47,690 nt of DNA from Magnetococcales bacterium (lineage in GTDB: Bacteria > Pseudomonadota > Magnetococcia > Magnetococcales > JADFZT01): assembly GCA_015232395.1 (NCBI GenBank), contig JADFZT010000036.1, positions 1 through 47,690 on the forward strand. Direction: 5' to 3'. How positions within the stretch are numbered: the stretch's first letter is position 1; each line of letters begins with the position of its first letter. Positions 1-47,690 of the stretch are shown here, in pieces. The notes beneath the pieces were generated by a model. That model had not been told where the DNA came from. It saw only the letters and a program-made list of their open reading frames with translations, and ran no database searches. Made by a program: the position numbers and the translations under genes.

Positions 1-365
1 TCCTGGTCGGAACGCCTTTCCACCCGGCTGGGTCGATGCACCCAAGCCGGACCCAACCAACCCCAGGGAATCACCTCGCCATTGAGGTCGGGCAGGGAAA
101 GACCTGCCTCACTCAACGCCAATACACGATGCTGTTTGGCCCGGTGGCCTCTCACCATCACCAGAATGGCACAACCGATCAACACCGATACCAGAGCCCC
201 CACCAACCCGATACGCCAGCGACCGCTCATCCCCATAAATCCCGCCATCCCGGTCAGTACCCCAAAAAAAGCCAGGCGATGGGGGGTTCCCCAGCGGGGG
301 GAGGACAAGGGGAGGTAGAGGGGCGTTTGCAGCCCTTGCCGGCGATAGGTTTCCATCGGGTTCAT
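1..365 (-). CDS. Partial membrane protein, C-terminus beyond window edge
   Basis: An open frame runs leftward from an ATG at 363-365 off the start of the window, with no stop, so only the first ~121 residues are visible. The product begins MNPMETYRRQ. It has two hydrophobic stretches at about residues 30-45 and 52-70 (the second contains GLVGALVSVLIGCAILVMV), followed by a charged, probably cytoplasmic segment. The hydrophobic pattern and high third-position GC favour a real gene over overlapping frames on either strand. The arrangement resembles small PH-like (YdbT/bPH-type) membrane proteins, with two helices then a soluble beta-rich region, but too little is present to assign a family. No function is claimed. 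Confidence 0.55.
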   Translation of the reverse strand, partial: MNPMETYRRQGLQTPLYLPLSSPRWGTPHRLAFFGVLTGMAGFMGMSGRWRIGLVGALVSVLIGCAILVMVRGHRAKQHRVLALSEAGLSLPDLNGEVIPWGWLGPAWVHRPSRVERRSDQ

Positions 366-761
366 CCAGTGGTTTCCTTTCCTGTGTGCCGATTTTCCAG
401 CCGATCTTTCGACCCGCCACACCTGCCAAAAAAAATCTCTGGAGCCAGGGGGGGCAGGGGATCGGTTCTGAACGTGGCGAATGCATCCATTGGCTTGAAA
501 AGGTAGGGGAGGGGAGGTCATCCCGCAAGGTGGAGAGGAGAATGGATCGACAGGTGTCGGGTTCTTGTGGAGCTGAGGAATAAAAAGGGATGATGAATCA
601 ACGGAGTTCAAAAAAGGTCAACCGAAAAAATGCCGCACCCTGACCTGACGGTGGTTTCCTGGTGTCTCCCCAGGAAACCACCATAGGAGTTTATAGCCAC
701 TTATTCTCTGATTCAGCCTTTACTCAGATTTAGCCTCCTATTCGGTACAACCCCTGAGGCC
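366..761. other. Intergenic region with one strong hairpin
   Basis: No convincing gene is seen here; the frames that cross it have poor codon use and overlap the flanking gene. The only clear structure is the perfect inverted repeat at 650-682, listed separately. The stretch separates two leftward transcription units, so it should hold the promoter of the truncated gene to its left and the end of the operon to its right. Confidence 0.5.
650..682. terminator. Perfect 13-bp inverted repeat, possible terminator
   Basis: The arms 650-662 (GGTGGTTTCCTGG) and 670-682 are exact reverse complements separated by a 7-base loop. The hairpin lies about 80 bases past the stop of the leftward gene ending at 762. 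No U-tract follows directly on either strand; on the minus strand a T-run appears only about 20 bases later. It could be a transcript end, an mRNA stabiliser or a repeat element. Confidence 0.45.
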
Positions 762-1244
762 CTATTCAACCTGTTTGCAGATGGTGCGGATGCGATCAGC
801 CACCCGTTGACGATCCTGATCGAGTACCTGTTTGAGATCATCGAAGGTGGTGAGCACATTTTGCCATTTTTCGATCAGCTCCACCGACAGCACTGGAGCC
901 ATGGTTTCCGGGTCAAAATCAGCCGGGGTGGCGGTGGCCCCCTCCTGGGTCAGATTTTGGGCATCGAATGTGGCCAACATGCGATCAAAAAGCGCTTTTT
1001 GAAACGCCTCCCAAGAGGCCTCCTGACCCGCACCGATGCGGAAATGGCGCTTCATATCCTGGAGAGTGCCATCCCTGGGGCCCAACCCTTTCCAGCTCCC
1101 CTCCGACCCCGAGTGGAAGGCTGCCGGATTATGGCACATGGGACCACACTTATCGGTGTCGTAGGCACTCACCACCTGGGGAAGGGTGGCCGTGGCCAAA
1201 AACAGCCCTGCGACAATCATGGTTTTTCTGCTGCAAACGTTCAT
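762..1244 (-). CDS. Exported CX3CH-motif protein (long paralogue)
   Basis: This is a predicted periplasmic or secreted protein of 160 residues. The ATG at 1242-1244 is chosen because AGGAG lies just upstream and the product then starts with a typical signal peptide (MNVCSRKTMIVAGLFLATAT, cleavage likely after VVSA). The mature protein opens with CGPMCH (C33, C37, H38), followed by a conserved stretch with WKGLGPRDG and a later WEAFQ. The rest is helical and charged. The next gene upstream encodes a shorter paralogue with CGPMCH at identical positions. CX3CH is a rare variant of the cytochrome c CXXCH site, so covalent heme or another metal is possible but unproven. Last gene of a three-gene leftward operon. 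Function unknown. Confidence 0.7.
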   Translation of the reverse strand: MNVCSRKTMIVAGLFLATATLPQVVSAYDTDKCGPMCHNPAAFHSGSEGSWKGLGPRDGTLQDMKRHFRIGAGQEASWEAFQKALFDRMLATFDAQNLTQEGATATPADFDPETMAPVLSVELIEKWQNVLTTFDDLKQVLDQDRQRVADRIRTICKQVE

Positions 1245-1304
1245 GATGCTCTCCTTTGACCCTGTTTCAGGTGGAAGTGGTTGACTGGTTGGCATGCCTG
1301 ATCA

Positions 1305-1670
1305 TCACTCTGGAAACCCGGCGGCTGACCCAAGAGATGTGGCCTCTACCTGGCGCAGGGCATTGACGATCATGCGGTCATAGATCGGCGTGCTGACCGG
1401 GTTGCGATTCAACACCAATAGGCGAAATCGCTCCCAGGCCGAATTCTGGGTGGAAGGGGAAACGAAACGGGCCTGCATCTGCTCAAAATGCCCCTCCCGT
1501 GGCCCCAGCCCCTGCCACGCCATGGGTCCACTCCCTCCCTGCCAGGCCATGGGCACGTGGCACATGGGACCACAATAACTCGACTCCTGGGCCCAACCCG
1601 GTTCATTCAAGGAACAGTTGCCCACCAGAACCACCGCCGAAACCATCACCAATTTTTGGATAGCGTTCAT
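1305..1670 (-). CDS. Exported CX3CH-motif protein (short paralogue)
   Basis: A 121-residue product with an N-terminal hydrophobic signal (KLVMVSAVVLVGNCS) and likely processing near GWA-QE. AGAGGAG precedes the ATG. It shares CGPMCH (C33, C37, H38), GLGPREG and the W-E-x-F segment with its downstream neighbour, so the pair probably arose by tandem duplication. Beyond the motif there is no recognisable family signature. The small size, export signal and single Cys/His cluster suggest a mono-heme or metal-binding periplasmic protein (inference). The cysteine at residue 19 does not form a good lipobox. The ~60-base gap to the downstream paralogue fits co-transcription. Confidence 0.65.
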   Translation of the reverse strand: MNAIQKLVMVSAVVLVGNCSLNEPGWAQESSYCGPMCHVPMAWQGGSGPMAWQGLGPREGHFEQMQARFVSPSTQNSAWERFRLLVLNRNPVSTPIYDRMIVNALRQVEATSLGSAAGFPE

Positions 1671-1698
1671 GGGATCAAACTCCTCTTTGGCTTACCGG

Positions 1699-2091
1699 TC
1701 ACATCTGCCCACCTGACCGCTGGATCTCTCCTGGGGATAAATCTCCGATAGAAGCGCCTGTGGCATTGGACCCGGCCCCCTGGAGCCTCAATGCGATCTC
1801 CTGGGCCAAGGTCTCTGGAAGATAGGCTTCCATCCAACGATTCAACGCCGTCATCGTCGCTGGATCGGGTTGACTGGGAATCTGTCTGAACCGGGCAATG
1901 ACCCAGTTTTCAGCGTTCAGACGATAGGCCTCGATGAGCCCTTCGATCAGCTTTCGAACCAAAGTAAAATTTTCCGGAGAGAGCTGGAACGGCAGGGGGT
2001 CCATCGTCACCTCGTCATCCGGAAAAGAGGAGCCTGGTTTCCAATCCCAATCCATCTCCCCAGTGGCAGCCTTTACCCTGGATAAGAGCAA
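1699..2091 (-). CDS. Small protein of unknown function, first gene of the CX3CH operon
   Basis: An open frame of 130 codons begins with TTG directly after an in-frame stop. An internal ATG at 2053-2055 (product MDWDWKPGSS) is an alternative start, though neither has a clean ribosome-binding site. The predicted product is soluble and mostly helical, rich in Pro and acidic residues at the front, with no cysteines and no signal peptide. It is 28 bases from the CX3CH gene downstream and runs in the same direction, so it is probably co-transcribed. No family was recognised. It could be an accessory or chaperone for the two exported proteins, but that rests on position only. Confidence 0.5.
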   Translation of the reverse strand: MLLSRVKAATGEMDWDWKPGSSFPDDEVTMDPLPFQLSPENFTLVRKLIEGLIEAYRLNAENWVIARFRQIPSQPDPATMTALNRWMEAYLPETLAQEIALRLQGAGSNATGASIGDLSPGEIQRSGGQM

Positions 2092-2236
2092 TTACCAGGC
2101 CCAATTCAGAGGGAATGGCACTCTGATATAAAACAATCATTTCTCTTTATTTAACTGTCAGTTGCGAAGGATCAAATCCGGGGATCCGGCAGAGAGTCCA
2201 AAAGGATGTGGCGACTTGTGAAGGGTTGTGCCATAA

Positions 2237-2265
2237 ATGACATGTCAGTATGTGTTGGATGTCAT
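2237..2265. promoter_or_regulatory. Palindromic operator-like site upstream of the sigma-54 activator
   Basis: TGACATGTCA at 2238-2247 is a perfect 10-bp palindrome. ATGACAT (2237-2243) is repeated in inverted orientation as ATGTCAT at 2259-2265. The site lies between the divergent CX3CH operon and the activator gene (start 2334), a likely place for a dimeric regulator to bind. The binding protein is unknown. Confidence 0.35.
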
Positions 2266-2333
2266 TTTCGTCATATTGCTACCCCTTGATGACCCTGGAA
2301 GAGGCCCTCTCCGGGGATGACCGGGAGCGACCG

Positions 2334-3692
2334 ATGTCTGAACAACCCGACAGCCAGAATCTCCTCAACTGCCATCCGGAGCCGGCCCTGCTGCTGGACC
2401 GGGCATTTCGCATTTTGGCGGCCAATCGCCCCTACCTTGAAAACTATGGCGGGAATAAAACCGGAGCGGTGATCGGGGCGTTCTGCTTTGCCACCTCCCA
2501 CCATCTGGATCAACCCTGCGCCCATCACAACCATCCCTGCCCCCTGGCCCGGGCAGCCGAAACGGGTGTGCCTCAGCGGGCGCTGCACATTCATCACACC
2601 CGCCGGGGGGCGCTCTATGTGCATGTGGAAATCCTGCCCATCGTCGGGGACGACGGCGCCATCGGACCCTTCGTCGAAATCATCCGGCCCATCACCTTTG
2701 CCAGCCCCCAACCTTCGGCGACCGGCTTGGTGGGAAGTTCTCCAACCTTTGTCACCATGCTTGACATGATCCACCGGGTCGCCCCCAAGCCTTTTCCGGT
2801 ATTGCTGCTGGGAGAGACCGGCACCGGCAAGGAGTTGGTGGCCCGGGCCATTCACGGGGCGAGCCGTCAATCCAAGGGACCATTTGTACCGGTGGAGTGT
2901 TCGGAGCTTGCGGAAAATCTCTTCGAAAGCGAACTTTTCGGCCACAAGCGGGGGGCCTTTACCGGGGCTGTGGCTGACAAGCCGGGTCTTCTGGAAACCG
3001 CCCACGGGGGAACGCTTTTTCTGGATGAAGTGGGGGAGATCCCCCTGCAACAGCAGGTTAAATTATTGCGCGCCCTGGAGACCCTGAGCTTTCGTCAGGT
3101 AGGAGAGACCAAATCCCGGCTGGTGGATTTTCGTCTGATTTCAGCCACCAATCAGGATCTCAAAGGAATGATGGATGCGGGCACCTTTCGCCCGGATCTC
3201 TACTACCGGATCAGCGCCTTTCCCATTCAACTCCCCCCCCTGCGTGAGCGGGTTTCAGATATTCCCCTGGTGGCCTGCTCCCTGTTGGAGCGCATTACGT
3301 TGGATAAACGGGTGACCCTTTCACAAGCGGCCGCCGCTCTCCTGAAACACTATCCCTTTCCAGGAAATGTCCGGGAGCTGCAAAACATGTTGGAGCGGGC
3401 TTTTCTGCTCTCAGGGGGAGGTCTGCTGTTACCGGAACACTTTCCCGACATCTCCCCCAATGGATCTCCCCCACTCCCCCAGCCGGAAAACCAACTGACC
3501 CAAACCCCAGCCGAAGAAGAACCGATTCTATCGCTGAAAGAGGTGGAACAGCGCTATCTGATCCAGGCGCTTGCCCGCTATCCCAACGACCGGCAAGCCC
3601 TGGCCGATCAACTGGGAATCAGCCTGCGGACCCTTTTTCGGAAACTGGAGGCATTGCCCTCTTCCCTTCGCAACGGTGACCCAAAACAATGA
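2334..3692 (+). CDS. Sigma-54-dependent transcriptional activator with Cys/His-rich PAS sensor
   Basis: A 452-residue bacterial enhancer-binding protein. Start 2334 is chosen because GGGAG sits six bases before this ATG; earlier in-frame ATGs at 2250 and 2289 lack such a site. The N-terminal PAS-like region (about 10-125) carries an unusual Cys/His cluster: C51, H56, H57, C62, H64, H65, H67, C69. The AAA+ domain follows, with Walker A GETGTGKE (from residue 160), the sigma-54 contact loop GAFTGA (207-212) and Walker [14 protein letters not shown] Fis-type helix-turn-helix closes the protein (about 418-440, [19 protein letters not shown]). It has no receiver domain, so it probably senses a ligand or redox state itself rather than a kinase. 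It is divergent from the CX3CH operon, a possible target. Confidence 0.88.
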
Positions 3693-3830
3693 ACGCCCAT
3701 CCGACCTCAAGCCTGGAGACCCTGGAACCATCAAAAGCAATAGCCTCTTACCGAACCCGGGCCTACCTGTTAGAATGATTCCTTCTGATAGCGAAAGAAT
3801 CCCCTTCTCATAAACTAAAAAGGCCTTCCC

Positions 3831-4994
3831 ATGCCCCCCCTCCACCGCGTTCCCCTGCTGCTCACCCTTCTGCTGCCACTCCTTATGCCGGGTCAAGCCT
3901 GGGGATTTACCGATGTCACCAGCGACCGGTGGGGGTATGAATCCATCGAAATCCTCTCCTCAGCAGCAATCACCAGTGGCTGTGACAGCGAAAACTTTTG
4001 CCCGGACAACACCCTGCAACGAGCTGAAATGGCGATCTTTCTGCTCCGCAGCCAATATGGCTCCGACTATGCCCCCTCTACCGCCACGGGGACGGTATTC
4101 GACGATGTGGCGGCGGACTATTGGGCGGGTAGCTTTGTGGAGCGGCTCTCCGAGTTGGGTATCACCAGCGGCTGCACGGCCACTGAATTTTGCCCCAGCC
4201 GGGAGATCACCCGAGGAGAGATGGCGATCTTTCTGCTTCGGACCAAATATGGCTCCGACTATCAACCCCCCTCATCCACGGGAGCGGTTTTTGGGGACAT
4301 TTCAGCCGACTATTGGGCCGCTTCGTTCATCGAACAGCTCTCCGCCGAAGGGCTCACCGACGACACCTTCGACACCACCCGCGAGTGTGACGAAGGCCAC
4401 TTTTGCCCGAGCCTCACCATCAACCGGGCGGAAATGGCGGTTTTTTTGGTACGCACCTTTGAGCTGACCGCTGATGATGATTCCGGTAGCGGCACACAAA
4501 CCGGGGAGATGGCTCTGACCAGTAGCGCCATTGAGGATGGGGAAATTCTCGACGATTACAAATGCGAACAGAAGGTGGATGATATCGAGGATTCCATTCC
4601 CCTGGCCTGGTCCGGGGTGCCCGACTCTGCCGGGTCGCTGGCCATCACCATGCACCACTACCCCAACTCCGAAGACACCACCCAGGCCAACGCCTACCTG
4701 CTGCTGTGGGATATCGACCCGTCAGTCACCGAAATAGCCCACGGTGGGGCGGATGATGGCGCGTGGTATATGGGTTCCAATAAAGACGGCACCGCCATCT
4801 CCTACACCTCCCCCTGCTCCCCTTCAGCCGGAAGCCACGAATATATCCTGACCCTCTACGCCCTCTCGGAAACCCCGGCCTCCCTGCCCAGCTACAGCAC
4901 CCTGGATGTCACCTATGATGTGCTGCTGGAAGCCATCGAGAGTGTCACCGTGATCGAAACCACCACGTTAACTTTTGAGGATGTGACGGAATAA
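3831..4994 (+). CDS. Exported SLH-repeat protein with C-terminal PEBP (YbhB-like) domain
   Basis: A 387-residue protein with a clear signal peptide ending near GQAWG. Three SLH-type repeats follow, at about 26-80, 88-143 and 152-212. Each has the FxDVxxDxW opening, a CxxxxxC pair followed by P (such as CDSENFCP), and RAEMAxFLLR near its end. Residues ~226-385 match phosphatidylethanolamine-binding (PEBP/YbhB) proteins: an LTSSAIEDGE opening, the IPLAWSGVP segment, GSNKDGTAISYTSPC and EYILTLYAL. SLH repeats usually hold proteins at the cell surface; PEBP domains bind small anionic ligands. The fusion is unusual. A near-identical SLH triple occurs at 33254 joined to cytochrome-like modules instead. 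AAGG precedes the ATG. The ligand is unknown. Confidence 0.82.
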   Translation: MPPLHRVPLLLTLLLPLLMPGQAWGFTDVTSDRWGYESIEILSSAAITSGCDSENFCPDNTLQRAEMAIFLLRSQYGSDYAPSTATGTVFDDVAADYWAGSFVERLSELGITSGCTATEFCPSREITRGEMAIFLLRTKYGSDYQPPSSTGAVFGDISADYWAASFIEQLSAEGLTDDTFDTTRECDEGHFCPSLTINRAEMAVFLVRTFELTADDDSGSGTQTGEMALTSSAIEDGEILDDYKCEQKVDDIEDSIPLAWSGVPDSAGSLAITMHHYPNSEDTTQANAYLLLWDIDPSVTEIAHGGADDGAWYMGSNKDGTAISYTSPCSPSAGSHEYILTLYALSETPASLPSYSTLDVTYDVLLEAIESVTVIETTTLTFEDVTE

Positions 4995-5202
4995 TCCTTT
5001 ATTTATCAAAATTTCGGACACAGTGCCCCCCTTACGCTGGCGTTTGGGCGGAGTGAGGGGAAGGAAAACGATCGCAAGGCTGAGACGTGATATGAACTGA
5101 AAGGTCTTCCCCCGGATGGAACGAATATGGCACCGTAACCTAATGGAAACCGGAGCAGTGACCGGTAGAAAAAAACTGGGCCATCAACACCAAGGATCTC
5201 CT

Positions 5203-6990
5203 GTGAGCGACCAAACCACTCTGACCCTCCCCGAAGCCCTGAATCTGGCGATGAGCCATCAAAAAGCGGGCCGCCTACAACAGGCTGAGGTCATTTATCA
5301 AAACATATTGAAGGCCCAGCCCAATCATCCTGCTGCCAATCACCTTCTCGGTGTTTTGGCCATTCAGGGAGGGCGATATGAAGTGGCAACAAGCTTGATC
5401 AAAAAAGCGATCCAATGCCAACCTAATATTGCCGACTTTCACCTCAATCTTGGCAGTGCCTATCTGTTGGCAAAAAAATTTGACCAGGCCATCACCTGCT
5501 TCCGTCAAGCCCTGACCCTACAACCCAACCTGGCAGAAGCATTTTGCAACCTGGGCATCGCCCTTTGGGAAACCGAAAGGTGGCATGATGCCATCGTCAG
5601 CTACAATCAGGCGCTTGCTTTTAAGCCAAATTACCCGACGGCTCTGTTCAATCTGGGTCTCGCCCTGGCAAATCAAGGGCAATCGGAAAAGGCGCTCACC
5701 TATTATCAAAAATCCCACGAACACCTTCCAAATTCTTACAGATACCTAAGCAGTTATCTGTTCATGTTGAGTCATCTGCGCATCAACGATCCTGGAATCA
5801 TTATCGACACTCACCAAAAAATGGAGCAAATCCATGCGCGGGTAGGCCGAGGAAAGATCCAACCCCATGATATCACCGCAAGAAGCGCAAACCCCCGTCT
5901 GCGGATCGGCTATGTCTCCCCTGACTTCCGAAATCACGCAGTCAGTTATTTTATCGAACCCATCCTGCGCAACCATGATCGAAGCCGGTTTGAAATATTT
6001 GCCTATGCCGAGGTATCCAAGCCGGACGCAACAACGCACAAACTGCGATCACGGGTGGATACCTGGCGTTCGACGATCAAACTGAGTGACGAGCAACTAG
6101 CCAAAACCATCCATGCGGACCAAATCGATATCCTGGTCGATCTGGCAGGCCACACAATCAATAATCGTCTGACCACCTTTACCTATAAACCAGCCCCGAT
6201 TCAGGCCACCTATCTGGGCTATTTTGCCACCACTGGTCTGAAGAGCATGGATTATTGGATTACCGATACCACTATCCATCCCCAAGATGACATGCAGTGG
6301 ACAACTGAATCTCTCTATCGGCTGCCGCGTTGTTACATGTGCTATCAACCCCGTGCGGGTCTGCCCGAACCGGTAAAAAGCCCCCGAGGGGATGAGACCG
6401 TTATTTTTGGATCCTTCAATACCATGGGCAAAATCATGCCCAAAGTCCTCAATGCCTGGTGTCAGATCTTACAACGCGCTCCAAACTCCCGTTTACTGCT
6501 GAAAAATAAAATGCTGGGAGACAAACACCTGGCCGAGGAAATGCTGGCCTATTTTACTCATCACGGGATTGAACCGAAACGGATTCACCTTGTCGCCAGA
6601 GTCCCGACCTACAACGACCACATGGCCATGTATTCGGAAATGGATATCGCCCTGGACACCTTTCCCTATACTGGCGCAACCACCACAGCGGATGCCCTGT
6701 GGATGGGAGTTCCTGTGGTGACTTTGGCAGGCCGCCATTTTGTCGAACGCATGAGCTTAAGTCTGTTGTCAGCGGTGGGACATCCAGAATGGAGCGCCGA
6801 AAATCTGGACGACTATGTAGACTTGGCGGTTGATATGGCAGCCCGGGGAGTCAGGTCCAGCCAAGAACGGCAGGCGCTCCGCCAACAGATGGCTGCATCC
6901 CCTTTGTGCGACCCACAGGGGATGACCCAAAGCCTGGAAGAGGCCTATCGGAAAATGTGGCTGATGAAAGTAGCTGAACAGGAAGAATAA
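5203..6990 (+). CDS. TPR-containing O-GlcNAc transferase-like glycosyltransferase (GT41)
   Basis: About 595 residues from the GTG at 5203, chosen because AAGGA precedes it at good spacing; an upstream ATG at 5116 would add 29 unconvincing residues. The N-terminal ~190 residues form TPR repeats with the usual A-x-x-x-x-P pattern (such as NHPAANHLLGVLA and NLAEAFCNLGIAL). The C-terminal half is the SPINDLY/OGT catalytic region: LRIGYVSPDFRNHAVSYF, the ILVDLAGHT segment, APIQATYLGYFATTG, FGSFNTMGKIMPKVL and ALDTFPYTGATTTADALWM. Such proteins transfer a sugar, usually GlcNAc, from a UDP donor to Ser/Thr of proteins. In bacteria they often act on flagellin or surface proteins. No flagellin gene is nearby, so the target is unknown. 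Confidence 0.88.
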   Translation: MSDQTTLTLPEALNLAMSHQKAGRLQQAEVIYQNILKAQPNHPAANHLLGVLAIQGGRYEVATSLIKKAIQCQPNIADFHLNLGSAYLLAKKFDQAITCFRQALTLQPNLAEAFCNLGIALWETERWHDAIVSYNQALAFKPNYPTALFNLGLALANQGQSEKALTYYQKSHEHLPNSYRYLSSYLFMLSHLRINDPGIIIDTHQKMEQIHARVGRGKIQPHDITARSANPRLRIGYVSPDFRNHAVSYFIEPILRNHDRSRFEIFAYAEVSKPDATTHKLRSRVDTWRSTIKLSDEQLAKTIHADQIDILVDLAGHTINNRLTTFTYKPAPIQATYLGYFATTGLKSMDYWITDTTIHPQDDMQWTTESLYRLPRCYMCYQPRAGLPEPVKSPRGDETVIFGSFNTMGKIMPKVLNAWCQILQRAPNSRLLLKNKMLGDKHLAEEMLAYFTHHGIEPKRIHLVARVPTYNDHMAMYSEMDIALDTFPYTGATTTADALWMGVPVVTLAGRHFVERMSLSLLSAVGHPEWSAENLDDYVDLAVDMAARGVRSSQERQALRQQMAASPLCDPQGMTQSLEEAYRKMWLMKVAEQEE

Positions 6991-7123
6991 ACCGTTTCAA
7001 TTGAAAATCAGATATATCGTGATCTGCCAATCTCCCTTTTTTTTCATCACTCTCATGCAGATAGGGATCCAGGGCGTAGATCGTAGACAGCCATTTCAAT
7101 GTTCGCTCAATAGAGCCACGCTA

Positions 7124-8302
7124 TCACGTCCAATCTCCTCCCAAGTAGTGCCTGGGAAGCCGCTTGCCCAATCGGCAGATCACCTCATAGGGGATGGTTT
7201 GCTGCCAGGATGACATCTCCTCCAGAGAAATCGCCCCGGCTTCGCTCCCTCCCATCAAAGTCACCCGGTCCCCCACCCGGGCTTGGGGAATATCGGTAAT
7301 ATCCAGGGTGATGAGATCCATGCAGACCCGTCCCACCACCGGCGCTCGACAACCGTGCAGCGTCATCATCCCCCGGTTGCTCAAAAAACGTGGATAGCCA
7401 TCGGCATAACCCACGGGAATCTGGGCCAGGCGGGTGGGACGGCTGGTGGTGAAGGTGTGGCCATAGCCGATGGCGGTGCCGGAGGGGAGTTCTTTCACTT
7501 GCAGAATGCGGCTCAGCCAGGTGACCACCGGTTTCAGTCCGGTTTCCCGGGTATCTGGAAAAAAAGGCGAGCCCCCATAGAGCATGATACCGGGGCGCAG
7601 CCAATCAAAGTGGGTCTCGGGGTGAGCCAGAATGGCGGCGCTGTTGGCGAGGGAGGCGGTCAACTGGAGCCTGGCTATTTCAGGCTGTTGCAGCAGCCCC
7701 GAAAATCGGTCTGTTTGCGCCGCTGTTTCCGGGCGTTGTGGTTCATCGGCACAGGCCAGATGGGAGGCGATGCCCACCACCCGGATCCCTGGCAGCCTGG
7801 TCAACTCTGCCAGCACCTCCGCCACCTCCTCTACCCCAAACCCCAACCGCCCCATCCCGGTATCCACCTTCAGATGGACCGCTACCGGCCGCTCTTGGGG
7901 GGCGTGTTGGGAAAGCCTCCGGGCTGCGGCCAAATCATACAAAAAAGGCTCCAGCCCCAGATCCACCACCCGGGACTCCTCCCCGGGTGAAAATCCGGAA
8001 AGAAGCCGAATGGGGCCGGTGATGCCCCCCCCACGCAACGCTTCAGCCTCCTTGATCAGGGCCACACAAAACCCCGGGGCACCGATCTGCTGCAACGCCC
8101 TGGCGATGGGTACCGCACCCAGGCCATAGCCATCGGCCTTGACCACCGGAAACACCTCTACACCATTTCCAGCGCTACCTTGAGTTCCAACCCGGCTTTG
8201 ACCCCCAGCCTTTTTTCGAGCCAGGTTAAAATTATGCACCACCGCTTCCAGGTCGATCTCCAACCAGGTAGGCCGACCCGACCCTGGCGTTTGGGTATCC
8301 AT
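7124..8302 (-). CDS. alr: Alanine racemase
   Basis: A PLP-dependent racemase of 392 residues that makes D-alanine for peptidoglycan in the cytoplasm. The cofactor lysine is K55 in VVKADGYGLG. The substrate-side tyrosine lies in the AIGYGHTF region, and the family sequences HLKVDTGMGRLGF and LAQIPVGYADGYPR are present. Length is normal, apart from a short Gly/Ser insertion (about 33-49) before the lysine motif. It starts immediately after the dnaB stop codon with no spacer, so the two genes should be translated from one message. The dnaB-alr order is common in proteobacteria. Confidence 0.95.
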   Translation of the reverse strand: MDTQTPGSGRPTWLEIDLEAVVHNFNLARKKAGGQSRVGTQGSAGNGVEVFPVVKADGYGLGAVPIARALQQIGAPGFCVALIKEAEALRGGGITGPIRLLSGFSPGEESRVVDLGLEPFLYDLAAARRLSQHAPQERPVAVHLKVDTGMGRLGFGVEEVAEVLAELTRLPGIRVVGIASHLACADEPQRPETAAQTDRFSGLLQQPEIARLQLTASLANSAAILAHPETHFDWLRPGIMLYGGSPFFPDTRETGLKPVVTWLSRILQVKELPSGTAIGYGHTFTTSRPTRLAQIPVGYADGYPRFLSNRGMMTLHGCRAPVVGRVCMDLITLDITDIPQARVGDRVTLMGGSEAGAISLEEMSSWQQTIPYEVICRLGKRLPRHYLGGDWT

Positions 8303-9892
8303 TCAAAACCCCTGGGGGGCTGCATGGTTTTCGAAGCGGGTAAATTTTTTCAGGAAGGTGAGCTTGACCGCCCCGACGGGGCCGTTACGCTGCTTGGCGA
8401 TGATCGCCTCGGCCAACCCTTCCAGGCTCGGGTCGTCCTTTTTGTAGACCTCCTCCCGATAGACAAACATCACCACATCGGCATCCTGCTCAATGGCCCC
8501 GGACTCCCGAAGATCCGAAAGAATCGGTCGCTTGTCGGGCCGTTTTTCCACCTCCCGGGAGAGCTGGGAGAGGGCGATGACCGGTATGCTCAACTCCTTG
8601 GCGACCGATTTGAGCCCCCGGGAAATTTCGGAAATCTCCTGCACCCGGTTATCGCTGCTGCCGGAAGATCCGGTCATGAGCTGGAGATAATCGACCACGA
8701 TCATCTGAATATCCTTTTCCCGCTTCAGGCGTCTGGCCTTGGAGCGCAGGGCCATCACCGAAATCGCCGGGGTGTCGTCAATATAGAGCGGTGCGGCGGA
8801 AAGCTCCCCGGCGGCATTGATCAGGCGGCCATATTCGTCATCCTTGATCCAACCGGTTCGCAATCCCTGGGCATCCACCCGGGCGGTGGAGGCGAGCAGA
8901 CGCATGACCAGCTGCTCCTTGGACATCTCCAGAGAAAAAACCCCCACCCCCACCTTGTGCCCCAACGCGGCATTTTCGGCAATGTTCATGGCCAGAGCCG
9001 TCTTGCCCATGGAGGGACGCCCTGCCAGGATGATCAGATCCGATGGTTGCAGGCCAGCGGTCATCTTGTCCATATCCTCATAGCCCGAAGGCACCCCGGT
9101 GACCGCCTCCTTGCGCTCCATGAGCTTGTCGATACGCTCAAAGACCGGCGTCAGGATTGATTTTACATCATAATAGGCTGAACGCCGCTGGTCCCGCCCT
9201 TCAGCGACAGAAAAAATCCGCTGCTCGGCATCATCCAGCACCTCGTCCACCTTGCGCCGGGGATCCCGATAGACCCCTTCGACGATCCCGGTAGCCTGTC
9301 GGGCCAGCTCCCGAAGCACCGACTTGTCGTGAACCAGGCGGGCATAAGCCTTGACATTGGCGATGGCAGGGACAGTATTGACCAGTTCGGCCAAGTAAGC
9401 TGCACCACCAATGGAGGTTAACTCTTCCTGCTTTTCCAGATACTGTTTTAATATAACCGTATCCGCAGGCTCTCCCCGGTCGTCCAGGGTTTGGATCGCT
9501 TTGAAGACAATACGGTGTGCGGCCACATAAAAATCGTCTGGAGCCAGGACATCGGCCACCTGGTCCAGGGTATCGTTATCCAGGAGAATGGCCCCCAGCA
9601 CCGACTGCTCCGCCTCCATGGAGTAGGCTGGCTGTCTGGAAGCAGGACCGTCGATTCCGGCATCATATCCCATGCTGGAATAGTTCAGCTCCGGGGCCAT
9701 GTTCGGGGCCATCTCCAGGGGAGGGGCATAGGCAGCCAGGACAGAGGGATCCAGGGTGTTCAGAGCCGATGGGTCCGGAGAGATCCCAGCCGGTGGGGCC
9801 AAGGAGAGACTCTCCTGTTCCAGCCCGGTTTTTCCTTCCACCGGCAGACCGGGATCGACAGAAAACGGGGGCTCGGTTGGTATTTCATTCAT
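8303..9892 (-). CDS. dnaB: Replicative DNA helicase DnaB
   Basis: The hexameric fork helicase, 529 residues. The conserved N-terminal domain begins near residue 88 (SMEAEQSVLGAILLDND), and the RecA-like ATPase follows with Walker A GRPSMGKTALAMN and the LIVVDYLQLM-type Walker B (here MIVVDYLQLM). The C-terminal motifs SDLRESGAIEQDADVV and IIAKQRNGPVG are intact and there is no intein. About 80 Pro/Ala-rich, acidic residues precede the usual start. An internal ATG (codon 74) would give a more typical length but has no ribosome-binding site, so the long form is kept with some doubt. It is first in a two-gene unit with alr and divergent from radC. Confidence 0.95.
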   Translation of the reverse strand: MNEIPTEPPFSVDPGLPVEGKTGLEQESLSLAPPAGISPDPSALNTLDPSVLAAYAPPLEMAPNMAPELNYSSMGYDAGIDGPASRQPAYSMEAEQSVLGAILLDNDTLDQVADVLAPDDFYVAAHRIVFKAIQTLDDRGEPADTVILKQYLEKQEELTSIGGAAYLAELVNTVPAIANVKAYARLVHDKSVLRELARQATGIVEGVYRDPRRKVDEVLDDAEQRIFSVAEGRDQRRSAYYDVKSILTPVFERIDKLMERKEAVTGVPSGYEDMDKMTAGLQPSDLIILAGRPSMGKTALAMNIAENAALGHKVGVGVFSLEMSKEQLVMRLLASTARVDAQGLRTGWIKDDEYGRLINAAGELSAAPLYIDDTPAISVMALRSKARRLKREKDIQMIVVDYLQLMTGSSGSSDNRVQEISEISRGLKSVAKELSIPVIALSQLSREVEKRPDKRPILSDLRESGAIEQDADVVMFVYREEVYKKDDPSLEGLAEAIIAKQRNGPVGAVKLTFLKKFTRFENHAAPQGF

Positions 9893-10043
9893 AAGGGTTG
9901 GTCCCAGGGTTGGTCCATCAGGGGGGGTTCGACATGACAGGGCACATTACACTACGGTTGGCAACTGATCAAAAGGCGACTTGCAAAACAGGTGGTTTAA
10001 GGGCGAAATATAGATTCATTTCCTTCAAGACGGCTGACACGGT

Positions 10044-10745
10044 ATGACGGTACGGGATAAAGACGGCGGGCTGCACTATGGTCATCGGGGCCGACTGCGG
10101 CGACGGTTTCAGCAGGAAGGGCTGGAAGGGTTCGAGGATCATCAAGTCCTGGAACTTCTGCTCTTCAACGCCCTGCCCAGGCAGGATACCAATAAAATCG
10201 CCCATCGGCTGCTGCAACGATATGGCTCCCTCTCCGCCGCCCTGGAGGCAGACCCCAAGGATATCGCCACCATTCCGGGCATGGGGCAGGCTGCCGCCGC
10301 CTTTCTCAGCCTCATTCCCCCCTTGACCCGCTACTACCTCACCGATCGATCCAAGCGGATCAAAAAGCCCCTGAACGAAATTCACCGCAGCCTCAACTAT
10401 GTCATCCCCCTCATGGCAGGCCGCACCGAAGAGGTGTTCTACGTCCTCTGCCTCGACAGCCAGTGCCGCCTGCTCTTCCCGGCCCTCATCAGCCACGGTA
10501 CAGTCAAGGAGGCTCTGGTTCACCCCCGTCATGTGGTGGAAGCCGCTTTGCGCCACAAGGCAGCCAGCGTCATTCTGGCCCACAACCACCCCTCAGGCCA
10601 CCCGGAACCCTCCCGCTCCGACATCCAATTTACCCAGCTCCTGCAGAGATCGTTGATTCCCATCGGTATTCGGGTGTTGGATCACATCATCGTCACCGGC
10701 AACGAAGGCATCTCCATGGCCCAGGAGGGGTTTTTGGATGATTGA
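10044..10745 (+). CDS. radC: RadC-family JAB/MPN domain protein
   Basis: A 233-residue protein with a helix-hairpin-helix at about 74-90 (IATIPGMGQAAAAF) followed by the JAMM-type metal site HNHPSG (H180, H182) and D193 in SRSD. RadC proteins are widespread, but their biochemical role is unsettled: the original link to DNA repair in E. coli was withdrawn, and phage and plasmid versions act in anti-restriction or recombination contexts. Length is typical for the chromosomal form. It is transcribed divergently from dnaB across a 150-base spacer. The ribosome-binding site is weak. The name reflects the family, not a proven activity. Confidence 0.9.
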   Translation: MTVRDKDGGLHYGHRGRLRRRFQQEGLEGFEDHQVLELLLFNALPRQDTNKIAHRLLQRYGSLSAALEADPKDIATIPGMGQAAAAFLSLIPPLTRYYLTDRSKRIKKPLNEIHRSLNYVIPLMAGRTEEVFYVLCLDSQCRLLFPALISHGTVKEALVHPRHVVEAALRHKAASVILAHNHPSGHPEPSRSDIQFTQLLQRSLIPIGIRVLDHIIVTGNEGISMAQEGFLDD

Positions 10746-11452
10746 TGCCCGTCTCGGGACCAGCCGGTCGCGACTGCCGGGGCTTGGTATCCTGTTTTTC
10801 CTGAAAATTCACCTGTACTTCGACTCGTCGGTTAAGCAAAATATACTTAACTGTAAAAAGTAAATTCAAACCAATCAAACCAAAATGCGGTTTTTCTCCC
10901 AAAATTCGATTCAATCCTGTTATCCTGACACAAAAAATTGTTTGGCCTTTTAAAAAACAATCGAAATATTCGGTTACTTTATCTGACATCAAGGCATGAA
11001 TACCATCAGAGCAAAATCCACCCCAAAGGTAGAAGGGTAGCTGGAATCCCCGCTCCCTTTGGCAGCAAAGGTCCGGGGTGTTGGATGCTCCATGTTCAGA
11101 TATAGCAGGCCTAACTAAAAATTGGACACTCCTCCCTGACTCGTCATCCCCGCGAAGGCGGGGATCCAGGGAGATAATCATGGCCCTCAAGGAAAAAACA
11201 AATCTTCAGTAAGGGCGGAATTTTGTTGAAAGTGAAACAAGATTTGGAAAGGTTCGTGTCGGCCCCTCTGGATTCCCGCCTTCGCGGGAATGAAGGCAAA
11301 AGTGCAACGGCATATGTCCAATTCTTGATTCGAATTGCTATAAAATGGCGAGAGGCTAAACTCCAGGCAGACCACGCTTTCCAGTTTATTCCGGAACAAG
11401 GTTCGCTTTTTTTCAACCTCTCTGGACCAATACTGACCCAACCTCAAGGTTC
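10746..11452. other. Long intergenic region: AT-rich tract plus MITE copy
   Basis: About 700 bases without a credible gene. Bases ~10790-11000 are clearly more AT-rich than the neighbours, with no open frame of good codon use. Bases 11101-11342 are a MITE-like element, listed separately. The last ~100 bases should hold the promoter for the hybrid kinase, whose ATG at 11453 is preceded by AAGG. Confidence 0.6.
11101..11342 (+). mobile_element. MITE-like element, copy 1 (242 bp)
   Basis: Bounded by TATAGC at the left and GCTATA at the right, with imperfect terminal inverted repeats that share AATTGGACA about 20 bases in. The same element occurs inverted at 45221-45463, collinear along its whole length with only scattered substitutions. 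Inside are two GC-rich palindromes of the widespread CCCCGCxxxxGCGGGG type (near 11148 and 11273). It has no coding capacity. The flanking TA is compatible with TA-targeting transposases such as IS630/Tc1 relatives (inference). Confidence 0.75.
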
Positions 11453-14400
11453 ATGGCCCAGCAACCACACACCCAACAGCCGGGAGAGGCCATCGATTCT
11501 CCCCGACAACGCCGATCTCCCCTGCACAAGGGAATAACCATCCTGTTGCTGGGGATGGCGCTCATCGGCAGCTACTGGGTTTCCCTCAACAACTATCTCC
11601 TCTTCCACAGCCTGGCCGAAGGGTTCAGCATTGTGGTCGCCATCGGCATTTTCATGGTGGCCTGGAACACCCGCCGATTTCACGACAACCATTTTTTTCT
11701 GTTTTTGGGCATCGCTTATCTTTTCATCGGCATTCTCGATCTTTTTCACGCCCTGGCCTACAACGGTATGGGTGTTTTTCCCGATCGCGGTCCCAACCCG
11801 GCCACCCAGCTCTGGATTGCCACCCGCTATCTGGAGGCTCTCTCCCTGCTCATCGCCATTCCCTTTCTGAAACGCACCTTTCAGGGAGAATGGCTGCTGT
11901 TTCTCTATACCGTTGTAACGGGGCTGTTGCTGTTTTCGATCCTGGTCTGGGACATTTTTCCCGACTGCTTCGTTCCGGGTCTGGGGCTCACCCCCTTTAA
12001 AATTATCAGCGAATATGCGATCAGCATGATTTTGCTGGCCAGCCTCATGGCGCTCTTCAACCATCGCCATGGGCTGGACCGGGAAGTGTGGCGGCTGTTG
12101 GCGGGTTCGATTCTCCTCACCATCCTGGCCGAGATGGCTTTTACCTTTTATATCAGTGTATTTGGCTTTTCGAATTATATCGGCCACATGCTCAAGATCG
12201 GCTCCTTTTATCTCATCTACCTGGGGGTGATCAAAAAAGGCCTCAACCATCCCCTGGAGGTGCTCACTCATGATTTTCGCCGTAGCGAGGAAAAATTCCG
12301 GGCCATCTCCCAATCTGCCCGGGAGGCGGTGATCTCCATCAACGAACGGGGTCAGGTCACCTTCTGGAACAACGGCGCCGTCACCATCTTCGGTTTTCCC
12401 CCGGAAGAAATTCTCGGTCAATCCCTGGACCGGATCATCCCGAAAAGATTCCGCCTGGCTCACAATCAGGCACTCCTGCGGGCCAACACGTCGGGGCAGA
12501 CCCGGCTGGCTGGCAAGGTGGTGGAGCTTTTTGGTGTGCGCAAAACCGGTGAAGAGTTTCCCATCGCCATCTCCATCGTCTCCTGGGCGGTGGAGGGGGA
12601 GCGCTCCTATTCTGCCATCGTTCGGGATATCACCGAGCGCAAACAGCTGGAGGGAGATCTTAAAAAATTTCGCCATCTGATCGATCAATCCCGGGATGCC
12701 ATCTTTGTGATCGATCCCGATTCCGGGCAATTTTTGGACGCCAACCATTCCGCTGCCGCGCACCTGGGATACAGCCGGGAGCAACTGCTCACCATGAGGG
12801 TCATCGATATCGATGGGGCAATCACCTCACCCGAGCAGTGGCAGGACCATGCAAACCAACTGAGAGAGGTCGGCGATCTGGTTTTCGAAGGAACCCATAC
12901 CCACCGGGATGGTCACAAGATTCCCGTGGAAATCAGTGTCCGCTATCTCCACACCCCGGACAAACCCTATCTGGTGGCTTCCAGCCGGGACATCACCGAG
13001 CGAAAAAAACTCGACCAGGAGCGGGATGACACCCAAAAACGCCTGAAGCATCAACGGGAAACTTTGCTGCATTTGGCCAAAAACCGGGAAATCATGGCCG
13101 GTGATCTCAGCCAATCGATCCGCCTGATCACCGAAGCCGCTGCCCGGGGGCTGGGGGTGGGGCGGGCCAGTGTCTGGCTCTACAGCGAAAACCGTACTGC
13201 CATTCGGGCATTGGATCTTTTCGAAGTTCAAACCGGGGCCCATTCAGGGGGGCAGGCGCTCTTTAAAAAAGATTTTCCAGGCTATTTCAGCGCCATGGAA
13301 GATGACCGCATCATTGCGACCAACGACGCCCAAAGGGATCCCCGAACCTTGGAATTTCGGGATCCCTATCTGATTCCCAACGGCATCTCCGCCCTGCTCG
13401 ACGCCCCGATTCGCTCCCAGGGGGATACCATCGGCGTGGTGTGTCACGAACATCTGGGCCAACCCCGCACCTGGACCACCGACGAACAACATTTTGCCGG
13501 TTCCATCGCCGACATGGTGGCCCTGGCCATGGAAGCGAGCCACCGCCTGGAAGCCGTGGTCCGACAAAACAACCAGCTGGCCTTTCAGCAAACCCTGATG
13601 GAAACCATCCCGGTGCCGATTTTTTTCATGGACACCGAAGGGCTCTATCTGGGCTGCAACAAGGCCTTCGAACTTTTTCTCAAGGAGTCCCGGGAAAACA
13701 TCATCGGCAAGACGGTTTTTGAGACCGCCCCCAGGGATCTGGCCGAAGAGGCCCATGGCAAGGATGGGGAGTTGCTTTCAACCGTGGGTGTTCAGGTCTA
13801 TGAATCGGAATTTCAGGATGCCCGGGGGGAGCGCCACAACGTCATCTTTCACAAGGCCTCCTATACCGATGCCGGTGGTCGAATCAGCGGCCTGGTGGGG
13901 GTGATTCTGGATATCTCCGAACGCAAGCAAATGGAGCGTTCACTCCTGAAAGCCTCTGAGGAAGCCAAGGCCGCCAACCTGGCCAAAAGCGCCTTTCTGG
14001 CCGCCATGAGCCACGAAATCCGCACCCCCCTCAACACCATTCTCGGCATGAATGAACTGCTCGTGGAGAGCCAGCTCAATCCCGATCAAAACCACTATGT
14101 GGATATCTCCCTGCGCTCCGGCAAGGCGCTCATGTCGCTGATCAACGACATTCTCGACCTCTCCAAAATCGAAGCCGGACAGATGGAGCTTTATCTGGCT
14201 CCCTTTGATTTTGGCAACCTTCTGCAAAACATCATCGACATCCTCTCGGTCCGGGCCAAGGACAAGGGAATCGATCTGAAATCCCGCATCTCCCCCAACA
14301 TTCCCTTGACCGTCCGGGGGGATCAGCAACGTTTCCAGCAGGTGCTCATCAACATCATCGGCAACGCCATCAAGTTTACCGAAACCGGCTCGGTGGTGGT

Positions 14401-15157
14401 CAAGGCGGAACCGGAAACCGATGGCCGTCTTCTGCTCTGTGTCACCGACACCGGAATGGGTATTTCCGAGGCCAACCAGGAGGTGATCTTTGCCCCCTTT
14501 TCCCAGGCGGACAGCAGTGTCGCCGGTCGCTTCGGGGGGACTGGTCTGGGGCTTGCCATCAGCCGTCATCTGGTCCATCAGATGGGGGGGGAAATCTGGG
14601 TCAAAAGCCAGGAAGGGAAGGGGAGTTCATTCTGTTTTACCGTCCGCTTTCCCGCCGTTGATAGCCCTGAAACGACCACCTCCACGACCCTTTCGGAGCG
14701 GCGGGCGCTGAATCGGGATTTTTTAAAAAAGGTCGGGGTGGCCAAGGCCCTGTCGATTTTGCTGGTGGAAGATAATCCGGACAACCGCCTGCTGGTCAAA
14801 GCCTTCCTCAAAAAAACCGCCCACCAAATCACCTATGCTGAAAATGGCCAGATCGCCTTGGAAAAATTTAAAACCGGCCACTTCCATCTGGTTTTCATGG
14901 ATATTCAGATGCCGGTCATGGATGGCTACACCGCCACCATGAAAATACGTGCCTGGGAAGCACAAACCCGAGCCAAACCCACCCCCATCATCGCCCTGAC
15001 CGCCCATGCCATGCGGGAGGTTTCAGAGCGCAGTCGGGTGGCGGGCTGTGATTTTCATCTCCCCAAGCCCATCTCCAAAGGGCGGCTTTTGGGCATTTTG
15101 GATCGCTTTTCCCGGATTCATTCAACCGATACCGGGGATAGGGAAAAGGCGGGCTGA
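11453..15157 (+). CDS. Hybrid sensor histidine kinase: MASE3, PAS, PAS, GAF, PAS, HisKA, HATPase, REC
   Basis: A 1234-residue membrane-bound hybrid kinase. Residues ~25-265 form a multi-helix MASE3-type sensor (with LDLFHALAYNGMGVF and LWIATRYLEALS). Two PAS domains follow (about 272-395 and 402-520), each ending in a DITERK-type linker, then a GAF domain (545-700) and a third PAS (706-825). The kinase core has the phosphoacceptor His854 in SHEIRTPLN, the N-box around IIGNAIKFTETG and G-box DTGMG. The C-terminal receiver has its phosphoacceptor Asp1150 in FMDIQMPVMDG. No output domain is attached and no response regulator adjoins it, so it must signal to a partner elsewhere, possibly one of the stand-alone receivers at 19711 or 47052 (inference). 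The signal is unknown. Confidence 0.92.
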   Translation: MAQQPHTQQPGEAIDSPRQRRSPLHKGITILLLGMALIGSYWVSLNNYLLFHSLAEGFSIVVAIGIFMVAWNTRRFHDNHFFLFLGIAYLFIGILDLFHALAYNGMGVFPDRGPNPATQLWIATRYLEALSLLIAIPFLKRTFQGEWLLFLYTVVTGLLLFSILVWDIFPDCFVPGLGLTPFKIISEYAISMILLASLMALFNHRHGLDREVWRLLAGSILLTILAEMAFTFYISVFGFSNYIGHMLKIGSFYLIYLGVIKKGLNHPLEVLTHDFRRSEEKFRAISQSAREAVISINERGQVTFWNNGAVTIFGFPPEEILGQSLDRIIPKRFRLAHNQALLRANTSGQTRLAGKVVELFGVRKTGEEFPIAISIVSWAVEGERSYSAIVRDITERKQLEGDLKKFRHLIDQSRDAIFVIDPDSGQFLDANHSAAAHLGYSREQLLTMRVIDIDGAITSPEQWQDHANQLREVGDLVFEGTHTHRDGHKIPVEISVRYLHTPDKPYLVASSRDITERKKLDQERDDTQKRLKHQRETLLHLAKNREIMAGDLSQSIRLITEAAARGLGVGRASVWLYSENRTAIRALDLFEVQTGAHSGGQALFKKDFPGYFSAMEDDRIIATNDAQRDPRTLEFRDPYLIPNGISALLDAPIRSQGDTIGVVCHEHLGQPRTWTTDEQHFAGSIADMVALAMEASHRLEAVVRQNNQLAFQQTLMETIPVPIFFMDTEGLYLGCNKAFELFLKESRENIIGKTVFETAPRDLAEEAHGKDGELLSTVGVQVYESEFQDARGERHNVIFHKASYTDAGGRISGLVGVILDISERKQMERSLLKASEEAKAANLAKSAFLAAMSHEIRTPLNTILGMNELLVESQLNPDQNHYVDISLRSGKALMSLINDILDLSKIEAGQMELYLAPFDFGNLLQNIIDILSVRAKDKGIDLKSRISPNIPLTVRGDQQRFQQVLINIIGNAIKFTETGSVVVKAEPETDGRLLLCVTDTGMGISEANQEVIFAPFSQADSSVAGRFGGTGLGLAISRHLVHQMGGEIWVKSQEGKGSSFCFTVRFPAVDSPETTTSTTLSERRALNRDFLKKVGVAKALSILLVEDNPDNRLLVKAFLKKTAHQITYAENGQIALEKFKTGHFHLVFMDIQMPVMDGYTATMKIRAWEAQTRAKPTPIIALTAHAMREVSERSRVAGCDFHLPKPISKGRLLGILDRFSRIHSTDTGDREKAG

Positions 15158-15194
15158 AACCAAAACCATTTGGCCCGCTTACCTCTTGGCCCAC

Positions 15195-16574
15195 TCAACT
15201 CAGCTTTTGCAAAATGGGCAAAAGCTCCCTGGCCTTGGGCCCCACCAAGACCACCACCCTGTTTTCCGGTTGGGTCAATGCCCGGGCCAGCTGGGGCAGC
15301 GCCAAAGGATCCACCGCCTGGATACACTCCCAGGAGCGGGAAAAAGGCTCCTGGATCTCAAACAGCGGATCAGCCACATACCGCTCCATCATCTCCGAAG
15401 GGCGATCCAGCGCGCTCATCAACCCGGCCCGCCAACGGGTGATCAACCGCTGCCACTCCGCCTCCGGGGGGGGAGCCTCTCCCAGACGATCCAACTCCGC
15501 CATCAGGGCCAGATAGACCTCCTCCAGATTGTCCGGAGAAACCGAAGCCCCCACCTCCAGAGCGCCGGTATCGGAATGGAGGGTCATGGAGGCCCAAACG
15601 TCATACACCAAGCCCTTTTTTTCCCGTACCGTGGATTGCAGTCGGGAGGAAAAACCGTCGTCCAGGAGGCGACGTAGCGCGGCCACGGGATGATAGTCAC
15701 AGCTGCGCAGGCCACCGGTCCGAAAGGAGATGGTCAGGCCGAATTGTGCGGTCTGGTCGTTCACCGCCACCCAGTGGGGGCCGACAGGCATGGGGGGGGG
15801 GAGGGGGGGCAGAGCCAGGGATCCCGCCCCGGGATAGAGCTTGGGCGCCGACGGCAAGCTGCCCAACACGCGATCACAAAGAGCCACTGCCTGCCCCTGC
15901 TCCACAGGCCCGAAAAAGGCGATAGCCATGTTGGAAGCACAATAATAGTTGCCCAAAAAACGCCTCAAAGCGGCCTCATCAATCCCGGCCAAGCTTTCCC
16001 GGGTGCCCAATATGGGGCGCGCCAAGGGGTGTTCGGGCCAGAGCTTTGCCCCAGCCAACACCCCCATGTTGGTCATCTCCCCCTGGTCGTTTTCATCCTC
16101 CCGCATCTCCGCCAGCACCACCTTGCGTTCGGTCTCAAGCCCAGCCAAAGCGGGCTGGGTAAACATTTCACAAAACAGCTCCAAAGCTTCATCCAGATGC
16201 TCCGGAGGCATGGTGATCCAGTAGGCGTTGGTCTCCTGCCCGGTGGCGGCATTCATGTCAGCAGCCAGGGATTCCAGCTTTTCGTGAAAGCGGGTGGGGT
16301 CGGGAATGGAAGCGATCCCCTTGAAAAGCATATGCTCCAACAGATGGGCAATCCCGACCTCCTCTTCCCGTTCAAAGCGGGAACCGGCCCGCACAAAAAG
16401 GGTCACCCCCACTTCGTGGAGCCAGGGCATGGGAAAGGTGGCGACCATCAGACCATTATCGAGTCGGCTCCGCTGAAACCGGGGCTCGGGTATGGGCAGC
16501 GCCGAAAATGGAGACCTGGCAAGAGAGGGAGAATTTTTCATGGATGGCTCTGATTTGGATCGATTTTGGGCCAT
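15195..16574 (-). CDS. M16 family zinc metallopeptidase
   Basis: A 459-residue protein of the pitrilysin/processing-peptidase family. The inverted zinc motif is HLLEH (H77, E80, H81), with the third ligand glutamate E156 in LAEMRED exactly 74 residues further on, so the site is complete. The C-terminal M16 domain (about 210-440) has no metal site, as usual for half-enzyme pairs. Many bacteria encode two adjacent M16 proteins, one of them inactive; here only a single gene is present. An internal ATG at codon 12 is a possible alternative start. No signal peptide is obvious, so cellular location and substrate are uncertain. Convergent with the hybrid kinase. Confidence 0.9.
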   Translation of the reverse strand: MAQNRSKSEPSMKNSPSLARSPFSALPIPEPRFQRSRLDNGLMVATFPMPWLHEVGVTLFVRAGSRFEREEEVGIAHLLEHMLFKGIASIPDPTRFHEKLESLAADMNAATGQETNAYWITMPPEHLDEALELFCEMFTQPALAGLETERKVVLAEMREDENDQGEMTNMGVLAGAKLWPEHPLARPILGTRESLAGIDEAALRRFLGNYYCASNMAIAFFGPVEQGQAVALCDRVLGSLPSAPKLYPGAGSLALPPLPPPMPVGPHWVAVNDQTAQFGLTISFRTGGLRSCDYHPVAALRRLLDDGFSSRLQSTVREKKGLVYDVWASMTLHSDTGALEVGASVSPDNLEEVYLALMAELDRLGEAPPPEAEWQRLITRWRAGLMSALDRPSEMMERYVADPLFEIQEPFSRSWECIQAVDPLALPQLARALTQPENRVVVLVGPKARELLPILQKLS

Positions 16575-16780
16575 GACAAGATCCGCAAAGTCGGATTGAT
16601 TATAAGGATGGCAGGCGCTTCACCGCCGAAAGAGTATACCCCGATCCTCTCCCGGGAAAAGGCGTTGTGATCAGGGAGGGTGCCCGTTTGGATGCTGGTG
16701 TTTAAAGTGATTGATTTAATAAGAAAAAAACACCCCCATATTCACCCCCCCAAACCCTGGGAGCCAGCCGGAATGATTCT

Positions 16781-17452
16781 TCAGGAAAACGGACTCAAGC
16801 GCCCCCCTTCCAGGCGATAAATCTCCTCGGCAAACAGCTTGGCCCGCTGGGGTCGGCTGGTAAAAGCAATCAAGCCCCCTGCCTTTGCCGCCACATAATC
16901 CCCCAACCTGGCCGCCATCTGCCCCTCCCCCCTTTCGGAGAGCCACCCCCCCGGCTCATCCAACAACAGCAATCGGGGATGGTTGGCCATCACCGCAGCC
17001 CAAGCCACCCTGGCCCCTTCAGCTGCGGACAATCCCGCCAAAGAGCGTTTGATATCCCCCCCCCCAAGCCCGGCCAGGGTCAATGAGTCGGCCACGCGCT
17101 GATGGAGATTTTCCCCGGAGAGACCCAGGCTGGCTGGTCCCAGGGCCACCTCTTCCCCCACCCGGGGGGTTAAAAATTGCCGGGTGGGATCACCAAAAAG
17201 CAGTCCCAGCCGTCGAACCCGCTCCCTTTGGGGGACTAAGATCAGAGGCTCCCCCATGAGCAAAATCTGCCCACTCTCCACAGCCAGAAGCCCCGCCATC
17301 ACCCCCATCAGCGTGCTCTTACCACTCCCTTCCTCTCCCAGGATCGCCAGGCGCTGCCCTTGGTTCAGGGTGAGTGACACCCCATCCAAAAGGGGATCCC
17401 CCCCTCCGGGCCAGGCAAAAACCACCTCCTCCAGTGTCATCAACGCGTTCAT
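16781..17452 (-). CDS. Orphan ABC ATPase of CbiO/EcfA type
   Basis: A ~223-residue ATP-binding subunit. The ATG at 17450-17452 is preferred over an upstream TTG at 17488. Walker A is GEEGSGKST (39-47). The Q-loop region LGLLFGDPTRQFLTPRVGEE matches ATPases of cobalt/nickel (CbiO) and energy-coupling-factor vitamin transporters. Walker B is RLLLLDEPGG. The signature motif is degenerate, LSAAEGARVAWA in place of LSGGQ. No membrane (CbiQ/EcfT) or substrate-binding subunit lies in this window, so the partner must be elsewhere or the protein has another use. It runs opposite to the small gene at 17735. Confidence 0.82.
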   Translation of the reverse strand: MNALMTLEEVVFAWPGGGDPLLDGVSLTLNQGQRLAILGEEGSGKSTLMGVMAGLLAVESGQILLMGEPLILVPQRERVRRLGLLFGDPTRQFLTPRVGEEVALGPASLGLSGENLHQRVADSLTLAGLGGGDIKRSLAGLSAAEGARVAWAAVMANHPRLLLLDEPGGWLSERGEGQMAARLGDYVAAKAGGLIAFTSRPQRAKLFAEEIYRLEGGRLSPFS

Positions 17453-17734
17453 CTTAGGGAGTGGAGCATGGGACCAAAGTGTCGTCAAGGTGGGGCGCGA
17501 ATTTGCCGATCATTATAGTAAGGGCCGATTTTTTTAACCCTGAACCAAGTGCTTGGCGGGAAATACAGAAAGTCGGCCCTGGAAAAGAGTGGCTGGGAAG
17601 AGTGAAAAAAAGGATTGATTTTATTTATTGGCCTATCTTTTGCGACGCTTCATCCCATGGATACCATCAACTGGCAGAATCCCTTTCCTTCTGGTACGAC
17701 CATCCTCCAGCAGGAAATAAATGGAGCCGAAACC

Positions 17735-17935
17735 ATGAAATATGCAGTTGAATTTTTTGACGGCACACAGACCGGCTGGTTATGGATGGATCAGGAGGAT
17801 GTACCGGAACTCTTGCGCCAGTCCCATCAGGCTGGATTGATGCTCTTCAAAGCCAAGGTGCTTCGGGTGGTACCGGAGAGGGAGTGGCGACGCATGGAGG
17901 CGCACATGCCGGCAGCCCAACCCATGATGGTGTGA
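17735..17935 (+). CDS. Small hypothetical protein (66 aa)
   Basis: A short gene beginning MKYAVEFFDGTQTGWLWMDQ. The ATG at 17735 has GGAG eight bases upstream; the frame stays open 40 codons further up, but that part reads poorly. The product is soluble, with a beta-rich start and a charged amphipathic helix (VPEREWRRMEAHM), and no cysteines or membrane segment. It sits alone between divergent and convergent neighbours at the left edge of the magnetosome region. No family recognised. Confidence 0.6.
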   Translation: MKYAVEFFDGTQTGWLWMDQEDVPELLRQSHQAGLMLFKAKVLRVVPEREWRRMEAHMPAAQPMMV

Positions 17936-18118
17936 CCCCTTGGCTGGACACCAACTCTTTGGGCAGGAGCGTCCTGAAGTGTGGGGGAGGGGGCGTTACG
18001 ATCGACTGATCCAATATCCAGTCATCGGTTATCCACCTTAAGCTGCTGGTGTCCACCCCACGCCCTGACTTAAGGGCCACTCTCCCAAGCGCCCCTCCCA
18101 AACGCCCATCCCCCCGAG

Positions 18119-18745
18119 CTATTGGCGCTTTTTGGGGGGAGTCATGGGATAATCCGCCTTCAGATCAAATTGACTCCGATAGGCCTCAGGCTCCATTTGG
18201 TGGCTTCTTTTGAGGTGAGATTTTAGCAACTTGACCGATTTGCCACAGATCAGGCAGGTAATACCCTCTGGTGTAATCGCCTGGTCGGGAGAAATGTTGG
18301 GAGCTGCCGCCGGTTTTTTAGCAGGCTTTGGGCTCTTTTTAGTAGCTTTGGCAGCGGCTTTGGGCTGGGCCTTCTTGGGCTCGGGCTTGGCAGCGGCTTT
18401 GGGCTCGGGCTTGGCGGCGGCTTTGGGCTCGGGCTTCTTGGGCTCGGGCTGGGCCTTCTTGGGCTCGGGCTTGGCAGCGGCTTTGGGCTCGGGCTTCTTG
18501 GGCTCGGGCTTGGTGGCGGCTTTGGGCTCGGACTTGGGTGGGGGAGCAGGGTCTCGGATAATGGGGGGGGGGGGCTGGGCTGCTTGGATCGGGGATGGAT
18601 CGGGGGAGTCTCCCTGGGGAGGCTTTGTTTGAGAGGTAGGCTTGTTCTCCTCACCAGACTCCTGTTCCAGCTTGGCCCAATACATTTTTATCAGGAAAAA
18701 ACCGATGGTGCTCAACAACCCCACAGTACCAAAAATGCCGTTCAT
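18119..18745 (-). CDS. Membrane-anchored protein with Pro/Ala/Lys linker and Ros/MucR-type zinc finger
   Basis: A 208-residue protein read from the ATG at 18743-18745, which has a strong GGGAG site. Residues ~3-22 (GIFGTVGLLSTIGFFLIK) form one membrane helix. Residues ~35-155 are a low-complexity linker of repeated PEPK and AAAK units, visible in the DNA as direct repeats at 18350-18540. The C-terminus is a compact zinc-finger module: C164, C167, H177, H182, followed by MEPEAYRSQFDLKADYPM, which closely resembles the Ros/MucR family (C-x2-C-x9-H, then TPEEYRxKWGLPxDYPM). MucR proteins are soluble DNA-binding regulators; a membrane tether is not normal for them. The finger may bind DNA at the membrane or serve in protein contact. 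Position near mamK suggests a magnetosome-region role (inference). Confidence 0.8.
   Translation of the reverse strand: MNGIFGTVGLLSTIGFFLIKMYWAKLEQESGEENKPTSQTKPPQGDSPDPSPIQAAQPPPPIIRDPAPPPKSEPKAATKPEPKKPEPKAAAKPEPKKAQPEPKKPEPKAAAKPEPKAAAKPEPKKAQPKAAAKATKKSPKPAKKPAAAPNISPDQAITPEGITCLICGKSVKLLKSHLKRSHQMEPEAYRSQFDLKADYPMTPPKKRQ
18350..18540. repeat. Direct repeats encoding PEPK/AAAK linker
   Basis: Imperfect tandem units of about 18-36 bases (TTGGGCTCGGGCTTGGCAGC and close variants) code for the low-complexity linker of the zinc-finger membrane protein. Such repeats can expand or contract by slippage, so the linker length may vary between strains. Confidence 0.75.
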
Positions 18746-19216
18746 TATTTCTCCCTCCCTCTCGCCTGACCCTCTCCTCCCCCCGGATTCCCACCATCTC
18801 AAGTCAGGATGGTCTGGGTTGGACCCGGTTGGGAAAGCCAAAACAAACGATCACTCTCTACCCATCCAACAACCCATTGAGCTACCAGGGAAGAAAAAAA
18901 TGGGTCTCATCGAAGCGTTCTGAAATAAGTGTTGCTGAATCAACTATCACTCGTTCAAAGATATCATGCCATTTTCCAGGTTGCCACACCACGGCCTCTA
19001 CCACCGAAGACAAAATATTTACCTATCAACAAAAAAATCCTTCAAAAAAAACAAAAACGCCCGAATAACCCCAAAAAAAAACCAGCCCCAGGGCTGGTGG
19101 ATAAAACAAAACCGGTTTTTCAGCCCTGGAAACTGGGAGGAAAATATTTCAAAACCATCGAATCGACCCAACCGAGCCTCAGCCAATGGCGAGAGGATAA
19201 AAGGAAGAGGGGGCAA
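18746..19216. other. Spacer between zinc-finger gene and STAS operon
   Basis: About 470 bases with no supported gene. It contains the leftward terminator of the STAS operon (19072-19098), A-rich runs around 19030-19080, and near 18746 the ribosome-binding site of the zinc-finger gene. A promoter for that gene must lie between the terminator and 18745, but no confident -35/-10 pair was picked out. Confidence 0.5.
19072..19098 (-). terminator. Rho-independent terminator of the TPR-REC-STAS operon
   Basis: Read leftward, ACCAGCCC (19098-19091) pairs with GGGCTGGT (19088-19081) and runs straight into a tract of nine T (19081-19073). It lies about 120 bases past the STAS stop codon at 19217, as expected for the end of that operon. 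Confidence 0.8.
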
Positions 19217-19570
19217 TCATTCAGCCTGCGAAGAGGTCTCTTCCTCACGCACCTGCGGCTCCCAACGCCGTGCCTGAATCTGGAACAGCCGGTTAAACTG
19301 GGCTATTTCCAAAAGTTTTTCAATCTTGGGGGCGCAGTTGATGATAGCCACATCCGAGGCCTCCCCCCCCGCATGTTCCCGCAACAGCAGCAACATGCCC
19401 AGAGCTGAGCTGTCCAGATGGGATACCGCAGATAAATCAACAGTGTATCGCATCTCTGGCCGTTTATTTCGATAGGAATCCCTGAAGAGTTTGTGAATGG
19501 AAAAGACAAACCCGCCGGAAATGGCAATACGCACTTCATCTCCATCGGTATGGGTATGGATATTTTTCAT
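19217..19570 (-). CDS. STAS domain protein (anti-sigma factor antagonist type)
   Basis: A 117-residue single-domain protein from the ATG at 19568-19570, which is preceded by GGAGAAGGAG. The STAS core is visible: VRIAISGGFVFS, then VDLSAVSHLDSSALGMLLLL, in which S54 or S55 is the usual phosphorylation site of SpoIIAA/RsbV-like antagonists, and a final VAIINC strand with a helix. These proteins normally switch partner proteins (anti-sigma kinases or other regulators) by phosphorylation. No anti-sigma kinase or phosphatase is seen nearby. It is the last gene of a leftward three-gene unit with a receiver and a TPR protein, so the three may form a small signalling module. Confidence 0.85.
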   Translation of the reverse strand: MKNIHTHTDGDEVRIAISGGFVFSIHKLFRDSYRNKRPEMRYTVDLSAVSHLDSSALGMLLLLREHAGGEASDVAIINCAPKIEKLLEIAQFNRLFQIQARRWEPQVREEETSSQAE

Positions 19571-19710
19571 CTGAGCGTTCTCCTTCTCCCCCTTGGCCAC
19601 GAAACCCGTGTGGCGATCACGATCACCGGTCGGTCTCGATTGGAGATCGGATGGTGTGCCGGTCATAAATGGATTCATGCCTGTTCCTTCTTTGGAATGA
19701 TCCGTGGAGA

Positions 19711-20097
19711 TTAAGCTACCCGGGCTTTATCTGTCTGACTCCAAGCCAACACCCCTTCGATCTCCTTGAGAAGGTGGCCAATGACAAACGGTTTGGCGAT
19801 GACGGCATCGGGTTTGATCCGGTTTTCGATGCAGCCATTGATCACCTTTGGTGAGGCGGTCATGGAAATGATTTTGATCGACTGGTCCATCTCTCTCAGT
19901 TGGGTCAGGGTCATCGCCTTGGCAGCTCCGGGCATCAGTTGATCCAAGAGGATCACATCGAAGCGCTTCTGGGAGGCTTTTTCCAGGGCCTCCAGCATGG
20001 TTTGGGCTATCTGGATCTTAAATCCCTTCCGCTTGAGAATTTCACTGAGATTGCTTCCGAAAATGGAATCATCGTCCGCTACGAGAATATGGGTCAT
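19711..20097 (-). CDS. Stand-alone response-regulator receiver (CheY-like)
   Basis: A 128-residue receiver domain with no output domain. The start at 20097 gives MTHILVADDDS; an in-frame start six codons upstream is possible. Acidic pocket residues are in ADDD (8-10), phosphoacceptor Asp52 in VILLDQLMPG, the switch region in IISMTASP and the conserved lysine in AKPF. It sits between a TPR-like gene (71-base gap) and a STAS gene (140-base gap), all leftward. A single receiver without output must act by protein contact, for example on the STAS or TPR partner (inference). No cognate kinase adjoins it. Confidence 0.88.
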   Translation of the reverse strand: MTHILVADDDSIFGSNLSEILKRKGFKIQIAQTMLEALEKASQKRFDVILLDQLMPGAAKAMTLTQLREMDQSIKIISMTASPKVINGCIENRIKPDAVIAKPFVIGHLLKEIEGVLAWSQTDKARVA

Positions 20098-20168
20098 CTC
20101 CTCGTCCTCTCTCACGGCAACTGGGCAAGCCTTGGATTCCAGACCCGATCCCCAGTGAAATGGAACGT

Positions 20169-20597
20169 TTATGCGGTACAGGCTTCCTGACCCCAGCAGG
20201 CGTTCAACTGACCGGGATTCTCCATGGGCTGTGACTCTCTAACCTTGGCGCGTTGAGAATGGCCGTGGCGGGACCAGAGCATCTCACAGAGGCTTCTTTC
20301 CACCTGGGCCGGCCAAAGCTTGGGGCTCAATTCCAACGCCCGATCCAGATCCGAAAAAGCGGCTTCCAGATGGTCCTGACTCAGGCGGGAACTACCCCGG
20401 TAGTAATAGATCAGGGCTTGAATCTGACGCATCTCTGTGGCCGACTTGTAATAAAGATCTGTGGCTTCTGAAGTAGCTTCCTGCCAACCGATGATCTCGC
20501 TGGTGTCGATGGCAGTGGTGAAATAGACTTCGCTCTTGTCAAATTCACTCCGCTTCATCAACCGCTTACCAGCTGCTACCAGTCGCATCACATTCAT
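20169..20597 (-). CDS. TPR-like hypothetical protein
   Basis: A 142-residue helical protein from the ATG at 20595-20597, with AAGGAG seven bases upstream. Helix pairs with TPR-like spacing are visible, most clearly LEAAFSDLDRALELSPKLWP, preceded by LIYYYRGSSRL. Earlier helices (RLMKRSEFDKSEVYFTTAID) fit the same pattern less strictly. The last ~30 residues are polar and contain two cysteines. It is first in the operon with the receiver and STAS genes. TPR proteins usually serve as scaffolds; MamA of magnetosomes is a TPR protein, but this one is shorter and not clearly MamA. Confidence 0.65.
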   Translation of the reverse strand: MNVMRLVAAGKRLMKRSEFDKSEVYFTTAIDTSEIIGWQEATSEATDLYYKSATEMRQIQALIYYYRGSSRLSQDHLEAAFSDLDRALELSPKLWPAQVERSLCEMLWSRHGHSQRAKVRESQPMENPGQLNACWGQEACTA

Positions 20598-20994
20598 GGT
20601 CACTCTCCTTGTTGGAGAAAATCGTCTTTCGCTTCCCTGTGACGATTGATTGAATCATTCATCCGTTTTTTGTTGTCTCCATACTGACCCGGGGAGCACC
20701 ACAAAAAATATTGAAGAGTTCTCCACGCCGGTTTTTTATTATGGAAAAGTCCGAGGCTGAATCAATACAGGGAAAATGTTATTTGTCGATTGTTTTCGTT
20801 GAGTTTTTTGTGGTTTTCTCACTAAAAAAATACCCTTGGGAGCACCCCATATTCCCTGTGAAACCTGTTCACTTGGAGCAAAAAACCCCAAGGAAACAGC
20901 TCCTCCCCAGCCAAAAAAGCCAAAGGGGACAAAACCCCACGATGAGGGAGATATGTGAAACTGATTGAAATATCAGGATAAATCAGAAACAAAC

Positions 20995-21030
20995 GTAGGA
21001 TGTGGTGAGCTGTGCGAACCGCATCAATCA
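20995..21030 (+). repeat. Short palindromic repeat, copy A
   Basis: GTAGGATGTGGTGAGCTGTG begins a ~36-base unit that ends in GCGAACCGCATCAATCA. GATGTGGT and ACCGCATC within it are near-perfect inverted arms. Other copies lie at 21172 (inverted), 27028 and 29103 (inverted). Confidence 0.8.
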
Positions 21031-21112
21031 AAACCCCATGGCATCATCCAAGCCATTCCCTCATCAACCACCTCATTGGGTTCACACTACCAATCCAAAG
21101 GATAGAGGCTCT

Positions 21113-21172
21113 GGTTCAAATACCTGGGAAAGTTTTTGAACTGGTTGAAATGCCTGGGAAAGTTTCCGAACG
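21113..21172. repeat. Two-copy 30-bp tandem duplication
   Basis: GGTTCAAATACCTGGGAAAG at 21113 recurs as GGTTGAAATGCCTGGGAAAG at 21143 and the similarity continues to about 21172, where it meets palindromic repeat copy B. It has no coding role. Confidence 0.65.
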
Positions 21173-21202
21173 ATGCGGTTCGCACAGCTCACCGCATCCT
21201 AC
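21172..21202 (-). repeat. Short palindromic repeat, copy B
   Basis: An inverted copy of the 20995 unit: GATGCGGTTCGCACAGCTCA followed by CCGCATCCTAC. It lies about 100 bases past the mamK terminator. Confidence 0.8.
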
Positions 21203-21300
21203 AGGAGAAAAGGGAAGAGGAGGGGAGAAGGGAAAGGAAAGGTCCATTTTGTTGGGAAAATCGTTCCCTGGTCGTTCCAATGCACTCTCCAGGAATCGAC

Positions 21301-21331
21301 CAAAAAAAAGGGGGCCGGTTTCCCAGCCCCC
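21301..21331 (-). terminator. Rho-independent terminator downstream of mamK
   Basis: Read leftward, GGGGGCTGG (21331-21323) pairs with CCGGCCCCC (21318-21310) around a GAAA loop, with one G-T pair, and is followed by eight T (21309-21302). It starts 27 bases after the mamK stop, so mamK ends its transcript here. Confidence 0.88.
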
Positions 21332-21357
21332 ATTATATCTCTTTCTGGATGGGACGA

Positions 21358-22386
21358 TCAGCCCCCGGCCACCTCACCCACCTGACTCCAATAGTCCGGC
21401 GGCAACTCAGTCGCCAACTTCAAGGCGCCCGCACATCCGGCATAGTCGGGATCCGCCACCCGGGAAATGTTCACCTCGCCGAAGTCACCCAAACGGCTGG
21501 CCAATGCCACATCCAATCCCCGAATCTTGGAACCACCACCCGCCAGGATGATGTTGCCCACCGCCTCTTCCTGATCTTCCGGATCAAAGGTGGTGACCAG
21601 CTCTTCCAGGCTATCGAGAATGTTGGGCACAATCGTCTCGCAAGCAGCGCGAACCTCCCGAGTCACATCATGGGGTACCGGCTTACCACCCGCCCGCAAC
21701 GTCACCACCACTTCCCCCGGAGGCTCACCCACAAAACCGTGGGCATCCTTGATTTTTTGGGCCAGAAACGGCGTCATCTGCACATCCGGATAGGACTCGG
21801 AGATGGCGGCTGCCAACACTTCGTCCACATAATCCCCCGCCTTGAGCAGGGTCAGCTGGTCGTCAACGCCAGGGATGTTGCCTTTCATGGCGGCGATGTC
21901 GATGGTGCCGGCGCCGATGTCGATGATGATGGCGTTGTTCAGTTTATTGAGACCATAGGCCACCATGAACGGCTCGGAAACCACCAGGGAGATATCCATC
22001 AAATCCTCGGTGATCCTGAGCAGCTGCCCTTTGTTGGTCACTGAGGCCCGGGCCGGTACGCCGACAATGCCGCACACCTGATCCCCGGGCCGGGGGTTGG
22101 CCAGGGTGATGACATGCTGAAGCAGTTCCCGAGCAGCCTGGGTCTGCTTTTCGCTGTCTTCCTTCAACACCCCTTCAGAGAGAGGAAAGCAGAGGTTCAT
22201 GAAAGAACGCTTTTCCAGGGCCTCTTCACCGATGGCGCTGGTGCGATTGAGAAGTTTGACACCGATAATGTCCCGGGGATAACCCACCACGGAACGAACC
22301 ATCTCCTTGGCACCCCGGTTGGACATGATGGTGGTCCGGGAGGTACCCAGATCGATGCCGAGAAACAGTTGATTGGAGTTATCCAT
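21358..22386 (-). CDS. mamK: Magnetosome actin-like protein MamK
   Basis: A 342-residue bacterial actin, the normal MamK length. The phosphate-1 motif is FLGIDLGTSRTTIM, the phosphate-2 motif IIIDIGAGTIDIAAMKG, and the adenosine motif NIILAGGGSKIRGL. MamK-like stretches include VVGYPRDIIGVKLL, VGVPARASVTNKGQLL and VVSEPFMVAYGLNKL; the closing ELPPDYWSQVGEV also matches. MamK polymerises into filaments that position and segregate the magnetosome chain. It lies 69 bases downstream of a mamJ-like gene in the same direction, the same relative order as in the Magnetospirillum mamAB operon, but without its usual neighbours mamE and mamL. The ribosome-binding site is GAGGGAG. A strong terminator follows. 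Confidence 0.95.
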   Translation of the reverse strand: MDNSNQLFLGIDLGTSRTTIMSNRGAKEMVRSVVGYPRDIIGVKLLNRTSAIGEEALEKRSFMNLCFPLSEGVLKEDSEKQTQAARELLQHVITLANPRPGDQVCGIVGVPARASVTNKGQLLRITEDLMDISLVVSEPFMVAYGLNKLNNAIIIDIGAGTIDIAAMKGNIPGVDDQLTLLKAGDYVDEVLAAAISESYPDVQMTPFLAQKIKDAHGFVGEPPGEVVVTLRAGGKPVPHDVTREVRAACETIVPNILDSLEELVTTFDPEDQEEAVGNIILAGGGSKIRGLDVALASRLGDFGEVNISRVADPDYAGCAGALKLATELPPDYWSQVGEVAGG

Positions 22387-22455
22387 ATTGCTCCCTCTTT
22401 AGCCTTCCAGGGGTGAAAACCATTGATTTCAAGCTAAACCTGAATCCCAGTTGGG

Positions 22456-24837
22456 TTAACAATGCCCCAGCTGAGCCCGCTCATCCGATTTTTTTTGCCC
22501 GTTGCCAAATCCCAACACCTCCGTGGCGATGCAGGTCATGGCTCCTCCCAGACAATTCAGGGTGCCCATGATCACCTGACCACCCCCTTTGAGGATCTGC
22601 CCCACGCCCCGCACCATGGCCATCACCCCATAGGAGACCCGACCGACCAGATCCGCTCCGGGAATCGACAGAGATTTGGAGGTGGTCCCACGGGGGGTGG
22701 ACTGGCTGCTTTTTTTGCGAAATGGCGCTGAAAGGGTGGCTGAAAAAAACCGCCCCGCCCCAATCACACCACCCACCATATCCCCCAGCAGGTGTACGAC
22801 ACCGGTGGCAAGCCCCTCAACGGGAATCGCCCGGGGCGCCAGACCCCTTTCCGGCTCCAGCACTTCACCCATCTGCACCCTCTCCTTGGACTGCCGGAAA
22901 AGGGTCGGATCCTCTGGAGAAAAGGGGGTGGGCATTGGGGTCGGGGTCGAAGCAGGAGAGGCTTTGACCTCTGCCTGGGGGGCCGCTACCTGGGGTGTTT
23001 CGGTCCGGGCGGCCATTTGAGGCGTTTCGGTCCGGGCGGCCACCTGGGGGGCCTTGGCGGTGGATTGAATGGTCGGCGCTTCCACCTGACCCGATTCCGG
23101 TTTCCAGGGGGAGAAGGGATCTTGAGAAACGGCTGCTTCCCCTTGGCCATCCGGATCGGCGAGATTTTGCCAAATCCGCTGTTTTTCCCCTTGGGCCGGG
23201 GTGACCGGGGTGACGAAGGGCACCTCTTGTGAGGCAGGGGGCTCCTCCGGGGCTTGCTCCCCGGCATCGACCGTTTGCACCTCGCTGGCAGACAGAATCA
23301 CCGTATCCTGATTCGCCAGCGTTGCTTCGACTGCGGCCCTTTCGGTGGATTCGGTAGATTCGGTGGATTTGACCTCTTCAGCCATGGCGATCAGTTGGGG
23401 GGCCTGCTCAGCGGCCTCTGCCTCAACCGGGTCTTTGATACCCTCCCGGGCCAAAGCGCCCAGATCTGATTCGGGCGCAGCCGACGAAAGAATGGCTTCC
23501 CCTTGGGTGGCTGCATCCTGCCCTTCCACCGGCGGGAGGGGGTCCAGATTGCGTACCGGTTTGATCAAACTTTGGGCGGCCAATTCAGCAAATGAAAGAC
23601 CATCCCCGGTGAGTTCCTCATCGCCAGCCACCTCCTCCAAAACCTGAATGGCGGTTTCGGCAGCGGTCACCGTGAGGGGGGTCTCATCTGCGGTTTCCTC
23701 GTTGGCAGCCTGCTGTTGGAGCGCCGGGGTCTCAGGGGCGCTGGGAGCCGGGGCCAGTGGAGTCGGGACTTCACTCTCCTTGCCGGGGGCATCGAAAAGA
23801 TCGTTGAGAATATCCGCCAGGTTGCCGTCACCAGCTTCCGCCACCTCCAGGGTCTCCCCACCGACACTTCCCTGGCTCTCTTCCCGACTCTGGGCCTCTT
23901 GGCCAACCCGCTCCCTGGATGGAACACTCTTGGGGAGGGGAATCGCCGCTTGCAGGGGCTCCACAAACGAACTGTCCGTGGCAGCCTGCTCCACCGGATC
24001 GCCGGTCATCACTCTTTGGGGGGGAGGCGCCTTCCTGAAAACGGTTTGTGAATTCACGGGTGCCACCTCCGAATCAGGCTCGGTGGAAGGCTCGGGGGGA
24101 GGCTCGGGGGGACGGGCCGTTTCGGGCAGGGTTTCCTGCTGAAGGCCCGGAATCTCTCCCGGAACATAGGGGATCGGGGAGCCGGCTTTATAGGCCCGGG
24201 TTCCCGTCTGGATACCGATCCGGCTTTTCCGACGCCCCCCCGGAAGCTCCTGGCCCGATCTGAGCAGGCCGGTTTCCGGAGAGCCGGGGCCAATTTCCAG
24301 CACCGAGCGACGCACCTGGGACAAATCGTCGTAAGCCTGGTTAAAGCGAAAGAGACTTGGTTGCAGGCCCCGGGGTCGATTCCGGGTGGTGGCAGGCTCG
24401 GTATCGGTGGCAGCGGGCAGGGAAGAAGCGCTACTTGCCTGGGCTTCCATCAGTTCGATGCCGGTTTCCGTGACCACTGGCGTGGGCGTATCACCCGATA
24501 TTTGGGAGGAGGCCCGAAAAGGTCCGGCGGCTTTTTCCACGCTGGGGGTCAGAGCCTGGCTATCCGGGGTTTGGGTGGGCTTTTCAGTCATGGGGCTTCT
24601 GGTCTCCTCGGTGGGTTCGGCCAGTTCGATTTCCCGGCTTTGGGCTTCCCCCTCCCCTGAAGGTGGGGAAAACCTTTTGCGGGCGTTCCAACTGGCATCC
24701 AAGCCTTTTCTTCTGTCCGCCACCCGGGTGGCCGCTGCGCGAAAGGCAGCCAAACCCTGTAACGTCTCCCCTCCCTGTGGGGTGGAAGTCTGGCTGGCTG
24801 GGGGATCGTTGCTGGGCGGTTCGTTCCCTTGAGACAT
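22456..24837 (-). CDS. mamJ: MamJ-like acidic repetitive protein upstream of mamK
   Basis: A 793-residue protein with AAGGAG before its ATG. A basic helical N-terminus (LAAFRAAATRVADRRKGLDA) is followed by about 600 residues rich in Glu, Ala, Pro, Thr and Ser, with short repeats such as AARTETPQ and STESTEST. The C-terminal ~130 residues turn hydrophobic and Gly-rich, in two parts: GVVHLLGDMVGGVIGAG and, near the end, GRVSYGVMAMVRGVGQILKG. In Magnetospirillum MamJ has the same plan, conserved ends around a central acidic repetitive region, and tethers magnetosomes to MamK filaments. This protein is nearly twice as long as known MamJ (about 426 residues in MSR-1), and sequence identity cannot be claimed. 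The name rests on architecture and position next to mamK. Confidence 0.6.
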   Translation of the reverse strand: MSQGNEPPSNDPPASQTSTPQGGETLQGLAAFRAAATRVADRRKGLDASWNARKRFSPPSGEGEAQSREIELAEPTEETRSPMTEKPTQTPDSQALTPSVEKAAGPFRASSQISGDTPTPVVTETGIELMEAQASSASSLPAATDTEPATTRNRPRGLQPSLFRFNQAYDDLSQVRRSVLEIGPGSPETGLLRSGQELPGGRRKSRIGIQTGTRAYKAGSPIPYVPGEIPGLQQETLPETARPPEPPPEPSTEPDSEVAPVNSQTVFRKAPPPQRVMTGDPVEQAATDSSFVEPLQAAIPLPKSVPSRERVGQEAQSREESQGSVGGETLEVAEAGDGNLADILNDLFDAPGKESEVPTPLAPAPSAPETPALQQQAANEETADETPLTVTAAETAIQVLEEVAGDEELTGDGLSFAELAAQSLIKPVRNLDPLPPVEGQDAATQGEAILSSAAPESDLGALAREGIKDPVEAEAAEQAPQLIAMAEEVKSTESTESTERAAVEATLANQDTVILSASEVQTVDAGEQAPEEPPASQEVPFVTPVTPAQGEKQRIWQNLADPDGQGEAAVSQDPFSPWKPESGQVEAPTIQSTAKAPQVAARTETPQMAARTETPQVAAPQAEVKASPASTPTPMPTPFSPEDPTLFRQSKERVQMGEVLEPERGLAPRAIPVEGLATGVVHLLGDMVGGVIGAGRFFSATLSAPFRKKSSQSTPRGTTSKSLSIPGADLVGRVSYGVMAMVRGVGQILKGGGQVIMGTLNCLGGAMTCIATEVLGFGNGQKKSDERAQLGHC

Positions 24838-25355
24838 CAGAACTCCTTGAAAATATGGACCTGCCCGGAAAGATTAAAACCCGCCGGACGGAAATTTTTA
24901 CCTCATCAACCTTTGAGCGATCCCACCTTCAGCAGGGGATTTCCGGATCAAGCCCCTCTTCTGATGGCACGGGGATTTCCCTTTGGGGCAGCGCCACAGC
25001 TGGCTTTTCCCTGGATTATGTTGGAATCGAATTGGATCAAAGAGAAGGGGGAATGGTGAGTGGTTTTACCGGAGTCACCTCCCCGACAACCCCAGCCATC
25101 CCAACCTGCTTCCCCCTGCCGCTCCAAACCCCATCACAGACGCTCAATGACAGCTGTCCAACATCGCAACATAGGCCACTTTAACCCTGTTTTCAACCGA
25201 TTTTTCATCTGATACAGGGTAGCTGGAAAGATCCGACGGGATCGATATCACTCCTCGCAACCATTTCAAGCAACCTTCCAGGAAGAGATAACCTCTAAAA
25301 TGAGACCGCTTCCAACGGGAAGGCGTCCTGATCGGATCCTGACCGCTGAAACCAC
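24838..25355. other. Spacer upstream of mamJ-like gene
   Basis: About 518 bases with no confident gene. A leftward frame starting with TTG at 25359 overlaps the coiled-coil gene's stop but reads poorly. The promoter of the mamJ-mamK unit should be in the part near 24838; no clear sigma-70 or sigma-54 site was identified. Confidence 0.45.
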
Positions 25356-25592
25356 TCAAGCGATCATTTCCCGGATCGTTTTTTCCAGAAGTGAACGAAT
25401 CTTCTCCATTGTTTCCCCCCGATCCCCGGCAGCCTCACCCATCAGGTCAGTCACGGGTTGCAGTTCCGCCATGATCTTCTCCCCAAGCCCGGTGTTGAGT
25501 CGCTGTAGTTTTCGTTCATATTCGAGATCAAACTGTTTTTGCAGCCGGACTTTTTCTGCATCCATCCACTGTTGCAGATTTTGGATGACCAT
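25356..25592 (-). CDS. Small coiled-coil protein next to mamD
   Basis: A predicted product of about 78 residues beginning MVIQNLQQWMDAEKVRLQKQ, almost entirely heptad-like helix with many Lys, Arg, Glu and Leu and no cysteines. The ATG at 25592 is chosen because the coiled-coil reading begins there; GGAG lies 11 bases upstream, slightly far. The frame is open further upstream and would add a hydrophobic stretch (LSIVLIISLILLQYV), so a longer membrane-anchored form is possible. It lies between the mamJ-like gene and divergent mamD. No family recognised. Confidence 0.5.
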   Translation of the reverse strand: MVIQNLQQWMDAEKVRLQKQFDLEYERKLQRLNTGLGEKIMAELQPVTDLMGEAAGDRGETMEKIRSLLEKTIREMIA

Positions 25593-25887
25593 GAAAAATT
25601 TTGCTCCGGACACTGTCACATACTGCAACAATATCAATGAGATTATCAAAACAATAGACAATTCATGAAAATCACGACGGCGGTGTCGGCCCCTTCTTAA
25701 AACAGACAGCCCGACATTTTTCTCCCCCAAGGATGGCAAAAAAGGGTGTGAAAAGGGGATTTTTCTGGAAAACAGGCATCTATTTTGATAACTTCTTGTG
25801 TCTTGTTAACGTAGGAGCGCTCTTTGACGCTTCACGATCAACTCTAAATTTCAAACCGAAAACCGGGATTCTTGAGGGAGATAACCC

Positions 25888-26886
25888 ATGCCTGCAAAAA
25901 CCATGATGTTCAAGGTACAAGGGGCCGCACAATCATCCAAGCTCGGCGGCATGGCTGGCAAAACCTACACGGTGGGTAAAGTCTCCTCTGCCGGTAACGG
26001 GCTTGCCAACTGGCTTTTTCTCTCTCCCACCGGTGGTGCAGGTGGCAGCTCCATGGCCGTCAAGATCGAAGGCACCCGGCAGGTTTCCCAAATAGCAGGT
26101 CTCGCTGGCAAAACCGTCACGGTGGGTAAATCCCCCACCATGCTGGGAGGTATCGGCCAATGGTTGGTGCTCTCCCCGGCGAAAGGCGCCGCCGCTGCGG
26201 GGGCTGCCGGAGCCACCGGAGCTGGAGCCGCTGCCAAGGCTGCTACCACCACCTCCTTCATGATGCAGGTGGAAGGAGCTGCTCAGGCCACGCAACTGCC
26301 AGCACTTTCAGGTAAAACCTTCACCGTCATGAAGCCACCCATGATGGGTGCTCCCGCTCAAAAATGGCTCTTCCTTCAGCCCACTGCCGGAACCAGCACT
26401 GGCAAGGGAATGGTCGCCTTGAAGCTACAACATGGTGCTGCCGGGCAACTCTCCTCCCTCGCTGGCAAAACCGTTACCATCTCCAAAGCCCCCATCGCCG
26501 CAGCTGGTGCGGGCAAATGGATCATCATGAAGCCGGTGGGTGGCGCAGCCGCCAAAGCCGCAGCCGGAATTGGCGCAGCCGGAGCCGGAGCTGCCCTGAA
26601 CGCTCAACCCATCGCCTTTACCACAGCAGTTCCTGCTGCCGGGGCTGGAGCTGGCGCCGGTGCAGGCACCACCCAGGCTGCCGCTGGAGCCGCCAACACC
26701 GCCAAAGCCGTAGGCGCTTCCGGCACCATCTGGAAGGGAACCGGTCTGAGCCTTGGCCTGGGCCTGGGACTCGGAGCCTGGGGGCCTGCGCTGATTGCAG
26801 GGGCCGCCATCGCGGGTGTGGGTGTCTATGGTTATCTCAAGGGCAAGGATGCCAACGATGGAGAGCTGGAAGCACTGATCTCCTGA
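25888..26886 (+). CDS. mamD: Magnetosome biomineralisation protein MamD (Mms7-like)
   Basis: A 332-residue protein with GAGGGAG before the ATG. Four repeats of ~47 residues fill the front half (about 6-53, 56-101, 123-169, 173-219). Each has a [LM][AS]GKT[YVF]T[VI] core followed by a W[LI][FVI][LM]xP strand. An Ala/Gly-rich stretch leads to the C-terminal module: GTIWKGTGLSLGLGLGLGAW at 279-298, then GP and a hydrophobic helix ending in the charged tail YLKGKDANDGELEA. This Leu-Gly repeat plus AWGP is the hallmark shared by Mms6, MamG and MamD, proteins tightly bound to magnetite that affect crystal size. Length is near the 314 residues of known MamD. It is divergent from the mamJ-K unit and ends at a strong terminator. 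Confidence 0.92.
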   Translation: MPAKTMMFKVQGAAQSSKLGGMAGKTYTVGKVSSAGNGLANWLFLSPTGGAGGSSMAVKIEGTRQVSQIAGLAGKTVTVGKSPTMLGGIGQWLVLSPAKGAAAAGAAGATGAGAAAKAATTTSFMMQVEGAAQATQLPALSGKTFTVMKPPMMGAPAQKWLFLQPTAGTSTGKGMVALKLQHGAAGQLSSLAGKTVTISKAPIAAAGAGKWIIMKPVGGAAAKAAAGIGAAGAGAALNAQPIAFTTAVPAAGAGAGAGAGTTQAAAGAANTAKAVGASGTIWKGTGLSLGLGLGLGAWGPALIAGAAIAGVGVYGYLKGKDANDGELEALIS

Positions 26887-26916
26887 TCCTACCCTTTCTC
26901 AGCAGCATCACACATT

Positions 26917-26963
26917 AAAAAAGCCCGGCCCCGAAATCGAATCGGGGGCCGGGCTTTTTTTTT
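26917..26963 (+). terminator. Strong rho-independent terminator of mamD
   Basis: AAGCCCGGCCCCGA (from 26921) pairs with the TCGGGGGCCGGGCTT arm (26942-26956) around a short loop, followed by nine T in all (26955-26963). The A-run before the stem also allows function leftward. It lies 31 bases after the mamD stop. Confidence 0.92.
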
Positions 26964-27027
26964 GGCCTGCATCCAAGGCTTGAAGGCTACAGTCTCTCCA
27001 AAGAAGAAGGGCGCACGTTTAATCCAT

Positions 27028-27063
27028 GTAGGATATGGCGAGCAACGCGAACCGCATCAATGA
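27028..27063 (+). repeat. Short palindromic repeat, copy C
   Basis: GTAGGATATGGCGAGCAACG followed by CGAACCGCATCAATGA, same orientation as copy A and somewhat diverged. It lies between the mamD terminator and the tandem array. Confidence 0.75.
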
Positions 27064-27106
27064 ACCATCAATCAAGGCTGATACGCCTTCTTATGCTTGA
27101 ACAAAC

Positions 27107-27420
27107 ATAGAGTCAAAAGACAAACCTTGGGCTCCGCCCAAACCCGTTGGGGATTTTGAAAGCATAGAGTCAAAGGATTAGAGTCAAAAGACAAACCTTG
27201 GGCTCCGCCCAAACCCGTTGGGGATTTTGAAAGCATAGAGTCAAAGGATTAGAGTCAAAAGACAAACCTTGGGCTCCGCCCAAACCCGTTGGGGATTTTG
27301 AAGGATAGAGTCAAAGGATAGACAAACCTTGGGCTCCGCCCAAACCCGTTGGGAATTTGAAAGCATAGAGTCAAAGGATTAGAGTCAAAAGACAAACCTT
27401 GGGCTCCGCCCAAACCCGGA
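27107..27420. repeat. 71-bp tandem repeat array, five units
   Basis: AGACAAACCTTGGGCTCCGC recurs at 27118, 27189, 27260, 27320 and 27390, giving spacings of 71, 71, 60 and 70 bases; the fourth unit has a deletion. Units are otherwise nearly identical. Each contains TTGGGC-TCC-GCCCAA, a 6-bp stem with a 3-base loop, then CCCGTTGGGGATTTTGAAAG. The uniform unit and lack of unique spacers rule out CRISPR. The last unit diverges after CCCG. Confidence 0.9.
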
Positions 27421-27455
27421 AGGGGGATAATCCCCCTTCACCCCTACCAGTAAAA

Positions 27456-27989
27456 TCAATAGCCCCCCCGACGCATCCGGTTTTCCATGCTCCGCCGCTT
27501 TTGACCCTCCATGTGACCCTGCCCCTGACCCTGACTGGGACGACGCATCCACAAACCAGCACCACTCTCAGGATTGCGCAACTTGATCTCAGCAGAACCC
27601 CGGGTAATGGTGGCAGCATAAAGATTTTGCTCCCCAGCATTATGGAAAGCCGAACCCAAAATCGAAAGCTGCTCCCCCTCCTTAAAATCAAACTTTTTCA
27701 AATCCACATACCACTGAGGAGCCACATGGACGTTATAATAGCCCTCATCAGCAGTCTTGAAAGAAAGGTGCAAACCATCCTCATTCATATCAGGGTTGCG
27801 GACCGTCTCAACCCCCTTGATCTCCCCCTGGACGGTTTTAACTGTACCTTTGGCATAGTCCACCATCCCCCCACCATCACCGTCCCCAGTGGGATAGAGC
27901 CCCTGAGCCTGAACCGATGTGGGCAGCCACATCAGAGCTATGGCCAATAAAATGGTGCTTACAGATAAAAAACGATCTTTCTGCTGCAT
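27456..27989 (-). CDS. Exported OB-fold-like protein
   Basis: A 177-residue product from the ATG at 27987-27989, with GGGGG upstream and a clean signal peptide ending VQAQ. The mature part (about 40-140) reads like the small beta-barrel proteins often found next to redox and respiratory genes: a KGTVKTVQGEIKGVE strand, YYNVHVAPQWYVDLKKFDFK, a G-E-Q-L-x-I-x-G turn and YAATITRGSAEIKLRNPE. The C-terminal ~30 residues are rich in Arg, Gln, Gly and Met (QGQGQGHMEGQKRRSMENRM) and look disordered. No metal motif is seen. It lies next to the 71-bp array beyond mamD; a link to magnetosome formation is only positional. Confidence 0.7.
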   Translation of the reverse strand: MQQKDRFLSVSTILLAIALMWLPTSVQAQGLYPTGDGDGGGMVDYAKGTVKTVQGEIKGVETVRNPDMNEDGLHLSFKTADEGYYNVHVAPQWYVDLKKFDFKEGEQLSILGSAFHNAGEQNLYAATITRGSAEIKLRNPESGAGLWMRRPSQGQGQGHMEGQKRRSMENRMRRGGY

Positions 27990-28262
27990 GACAAACCCCC
28001 TTTTTTTGGTCAAACGAAACAAGGGGACCAATCATTGGTGGATGTGCCTTGTTGGAAAAAAATCCCACCCAAGCCCCCCCTGCGAAACCTCTATTTTACC
28101 AGAGCGCCCATAGGCAATCCACACGTATCTCCTGCCAGGAAACTCAGCCCAAAAAAGGCTATCCAACCCTCAGAAATCATTTTTTCCTTAATCTTCCCAG
28201 CCAACGAACCGATCAGTAGTGCAAAGAGGGAAACAAAACAAAAATGGTCTCCGGAGGAAATC

Positions 28263-28469
28263 ATGCTAAGTATATCCAGAGCGGGATTGCAGCGACTTTA
28301 CGGTGAGTTGGCTTATCAACGGGCCGGTGCTGCGGTGGTGGAACCGGACCTCGGTCCTGGTGAAGATCCATCCCCCCGCATGCGTGGCCGTGAAGAGTTT
28401 GCCGGAAAACAGGAGAGTGGGGATTTTCAGGCGATCTTTATGAAGGCTTTGGAAGAGGGCGAAAAATAA
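28263..28469 (+). CDS. Small hypothetical protein (68 aa)
   Basis: The ATG at 28263 has an excellent GGAGG five bases upstream. The open frame upstream reads poorly, so the short form MLSISRAGLQRLYGELAYQR is chosen. The product is soluble, with one N-terminal helix and then a charged Pro/Gly-rich tail (GPGEDPSPRMRGREEFAGKQ) ending in a short acidic helix. No family recognised. It precedes the ogt-like gene by 50 bases on the same strand, so the two could be co-transcribed. Confidence 0.6.
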   Translation: MLSISRAGLQRLYGELAYQRAGAAVVEPDLGPGEDPSPRMRGREEFAGKQESGDFQAIFMKALEEGEK

Positions 28470-28519
28470 TCTGATCCAGCTGACCTTTCCCCCCCCTTTT
28501 TCAAGCCATAATCAACGGC

Positions 28520-29014
28520 TTGGGGGAGGGCACTTCTCCAAGCCACCATTTTTCATCATCGTGTAAAGCCAAAACCTTGAACCATTACGCATCGGCTGTT
28601 GGCAAGCTTTGGATCCTGGAAGCTGACGCCGGTCTGTTGAAACTCTCCTGGTCCCCCCTGGCCCACGCCAAGCTCTCCCCGGTAACCCGTCTCTGGCTTG
28701 ATCGCTATTTTCACACCCCCTACGACCTGCCCCCCTTACCGCCACTCAACCCCCAAGGCACCCCTTTCCAAAAACGCGTCTGGGAAAAACTGCTCACCAT
28801 TCCCACTGGTAAAACCACCACTTACGGCGATTTGGCCCAAGAGCTCAAGAGTGCACCACGGGCGGTGGGACAAGCGGTCGCTCGCAATCCACTCCCCATT
28901 TTTATTCCCTGTCATCGGGTGGTGGGTGCAGGAAAAAATTTTGGTGGATTCAGCGGTGGGGAGGGGATTGAAACCAAGCGGGCGCTGCTGACCCTGGAGG
29001 GGTGGCGGGAATAA
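28520..29014 (+). CDS. ogt: Methylated-DNA-protein-cysteine methyltransferase (Ogt/AGT family)
   Basis: A suicide DNA-repair protein that moves the methyl group of O6-methylguanine to its own cysteine. The active site IPCHRVVG places it at C131 when read from the TTG at 28520. The helix-turn-helix stretch TPFQKRVWEKLLTIPTGKTT and the following TYGDLAQELKSAPRAVGQAV are typical, as is the GFSGGEGIETKRALLTLEG C-terminus. The start is uncertain: no ATG is present near the N-terminus and the TTG lacks a clear upstream site. An alternative TTG near 28577 would drop 19 unconvincing residues. Length with either start is near the usual ~160. Confidence 0.88.
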   Translation: MGEGTSPSHHFSSSCKAKTLNHYASAVGKLWILEADAGLLKLSWSPLAHAKLSPVTRLWLDRYFHTPYDLPPLPPLNPQGTPFQKRVWEKLLTIPTGKTTTYGDLAQELKSAPRAVGQAVARNPLPIFIPCHRVVGAGKNFGGFSGGEGIETKRALLTLEGWRE

Positions 29015-29102
29015 GCTTCCAAGAGATGATCCAACTTTCCCGAATTCCGGGAAACCAATTCAGCCCATGGCGTTGTTCCAGGATAAAATGGCGCGTCTGT
29101 CT

Positions 29103-29138
29103 TGATTGATGCGGTTCGCGCAGCTCACCACATCCTAC
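29103..29138 (-). repeat. Short palindromic repeat, copy D
   Basis: TGATTGATGCGGTTCGCGCA followed by GCTCACCACATCCTAC, inverted relative to copies A and C. It lies in the ~295-base spacer between ogt and rpmE. Confidence 0.8.
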
Positions 29139-29183
29139 GCAGATTCCCCTGGAGTGGTATAACAGGGCAAGGCACGTGTGCCA

Positions 29184-29213
29184 TTCTGAATGAGAATGAC
29201 TGATCATTCAGAA
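29184..29213. repeat. Perfect 10-bp inverted repeat
   Basis: TTCTGAATGA (29184-29193) and TCATTCAGAA (29204-29213) are exact reverse complements with a 10-base loop. It lies between palindromic repeat D and the rpmE terminator. It has no T-tract, so it is not an obvious terminator; it may be an operator or repeat remnant. Confidence 0.6.
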
Positions 29214-29218
29214 CACAC

Positions 29219-29256
29219 AAAAAGGGACGGCTCCTCCTAAGCTTACGGAAGAGCCG
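29219..29256 (-). terminator. Terminator of the rho-rpmE unit
   Basis: Read leftward, CGGCTCTTCC (29256-29247) pairs with GGAGGAGCCG (29237-29228) over ten positions, one of them G-T, with a 9-base loop. TCCC and then five T follow. It starts about 55 bases after the rpmE stop. Confidence 0.75.
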
Positions 29257-29309
29257 AACCAAATTCCGCATTCCGGATCCCGATAAACCAAGCCGGGATC
29301 CAAGGATGA

Positions 29310-29519
29310 CTATTTTTCAGCTTTGGCATACTTGCGCCGGAAGCGTTCCACCCGCCCTGCGGTATCCAACAGCTTGTGTTTACCGGTAAAGAAGGGATGG
29401 CAGGATGAACAGACCGCCAGGGACTGATCAGTGCCGGTGGAGCGGGTAACGATGACTGTTGCACAGCCCGCGCAGGTAAAGGTGCACTCTTTGTATTCAG
29501 GGTGAATGCCTGGTTTCAT
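29310..29519 (-). CDS. rpmE: 50S ribosomal protein bL31, zinc-binding form
   Basis: A 69-residue ribosomal protein beginning MKPGIHPEY. Cysteines C16, C19, C37 and C40 give the paired knuckles of the zinc-containing (C+) form of L31; C12 is extra. CSSCHPFFTGKHKLLDTAGR is the conserved centre. The C-terminus RVERFRRKYAKAEK is typical. It follows rho by about 50 bases in the same direction, a common proteobacterial order. Because the cysteines are intact it depends on zinc; a cysteine-free paralogue, if any, would lie elsewhere. Confidence 0.96.
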   Translation of the reverse strand: MKPGIHPEYKECTFTCAGCATVIVTRSTGTDQSLAVCSSCHPFFTGKHKLLDTAGRVERFRRKYAKAEK

Positions 29520-29572
29520 GATGGGTTAAGCTCCCTGGGTGTCCGGGTATCTACCAGCAAATTTGCTGGCCG

Positions 29573-30826
29573 CTAGCTATTCATGCTGGCGAAAAACTCG
29601 TTATTGTCTTTGGTTGCGCGGATTTTGTCCAGCAAAAACATCATGGAGTCCTGGGGACCCATGGGCATGAGCACTCGACGGAGCACCCAAAGCTTGCTGA
29701 GTTCGTCGCGTCCGGTCAAAAGTTCCTCTTTGCGGGTGCCGGATTTGGCGATGTCGATGGCGGGGAAAATCCGCTTGTCCACCAGCTTGCGATCCAGGTG
29801 GAGTTCCATGTTGCCGGTGCCCTTGAACTCCTCGAAGATCACTTCGTCCATGCGGGAGCCGGTATCGATGAGGGCGGTGGCGATAATGGTGAGGGAGCCG
29901 CCTTCCTCGATGTTGCGGGCAGCGCCGAAAAACCGCTTGGGGCGCTGGAGGGCGTTGGCGTCGATACCACCGGAGAGCACCTTCCCGGAGGAGGGGGCCA
30001 CGGTGTTGTAGGCTCGGGCCAGGCGGGTGATGGAGTCGAGCAAAATCACCACATCCCGTTTATGCTCCACCAGGCGTTTGGCCTTTTCGATCACCATTTC
30101 AGCCACTTGCACATGCCGGGTGGCGGGCTCATCGAAGGTGGAGGAGACCACTTCCCCCCGCACCGAGCGCTTCATGTCGGTCACCTCTTCGGGCCGCTCG
30201 TCGATGAGCAGCACCTGGAGGATCACTTCCGGGTGATTTTTGGCGATGGAGTCGGCAATCTGCTGCATGAGCATGGTCTTACCGGTACGGGGCTGGGCCA
30301 CGATCAGGCCTCGCTGTCCCATGCCGATGGGGGTGACCAAGTCGATCACCCGGGGACCCATGTCATCGCTGACTTCCTCCAGCTCCATGCGCAGCCGTGA
30401 CTCTGCATAGAGGGGGGTCAGGTTGTCGAATAGAATCTTGCCCCGCGCTTTGGCGGGCTCTTCGAAGTTGATCTTTTCCACCCGGAGCAAAGCAAAATAG
30501 CGCTCGCTCTCTTTGGGGGAGCGGATCTGCCCTTCCACCACATCGCCGGTACGCAATCCAAAGCGACGAATTTGGGAGGGAGAGACGTAGATATCGTCAG
30601 GGCCGGGAAGATAGTTCGTATCCGGTGCCCGCAAAAATCCAAAGCCGTCCTGGAGAACCTCAAGCACCCCCTCTCCATAGATCTGACCGTTGTTGGTGCT
30701 CTCGGACTTGAGGATGGCGTAGATCAACTCCTGGCGGCGCATGCCGCTCATGCCATCCACTTTTCTCTCAGCTGCGAGTTCCGACAGCTCCGAAACGCTC
30801 TTTGCTTTCAAATCCTTAAGGTTCAT
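29573..30826 (-). CDS. rho: Transcription termination factor Rho
   Basis: A 417-residue hexameric RNA helicase (E. coli: 419). The ATG at 30824-30826 ([18 protein letters not shown]) is preferred over an upstream in-frame start at 30868. The N-terminal helical domain is followed by the RNA-binding cold-shock-like domain ([20 protein letters not shown]), then the ATPase with Walker A AQPRTGKT, the [14 protein letters not shown] region, the Q-loop/R-loop around [19 protein letters not shown] and [20 protein letters not shown]. All catalytic elements look intact. It lies upstream of rpmE and about 500 bases downstream of coaE; the long leader may allow autogenous control. Confidence 0.97.
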
Positions 30827-31322
30827 CGCATCCCTAATCTTTCCGGTATTCACGAGTCCTGACGCCAAATCGCTCGTTCCATAAGCTTGTGACCGGTGGA
30901 TAAACCGGAATTCATCAAGCGGATGGATCGAAGGCGGAATTTTGTCAGGGAAGCTATGTTAACGCGGACGAAGGTTCACTCGATTTTGAGTAAAAACGGA
31001 TAACCGGCAATCACCGGTCGGTGTGTGGGATTTGCCTCTAAATTTTTTTTTGCGTGGGAACTGCCTCGGAAAAGAGGAGCCTACGAGCATTTTTGTTATT
31101 AGAGGAGCCTGGGGCCTTTTTAGAGGAGTCTGGGGCTGATTCTAGGGTGTGGGCTCATTCGGAGTGTTTATTTTGCCCGAAGAGTCCCGGACAGGCCCCT
31201 GCAACGTACATCGACGGTTTTCCTGTTGTCAAACTGAAAATCCACATCAGGCTGAAAAAAGTGCCTTCCGGGGGTTTGTTTTTACTGATTGACTGAAAGT
31301 ATTTGACTGCAAAGCGGCTTCG
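30827..31322. other. rho leader and spacer
   Basis: About 496 bases without a gene between coaE and rho. It contains a T9 run (31042-31050 region) and a short degenerate direct repeat, AGAGGAGCCT at 31073 and 31101 and AGAGGAGTCT near 31122, each followed by a G-rich stretch. Leaders of rho are known in several bacteria to carry C-rich, G-poor RNA sites for self-termination; here the transcribed strand near rho was not judged clearly C-rich. Confidence 0.45.
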
Positions 31323-31961
31323 TCAATGCCATTTTTCCGGCCAGGCCGCTATTCTGGGAGTCTTGTTTATCCTCACGATCTCTTCCCAGAGGGCGTTTAC
31401 CTGGCTGCGGGTCTTTTCCAGAGTGCCTCGATTGTCGATCACCCGGTGGGCCATCTGGATTTTTTCGGCTTCGGGCATCTGCCGCTGGATGGCTTTTTGT
31501 TTCACCCCATCGCTCATCCAGTGGCGTTCGGCCAGCCGCTGCCACTGTTTTTCCCCACAGGCGACCACCACGGTCAGGTCACAGAGTTGCGCCTCCCCGG
31601 TTTCGAAGAGCAGGGGAATATCGAGGAGGGCGATGCCTTGGGGGGTTTGCTGATGGTAGTGGCTCAAAAGTTTTTTTTGCAGGGGGCGAATCCGGGGATG
31701 GACCACTTTTTCCAGCCAGGTGCGCTCCCGGGGGTTGGCGAAGACCTTCTCCCCCAGCTTTTTGCGGAGGAGGTGGCCTTGCTCATCGAGAATCCCCGGG
31801 CCGAAGTGCGCCACCACCTCTTGCAGCCCTTCGGTGCCGGGCTCCAGCACTTGGCGGGCGAGTTGGTCGGAATCCAGCAGCAGCGCCCCCTTCTCTTCCA
31901 ACATTTTGGCGATGGTGGATTTACCGCACCCCATGGAGCCGGTGATCCCGATGATAAACAT
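31323..31961 (-). CDS. coaE: Dephospho-CoA kinase
   Basis: A 212-residue kinase that adds the 3'-phosphate in the last step of coenzyme A synthesis. The P-loop is GITGSMGCGKSTIAKML. LLDSDQLARQVLEPG is the substrate-binding region, and WLEKVVHPRIRP and IALLDIPLLFETGEAQLCD are the other family signatures. Length is normal, with a short basic tail. It starts nine bases after the pilD stop in the same direction, so the two are probably co-transcribed; this pilD-coaE pairing is common in proteobacteria. Confidence 0.96.
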   Translation of the reverse strand: MFIIGITGSMGCGKSTIAKMLEEKGALLLDSDQLARQVLEPGTEGLQEVVAHFGPGILDEQGHLLRKKLGEKVFANPRERTWLEKVVHPRIRPLQKKLLSHYHQQTPQGIALLDIPLLFETGEAQLCDLTVVVACGEKQWQRLAERHWMSDGVKQKAIQRQMPEAEKIQMAHRVIDNRGTLEKTRSQVNALWEEIVRINKTPRIAAWPEKWH

Positions 31962-31970
31962 CGATTTATC

Positions 31971-32753
31971 CTACAGCACCAGTCCCCAATACCAGTCATA
32001 GATCCGTTGGCCGTAGAGGAGAAACACCCAGGCGGAGATGATCAGGTAGGGGCCGAAGGGGATGGGTAATGAACGATCACGGCCTGCGATGAGGATCCAG
32101 GTGAGGCCGACGACGCTGCCCAGTACCGAGGAAAAAAAGATGGTGAAGGGGAGTGCTTGCCATCCCATCCAGGCGCCGATCAGGGCCAGGAGTTTCACAT
32201 CGCCGAAGCCCATGCCGACTTTGCCGGTGATTTTTTCAAACAGCCAGGCGAATCCCCACAAGCCGCCGCCGCCTGCCACCACACCGATGATGGAGTCCAT
32301 CAAAGTGGCGTGGGGGGCTCCCAACCAGGGTAGTGCGGCCAGCAGCACCCCCAGGACGATACCGGGGAGGGTGATGACGTCCGGGAGGATGTAGTGATAG
32401 AAGTCGATCACCGTCAGGACGATGAAGGCGTAGGCCAGGATGAGGAGGGCGACGCTTTCCAGGGAGAAGCCCCAGCCGTGGATGATGCCGACGCTCATGA
32501 GGGCGGTGAGGAGTTCCACCAGGGGATAGGTGATGGATATTTTTTCGTCGCACTGGCGGCATTTACCTTTGAGTCGGAGCCAGCCGAAGATGGGAATGTT
32601 GTCGGTCCAGGGGATTTTGCTTTTGCAGGCGGGACAATGGGATGCGGGGAAGGCGATGTTTTCTTGCAGGGGAATCCGATAGATGCAGACGTTCAGAAAG
32701 CTCCCGATCACCGCGCCGTAGACAAAAACGATCACACCCAATTCCCAATACAT
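31971..32753 (-). CDS. pilD: Type IV prepilin peptidase / N-methyltransferase
   Basis: A 260-residue inner-membrane aspartyl protease that cleaves and N-methylates type IV prepilins. Near the start is the GSFLNVCIYRIP signature, then the cytoplasmic zinc-binding cysteine pairs CPAC and CRQC. The two catalytic aspartates sit in TVIDFYHYILPD and GMGFGDVKLLALIGAW. Several membrane helices fill the remainder. It is first in the pilD-coaE unit. Its substrates and machine partners (pilC at 38145, pilS/pilR at 34933-37930) lie within 10 kb, so pilus genes are scattered in blocks along this segment. Confidence 0.96.
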   Translation of the reverse strand: MYWELGVIVFVYGAVIGSFLNVCIYRIPLQENIAFPASHCPACKSKIPWTDNIPIFGWLRLKGKCRQCDEKISITYPLVELLTALMSVGIIHGWGFSLESVALLILAYAFIVLTVIDFYHYILPDVITLPGIVLGVLLAALPWLGAPHATLMDSIIGVVAGGGGLWGFAWLFEKITGKVGMGFGDVKLLALIGAWMGWQALPFTIFFSSVLGSVVGLTWILIAGRDRSLPIPFGPYLIISAWVFLLYGQRIYDWYWGLVL

Positions 32754-33253
32754 GTGCGTCTCCCAAATAAAAAAAAGAGTTCTCTCCTTAAGATTCCCGC
32801 TTTGGGAGGGAATCCGTCAATAGTTGACGCGCTTCCAGGGGCGAATCCGGAAAGACCACCTCTCAATCACTTTATGAGACTGAAAGCAGAACATCACAAT
32901 ATAAAACTTTTAGCTTAATTTTCTCTCTGAAAATTGATGGTTTTGATTCATAAAAATGTATGAAAAATTTTAATTGAGATCTTAAAAATAAATCGTTTTA
33001 CATTCCGCATGACTCTGTATAAATCATAAAAAATCAATCCAGTTGCTCATGACCGGAAAAATGGTTCATCTATAAATCAATACATGGAGAACAACAAAAT
33101 GGTACCACCTGGACCCTAAATCCAAACAGGAGGAAATAAACTTAAATCTGAACACTTGGCTGTCTCATTCCAGGCTGGTGCTGCTGCGAATGGGGAAACG
33201 GATCATGCAAAAAGTTTGCACAGTGGACAATCCGGCTGAATGGAGAAGGAACC
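32754..33253. other. AT-rich 500-bp spacer upstream of the SLH-cytochrome gene
   Basis: Bases ~32870-33110 are strikingly AT-rich compared with both sides, with no open frame of worth. Short AT-rich blocks such as TATAAAACTTTTAGC could serve as promoters for the rightward SLH-cytochrome gene or for pilD leftward, but none stands out. The composition could also mark foreign or silenced DNA. Confidence 0.5.
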
Positions 33254-34672
33254 ATGTATCATTCTACAAACCGGGTAACCGGAAAAACAGTGATGAAGTT
33301 GATCTTCGGGTTTTTGGCTTTTTATGTAACACCCCTTTGGGCTTTCACAGATGTTCCCAGTGACCGATGGGGTTACACGTATATCAACATACTGGCGGAC
33401 AATGAAATCACCAGCGGCTGTGACTCGGAAAACTACTGTCCGGACAACGATCTTCAACGGGCGGAAATGGCTATTTTTCTACTCCGGTCACAATACGGTT
33501 CAAGCTACTCCCCATCCACCGCAAGTGGTGCCATTTTCGATGATGTTTCAACGAGTTTCTGGGCAGGAAATTTTGTGGAACGGCTATCGGAACTGGGTAT
33601 CACCAGCGGTTGCGACGCCAGCAATTTTTGCCCCAGCCGGAATATCACCCGTTCGGAAATGGCCATCTTCCTGCTCAGAACCAAATATGGCTCCGACTAC
33701 TCGCCGCCAACGGCCACGGGTACGATCTTCGGAGACATCTCTGCCGACTATTGGGCGGCATCCTTCATCGAACAGCTGGATGCTGAAGGTTGGTCTGATG
33801 ACACCCTGGATACCACCAGAGAGTGTGCGGAAGGCAATTTTTGTCCCAGCCTGACCATCAACCGCGCTGAGATGGCGGTATTTTTGGTAAAGACCTTCGG
33901 GCTTGAAGCAACTTCCGGCAGCGAAGTTGATGGAGATGCGGCCAACGGTGAACTGCTCTTTAACGCCCAAGGCTGTGCTGATTCAAGCTGCCACGGGGCG
34001 GATATCTCGGAAAACCTCAACAACATTCAAAACGGAACGGATTCGGACACCATTGACAATGCGTTTGAGAGCGTCTCCGAGATGGCTGCCATGGGGTATG
34101 CCTTCAGTGATCAGGAGGTGGCTGATCTGGCTGCCTGGATTACAGAATACGCCTCTTCAACCGTTACCGGCGATGCTGTAGACGGAGCCTCTCTCTACAC
34201 CAGCAAGACCTGTTCCGGATCAAGCTGCCACAACACCAATGCCAGGGAAAACAAAAACCGGATACTGGCCGGACTGAATACCTCCCTGATCGATTATGCG
34301 CTGACCAATGTCCAGCAGATGGAATCCTTGCAGGGAACCCTAACGGCCCAGGACAAGGCCGATCTGGCCGCCTATCTGGATTCGTTGATTGTTCCTGTGA
34401 CTGAAGGAGATTCCGAACAAGGGGAAGCTCTGTATGGCGGAAGTATTTTCTATGGTTGCAGCCAAGCCTCCTGTCACGGCAGCGATCCGACTGCAAATCT
34501 CAACAACATCCAGAATGGGGTTGACCCGAAACAGATTGCCACAGCGCTGGTTTCGGTCACGGAGATGCGAGGGGCCACCCCGCAGTCTCCCACATTTCTC
34601 TCCTACGATACCAATGTCACCTCCCGAAGGATCGCCAACATTGCCGCCTGGATTCAGGAGCAGATCCAGTAG
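33254..34672 (+). CDS. Exported SLH-repeat protein with three CX4CH cytochrome-c-like modules
   Basis: A 472-residue exported protein; the signal peptide ends near TPLWA. An internal ATG at 33293 would give a more compact signal, but AAGGA precedes 33254. Three SLH repeats (about 31-85, 93-149, 158-216), each with a Cys pair, closely match those of the protein at 3831. Residues ~227-472 hold three modules of ~80 residues. Each has a CX4CH site (C241/C246/H247, C320/C325/H326, C402/C407/H408), an L-A-A-W or L-A-A-Y helix near its end in the first two, and a conserved Met (M277, M356, M438) suited as second axial ligand. No CXXCH is present. CX4CH heme sites are known from Desulfovibrio cytochrome c3. 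It may carry electrons at the cell surface (inference). Confidence 0.8.
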   Translation: MYHSTNRVTGKTVMKLIFGFLAFYVTPLWAFTDVPSDRWGYTYINILADNEITSGCDSENYCPDNDLQRAEMAIFLLRSQYGSSYSPSTASGAIFDDVSTSFWAGNFVERLSELGITSGCDASNFCPSRNITRSEMAIFLLRTKYGSDYSPPTATGTIFGDISADYWAASFIEQLDAEGWSDDTLDTTRECAEGNFCPSLTINRAEMAVFLVKTFGLEATSGSEVDGDAANGELLFNAQGCADSSCHGADISENLNNIQNGTDSDTIDNAFESVSEMAAMGYAFSDQEVADLAAWITEYASSTVTGDAVDGASLYTSKTCSGSSCHNTNARENKNRILAGLNTSLIDYALTNVQQMESLQGTLTAQDKADLAAYLDSLIVPVTEGDSEQGEALYGGSIFYGCSQASCHGSDPTANLNNIQNGVDPKQIATALVSVTEMRGATPQSPTFLSYDTNVTSRRIANIAAWIQEQIQ

Positions 34673-34744
34673 ATAAAACCGCTTGACTGGAAAAACTCCT
34701 CGACCAAAACCACTCTAACAGTGATGGAGAACACATCGATATTG

Positions 34745-34783
34745 GCTCTACAGCGTACCTAGCGACGCTGTAGAGCTTTTTTT
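34745..34783 (+). terminator. Rho-independent terminator of the SLH-cytochrome gene
   Basis: GCTCTACAGCGT (34745-34756) and ACGCTGTAGAGC (34765-34776) form a perfect 12-bp stem with an 8-base loop, followed by seven T. It lies 73 bases after the stop. Confidence 0.92.
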
Positions 34784-34932
34784 AAGCTGAAGCCAACGGC
34801 CAGCCTGATCCGCCTATCCCACAATGATATCCAGATTTTTCCTGTAAAACGACCGACTCTCCCATAGTGGTTCCAATGGAAAATGGCACAGAAGAGGCAG
34901 CTCCCCTCTTTGATATACGCGTTCGAAGGTGC

Positions 34933-36318
34933 TTACTCGACGCCGAGCTTGGAAATCCGGTAACGAAACGAACGAAAAGAAAGCCCTAATAATTCAGCCG
35001 CCTTGGTCTTATTCCCCCCAGCCCTCTCCAACGCCTGACGAATCGTCTTCGCCTCAATATCACTCAACAATCCCTCCAAATCCACCCCACTCTCAGGCAA
35101 CTCAAACTCCCCCAAATCCTCTTCACTGCTCCTCCCAACCTGCTGAGGCTCCCTGATATGATGAGGCAAAGTGAGAATGTCCAGCGTATCCCCGGTGGTA
35201 AGGGAAATCGCCCCCTCAATCACATTCTCCAACTCCCTCACATTTCCCGGAAAAGAATACCTGGCCAAACAATCCGCCGCCGCAGGCTCCACCCGACGCA
35301 CAGGCAACTCATACCGCTTGGCAAACTTTTCCACAAAACGATTCACCAATAACGGAATGTCCGGCTGACGCTCCCGCAACGGCGGTAAATGCAAATTCAC
35401 CACATTAATCCGATAATAAAGATCCTCCCGAAAACGACCCTCAGAGACCTCCTTGCCCAAATCACGGTTGGTCGTGCAAACCAGCCTGGCATCCACAGGC
35501 TTCTCCGCACCGGAAGTCCCCACCGGCCGTACCGCACGCTCCTGCAATACCCGCAATAACTTTACCTGAGTGCTCAAAGGCATCTCACCAATCTCATCCA
35601 ACAACAGAGTGCCCCCGTCCGCCTCAACAAACACCCCCTTGCGACTCTGGGTCGCCCCCGAAAAAGCCCCCTTGGTATGACCAAAAAGCTCACTCTCAAT
35701 CAACGTCTCCGGAATCGCCGCACAGTTGATCGCAATGAACGGACCCTTCGAACGGGAAGAGTGATCATGCACATAACGCGCTATGAGTTCCTTGCCCGTG
35801 CCCGACTCCCCCGTTACCAAAACCGTCGCACTCGTGCGCCCCACACGTCCCGCCAACTCCAAAATCCGCCGCATCGCCGGACTGTTGCCAATCACCCCCC
35901 GCTTGGGCCGACTCTCCTCCAAAGCCACCTTCAAACGAGTGTTTTCCCGCTTTAAATCAACCTGCTCCAAAGCCCTTGCCACCACCAGGTGGAGATCCTC
36001 CATCGGAAAAGGCTTCTCCAAATAATCAAAAGCCCCCTCCTTCATGGCCGTCACAGCCGTCTCCGTAGAAGCAAAAGCCGTGATGAGAATCACCGGAAGC
36101 TCCGGCGTACGCCCCTTGGCCTCCCGTAAAATATCCAGCCCACTCACATCCGGCAGCTTCAAATCAGTAATCAACAAATCCCACGATCCCGACGCCAACG
36201 CCTTGCGAGCCCCAATCCCATCCCCAGCCCCTTGAACGGCATGACCCGCCCCTTCCAAGGCCATGGCCAAAAGCTCCCGGAGATTTTTTTCATCATCTAC
36301 CACCAATATTCTAGCCAT
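34933..36318 (-). CDS. pilR: Sigma-54 response regulator, PilR-like (NtrC family)
   Basis: A 461-residue activator. The ATG at 36316-36318 overlaps the end of the kinase gene by eight bases, indicating translational coupling. The receiver has DDE at 8-10 and phosphoacceptor D52 (LLITDLKLPD). The AAA+ domain has Walker A GESGTGKELIARYVHD, the GAFSGA sigma-54 loop and Walker B GGTLLLDEIGEM. The C-terminal Fis-type helix-turn-helix reads NKTKAAELLGLSFRSFRYRI. Partner kinase type and the adjacent pilC support PilR, which in Pseudomonas and others activates pilin transcription from sigma-54 promoters. The coding strand is unusually rich in G and T here. The pilA target is not in the window. Confidence 0.88.
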   Translation of the reverse strand: MARILVVDDEKNLRELLAMALEGAGHAVQGAGDGIGARKALASGSWDLLITDLKLPDVSGLDILREAKGRTPELPVILITAFASTETAVTAMKEGAFDYLEKPFPMEDLHLVVARALEQVDLKRENTRLKVALEESRPKRGVIGNSPAMRRILELAGRVGRTSATVLVTGESGTGKELIARYVHDHSSRSKGPFIAINCAAIPETLIESELFGHTKGAFSGATQSRKGVFVEADGGTLLLDEIGEMPLSTQVKLLRVLQERAVRPVGTSGAEKPVDARLVCTTNRDLGKEVSEGRFREDLYYRINVVNLHLPPLRERQPDIPLLVNRFVEKFAKRYELPVRRVEPAAADCLARYSFPGNVRELENVIEGAISLTTGDTLDILTLPHHIREPQQVGRSSEEDLGEFELPESGVDLEGLLSDIEAKTIRQALERAGGNKTKAAELLGLSFRSFRYRISKLGVE

Positions 36319-37930
36319 CAGCCGCTTCCATGGTGAGTCGTACCCGCAACCCGGTCCCTTCCCGGGCATTTTCCAACACCAAGCGCCCCTGATTCAAATG
36401 CATCAGCTGCACCACCACCGCCAAACCCAACCCCGTTCCCGCAGAACGCGTGGTAAAAAAAGGCTCCAACACCTGCCCCATCAACTCCGGATCAATCCCG
36501 GGCCCATCATCGGAAATCTCCACCTCCACCTGCTTGGCCAAATCAGACATCAAATGCCCCGACACCTGAAGCTTGCGAAAAGTCACCGTCAACCGACCCC
36601 CATCCGGGGCAGCCTGGGCCGCATTGATGAAAAGATTCCAAAAAACCTGCCGCAAATGATCCCCATCAAACAGAATTTTTTCCCCTCCCGGAATCAAAAT
36701 GTCCAATTTCCGATTCTCTCCCCAACGGGGATCCTGCCCCAACCGCTCTTGGACATCCATCAAAAAAGAACGCAGATTTATGGGGTTACGAGAAGCCTGG
36801 GGGGGGCGGGAAAAAAACAGAAAATCGTTGATCAGCTGGTTGAGACGCCGAATCTCCTCCTGAATAATCTGCTCCAAACGCCGCCGCTCATCCCGGGACT
36901 CCCGTAGCGCCAACATCTGGGTAGCAGAAAGAATGGAGGCCAGGGGATTGCGGATTTCATGGGCCACATAAGCCGCCATGCGACCCGTCAAAGCCAACTT
37001 GTCCCGCTCCGCCAGCTCCCGCTCCAGCCGCTTGCCCTCCGATAGATCCCGAATCACAATCAGCGTGCCGATCACCGCTTGCCGATGGTCGGTCAGGGGC
37101 GCCAAATTCACCCCGAGTATACGCTCACGCCAAGCCATTTCCAAAAAAACCGTCTCCCCCCCGGCCCGGTCAATGGCCCACTTGAACTCCGGAAAAATCG
37201 CCACCAGAGGACGCCCCACAATCCCCTCCGGCTCCTCCCCCAAAATCGGTGCCACTTCAGAGTTGACGCTGCGGACAATCCCCTGATTATTCACGGAAAG
37301 AAGGGCGTATGGCATCGCCTCGATGATCTGCTGATTCAAGGAAGCCAGGTTGGCCAGACTATCCTGCTGCTGATCAAAGGCAATCTGCAGCCCCTGGGCC
37401 TTCTCAGCCAGTGCCCCCCCCAAAAGTGCGGTGAGAAAAAAAGCCGCCCCATGGGAGACCATCCGCCCCAAAAGCACCCGGGAGGAAGCCAGAGGGACTT
37501 CGAACAACATCGAGTTGACCGTCACCCCCACCACCAGCAGGAGCACCACCATCCCCGCCACCAACAACGCCTCCCTGCGACCCAGCAAAAGCGCCGTATT
37601 CAAAACCGCCAAACCATAAAGAAAGGGGAGAGGGCTGTGAAAACCACCGGTGAGAATCACCAGGCCCGTCACTAAAACCGGATCCATGGCGCACTGCAAA
37701 CGGGTCAACATTTCCAGACCCGAACGACTGCGCAACCAGATGAGATAGACCAGAGTGGTGGTGAAGAGCAGGCCCAGGAAGAGATAGAGAACCTGAACCT
37801 GAAGATCCGGACGCATCCCCGCCTTGGGTTGAAATACCCAGTGGGTCAGCAAAAAAAGCACACTGATGATGACCAGGCGGTAGAAAGTCAGCCTGGAGAG
37901 CTGGGAAAAACGGTCGGCGTTGGTCACCAT
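36311..37930 (-). CDS. pilS: Sensor histidine kinase, PilS-like
   Basis: A 539-residue inner-membrane kinase. Residues ~15-185 form about six membrane helices, the layout of PilS. A PAS domain follows (about 205-300, with YALLSVNNQGIVRSVNSEV). The kinase core has the phosphoacceptor His in YVAHEIRNPLASIL, the N-box FWNLFINAAQAAPDG, and G-boxes ISDDGPGI and SAGTGLGLAVV. It shares eight bases with the downstream pilR-like gene, and pilC lies 214 bases upstream. PilS senses pilin abundance in the membrane in other bacteria; the same signal is likely but not shown here. Confidence 0.88.
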   Translation of the reverse strand: MVTNADRFSQLSRLTFYRLVIISVLFLLTHWVFQPKAGMRPDLQVQVLYLFLGLLFTTTLVYLIWLRSRSGLEMLTRLQCAMDPVLVTGLVILTGGFHSPLPFLYGLAVLNTALLLGRREALLVAGMVVLLLVVGVTVNSMLFEVPLASSRVLLGRMVSHGAAFFLTALLGGALAEKAQGLQIAFDQQQDSLANLASLNQQIIEAMPYALLSVNNQGIVRSVNSEVAPILGEEPEGIVGRPLVAIFPEFKWAIDRAGGETVFLEMAWRERILGVNLAPLTDHRQAVIGTLIVIRDLSEGKRLERELAERDKLALTGRMAAYVAHEIRNPLASILSATQMLALRESRDERRRLEQIIQEEIRRLNQLINDFLFFSRPPQASRNPINLRSFLMDVQERLGQDPRWGENRKLDILIPGGEKILFDGDHLRQVFWNLFINAAQAAPDGGRLTVTFRKLQVSGHLMSDLAKQVEVEISDDGPGIDPELMGQVLEPFFTTRSAGTGLGLAVVVQLMHLNQGRLVLENAREGTGLRVRLTMEAADG

Positions 37931-38144
37931 GGGAGCGGCCCCCCGTTGCCGCCGGATTGCATCAAACCCTCAAACAGATCCCAGGCATCAACCGGAAAAC
38001 AAGAGCTCCCGGTGCCAATCCTTGCCCCTCTCAGGATGGCCTTGCCTTAAGATGAATCTCTCTTTTGACCAGACAAAAAAACATCCACCCCCGGGCAGAA
38101 AAGAGCACGGGGGGGATCAACCAAAACCATCCAGCAGGGGGAAA

Positions 38145-39350
38145 TCAACCCACCACAGAACCCATCTGGAAGATCGGCATGTACATCGCTACCACCAGGC
38201 CACCGATGAGAACACCGAGAATCACCAGAATGATCGGCTCCAGCAAAGCGGTCAGGTTATCCACCGCCCGATCCACCTCCTCCTCATAAAAATCAGCAAT
38301 CTTGGCCAACATCTCCTCCAGATTACCGGTGGATTCACCGATGTTGATCATCTGGGTGACCATGGAAGGAAAAAGACCCGATTCGAGCAAAGGTTCCGTC
38401 AAGCTGCGGCCTTCGGCGATGGAGGAGCGGGAGTTCATGATCGCCTCTTCCACCACCCGGTTACCAGAGGTCTTGGCGACGTTTTCCAGAGACTCCAAAA
38501 TGGGGGTACCCGCCGCCACCATGGTGGAAAAGGTGCGGGCAAAACGGGCTACGGCGGATTTTCTCAAAATCATGCCGAAAACCGGTAGATTCAGAGACAA
38601 TCGATCCATCTGGTAGTGAAAATTTTCGTTGTTGTTGTAGAGTCTCTTGAAGGTAAAAATGGTCCCACCGATGACGATCAACACCAGCCACCAGTTGGCC
38701 TGTGACCACTCTGATATGGAAATCACCACCCGAGTGGGCATGGGCAGCTCAGCGCCAAAATTGCTGAAAAGATCCGCAAAGGCCGGCACCACGAAGATCA
38801 TCAAGACACCGGTGATGATAAAGGCGATCACCAGCACCGCGATGGGGTAGGTCATGGCGGATTTGACCTTGGCCTTCAAGGCTGCCGCCTTTTCCTTATA
38901 GACCGCCAAACGAGAGAGCACCGCCTCCAGAATACCCGACTGCTCACCAGCGGAGACCAGATTGACGAACAGCTCGTCAAACATGACGCTCTCTTTGTTC
39001 AGCGCCTCGGTCAGGGAGGTACCCGCCTCCAGGTCATTTTTGACCCGCATGGTCACTTCACCCACCGCCGGGTTTTCCGAACCCTTGGAGACCAGATTGA
39101 AACACTGCACCAGGGGGAGCCCGGCTCCCACCATGGTGGAGAGCTGCCGGGTGAAGATCACGATCTCCATTTCGGTGATGTTGTTACCCCCGAAAAAACC
39201 GCCGCCGGATTTGGGCTTTTTCTTGACCTTGATTTTTTTCAGCCCCTGCTTGCGCAGCTGGGCCATCACCTCACCGGTATTGGCCCCCTCCATGTTGCCA
39301 GAACGCTTTTCACCGCTCCTGGTAACGGCTTCCCACATAAAGGTTTCCAT
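38145..39350 (-). CDS. pilC: Type IV pilus inner-membrane platform protein PilC
   Basis: A ~401-residue GspF/PilC-family protein with two homologous halves. The first holds MVGAGLPLVQCFNLVSKGSE and FVNLVSAGEQSGILEAVL; the second holds MVAAGTPILESLENVAKTSG and MINIGESTGNLEEMLAKIAD. Three membrane segments (such as TYPIAVLVIAFIITGVLMIF) are visible. Together with the motor ATPases it forms the base of the pilus machine. The start ATG shares one base with the aroE stop (TGATG), with GGGAGG inside the end of aroE as its ribosome-binding site, so translation is coupled. The ATPases PilB and PilT are not in this window. Confidence 0.95.
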   Translation of the reverse strand: METFMWEAVTRSGEKRSGNMEGANTGEVMAQLRKQGLKKIKVKKKPKSGGGFFGGNNITEMEIVIFTRQLSTMVGAGLPLVQCFNLVSKGSENPAVGEVTMRVKNDLEAGTSLTEALNKESVMFDELFVNLVSAGEQSGILEAVLSRLAVYKEKAAALKAKVKSAMTYPIAVLVIAFIITGVLMIFVVPAFADLFSNFGAELPMPTRVVISISEWSQANWWLVLIVIGGTIFTFKRLYNNNENFHYQMDRLSLNLPVFGMILRKSAVARFARTFSTMVAAGTPILESLENVAKTSGNRVVEEAIMNSRSSIAEGRSLTEPLLESGLFPSMVTQMINIGESTGNLEEMLAKIADFYEEEVDRAVDNLTALLEPIILVILGVLIGGLVVAMYMPIFQMGSVVG

Positions 39351-40285
39351 CAAATACCTCCCACAAGCCGCCGTAAATGATTGCGAACCATATCCACCGG
39401 CATCTCCTCACCGGTCCAAATCCGAAAAGCCAGTGCCCCCTGATGAATCAACATGCCCAAGCCGTTGGCGCCAGCCAATCCCCGGATACGGGCCTCTTTC
39501 AGAAGAGGGGTCTCCAAGGGTGAATAGACAATATCATAAATGAAGGCCTCTTCGGGCAGTCGATCCAGATCAATCCCCAAAGAACCCTCTCCATTCAGGC
39601 CGACACTGGTGGTGTTGACCAAAAGATCGCATCTCTCCAGGGGTAAATCGGCCGCTTCCTTCAGGGAGATGGCCTCTACTTCAGGTAGCTGGACATCGTT
39701 TTTGTAAAAACCGACTTCATCCAGCAACTCGGGACGCATGAGGTCGTCAAGCAGACGATGGGCGCGCTCAGCGGTGCGGTTGACCACGGTAATGCGACCC
39801 CATTCACCCGCCAGAAGCAGCCCGGCCACCACCGCCTTGGCCGCTCCCCCCGCACCCATGAGAATCACGTTGGGTCTGGCTTTGGTGGGCTGATAGACCT
39901 CATCCAATGCAGCCATAAAGCCCGCCGCATCGGTGTTGTAGCCCCAAAACCGGCCATCCTGCCCCAAGGTCACGGTGTTCACAGCCCCAATCCAACGGGC
40001 TTCCGCGCCCACACCGCCAATACACCGGATGATGGTTTCCTTGTGGGGAATGGTAATGTTGAAACCGGCGCAACCCACGGCCTTCAGCCCCACCACCAGC
40101 TCATGGAGATGTTCAGGCGCCACCGGAAAAGGCAGATAGCGATAGTTGAGCTTGAGGGCGTCCAGAGCCAGATTGTGCATGGCCGGGGAGAGGGAGTGGG
40201 CCACGGGATGACCGATGACCCCCAACAGGCGGGTGTGGCCATCGATGGCAAAACAGGAAAAAAGATTGGGATCAATATCGTTCAT
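39350..40285 (-). CDS. aroE: Shikimate dehydrogenase (NADP+)
   Basis: A 311-residue enzyme that reduces 3-dehydroshikimate to shikimate in aromatic amino acid synthesis. The substrate-binding stretch is GVIGHPVAHSLSPAMHN; GFNITIPHKETI contains the catalytic lysine; GYNTDAAGFMAAL and the nucleotide site LMGAGGAAKAVVAGLLLAG follow. NTTSVGLNGEG and YDIVYSPLETPLL are also family signatures. It is slightly longer than the usual ~275 residues, through a short N-terminal lead and a C-terminal tail. It overlaps the NIF3-like gene upstream by four bases (ATGA) and pilC downstream by one, so the three form one translationally coupled unit. Confidence 0.96.
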   Translation of the reverse strand: MNDIDPNLFSCFAIDGHTRLLGVIGHPVAHSLSPAMHNLALDALKLNYRYLPFPVAPEHLHELVVGLKAVGCAGFNITIPHKETIIRCIGGVGAEARWIGAVNTVTLGQDGRFWGYNTDAAGFMAALDEVYQPTKARPNVILMGAGGAAKAVVAGLLLAGEWGRITVVNRTAERAHRLLDDLMRPELLDEVGFYKNDVQLPEVEAISLKEAADLPLERCDLLVNTTSVGLNGEGSLGIDLDRLPEEAFIYDIVYSPLETPLLKEARIRGLAGANGLGMLIHQGALAFRIWTGEEMPVDMVRNHLRRLVGGI

Positions 40286-41043
40286 ATGGGATTGGGCACA
40301 TCATAATGATGGTGAACAAGACCAAATCGACTGGCCAGCAAATCCCCAACCGCCTGGATTCCGAACCGTTCGGTGCGGTGATGGCCAGCAGCGATGAAAT
40401 GAATACCTTCCTCCAGGGCATAGTGATAGACCCATTCTGTCGCCTCCCCGGTGATAAAAAGATCCGCCCCCACAGCCACAGCCTCCCGAATCAACTCGGG
40501 TGCGGCTCCGCTGACGATGGCGATTTTTTGAATCCGCTCCGGACCAAACGGCAAGACCAGAGGCTCCCCGCCGATCACTTCCCGAATCCGCCCGGTCATG
40601 CCTTCGATGGAGAGGCTTCCGCTCCGGGGCTGACCCAAAAAGGAGAGAGGCGTTCCCCGATAGAGACCAAAAGGGGCTCCCCGCTCCAAACCGAGTTTGT
40701 CCAGCAGAAGAGCATTGTTGCCCAATTCTCCATGGCAATCCAGTGGTAGATGATAGGCGGCAAGAGCCATATCCCGCATCAGGAGATATTTCAGCCGCTC
40801 TCTGAGGCTTCCTGCTATCACTCGGGAATCTTTTTCCCAAAAAAGACCGTGATGTACCAAAATCAAATCCGCCTCACACTGCGCCCCCTTTTCAAAGAGC
40901 GCCATGCAGGCCGAAACCCCGGTCGCCACCACCCGAATCTCCCTGGAACCCGCCACCTGAATACCGTTGGGGGCATAATCGGCCAGGGCATCTGCCCCCA
41001 GGGTCTCATGCAAAAATCGCTCAATCTCCTCAAGATAGACCAT
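40282..41043 (-). CDS. NIF3-like dinuclear metal-binding protein
   Basis: A 253-residue member of the NIF3/YbgI family, conserved in all domains of life. Key parts are the N-terminal DYAPNGIQVAG, the metal-ligand pair in LILVHHGLFW, the YHLPLDCHGELGNN region, and the C-terminal SGAAPELIREAVAVGADLFI and GHHRTERFG, which supply further His/Glu ligands. Members form hexameric rings with two metals per subunit; some annotations call them GTP cyclohydrolase 1 type 2, but a general function is not settled. It is first in the aroE-pilC unit. Confidence 0.93.
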   Translation of the reverse strand: MVYLEEIERFLHETLGADALADYAPNGIQVAGSREIRVVATGVSACMALFEKGAQCEADLILVHHGLFWEKDSRVIAGSLRERLKYLLMRDMALAAYHLPLDCHGELGNNALLLDKLGLERGAPFGLYRGTPLSFLGQPRSGSLSIEGMTGRIREVIGGEPLVLPFGPERIQKIAIVSGAAPELIREAVAVGADLFITGEATEWVYHYALEEGIHFIAAGHHRTERFGIQAVGDLLASRFGLVHHHYDVPNPI

Positions 41044-41252
41044 AACTGTCAGAAATCCTTGCGCTAAAAGGCATTATCGGGGACCATGTATAGAATCGTT
41101 GCAAACCGGTCTGTCTTGATATTCACTGGGTTTTGGCTGTAGAATTCACCGGGTTGTGGCCATAGAACCACTTACGCTGCAACCAGCAACGATTTTGTAT
41201 TTTAAAGCAATCCACTTAAAAAGCATCAAACTGTCTTGGAAAGACCTTCCCC

Positions 41253-42374
41253 ATGTCTTCACGTCGGGATCCTTTCACGCTTTTGCCCATCGATTCCGAA
41301 CGGCTTCGCCGCATCGAGACGAACCCCTATCTGAACGCCCGGGATAAAATTTCCCGTATTCTCGTCAAGTATACCCTGATCGACTCCTACCACAAATTTC
41401 GCAAAGCCCGTCTGCCCTATCCCTTCGTCCAACCGGCACTCCTGCGTCCCGGCTCGGTAGCCGCCACCCGGGAATATGTCCTGCACAACAATGCCCTGGT
41501 TATTTTGGTCGATGGCATGCTTCCAGACAAGTTACGGAAACATTTTCACTATCGGGAGGGCAATCGGGTCCGCAAAAAAACCATCGCCGAGGTGGCTCCG
41601 GACATTCAGGGCATGGAAAACTATTCCCGCAACCATCGTCGGGTGACCAATCCAGGTTTCGAGGGGCTGATGCGCATGCTTCTGCCTCTGGATTATGCCC
41701 TACTGGTACAAAATTCCCAGGAAGAGGGTCGCCTTTCCCGTAATTTCAGGCTAACCAACTTTCACGTCAAGATCGAACGCCTGACCGATAACGCCTTGCG
41801 GGGATTGGGCACCCATCTCAACTATCTCACCCGCAGTCTTTATGAGCGGGGGGATGCCTTTGTGGAATCCCTGGAGAAAAAATTTTACGAATATCACAGC
41901 TTTTACCACAACGCTGCCGGTCGCCGCTCCGCTTCAGCCCTGGCCACCCAGCTGTTAAACCGGGAGGGATTGCAAGGCACCATCTACATCGCCTCACAAC
42001 AGGATCGGCGTCTCACGCTGCTCTCCACCAGCGGTGAGTCCCGGGAAACCCATATCGAACAATATCTCCTGCTGCTGTTGCCTCCGGAGCGTCTGGCCCA
42101 GTTGAAAAAATGGGGCCGAAAGCGCGACCTGGACATTCGTCGTAACTATCTGGTGGCCAAACACGGCCAGGATGGGGGGGTGGTGCTCTTTCGCATACGC
42201 TATGAACACACCGCAGCTGGCCGTCCATCCCCGAATGGAGCCTTGAAAAGCCATTTTGATCCCAAGGAAAAGTGGATCCGGATCAAGGATGAGGCCATAC
42301 TCCCCCTTAATCCAAAAAAAGATGGCGAAATCGCCTATCAGGTCGCTTTCCAAAATACAAAATCAAACCAGTAG
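41253..42374 (+). CDS. Conserved-looking protein of unknown function (373 aa)
   Basis: A 373-residue soluble, basic protein beginning MSSRRDPFTLLPIDSERLRR. No family was recognised. Mostly helical segments rich in Arg, Lys, Tyr and Leu are visible (such as DKISRILVKYTLIDSYHKF and GTHLNYLTRSLYERG), then a mixed alpha/beta part with an LLLLLPPERLAQLKKWGRKR stretch and a closing beta-rich region. There are no cysteines, membrane helices, signal peptide or P-loop. Codon use is consistent with a real gene. It runs toward the DnaA-box region and is divergent from the NIF3-aroE-pilC unit. A nucleic-acid-binding role would fit the charge but is only a guess. Confidence 0.75.
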   Translation: MSSRRDPFTLLPIDSERLRRIETNPYLNARDKISRILVKYTLIDSYHKFRKARLPYPFVQPALLRPGSVAATREYVLHNNALVILVDGMLPDKLRKHFHYREGNRVRKKTIAEVAPDIQGMENYSRNHRRVTNPGFEGLMRMLLPLDYALLVQNSQEEGRLSRNFRLTNFHVKIERLTDNALRGLGTHLNYLTRSLYERGDAFVESLEKKFYEYHSFYHNAAGRRSASALATQLLNREGLQGTIYIASQQDRRLTLLSTSGESRETHIEQYLLLLLPPERLAQLKKWGRKRDLDIRRNYLVAKHGQDGGVVLFRIRYEHTAAGRPSPNGALKSHFDPKEKWIRIKDEAILPLNPKKDGEIAYQVAFQNTKSNQ

Positions 42375-42729
42375 GGAGGGGAAAAAATAATCCACAGGCC
42401 CCTGTGGAAAACAGCCGGACAACACCCTGATTCAAAAGTTGATAACCTGACCCTGGTCCGGTAAAACAGAATTTATCCCCAGATCATACACGAAAAGACA
42501 CCTGGGTTTACCAATGGGTTGAACTATCAATATTACCTTGTTTTTCAACAATATATAAAATTTATCCACAGTTTCCACAGGCCCTTTATCTTCTACAATC
42601 TTTTAACATTTTTAAAATCTAATATTTGATACATTCAAGGCGGATTTTCTCAAAAGCCTTCCTGATCGGGAAATCTCGACAGCGAAACAGGGGAAAATCC
42701 CTTCACCACCGACCATTTTAAGGGATTCC
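42375..42729. other. Candidate replication origin (DnaA boxes, AT-rich, next to hemE)
   Basis: A 355-base gene-free, AT-rich stretch. TTATCCACA at 42562-42570 is a perfect DnaA box. Single-mismatch boxes are TAATCCACA (42388-42396), TGTGGAAAA (42403-42411, reverse) and TTATCCCCA (42473-42481); TTTCCACA (42572-42579) is a partial one. An inverted repeat with arms TCCACAGG and CCTGTGGA spans 42391-42408. AT-rich runs at 42541-42564 and 42598-42635 could serve as the unwinding element. In Caulobacter and relatives the origin adjoins hemE, with rho, aroE and coaE nearby, the same genes found here. It could instead be only a DnaA-regulated promoter region of hemE. Confidence 0.5.
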
Positions 42730-43797
42730 ATGGAACCCAAACACCCCTTCATCAGGTCTTGTCTGCGTTTGCCGGTAGAACAAACTCCCCTTTGGCTCAT
42801 GCGCCAGGCAGGTCGTTATCTGCCGGAATATCGGAAGCTTCGGGCTCAGGCCGGGGATTTCATGTCCTTGTGCCAAAATCCGGAGCTGGCCACTGAAATC
42901 ACCATACAGCCCATACGGCGCTTTGATCTGGATGCAGCCATTCTGTTTTCAGACATTCTGGTGATTCCCCACGCCATGGGCATGGGGCTCCATTTTGTCA
43001 CGGGAGAGGGACCGATATTGGCGGATCCCATGCGTCAGAGTGGCGATATTGATCGCCTCAAGGTGGTGGATCCCAATGTTGAGCTGAAATATGTGATGGA
43101 TGCCATTGCCGGAATTACCCGGGAATTGGCCGGTCGTGTTCCCCTGATCGGCTTTTCGGGAAGCCCCTGGACCGTGGCCACCTATATGGTCGAGGGAGGC
43201 AGTTCCAAAACCTTCTCCCGGATTAAGGGGATGCTCTACGACCAGCCGAAAACGTTGCACAAGCTTTTGGATCGTCTGGTGGATTCGGTCGCTGATTATC
43301 TCAATGCCCAGATTGAGGCCGGGGTCTCTACCGTACAGATTTTTGACTCCTGGGGCGGAGCTTTGGGGCCCAAGGAGTTCAGGGAATTTTCGTTGAACCC
43401 CATGGCCCGTATCGTCGAGCGGCTGCATCGGACCAACAGCAAAGGGGAAAAGGTTCCGGTCATTCTCTTTGCCAAGGGGTGTGGGCAGATGCTGGAGGAG
43501 CTGGCGGATACCGGCTGTGATGTGCTGGGTCTTGACTGGACCACCGATCTGGGAGAGGCCAGAAAGCGGGTGGGGGATCGGGTGGCTTTGCAGGGCAATA
43601 TGGATCCCACGGTGCTTTATGCCCAACCAGCGCGCATTGATGCGGAGGTGGAACGTCTGCTGACCGCTTTTGGTTCCCATCCGGGCCATGTCTTCAATTT
43701 GGGCCACGGCATGTCTCCGGACATGAATCCTGATCATGTGACCGCTCTGGTGGAGTCGGTCCATGGAATCAGCCGTCGGATCAGGGGAGCTTCCTGA
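42730..43797 (+). CDS. hemE: Uroporphyrinogen decarboxylase
   Basis: A 355-residue cytosolic enzyme that converts uroporphyrinogen III to coproporphyrinogen III. The N-terminal signature [16 protein letters not shown] is intact, followed by the [13 protein letters not shown] region with the catalytic Asp, [17 protein letters not shown], and the C-terminal [16 protein letters not shown] with its substrate-site His. AAGGGA precedes the ATG. hemN follows after only two bases, so they form an operon. The AT-rich DnaA-box region directly upstream should contain its promoter. Confidence 0.97.
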
Positions 43798-43799
43798 TC

Positions 43800-45209
43800 A
43801 TGAGTGGTTCGGGCCTCTCTCAAAAGGTGGTGTTTGACCGGAAGCTGATCGATAAATATGACCGGGCCGGGCCACGCTATACCTCTTATCCCACCGCCCC
43901 TCATTTTCATGAAAAGTTTGGTCCGGAGCAGTTCCGCAAGATGGCGGCGGATTCCAATGTTGGACCTGACAAGCGACCCCTGTCGATCTACGTCCACATC
44001 CCCTTTTGTGATACGGTCTGTTATTACTGCGCCTGCAACAAGGTGGTGACGCCGGATCGGTCGAGGGCGGCGCACTATCTGGAATATCTGTTCCAGGAAA
44101 TCCCCAAGATGGGTGCGCTGTTCGATAGGGATCGGCCAGTGGTGCAGCTTCATTTGGGTGGGGGTACGCCCACCTATCTGGATATCGGTCAGCTGGGTCG
44201 ATTACAGGAAGAATTAGGCAAACATTTTAATCTGATGGGGGATGACACCGGGGAGTATGGCATTGAGGTGGATCCCAGAGAGGTGCCTGACGGGACTCTG
44301 CAAGGCTTGCGGGATTTGGGTTACAACCGCATCTCCATCGGCGTTCAGGATTTGGACCCCAAGGTACAAAAGGCGGTCAACCGGATTCAGCCCAAGGAGT
44401 TGACCTGGCGGGTGGTGGAGGAGTCGAGAGCGGTGGGGTTTCACTCCATCAATCTCGACTTGATTTATGGATTGCCTTTTCAGACGGAGGCGGGGTTTAC
44501 CAAAACCCTGGAGACGGTGATTCAGGATTTGGAGCCGGATCGTCTGGCGGTTTTCAACTATGCCCATTTGCCACAATATTTCATGCCTCAGCGGCGGGTT
44601 AATCCCGAGGAGTTGCCGGAGCCGGAAGAAAAGTTGCGGATTTTGGAATCGGCCATCGAGGTGTTGACCCGGGCGGGTTATGTTTATGTGGGGATGGATC
44701 ATTTTGCCAAGCCTGAGGATGAGTTGGCCACGGCCCAGCGCAATGGTGTTTTGCACCGTAATTTCCAGGGTTACACCACCCATGGTGAGTGTGATCTGGT
44801 CTCTCTCGGCACCACGGCCATCAGTCAGGTGGGGCCTTCCTATGCTCAAAACCTGAAGGGGCTGGAGGAGTATTATCAGCGCTTGGATGGGGATGAGATT
44901 ACGGTTTTCAGGGGGTTGGAGCTGACTCGGGATGATCTGATCCGGCGGGATGTGATCATGCGATTGATCTGTGATTTTCAGTTGGATCGCACCCAGGTTG
45001 GGGAGCGGTTGAATCTGGATTTTGACGACTATTTCAAGGATTCCCTGCCGGATATCGCCAGAATGGTGGATGAGGGATTGTTGGAGGATGAAGGATCGAT
45101 CATTCGTTTGACGCCGGGTGGGAGGCTTTTGATTCGCAACGTCTGCATGGCTTTTGACTGGTATCTGAAAAACGCCGAACAAACCCGATCATTTTCCAAA
45201 ACCATCTGA
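43800..45209 (+). CDS. hemN: Oxygen-independent coproporphyrinogen III oxidase
   Basis: A 469-residue radical SAM enzyme that makes protoporphyrinogen IX without oxygen. The iron-sulfur cysteines are C70, C74 and C77 in PFCDTVCYYCACNK, the true HemN form (with the extra Cys two residues later). LHLGGGTPTYL and the DLIYGLPFQT segment follow, and the N-terminal RYTSYPTAPHF trip-wire region is present, distinguishing it from HemW. It starts two bases after hemE. It implies heme synthesis under low oxygen, which suits a microaerobic magnetotactic lifestyle. An inserted MITE separates it from hemY. Confidence 0.96.
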   Translation: MSGSGLSQKVVFDRKLIDKYDRAGPRYTSYPTAPHFHEKFGPEQFRKMAADSNVGPDKRPLSIYVHIPFCDTVCYYCACNKVVTPDRSRAAHYLEYLFQEIPKMGALFDRDRPVVQLHLGGGTPTYLDIGQLGRLQEELGKHFNLMGDDTGEYGIEVDPREVPDGTLQGLRDLGYNRISIGVQDLDPKVQKAVNRIQPKELTWRVVEESRAVGFHSINLDLIYGLPFQTEAGFTKTLETVIQDLEPDRLAVFNYAHLPQYFMPQRRVNPEELPEPEEKLRILESAIEVLTRAGYVYVGMDHFAKPEDELATAQRNGVLHRNFQGYTTHGECDLVSLGTTAISQVGPSYAQNLKGLEEYYQRLDGDEITVFRGLELTRDDLIRRDVIMRLICDFQLDRTQVGERLNLDFDDYFKDSLPDIARMVDEGLLEDEGSIIRLTPGGRLLIRNVCMAFDWYLKNAEQTRSFSKTI

Positions 45210-45529
45210 CTTTATAGTGGTATAGCCATTCGAATCAAGAATTGGACATATGCCGTTGCACTTTTGCCGTCATTCCCGCGAATGCGGGAATCCAGGATGT
45301 CTGGCACGAGCCTTTCCAAATCTTACATCACTTTCAGCAAAACGCCGGCCTTTCTTGATGATTTGGTTTTTCCTTGAAGGCAACCATCAACTCCCTGGAT
45401 CCCCGCCTTCGCGGGGATGACGAGTCAGGGAAGAGTGTCCAATTTTGAGATAGAACTGTTATAATGAAAGGTCTGAGTCTGGGGTTGTCTTCCCCAGGGT
45501 CTTGATCTTGCTTTTTTCAGGATGACTCA
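45210..45529. other. Spacer between hemN and hemY, mostly MITE
   Basis: A 320-base gap with no gene, of which 45221-45463 is a MITE-like element. The remaining ~65 bases before hemY must carry its ribosome-binding site and possibly its promoter. Confidence 0.7.
45221..45463 (-). mobile_element. MITE-like element, copy 2 (243 bp)
   Basis: An inverted copy of the element at 11101-11342: it opens TATAGCCATTCGAATCAAGA and closes with CTGTTATA. Both copies share the inner AATTGGACA, the two GC-rich palindromes (near 45272 and 45397) and the spacing between them. The palindromes could also form terminator hairpins for hemN. Confidence 0.75.
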
Positions 45530-46906
45530 ATGAGCCAGGAATCCACCATCGTCATCGGAGGCGGCATCTCAGGCCTCGCTACCGCCTGGTTTCTCTACCA
45601 GGAAGGCTACCCCGTGCAGCTCCTGGAGTCCCGGAGCCAGCCCGGTGGCACCATCCTCACCAGCGATCATCAAGGCTATCGCATCGAACATGGACCCAAC
45701 TCCACCCTGCAACGCCAAGGCGCCCCGGACGACGCCCTGGGACGGTTGATCGAACAGCTGGATCTGGAAAAAGAGGTGGTCAGCGCCCCCCCAGCCGCCC
45801 AAATCCGCTATGTGGTCCAAAACGGCCAACCCCAACCCCTCCCCACCAGCCCCCTGGCTTTTTTAACAACCAGGCTTTTTTCCCTGAAAGCCAAACTCCG
45901 ACTCCTGGCCGAACCCTTTATCGGACGCGCCAAGGAAGAGGAGTCCATCGCCTCTTTCGTGCGCCGACGCCTGGGAAAAGAGTTTTTAAACTATGCCATC
46001 GAACCCTTCATCTCCGGCGTCTATGCAGGCAACCCGGAGCGGCTTTCCGTACAAGCAGCCGTACCGAAAATTTATGCCCTGGAGAAACAATACCGCTCCC
46101 TGATTTTTGGCGCCATCGCCCGAGGCCGGGTGGCGAAAGGGGCCGGGCAACCCGTTGGCCGGATGATCTCCTTTAAAAACGGCATGGGCCAACTCCCCGA
46201 AACAGTCATCAACCAACTACCCAAAGGCACCGTCCACCTGGGACACAAGGTGGTGGCTCTGGAACCCCAACCGGATGGCTCCTTCACCATCCATTGGGAA
46301 AAAGGGGAAGAAACAGGAACACTCAACGCCGACAGAGTGGTTTTGGCCCTTCCCGCACCCGCTGTGGCAGAACTTTTGGCACCCTTTGCTCCCGAAGCCG
46401 GAGAAATACTCCACACCATCCCCTACGCCCCCATCGCCTCCATCGCTTTTGGCTTTAAACGCAGCCAGGTAAAGCACTCCCTGGACGGCTTCGGTTTTCT
46501 CACGCCCAGAAGCGAAAAATTACGGATTCTGGGCGCGCTGTTCATGAGCACCCTCTTTAAACATCGCGCCCCCAAGGATCATGTGCTGCTCAACGTCTTT
46601 GTTGGCGGCATGATGGATACCGAGGTGGAAGAGACCGACGACGAAACCCTGGTCAACCAGATGCTGAAGGAGCTGAAACAGCTGTTGGGGCTTTCCGGCA
46701 AACCCACATTTATCTTCCTCACCCGTCACAAACGCTCCATCCCCCAATACACCTTCGGCCATCTGGATCGCCTGAAAACGTTCGATCAGATGATGGAAAA
46801 CTACCCGGGGCTTCACTTTAGAGCCAACTGGCGAGAAGGTATTTCAGTGGCGGATTGTGTCAAGAATGCCGAAATCCTGGTGGACTCCTTCGAAGATTTT
46901 CATTAG
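45530..46906 (+). CDS. hemY: Protoporphyrinogen oxidase, HemY type
   Basis: A 458-residue FAD enzyme that oxidises protoporphyrinogen IX to protoporphyrin IX. The dinucleotide fold is IVIGGGISGLATAWFLYQEG; GYRIEHGPNSTLQ and FISGVYAGNPERLSVQAAVP are family signatures. The C-terminal FAD-binding end (FRANWREGISVADCVKNAEI) is present. HemY-type enzymes use oxygen or a quinone-linked path, whereas the preceding hemN is oxygen-independent, a usual mix in proteobacteria. It lies 320 bases after hemN behind a MITE, so it may have its own promoter. Confidence 0.94.
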   Translation: MSQESTIVIGGGISGLATAWFLYQEGYPVQLLESRSQPGGTILTSDHQGYRIEHGPNSTLQRQGAPDDALGRLIEQLDLEKEVVSAPPAAQIRYVVQNGQPQPLPTSPLAFLTTRLFSLKAKLRLLAEPFIGRAKEEESIASFVRRRLGKEFLNYAIEPFISGVYAGNPERLSVQAAVPKIYALEKQYRSLIFGAIARGRVAKGAGQPVGRMISFKNGMGQLPETVINQLPKGTVHLGHKVVALEPQPDGSFTIHWEKGEETGTLNADRVVLALPAPAVAELLAPFAPEAGEILHTIPYAPIASIAFGFKRSQVKHSLDGFGFLTPRSEKLRILGALFMSTLFKHRAPKDHVLLNVFVGGMMDTEVEETDDETLVNQMLKELKQLLGLSGKPTFIFLTRHKRSIPQYTFGHLDRLKTFDQMMENYPGLHFRANWREGISVADCVKNAEILVDSFEDFH

Positions 46907-47051
46907 GCTGCGAGCGTTGATACAAAGGTAGCGGAAAGGCTGGCTGGCCATTTTTTCGAAGTAGTGGCAGCTTTTTAGGGCCTTCCATACCGAAAACCAT
47001 CTTATTTTTGGTTTCAATTATTCAGGGAGCCCCTATTTCAGGGGTGCAGTC

Positions 47052-47456
47052 ATGTATAGTTTGGTCGTTGAGGATGAGCCTGTTTCCCAGGCGATTCTGC
47101 AAGGCATACTGGAACCCTTCGGACCCTGTGATCTGGCCTCCTCCGGTGTTGAAGGGGTGGCGATGTTACAGAAGGCCCTATCCCAGGATAAACGCTACGA
47201 TCTGGTCTGCCTGGATATCCAAATGCCCGATATGGATGGCTTGGAGACCCTGAAAATTTTCCGTAAAATCGAACAGGAGAAGGGTATCCAGCGGTTTGGT
47301 CAAGTGAAAGTATTCATGGTGACCAGCCTCTATAATCGTCAATCTCTGGAGACGGCGTTTTACCAGGGAGATTGCGACGAATATATCGAAAAACCCATTG
47401 ATCCAAACGATTTAATGGAACGGCTGCAAAAATATAAATTGATTGGCAGAACATAA
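47052..47456 (+). CDS. Stand-alone response-regulator receiver
   Basis: A 134-residue receiver domain without output. Acidic residues are in VVEDEP, the phosphoacceptor is D55 in LVCLDIQMPDMDGLETL, the switch Thr lies in FMVTSLYN and the conserved Lys in YIEKPIDP. It is closer to the CheY/SpoOF type than to DNA-binding regulators. It lies 145 bases after hemY with its own spacer. No kinase adjoins it; the hybrid kinase at 11453 is one candidate partner, without direct evidence. Confidence 0.9.
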   Translation: MYSLVVEDEPVSQAILQGILEPFGPCDLASSGVEGVAMLQKALSQDKRYDLVCLDIQMPDMDGLETLKIFRKIEQEKGIQRFGQVKVFMVTSLYNRQSLETAFYQGDCDEYIEKPIDPNDLMERLQKYKLIGRT

Positions 47457-47602
47457 GATTGGGTTGGCCGGAGCAGTACATCAGCAAGGGTAGCCATCCG
47501 GTTAGCGGGTTGATGGAAAATAGCCCCCATGGATGATCTTGACTCAATAAAAGCGGCTGGGGATCAAAAGGGCACCCAGCCAGTGACCTCTGCCGACCTG
47601 GA

Positions 47603-47690
47603 TCAAACCAACCGGGCTTCGGCGGGCAGATCTTTCTTTGCCCCTTCCGCCTTCCAGGCCACCAGCATCCCCACCAGGGAGACGGTGCAA
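47603..47690 (-). CDS. 3' end of a leftward gene entering from beyond the window
   Basis: The minus strand is open from the window edge to a TGA at 47603-47605 and encodes the C-terminus TVSLVGMLVAWKAEGAKKDL followed by PAEARLV. It reads as the end of a membrane helix plus a charged tail, with high third-position GC. A competing rightward frame (ATG at 47528, running off the edge) has weaker codon use and no ribosome-binding site. Identity unknown. Confidence 0.45.
   Translation of the reverse strand, partial: CTVSLVGMLVAWKAEGAKKDLPAEARLV

Follow-up and report, generated by a model that had tools for sequence, protein, structure and literature searches.

A detached mamK with a probable MamJ-type gene upstream, next to mamD, in a draft genome of the Magnetococcia

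Introduction

Does a long gene directly upstream of mamK, in a stretch of DNA without the mamAB genes, encode a MamJ-type adaptor in a class of bacteria thought to lack MamJ? MamJ tethers magnetosomes to MamK in Magnetospirillum and its relatives. Its gene has been described as occurring only in Magnetospirillum (PMC9840458), as absent from MC-1 (PMC2818848) and as not found in 'Ca. Etaproteobacteria' (PMC6783814), and from such reports came the idea that magnetosomes are held differently in magnetococci. Overlooked MamJ-like proteins have nevertheless been suspected, and one protein, Mg-1g50, acts like MamJ (PMC10653835). An earlier note on the DNA analyzed here had guessed, from its design only, that a 793-residue protein encoded just upstream of mamK is MamJ-like, and had offered two accounts of its setting: magnetosome genes split into separate clusters, or a second mamK locus.

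Results

The window (the whole stretch analyzed, 47,690 nucleotides) is one complete contig, C36, of a 4.94-Mb draft genome of the class Magnetococcia (G000; 170 contigs, 99% complete, 1.2% contaminated). All three open reading frames (ORFs) named in the earlier note are present, and its identification of mamK and mamD holds, both lying over the curated NCBIfam cut-offs. The detached mamK (21,358–22,386, minus strand) encodes an actin-like filament protein of 342 aa that scores 504.8 bits against NF040964 (cut-off 400), matches the AMB-1 MamK structures 5ljw and 5jyg with an E-value of about 1e-117, is 52% identical to AMB-1 MamK and keeps the actin-type nucleotide-binding motifs GIDLGTS, SEPFM and DIGAGT; by sequence, it is a standard member of the MamK family. 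The mamJ-like gene (22,456–24,837, minus strand; 793 aa) lies directly upstream on the same strand, with 69 bp between its end and mamK. It matches nothing in Pfam or NCBIfam and was recognized by a C-terminal domain that directly precedes a mamK in 42 of the 48 Magnetococcia genomes searched. On the plus strand and thus divergent from this J-K unit, as had been noted, mamD (25,888–26,886; 332 aa) begins about 1.05 kb away, scores 303.9 bits against NF040916 (cut-off 100) and is 53% identical to a second, full mamD on contig C47. A small helical ORF without clear relatives (25,356–25,739, minus strand) lies between the mamJ-like gene and mamD.

No mamE, mamL, mamM, mamO, mamP, mamA, mamQ or mamB was found in the flanking sequence (21.4 kb and 20.8 kb), which consists of ordinary genes. 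The absence of the usual neighbors is thus borne out with one qualification: a 191-aa ORF adjoining mamD (27,456–28,031, minus strand) shows a weak resemblance to MamS (32 bits, E 1e-7), far under the MamS cut-off of 200 bits, and is the sole further hint of a magnetosome gene on the contig.

The mam genes of this genome are spread over at least nine contigs. Contig C6 ends in mamH-mamI-mamE, with mamE cut off by the contig end; C3 ends in a second mamI-mamE pair; C54 starts inside an mmsF-like gene and continues with mamL-mamM-mamO-mamP-mamA-mamQ-mamB; and C5, C35 and C73 carry short MamD/Mms6/MamG-like ORFs. The two mamI-mamE pairs (C3:27-1757 and C6:1-1457) reach their contig ends in or near magnetochrome-type repeats, and they may possibly represent two mamAB-type clusters that the assembly has split. 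Two further MamKs were identified, on C5 (81% identical to the window MamK), where the gene lies behind mms6-like and mmsF-like genes, and on C49 (66%). Because mam genes are scattered over many contigs and additional mamKs lie on C5 and C49, the two accounts offered earlier are both true. In related genomes mamK sits between mamE and mmsF, and because in G000 this interval coincides with the break between C6 or C3 and C54, a core mamK may have been left out of the assembly. Continuation of a mamAB operon past an assembly break, raised earlier as a reason to doubt the locus, does not apply to the window contig; it is the core mamAB elsewhere in the genome that is broken, at the expected mamK site.

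Such a fragmented draft, in which contig ends are reached by both mamE copies (C6, C3) and by mmsF (C54), could lead one to suspect that the detached layout is an artefact of assembly or binning and that the pair comes from a mamAB operon or another organism. We consider this very improbable, as the pair is flanked on both sides by more than 20 kb of ordinary genes within one contig, so that an assembly break at the window was rejected, contamination is 1.2%, and the three MamKs of this genome group together in a MamK tree (98% SH-aLRT). Detached pairs also occur in other genomes. In the tree, the three G000 proteins join J-linked MamKs from detached loci in families f6 and f14 (99% SH-aLRT for a set of 11, 89% for a set of 14), separate from the core MamKs that those genomes carry, and the window MamK, standard though it is, thus belongs to a group drawn from detached J-K loci. 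Two more detached pairs, in f12, fall elsewhere in the tree. The set of 14 amounts, with moderate support, to a MamK lineage of its own for detached pairs. The earlier note had called a module of chain-positioning genes plus mamD an unusual partition; the module itself stands, its uniqueness does not, since detached pairs are found in two other families, one such locus with mamD 3.5 kb downstream (genome G008, f6), and comparable arrangements are the magnetotaxis islet of AMB-1 and mamDFHK of MV-1.

That the detached MamKs are their own lineage in genomes that retain a core mamK also fits a different reading, in which the pair has taken on another task, for example placing some other organelle or a cluster of proteins, and the magnetosomes are served by a core mamK of mamAB that was not assembled. 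Some detached loci elsewhere adjoin transmembrane proteins with OmpA or SPOR domains, which would suit such a task, but mamD adjoins the pair both in the window and in G008, and the window MamK retains its 52% identity to AMB-1 MamK; we thus regard recruitment as quite unlikely. The OmpA or SPOR matches, all weak, are to ORFs near detached J-K loci or mamAB (L178:9638-10876, L204:11309-12664, L221:1647-2777 and L019:1549-2547), and several of these proteins have one N-terminal transmembrane stretch; it is possible that they are cell-wall anchors for the filament system. Separately, small ORFs of about 100–110 aa lie downstream of detached mamKs (L176:8195-8527, L178:4746-5078, L203:2118-2408 and L212:8296-8616); they contain the first half of the J domain only and are among the best MamJ matches.

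In the 793-aa protein, an acidic linker connects a short N-terminal module to a C-terminal domain that is rich in glycine. The module (aa 25–48, TLQGLAAFRAAATRVADRRKG; 24,694–24,765, minus strand) carries the motif G[IVL]xA[FLMY][RKQ]x[AVT]. The module (LQGLAAFRAAATRVADRRK) is found again in 16 family members from seven families, and the motif lies near the N-terminus of these and of a MamK fusion on C49; the remaining members have other N-termini. The variable linker (about aa 60–640; 22,918–24,660, minus strand) is rich in Pro, Glu and Ala, with a pI of 4.67 and a net charge of -11 over aa 61–300 and a pI of 4.05 and a net charge of -42 over aa 301–640. This acidity is not family-wide, several members having a pI of 9–10, and the middle regions of the family vary widely in length and charge. 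The C-terminal domain (aa 671–775, IPVEGLATGVVHLLGDMVGGV ... GVGQILKGGGQVIMGTL; 22,513–22,827, minus strand) was modeled by AlphaFold2 as two helices with low confidence (mean pLDDT 61.9; about 80 for the first helix) and has no Pfam or PDB relatives beyond chance. Within the linker, a segment at aa 554–579 (23,101–23,178; RIWQNLADPDGQGEAAVSQDPFSPWK) loosely resembles the MamJ N-terminal motif (W..L...SPW), a likeness that may be due to chance because it is present in one family member only.

A single-sequence search of 48 Magnetococcia genomes recovered relatives of the C-terminal ~130 aa, mostly directly upstream of mamK, and an iterative profile search converged at 61 ORFs; we call the family that shares this domain the J family. 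A profile of 40 C-terminal domains (A2), searched genome-wide, had matches in 44 of the 48 genomes, including all 27 of high quality and all 17 genera; the four genomes without a match are 75–88% complete. The window domain matches A2 with an E-value of 9.9e-35, though it is itself a member of that alignment, its relatives having been found independently by the single-sequence search. Strong matches lay directly upstream of a mamK in 41 of 48 cases, and all matches in 50 of 82; viewed from the other side, 50 of 81 mamKs have a J gene upstream and 31 do not, and a J-K pair is present in 42 of the 48 genomes.

The usual order in Magnetococcia mamAB clusters is mamH-I-E-J-K-mmsF-L-M-O-A, in which the slot between mamE and mamK is the position of mamJ in Magnetospirillum. 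Most other Magnetococcia family members occupy that slot, whereas the window pair has no mamAB genes around it. Eleven core loci, among them the DCbin4 type, have mamE followed by mamK without a J gene directly before it, and in seven of these genomes a J-K pair is found elsewhere. The UR-1 gene between mamE and mamK has the same C-terminal domain (L174, E 2.8e-31 in the profile search). In the single-contig genome G037, presumably that of Magnetococcus marinus MC-1, a 1254-aa ORF (G037:C1:2895338-2899102; L275:5339-9103, minus strand) combines the N-terminal module with the MamJ-type C-terminal motif; the gap to the preceding mamE is 59 bp, and mamK follows after about 8.5 kb. Judged by these domains, both this ORF and the UR-1 protein, Maq1, are members of the J family.

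Whether the family is related to MamJ was addressed at the level of the C-terminal domain; the full-length proteins do not align with MamJ. The C-termini of 15 distinct alphaproteobacterial MamJ proteins share EVPVEDLLGGIFGVAGSAVRGVF...VVKGGRLVGSNVV, and aligned with these by hhalign the 40 Magnetococcia domains gave a probability of 94.6, an E-value of 6.8e-8 and a score of 48.1, against a maximum of 20.05 among 150 column-shuffled controls and 16.9 for the reversed control; the homologous core is short (36 columns) and glycine-rich. When a MamJ profile was searched against 9,367 ORFs from Magnetococcia loci, a background that is not genome-wide because the loci were mostly picked for mamK, the top 30 hits were all J family members (best E-value 2.2e-10, window 0.0013). 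This profile scored at least 10 bits with 33 of the 40 real domains and with 5 of 8,000 shuffled ones, and gave 27.3 bits for the window domain against 13.2 for the best of 8,000 shuffles. Composition does not explain the match, as shuffled domains so rarely reach 10 bits. In the reverse direction, the best or near-best genome-wide match of the Magnetococcia profile in other phyla was often the gene before mamK (Nitrospinota, Gamma- and Zetaproteobacteria, a Nitrospirae bin and the MamJ of Telmatospirillum), several with marginal E-values; the MamJ of UT-4 was not found by this genome-wide search.

Two MamJ motifs have been described, VPVEX4GXFX2AXSA at the C-terminus and DXWX2LLEXSPWS at the N-terminus (PMC2818848). 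The former is present in the window domain at the profile level, its exact form being partly kept (IPVEGLATGVVHLLGDM); the latter is absent from the N-terminus of the window protein, where a different module is found, and it is not supported as a J family feature. Given these dissimilar N-termini, the variable middles, and a matching core that is short and compositionally biased, one could propose that the 793-aa protein is linked to MamK but of separate origin, with a glycine-rich 'PVE-L-G' helix that came to resemble that of MamJ by convergence, for example through a common need to bind lipid or filament. We find this unlikely, since the composition controls do not reproduce the real scores, the MamJ search returned family members in each of its top 30 places, and the family occupies the same position between mamE and mamK. 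What had been a guess from design now draws on reciprocal profile matches of the C-terminal domain with shuffled and reversed controls, and on the mamE-J-mamK order of most Magnetococcia mamAB clusters, and these support a MamJ-type homology of that domain.

The additional mamK on C49 was initially seen as a mere 771-aa open frame matching PF06723, a description that we replaced: it is a 757-aa ORF (C49:3041-5314, L221) in which the N-terminal module and a Pro/Ala/Glu-rich linker are fused to a full MamK starting at aa 410. The contig holds a J-domain ORF as well, apart from the fusion (C49:148-993). The fusion ties the N-terminal module to MamK function, and because MamK replaces the C-terminal domain in it, our guess is that the C-terminal domain is the end that docks on MamK. 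In MSR-1, interaction has been assigned to the N-terminal region as well (PMC10653835). An apparent fusion of 576 aa in another genome (G020) was rejected, its extra N-terminal stretch appearing to be non-coding.

Discussion

We conclude, with a probability of about 0.8, that the MamJ-like gene and mamK of the window are a detached MamJ-MamK pair with which a magnetotactic coccus positions its chains. MamK (342 aa) would form an actin-like filament, and the 793-aa protein would be a MamJ-type adaptor in which the N-terminal module and a mostly helical C-terminal domain are joined by a long, poorly conserved acidic tether. By analogy with MamJ and with Mg-1g50 of MV-1, it would link magnetosomes to the window MamK filament and tune that filament, and the mamD product would be a magnetosome membrane protein of the MamD/Mms6 type. 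Binding of the 793-aa protein to MamK, the tethering itself, co-transcription of the two genes and the assignment of binding partners to either end are what we infer from this arrangement.

Each of the known systems resembles the window in part. Like the window gene, mamJ lies directly upstream of mamK and encodes a protein with conserved ends and a variable acidic middle, including a C-terminal helix of the VPVE-x4-G type followed by a later KGG segment; however, MamJ is about 390–510 aa rather than 793, and the window protein has a different N-terminal module and is encoded outside mamAB. A similar arrangement is that of Magnetovibrio blakemorei MV-1, in which the MamJ-like Mg-1g50 is encoded directly upstream of a second mamK (MamK-II) in an operon with mamD (mamDFHK) rather than mamAB (PMC10653835). 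Mg-1g50, which works with its MamK in M. gryphiswaldense (PMC10653835), is only 289 aa and without the long linker, a comparison that we make by description only. The AMB-1 islet, lying outside the main island, also holds an additional mamK along with relatives of mamD and mamJ, but it spans 22 kb, where seven mam-like genes are found together with transposases, and its mamJ-like gene does not adjoin the mamK-like gene (PMC2818848). Maq1 of 'Ca. Magnetaquicoccus inordinatus' UR-1 (PMC6783814) shares the C-terminal domain of the window protein but is encoded at the core mamAB position and has a different N-terminal module. It has a homologue in HHB-1 (PMC12791574), and it has been left without an assigned function and not called MamJ-like (PMC6783814, PMC12791574). 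In the literature within our reach, which left out most subscription papers, we found no prior link of the Magnetococcia J family or Maq1 to MamJ.

More tentatively, and with less than even odds, the Magnetococcia may possess several parallel MamJ-MamK systems, with a dedicated adaptor bearing its own N-terminal module for each MamK and separate filaments that position separate chains or magnetosome subsets within one cell; one system of this genome would have fused the module to MamK and so dispensed with a separate tether.

What is new here, as far as sequences can tell, is a MamJ-type protein that is detached, long and equipped with a new N-terminal module, and that comes from a class believed to have no MamJ. 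That a family with a common C-terminal domain occurs in the mamJ position across the class suggests that the MamJ-type tether is old and widespread, and that it was overlooked because only a short end is conserved. The members of the J family are thus named candidates for the missing magnetococcal adaptor, and Maq1 is recast among them. A link has been reported between the number of mamK copies and the number of chains; it can now be tested pair by pair, and with the J-K pairs the question of how magnetococci hold their magnets in place becomes testable.
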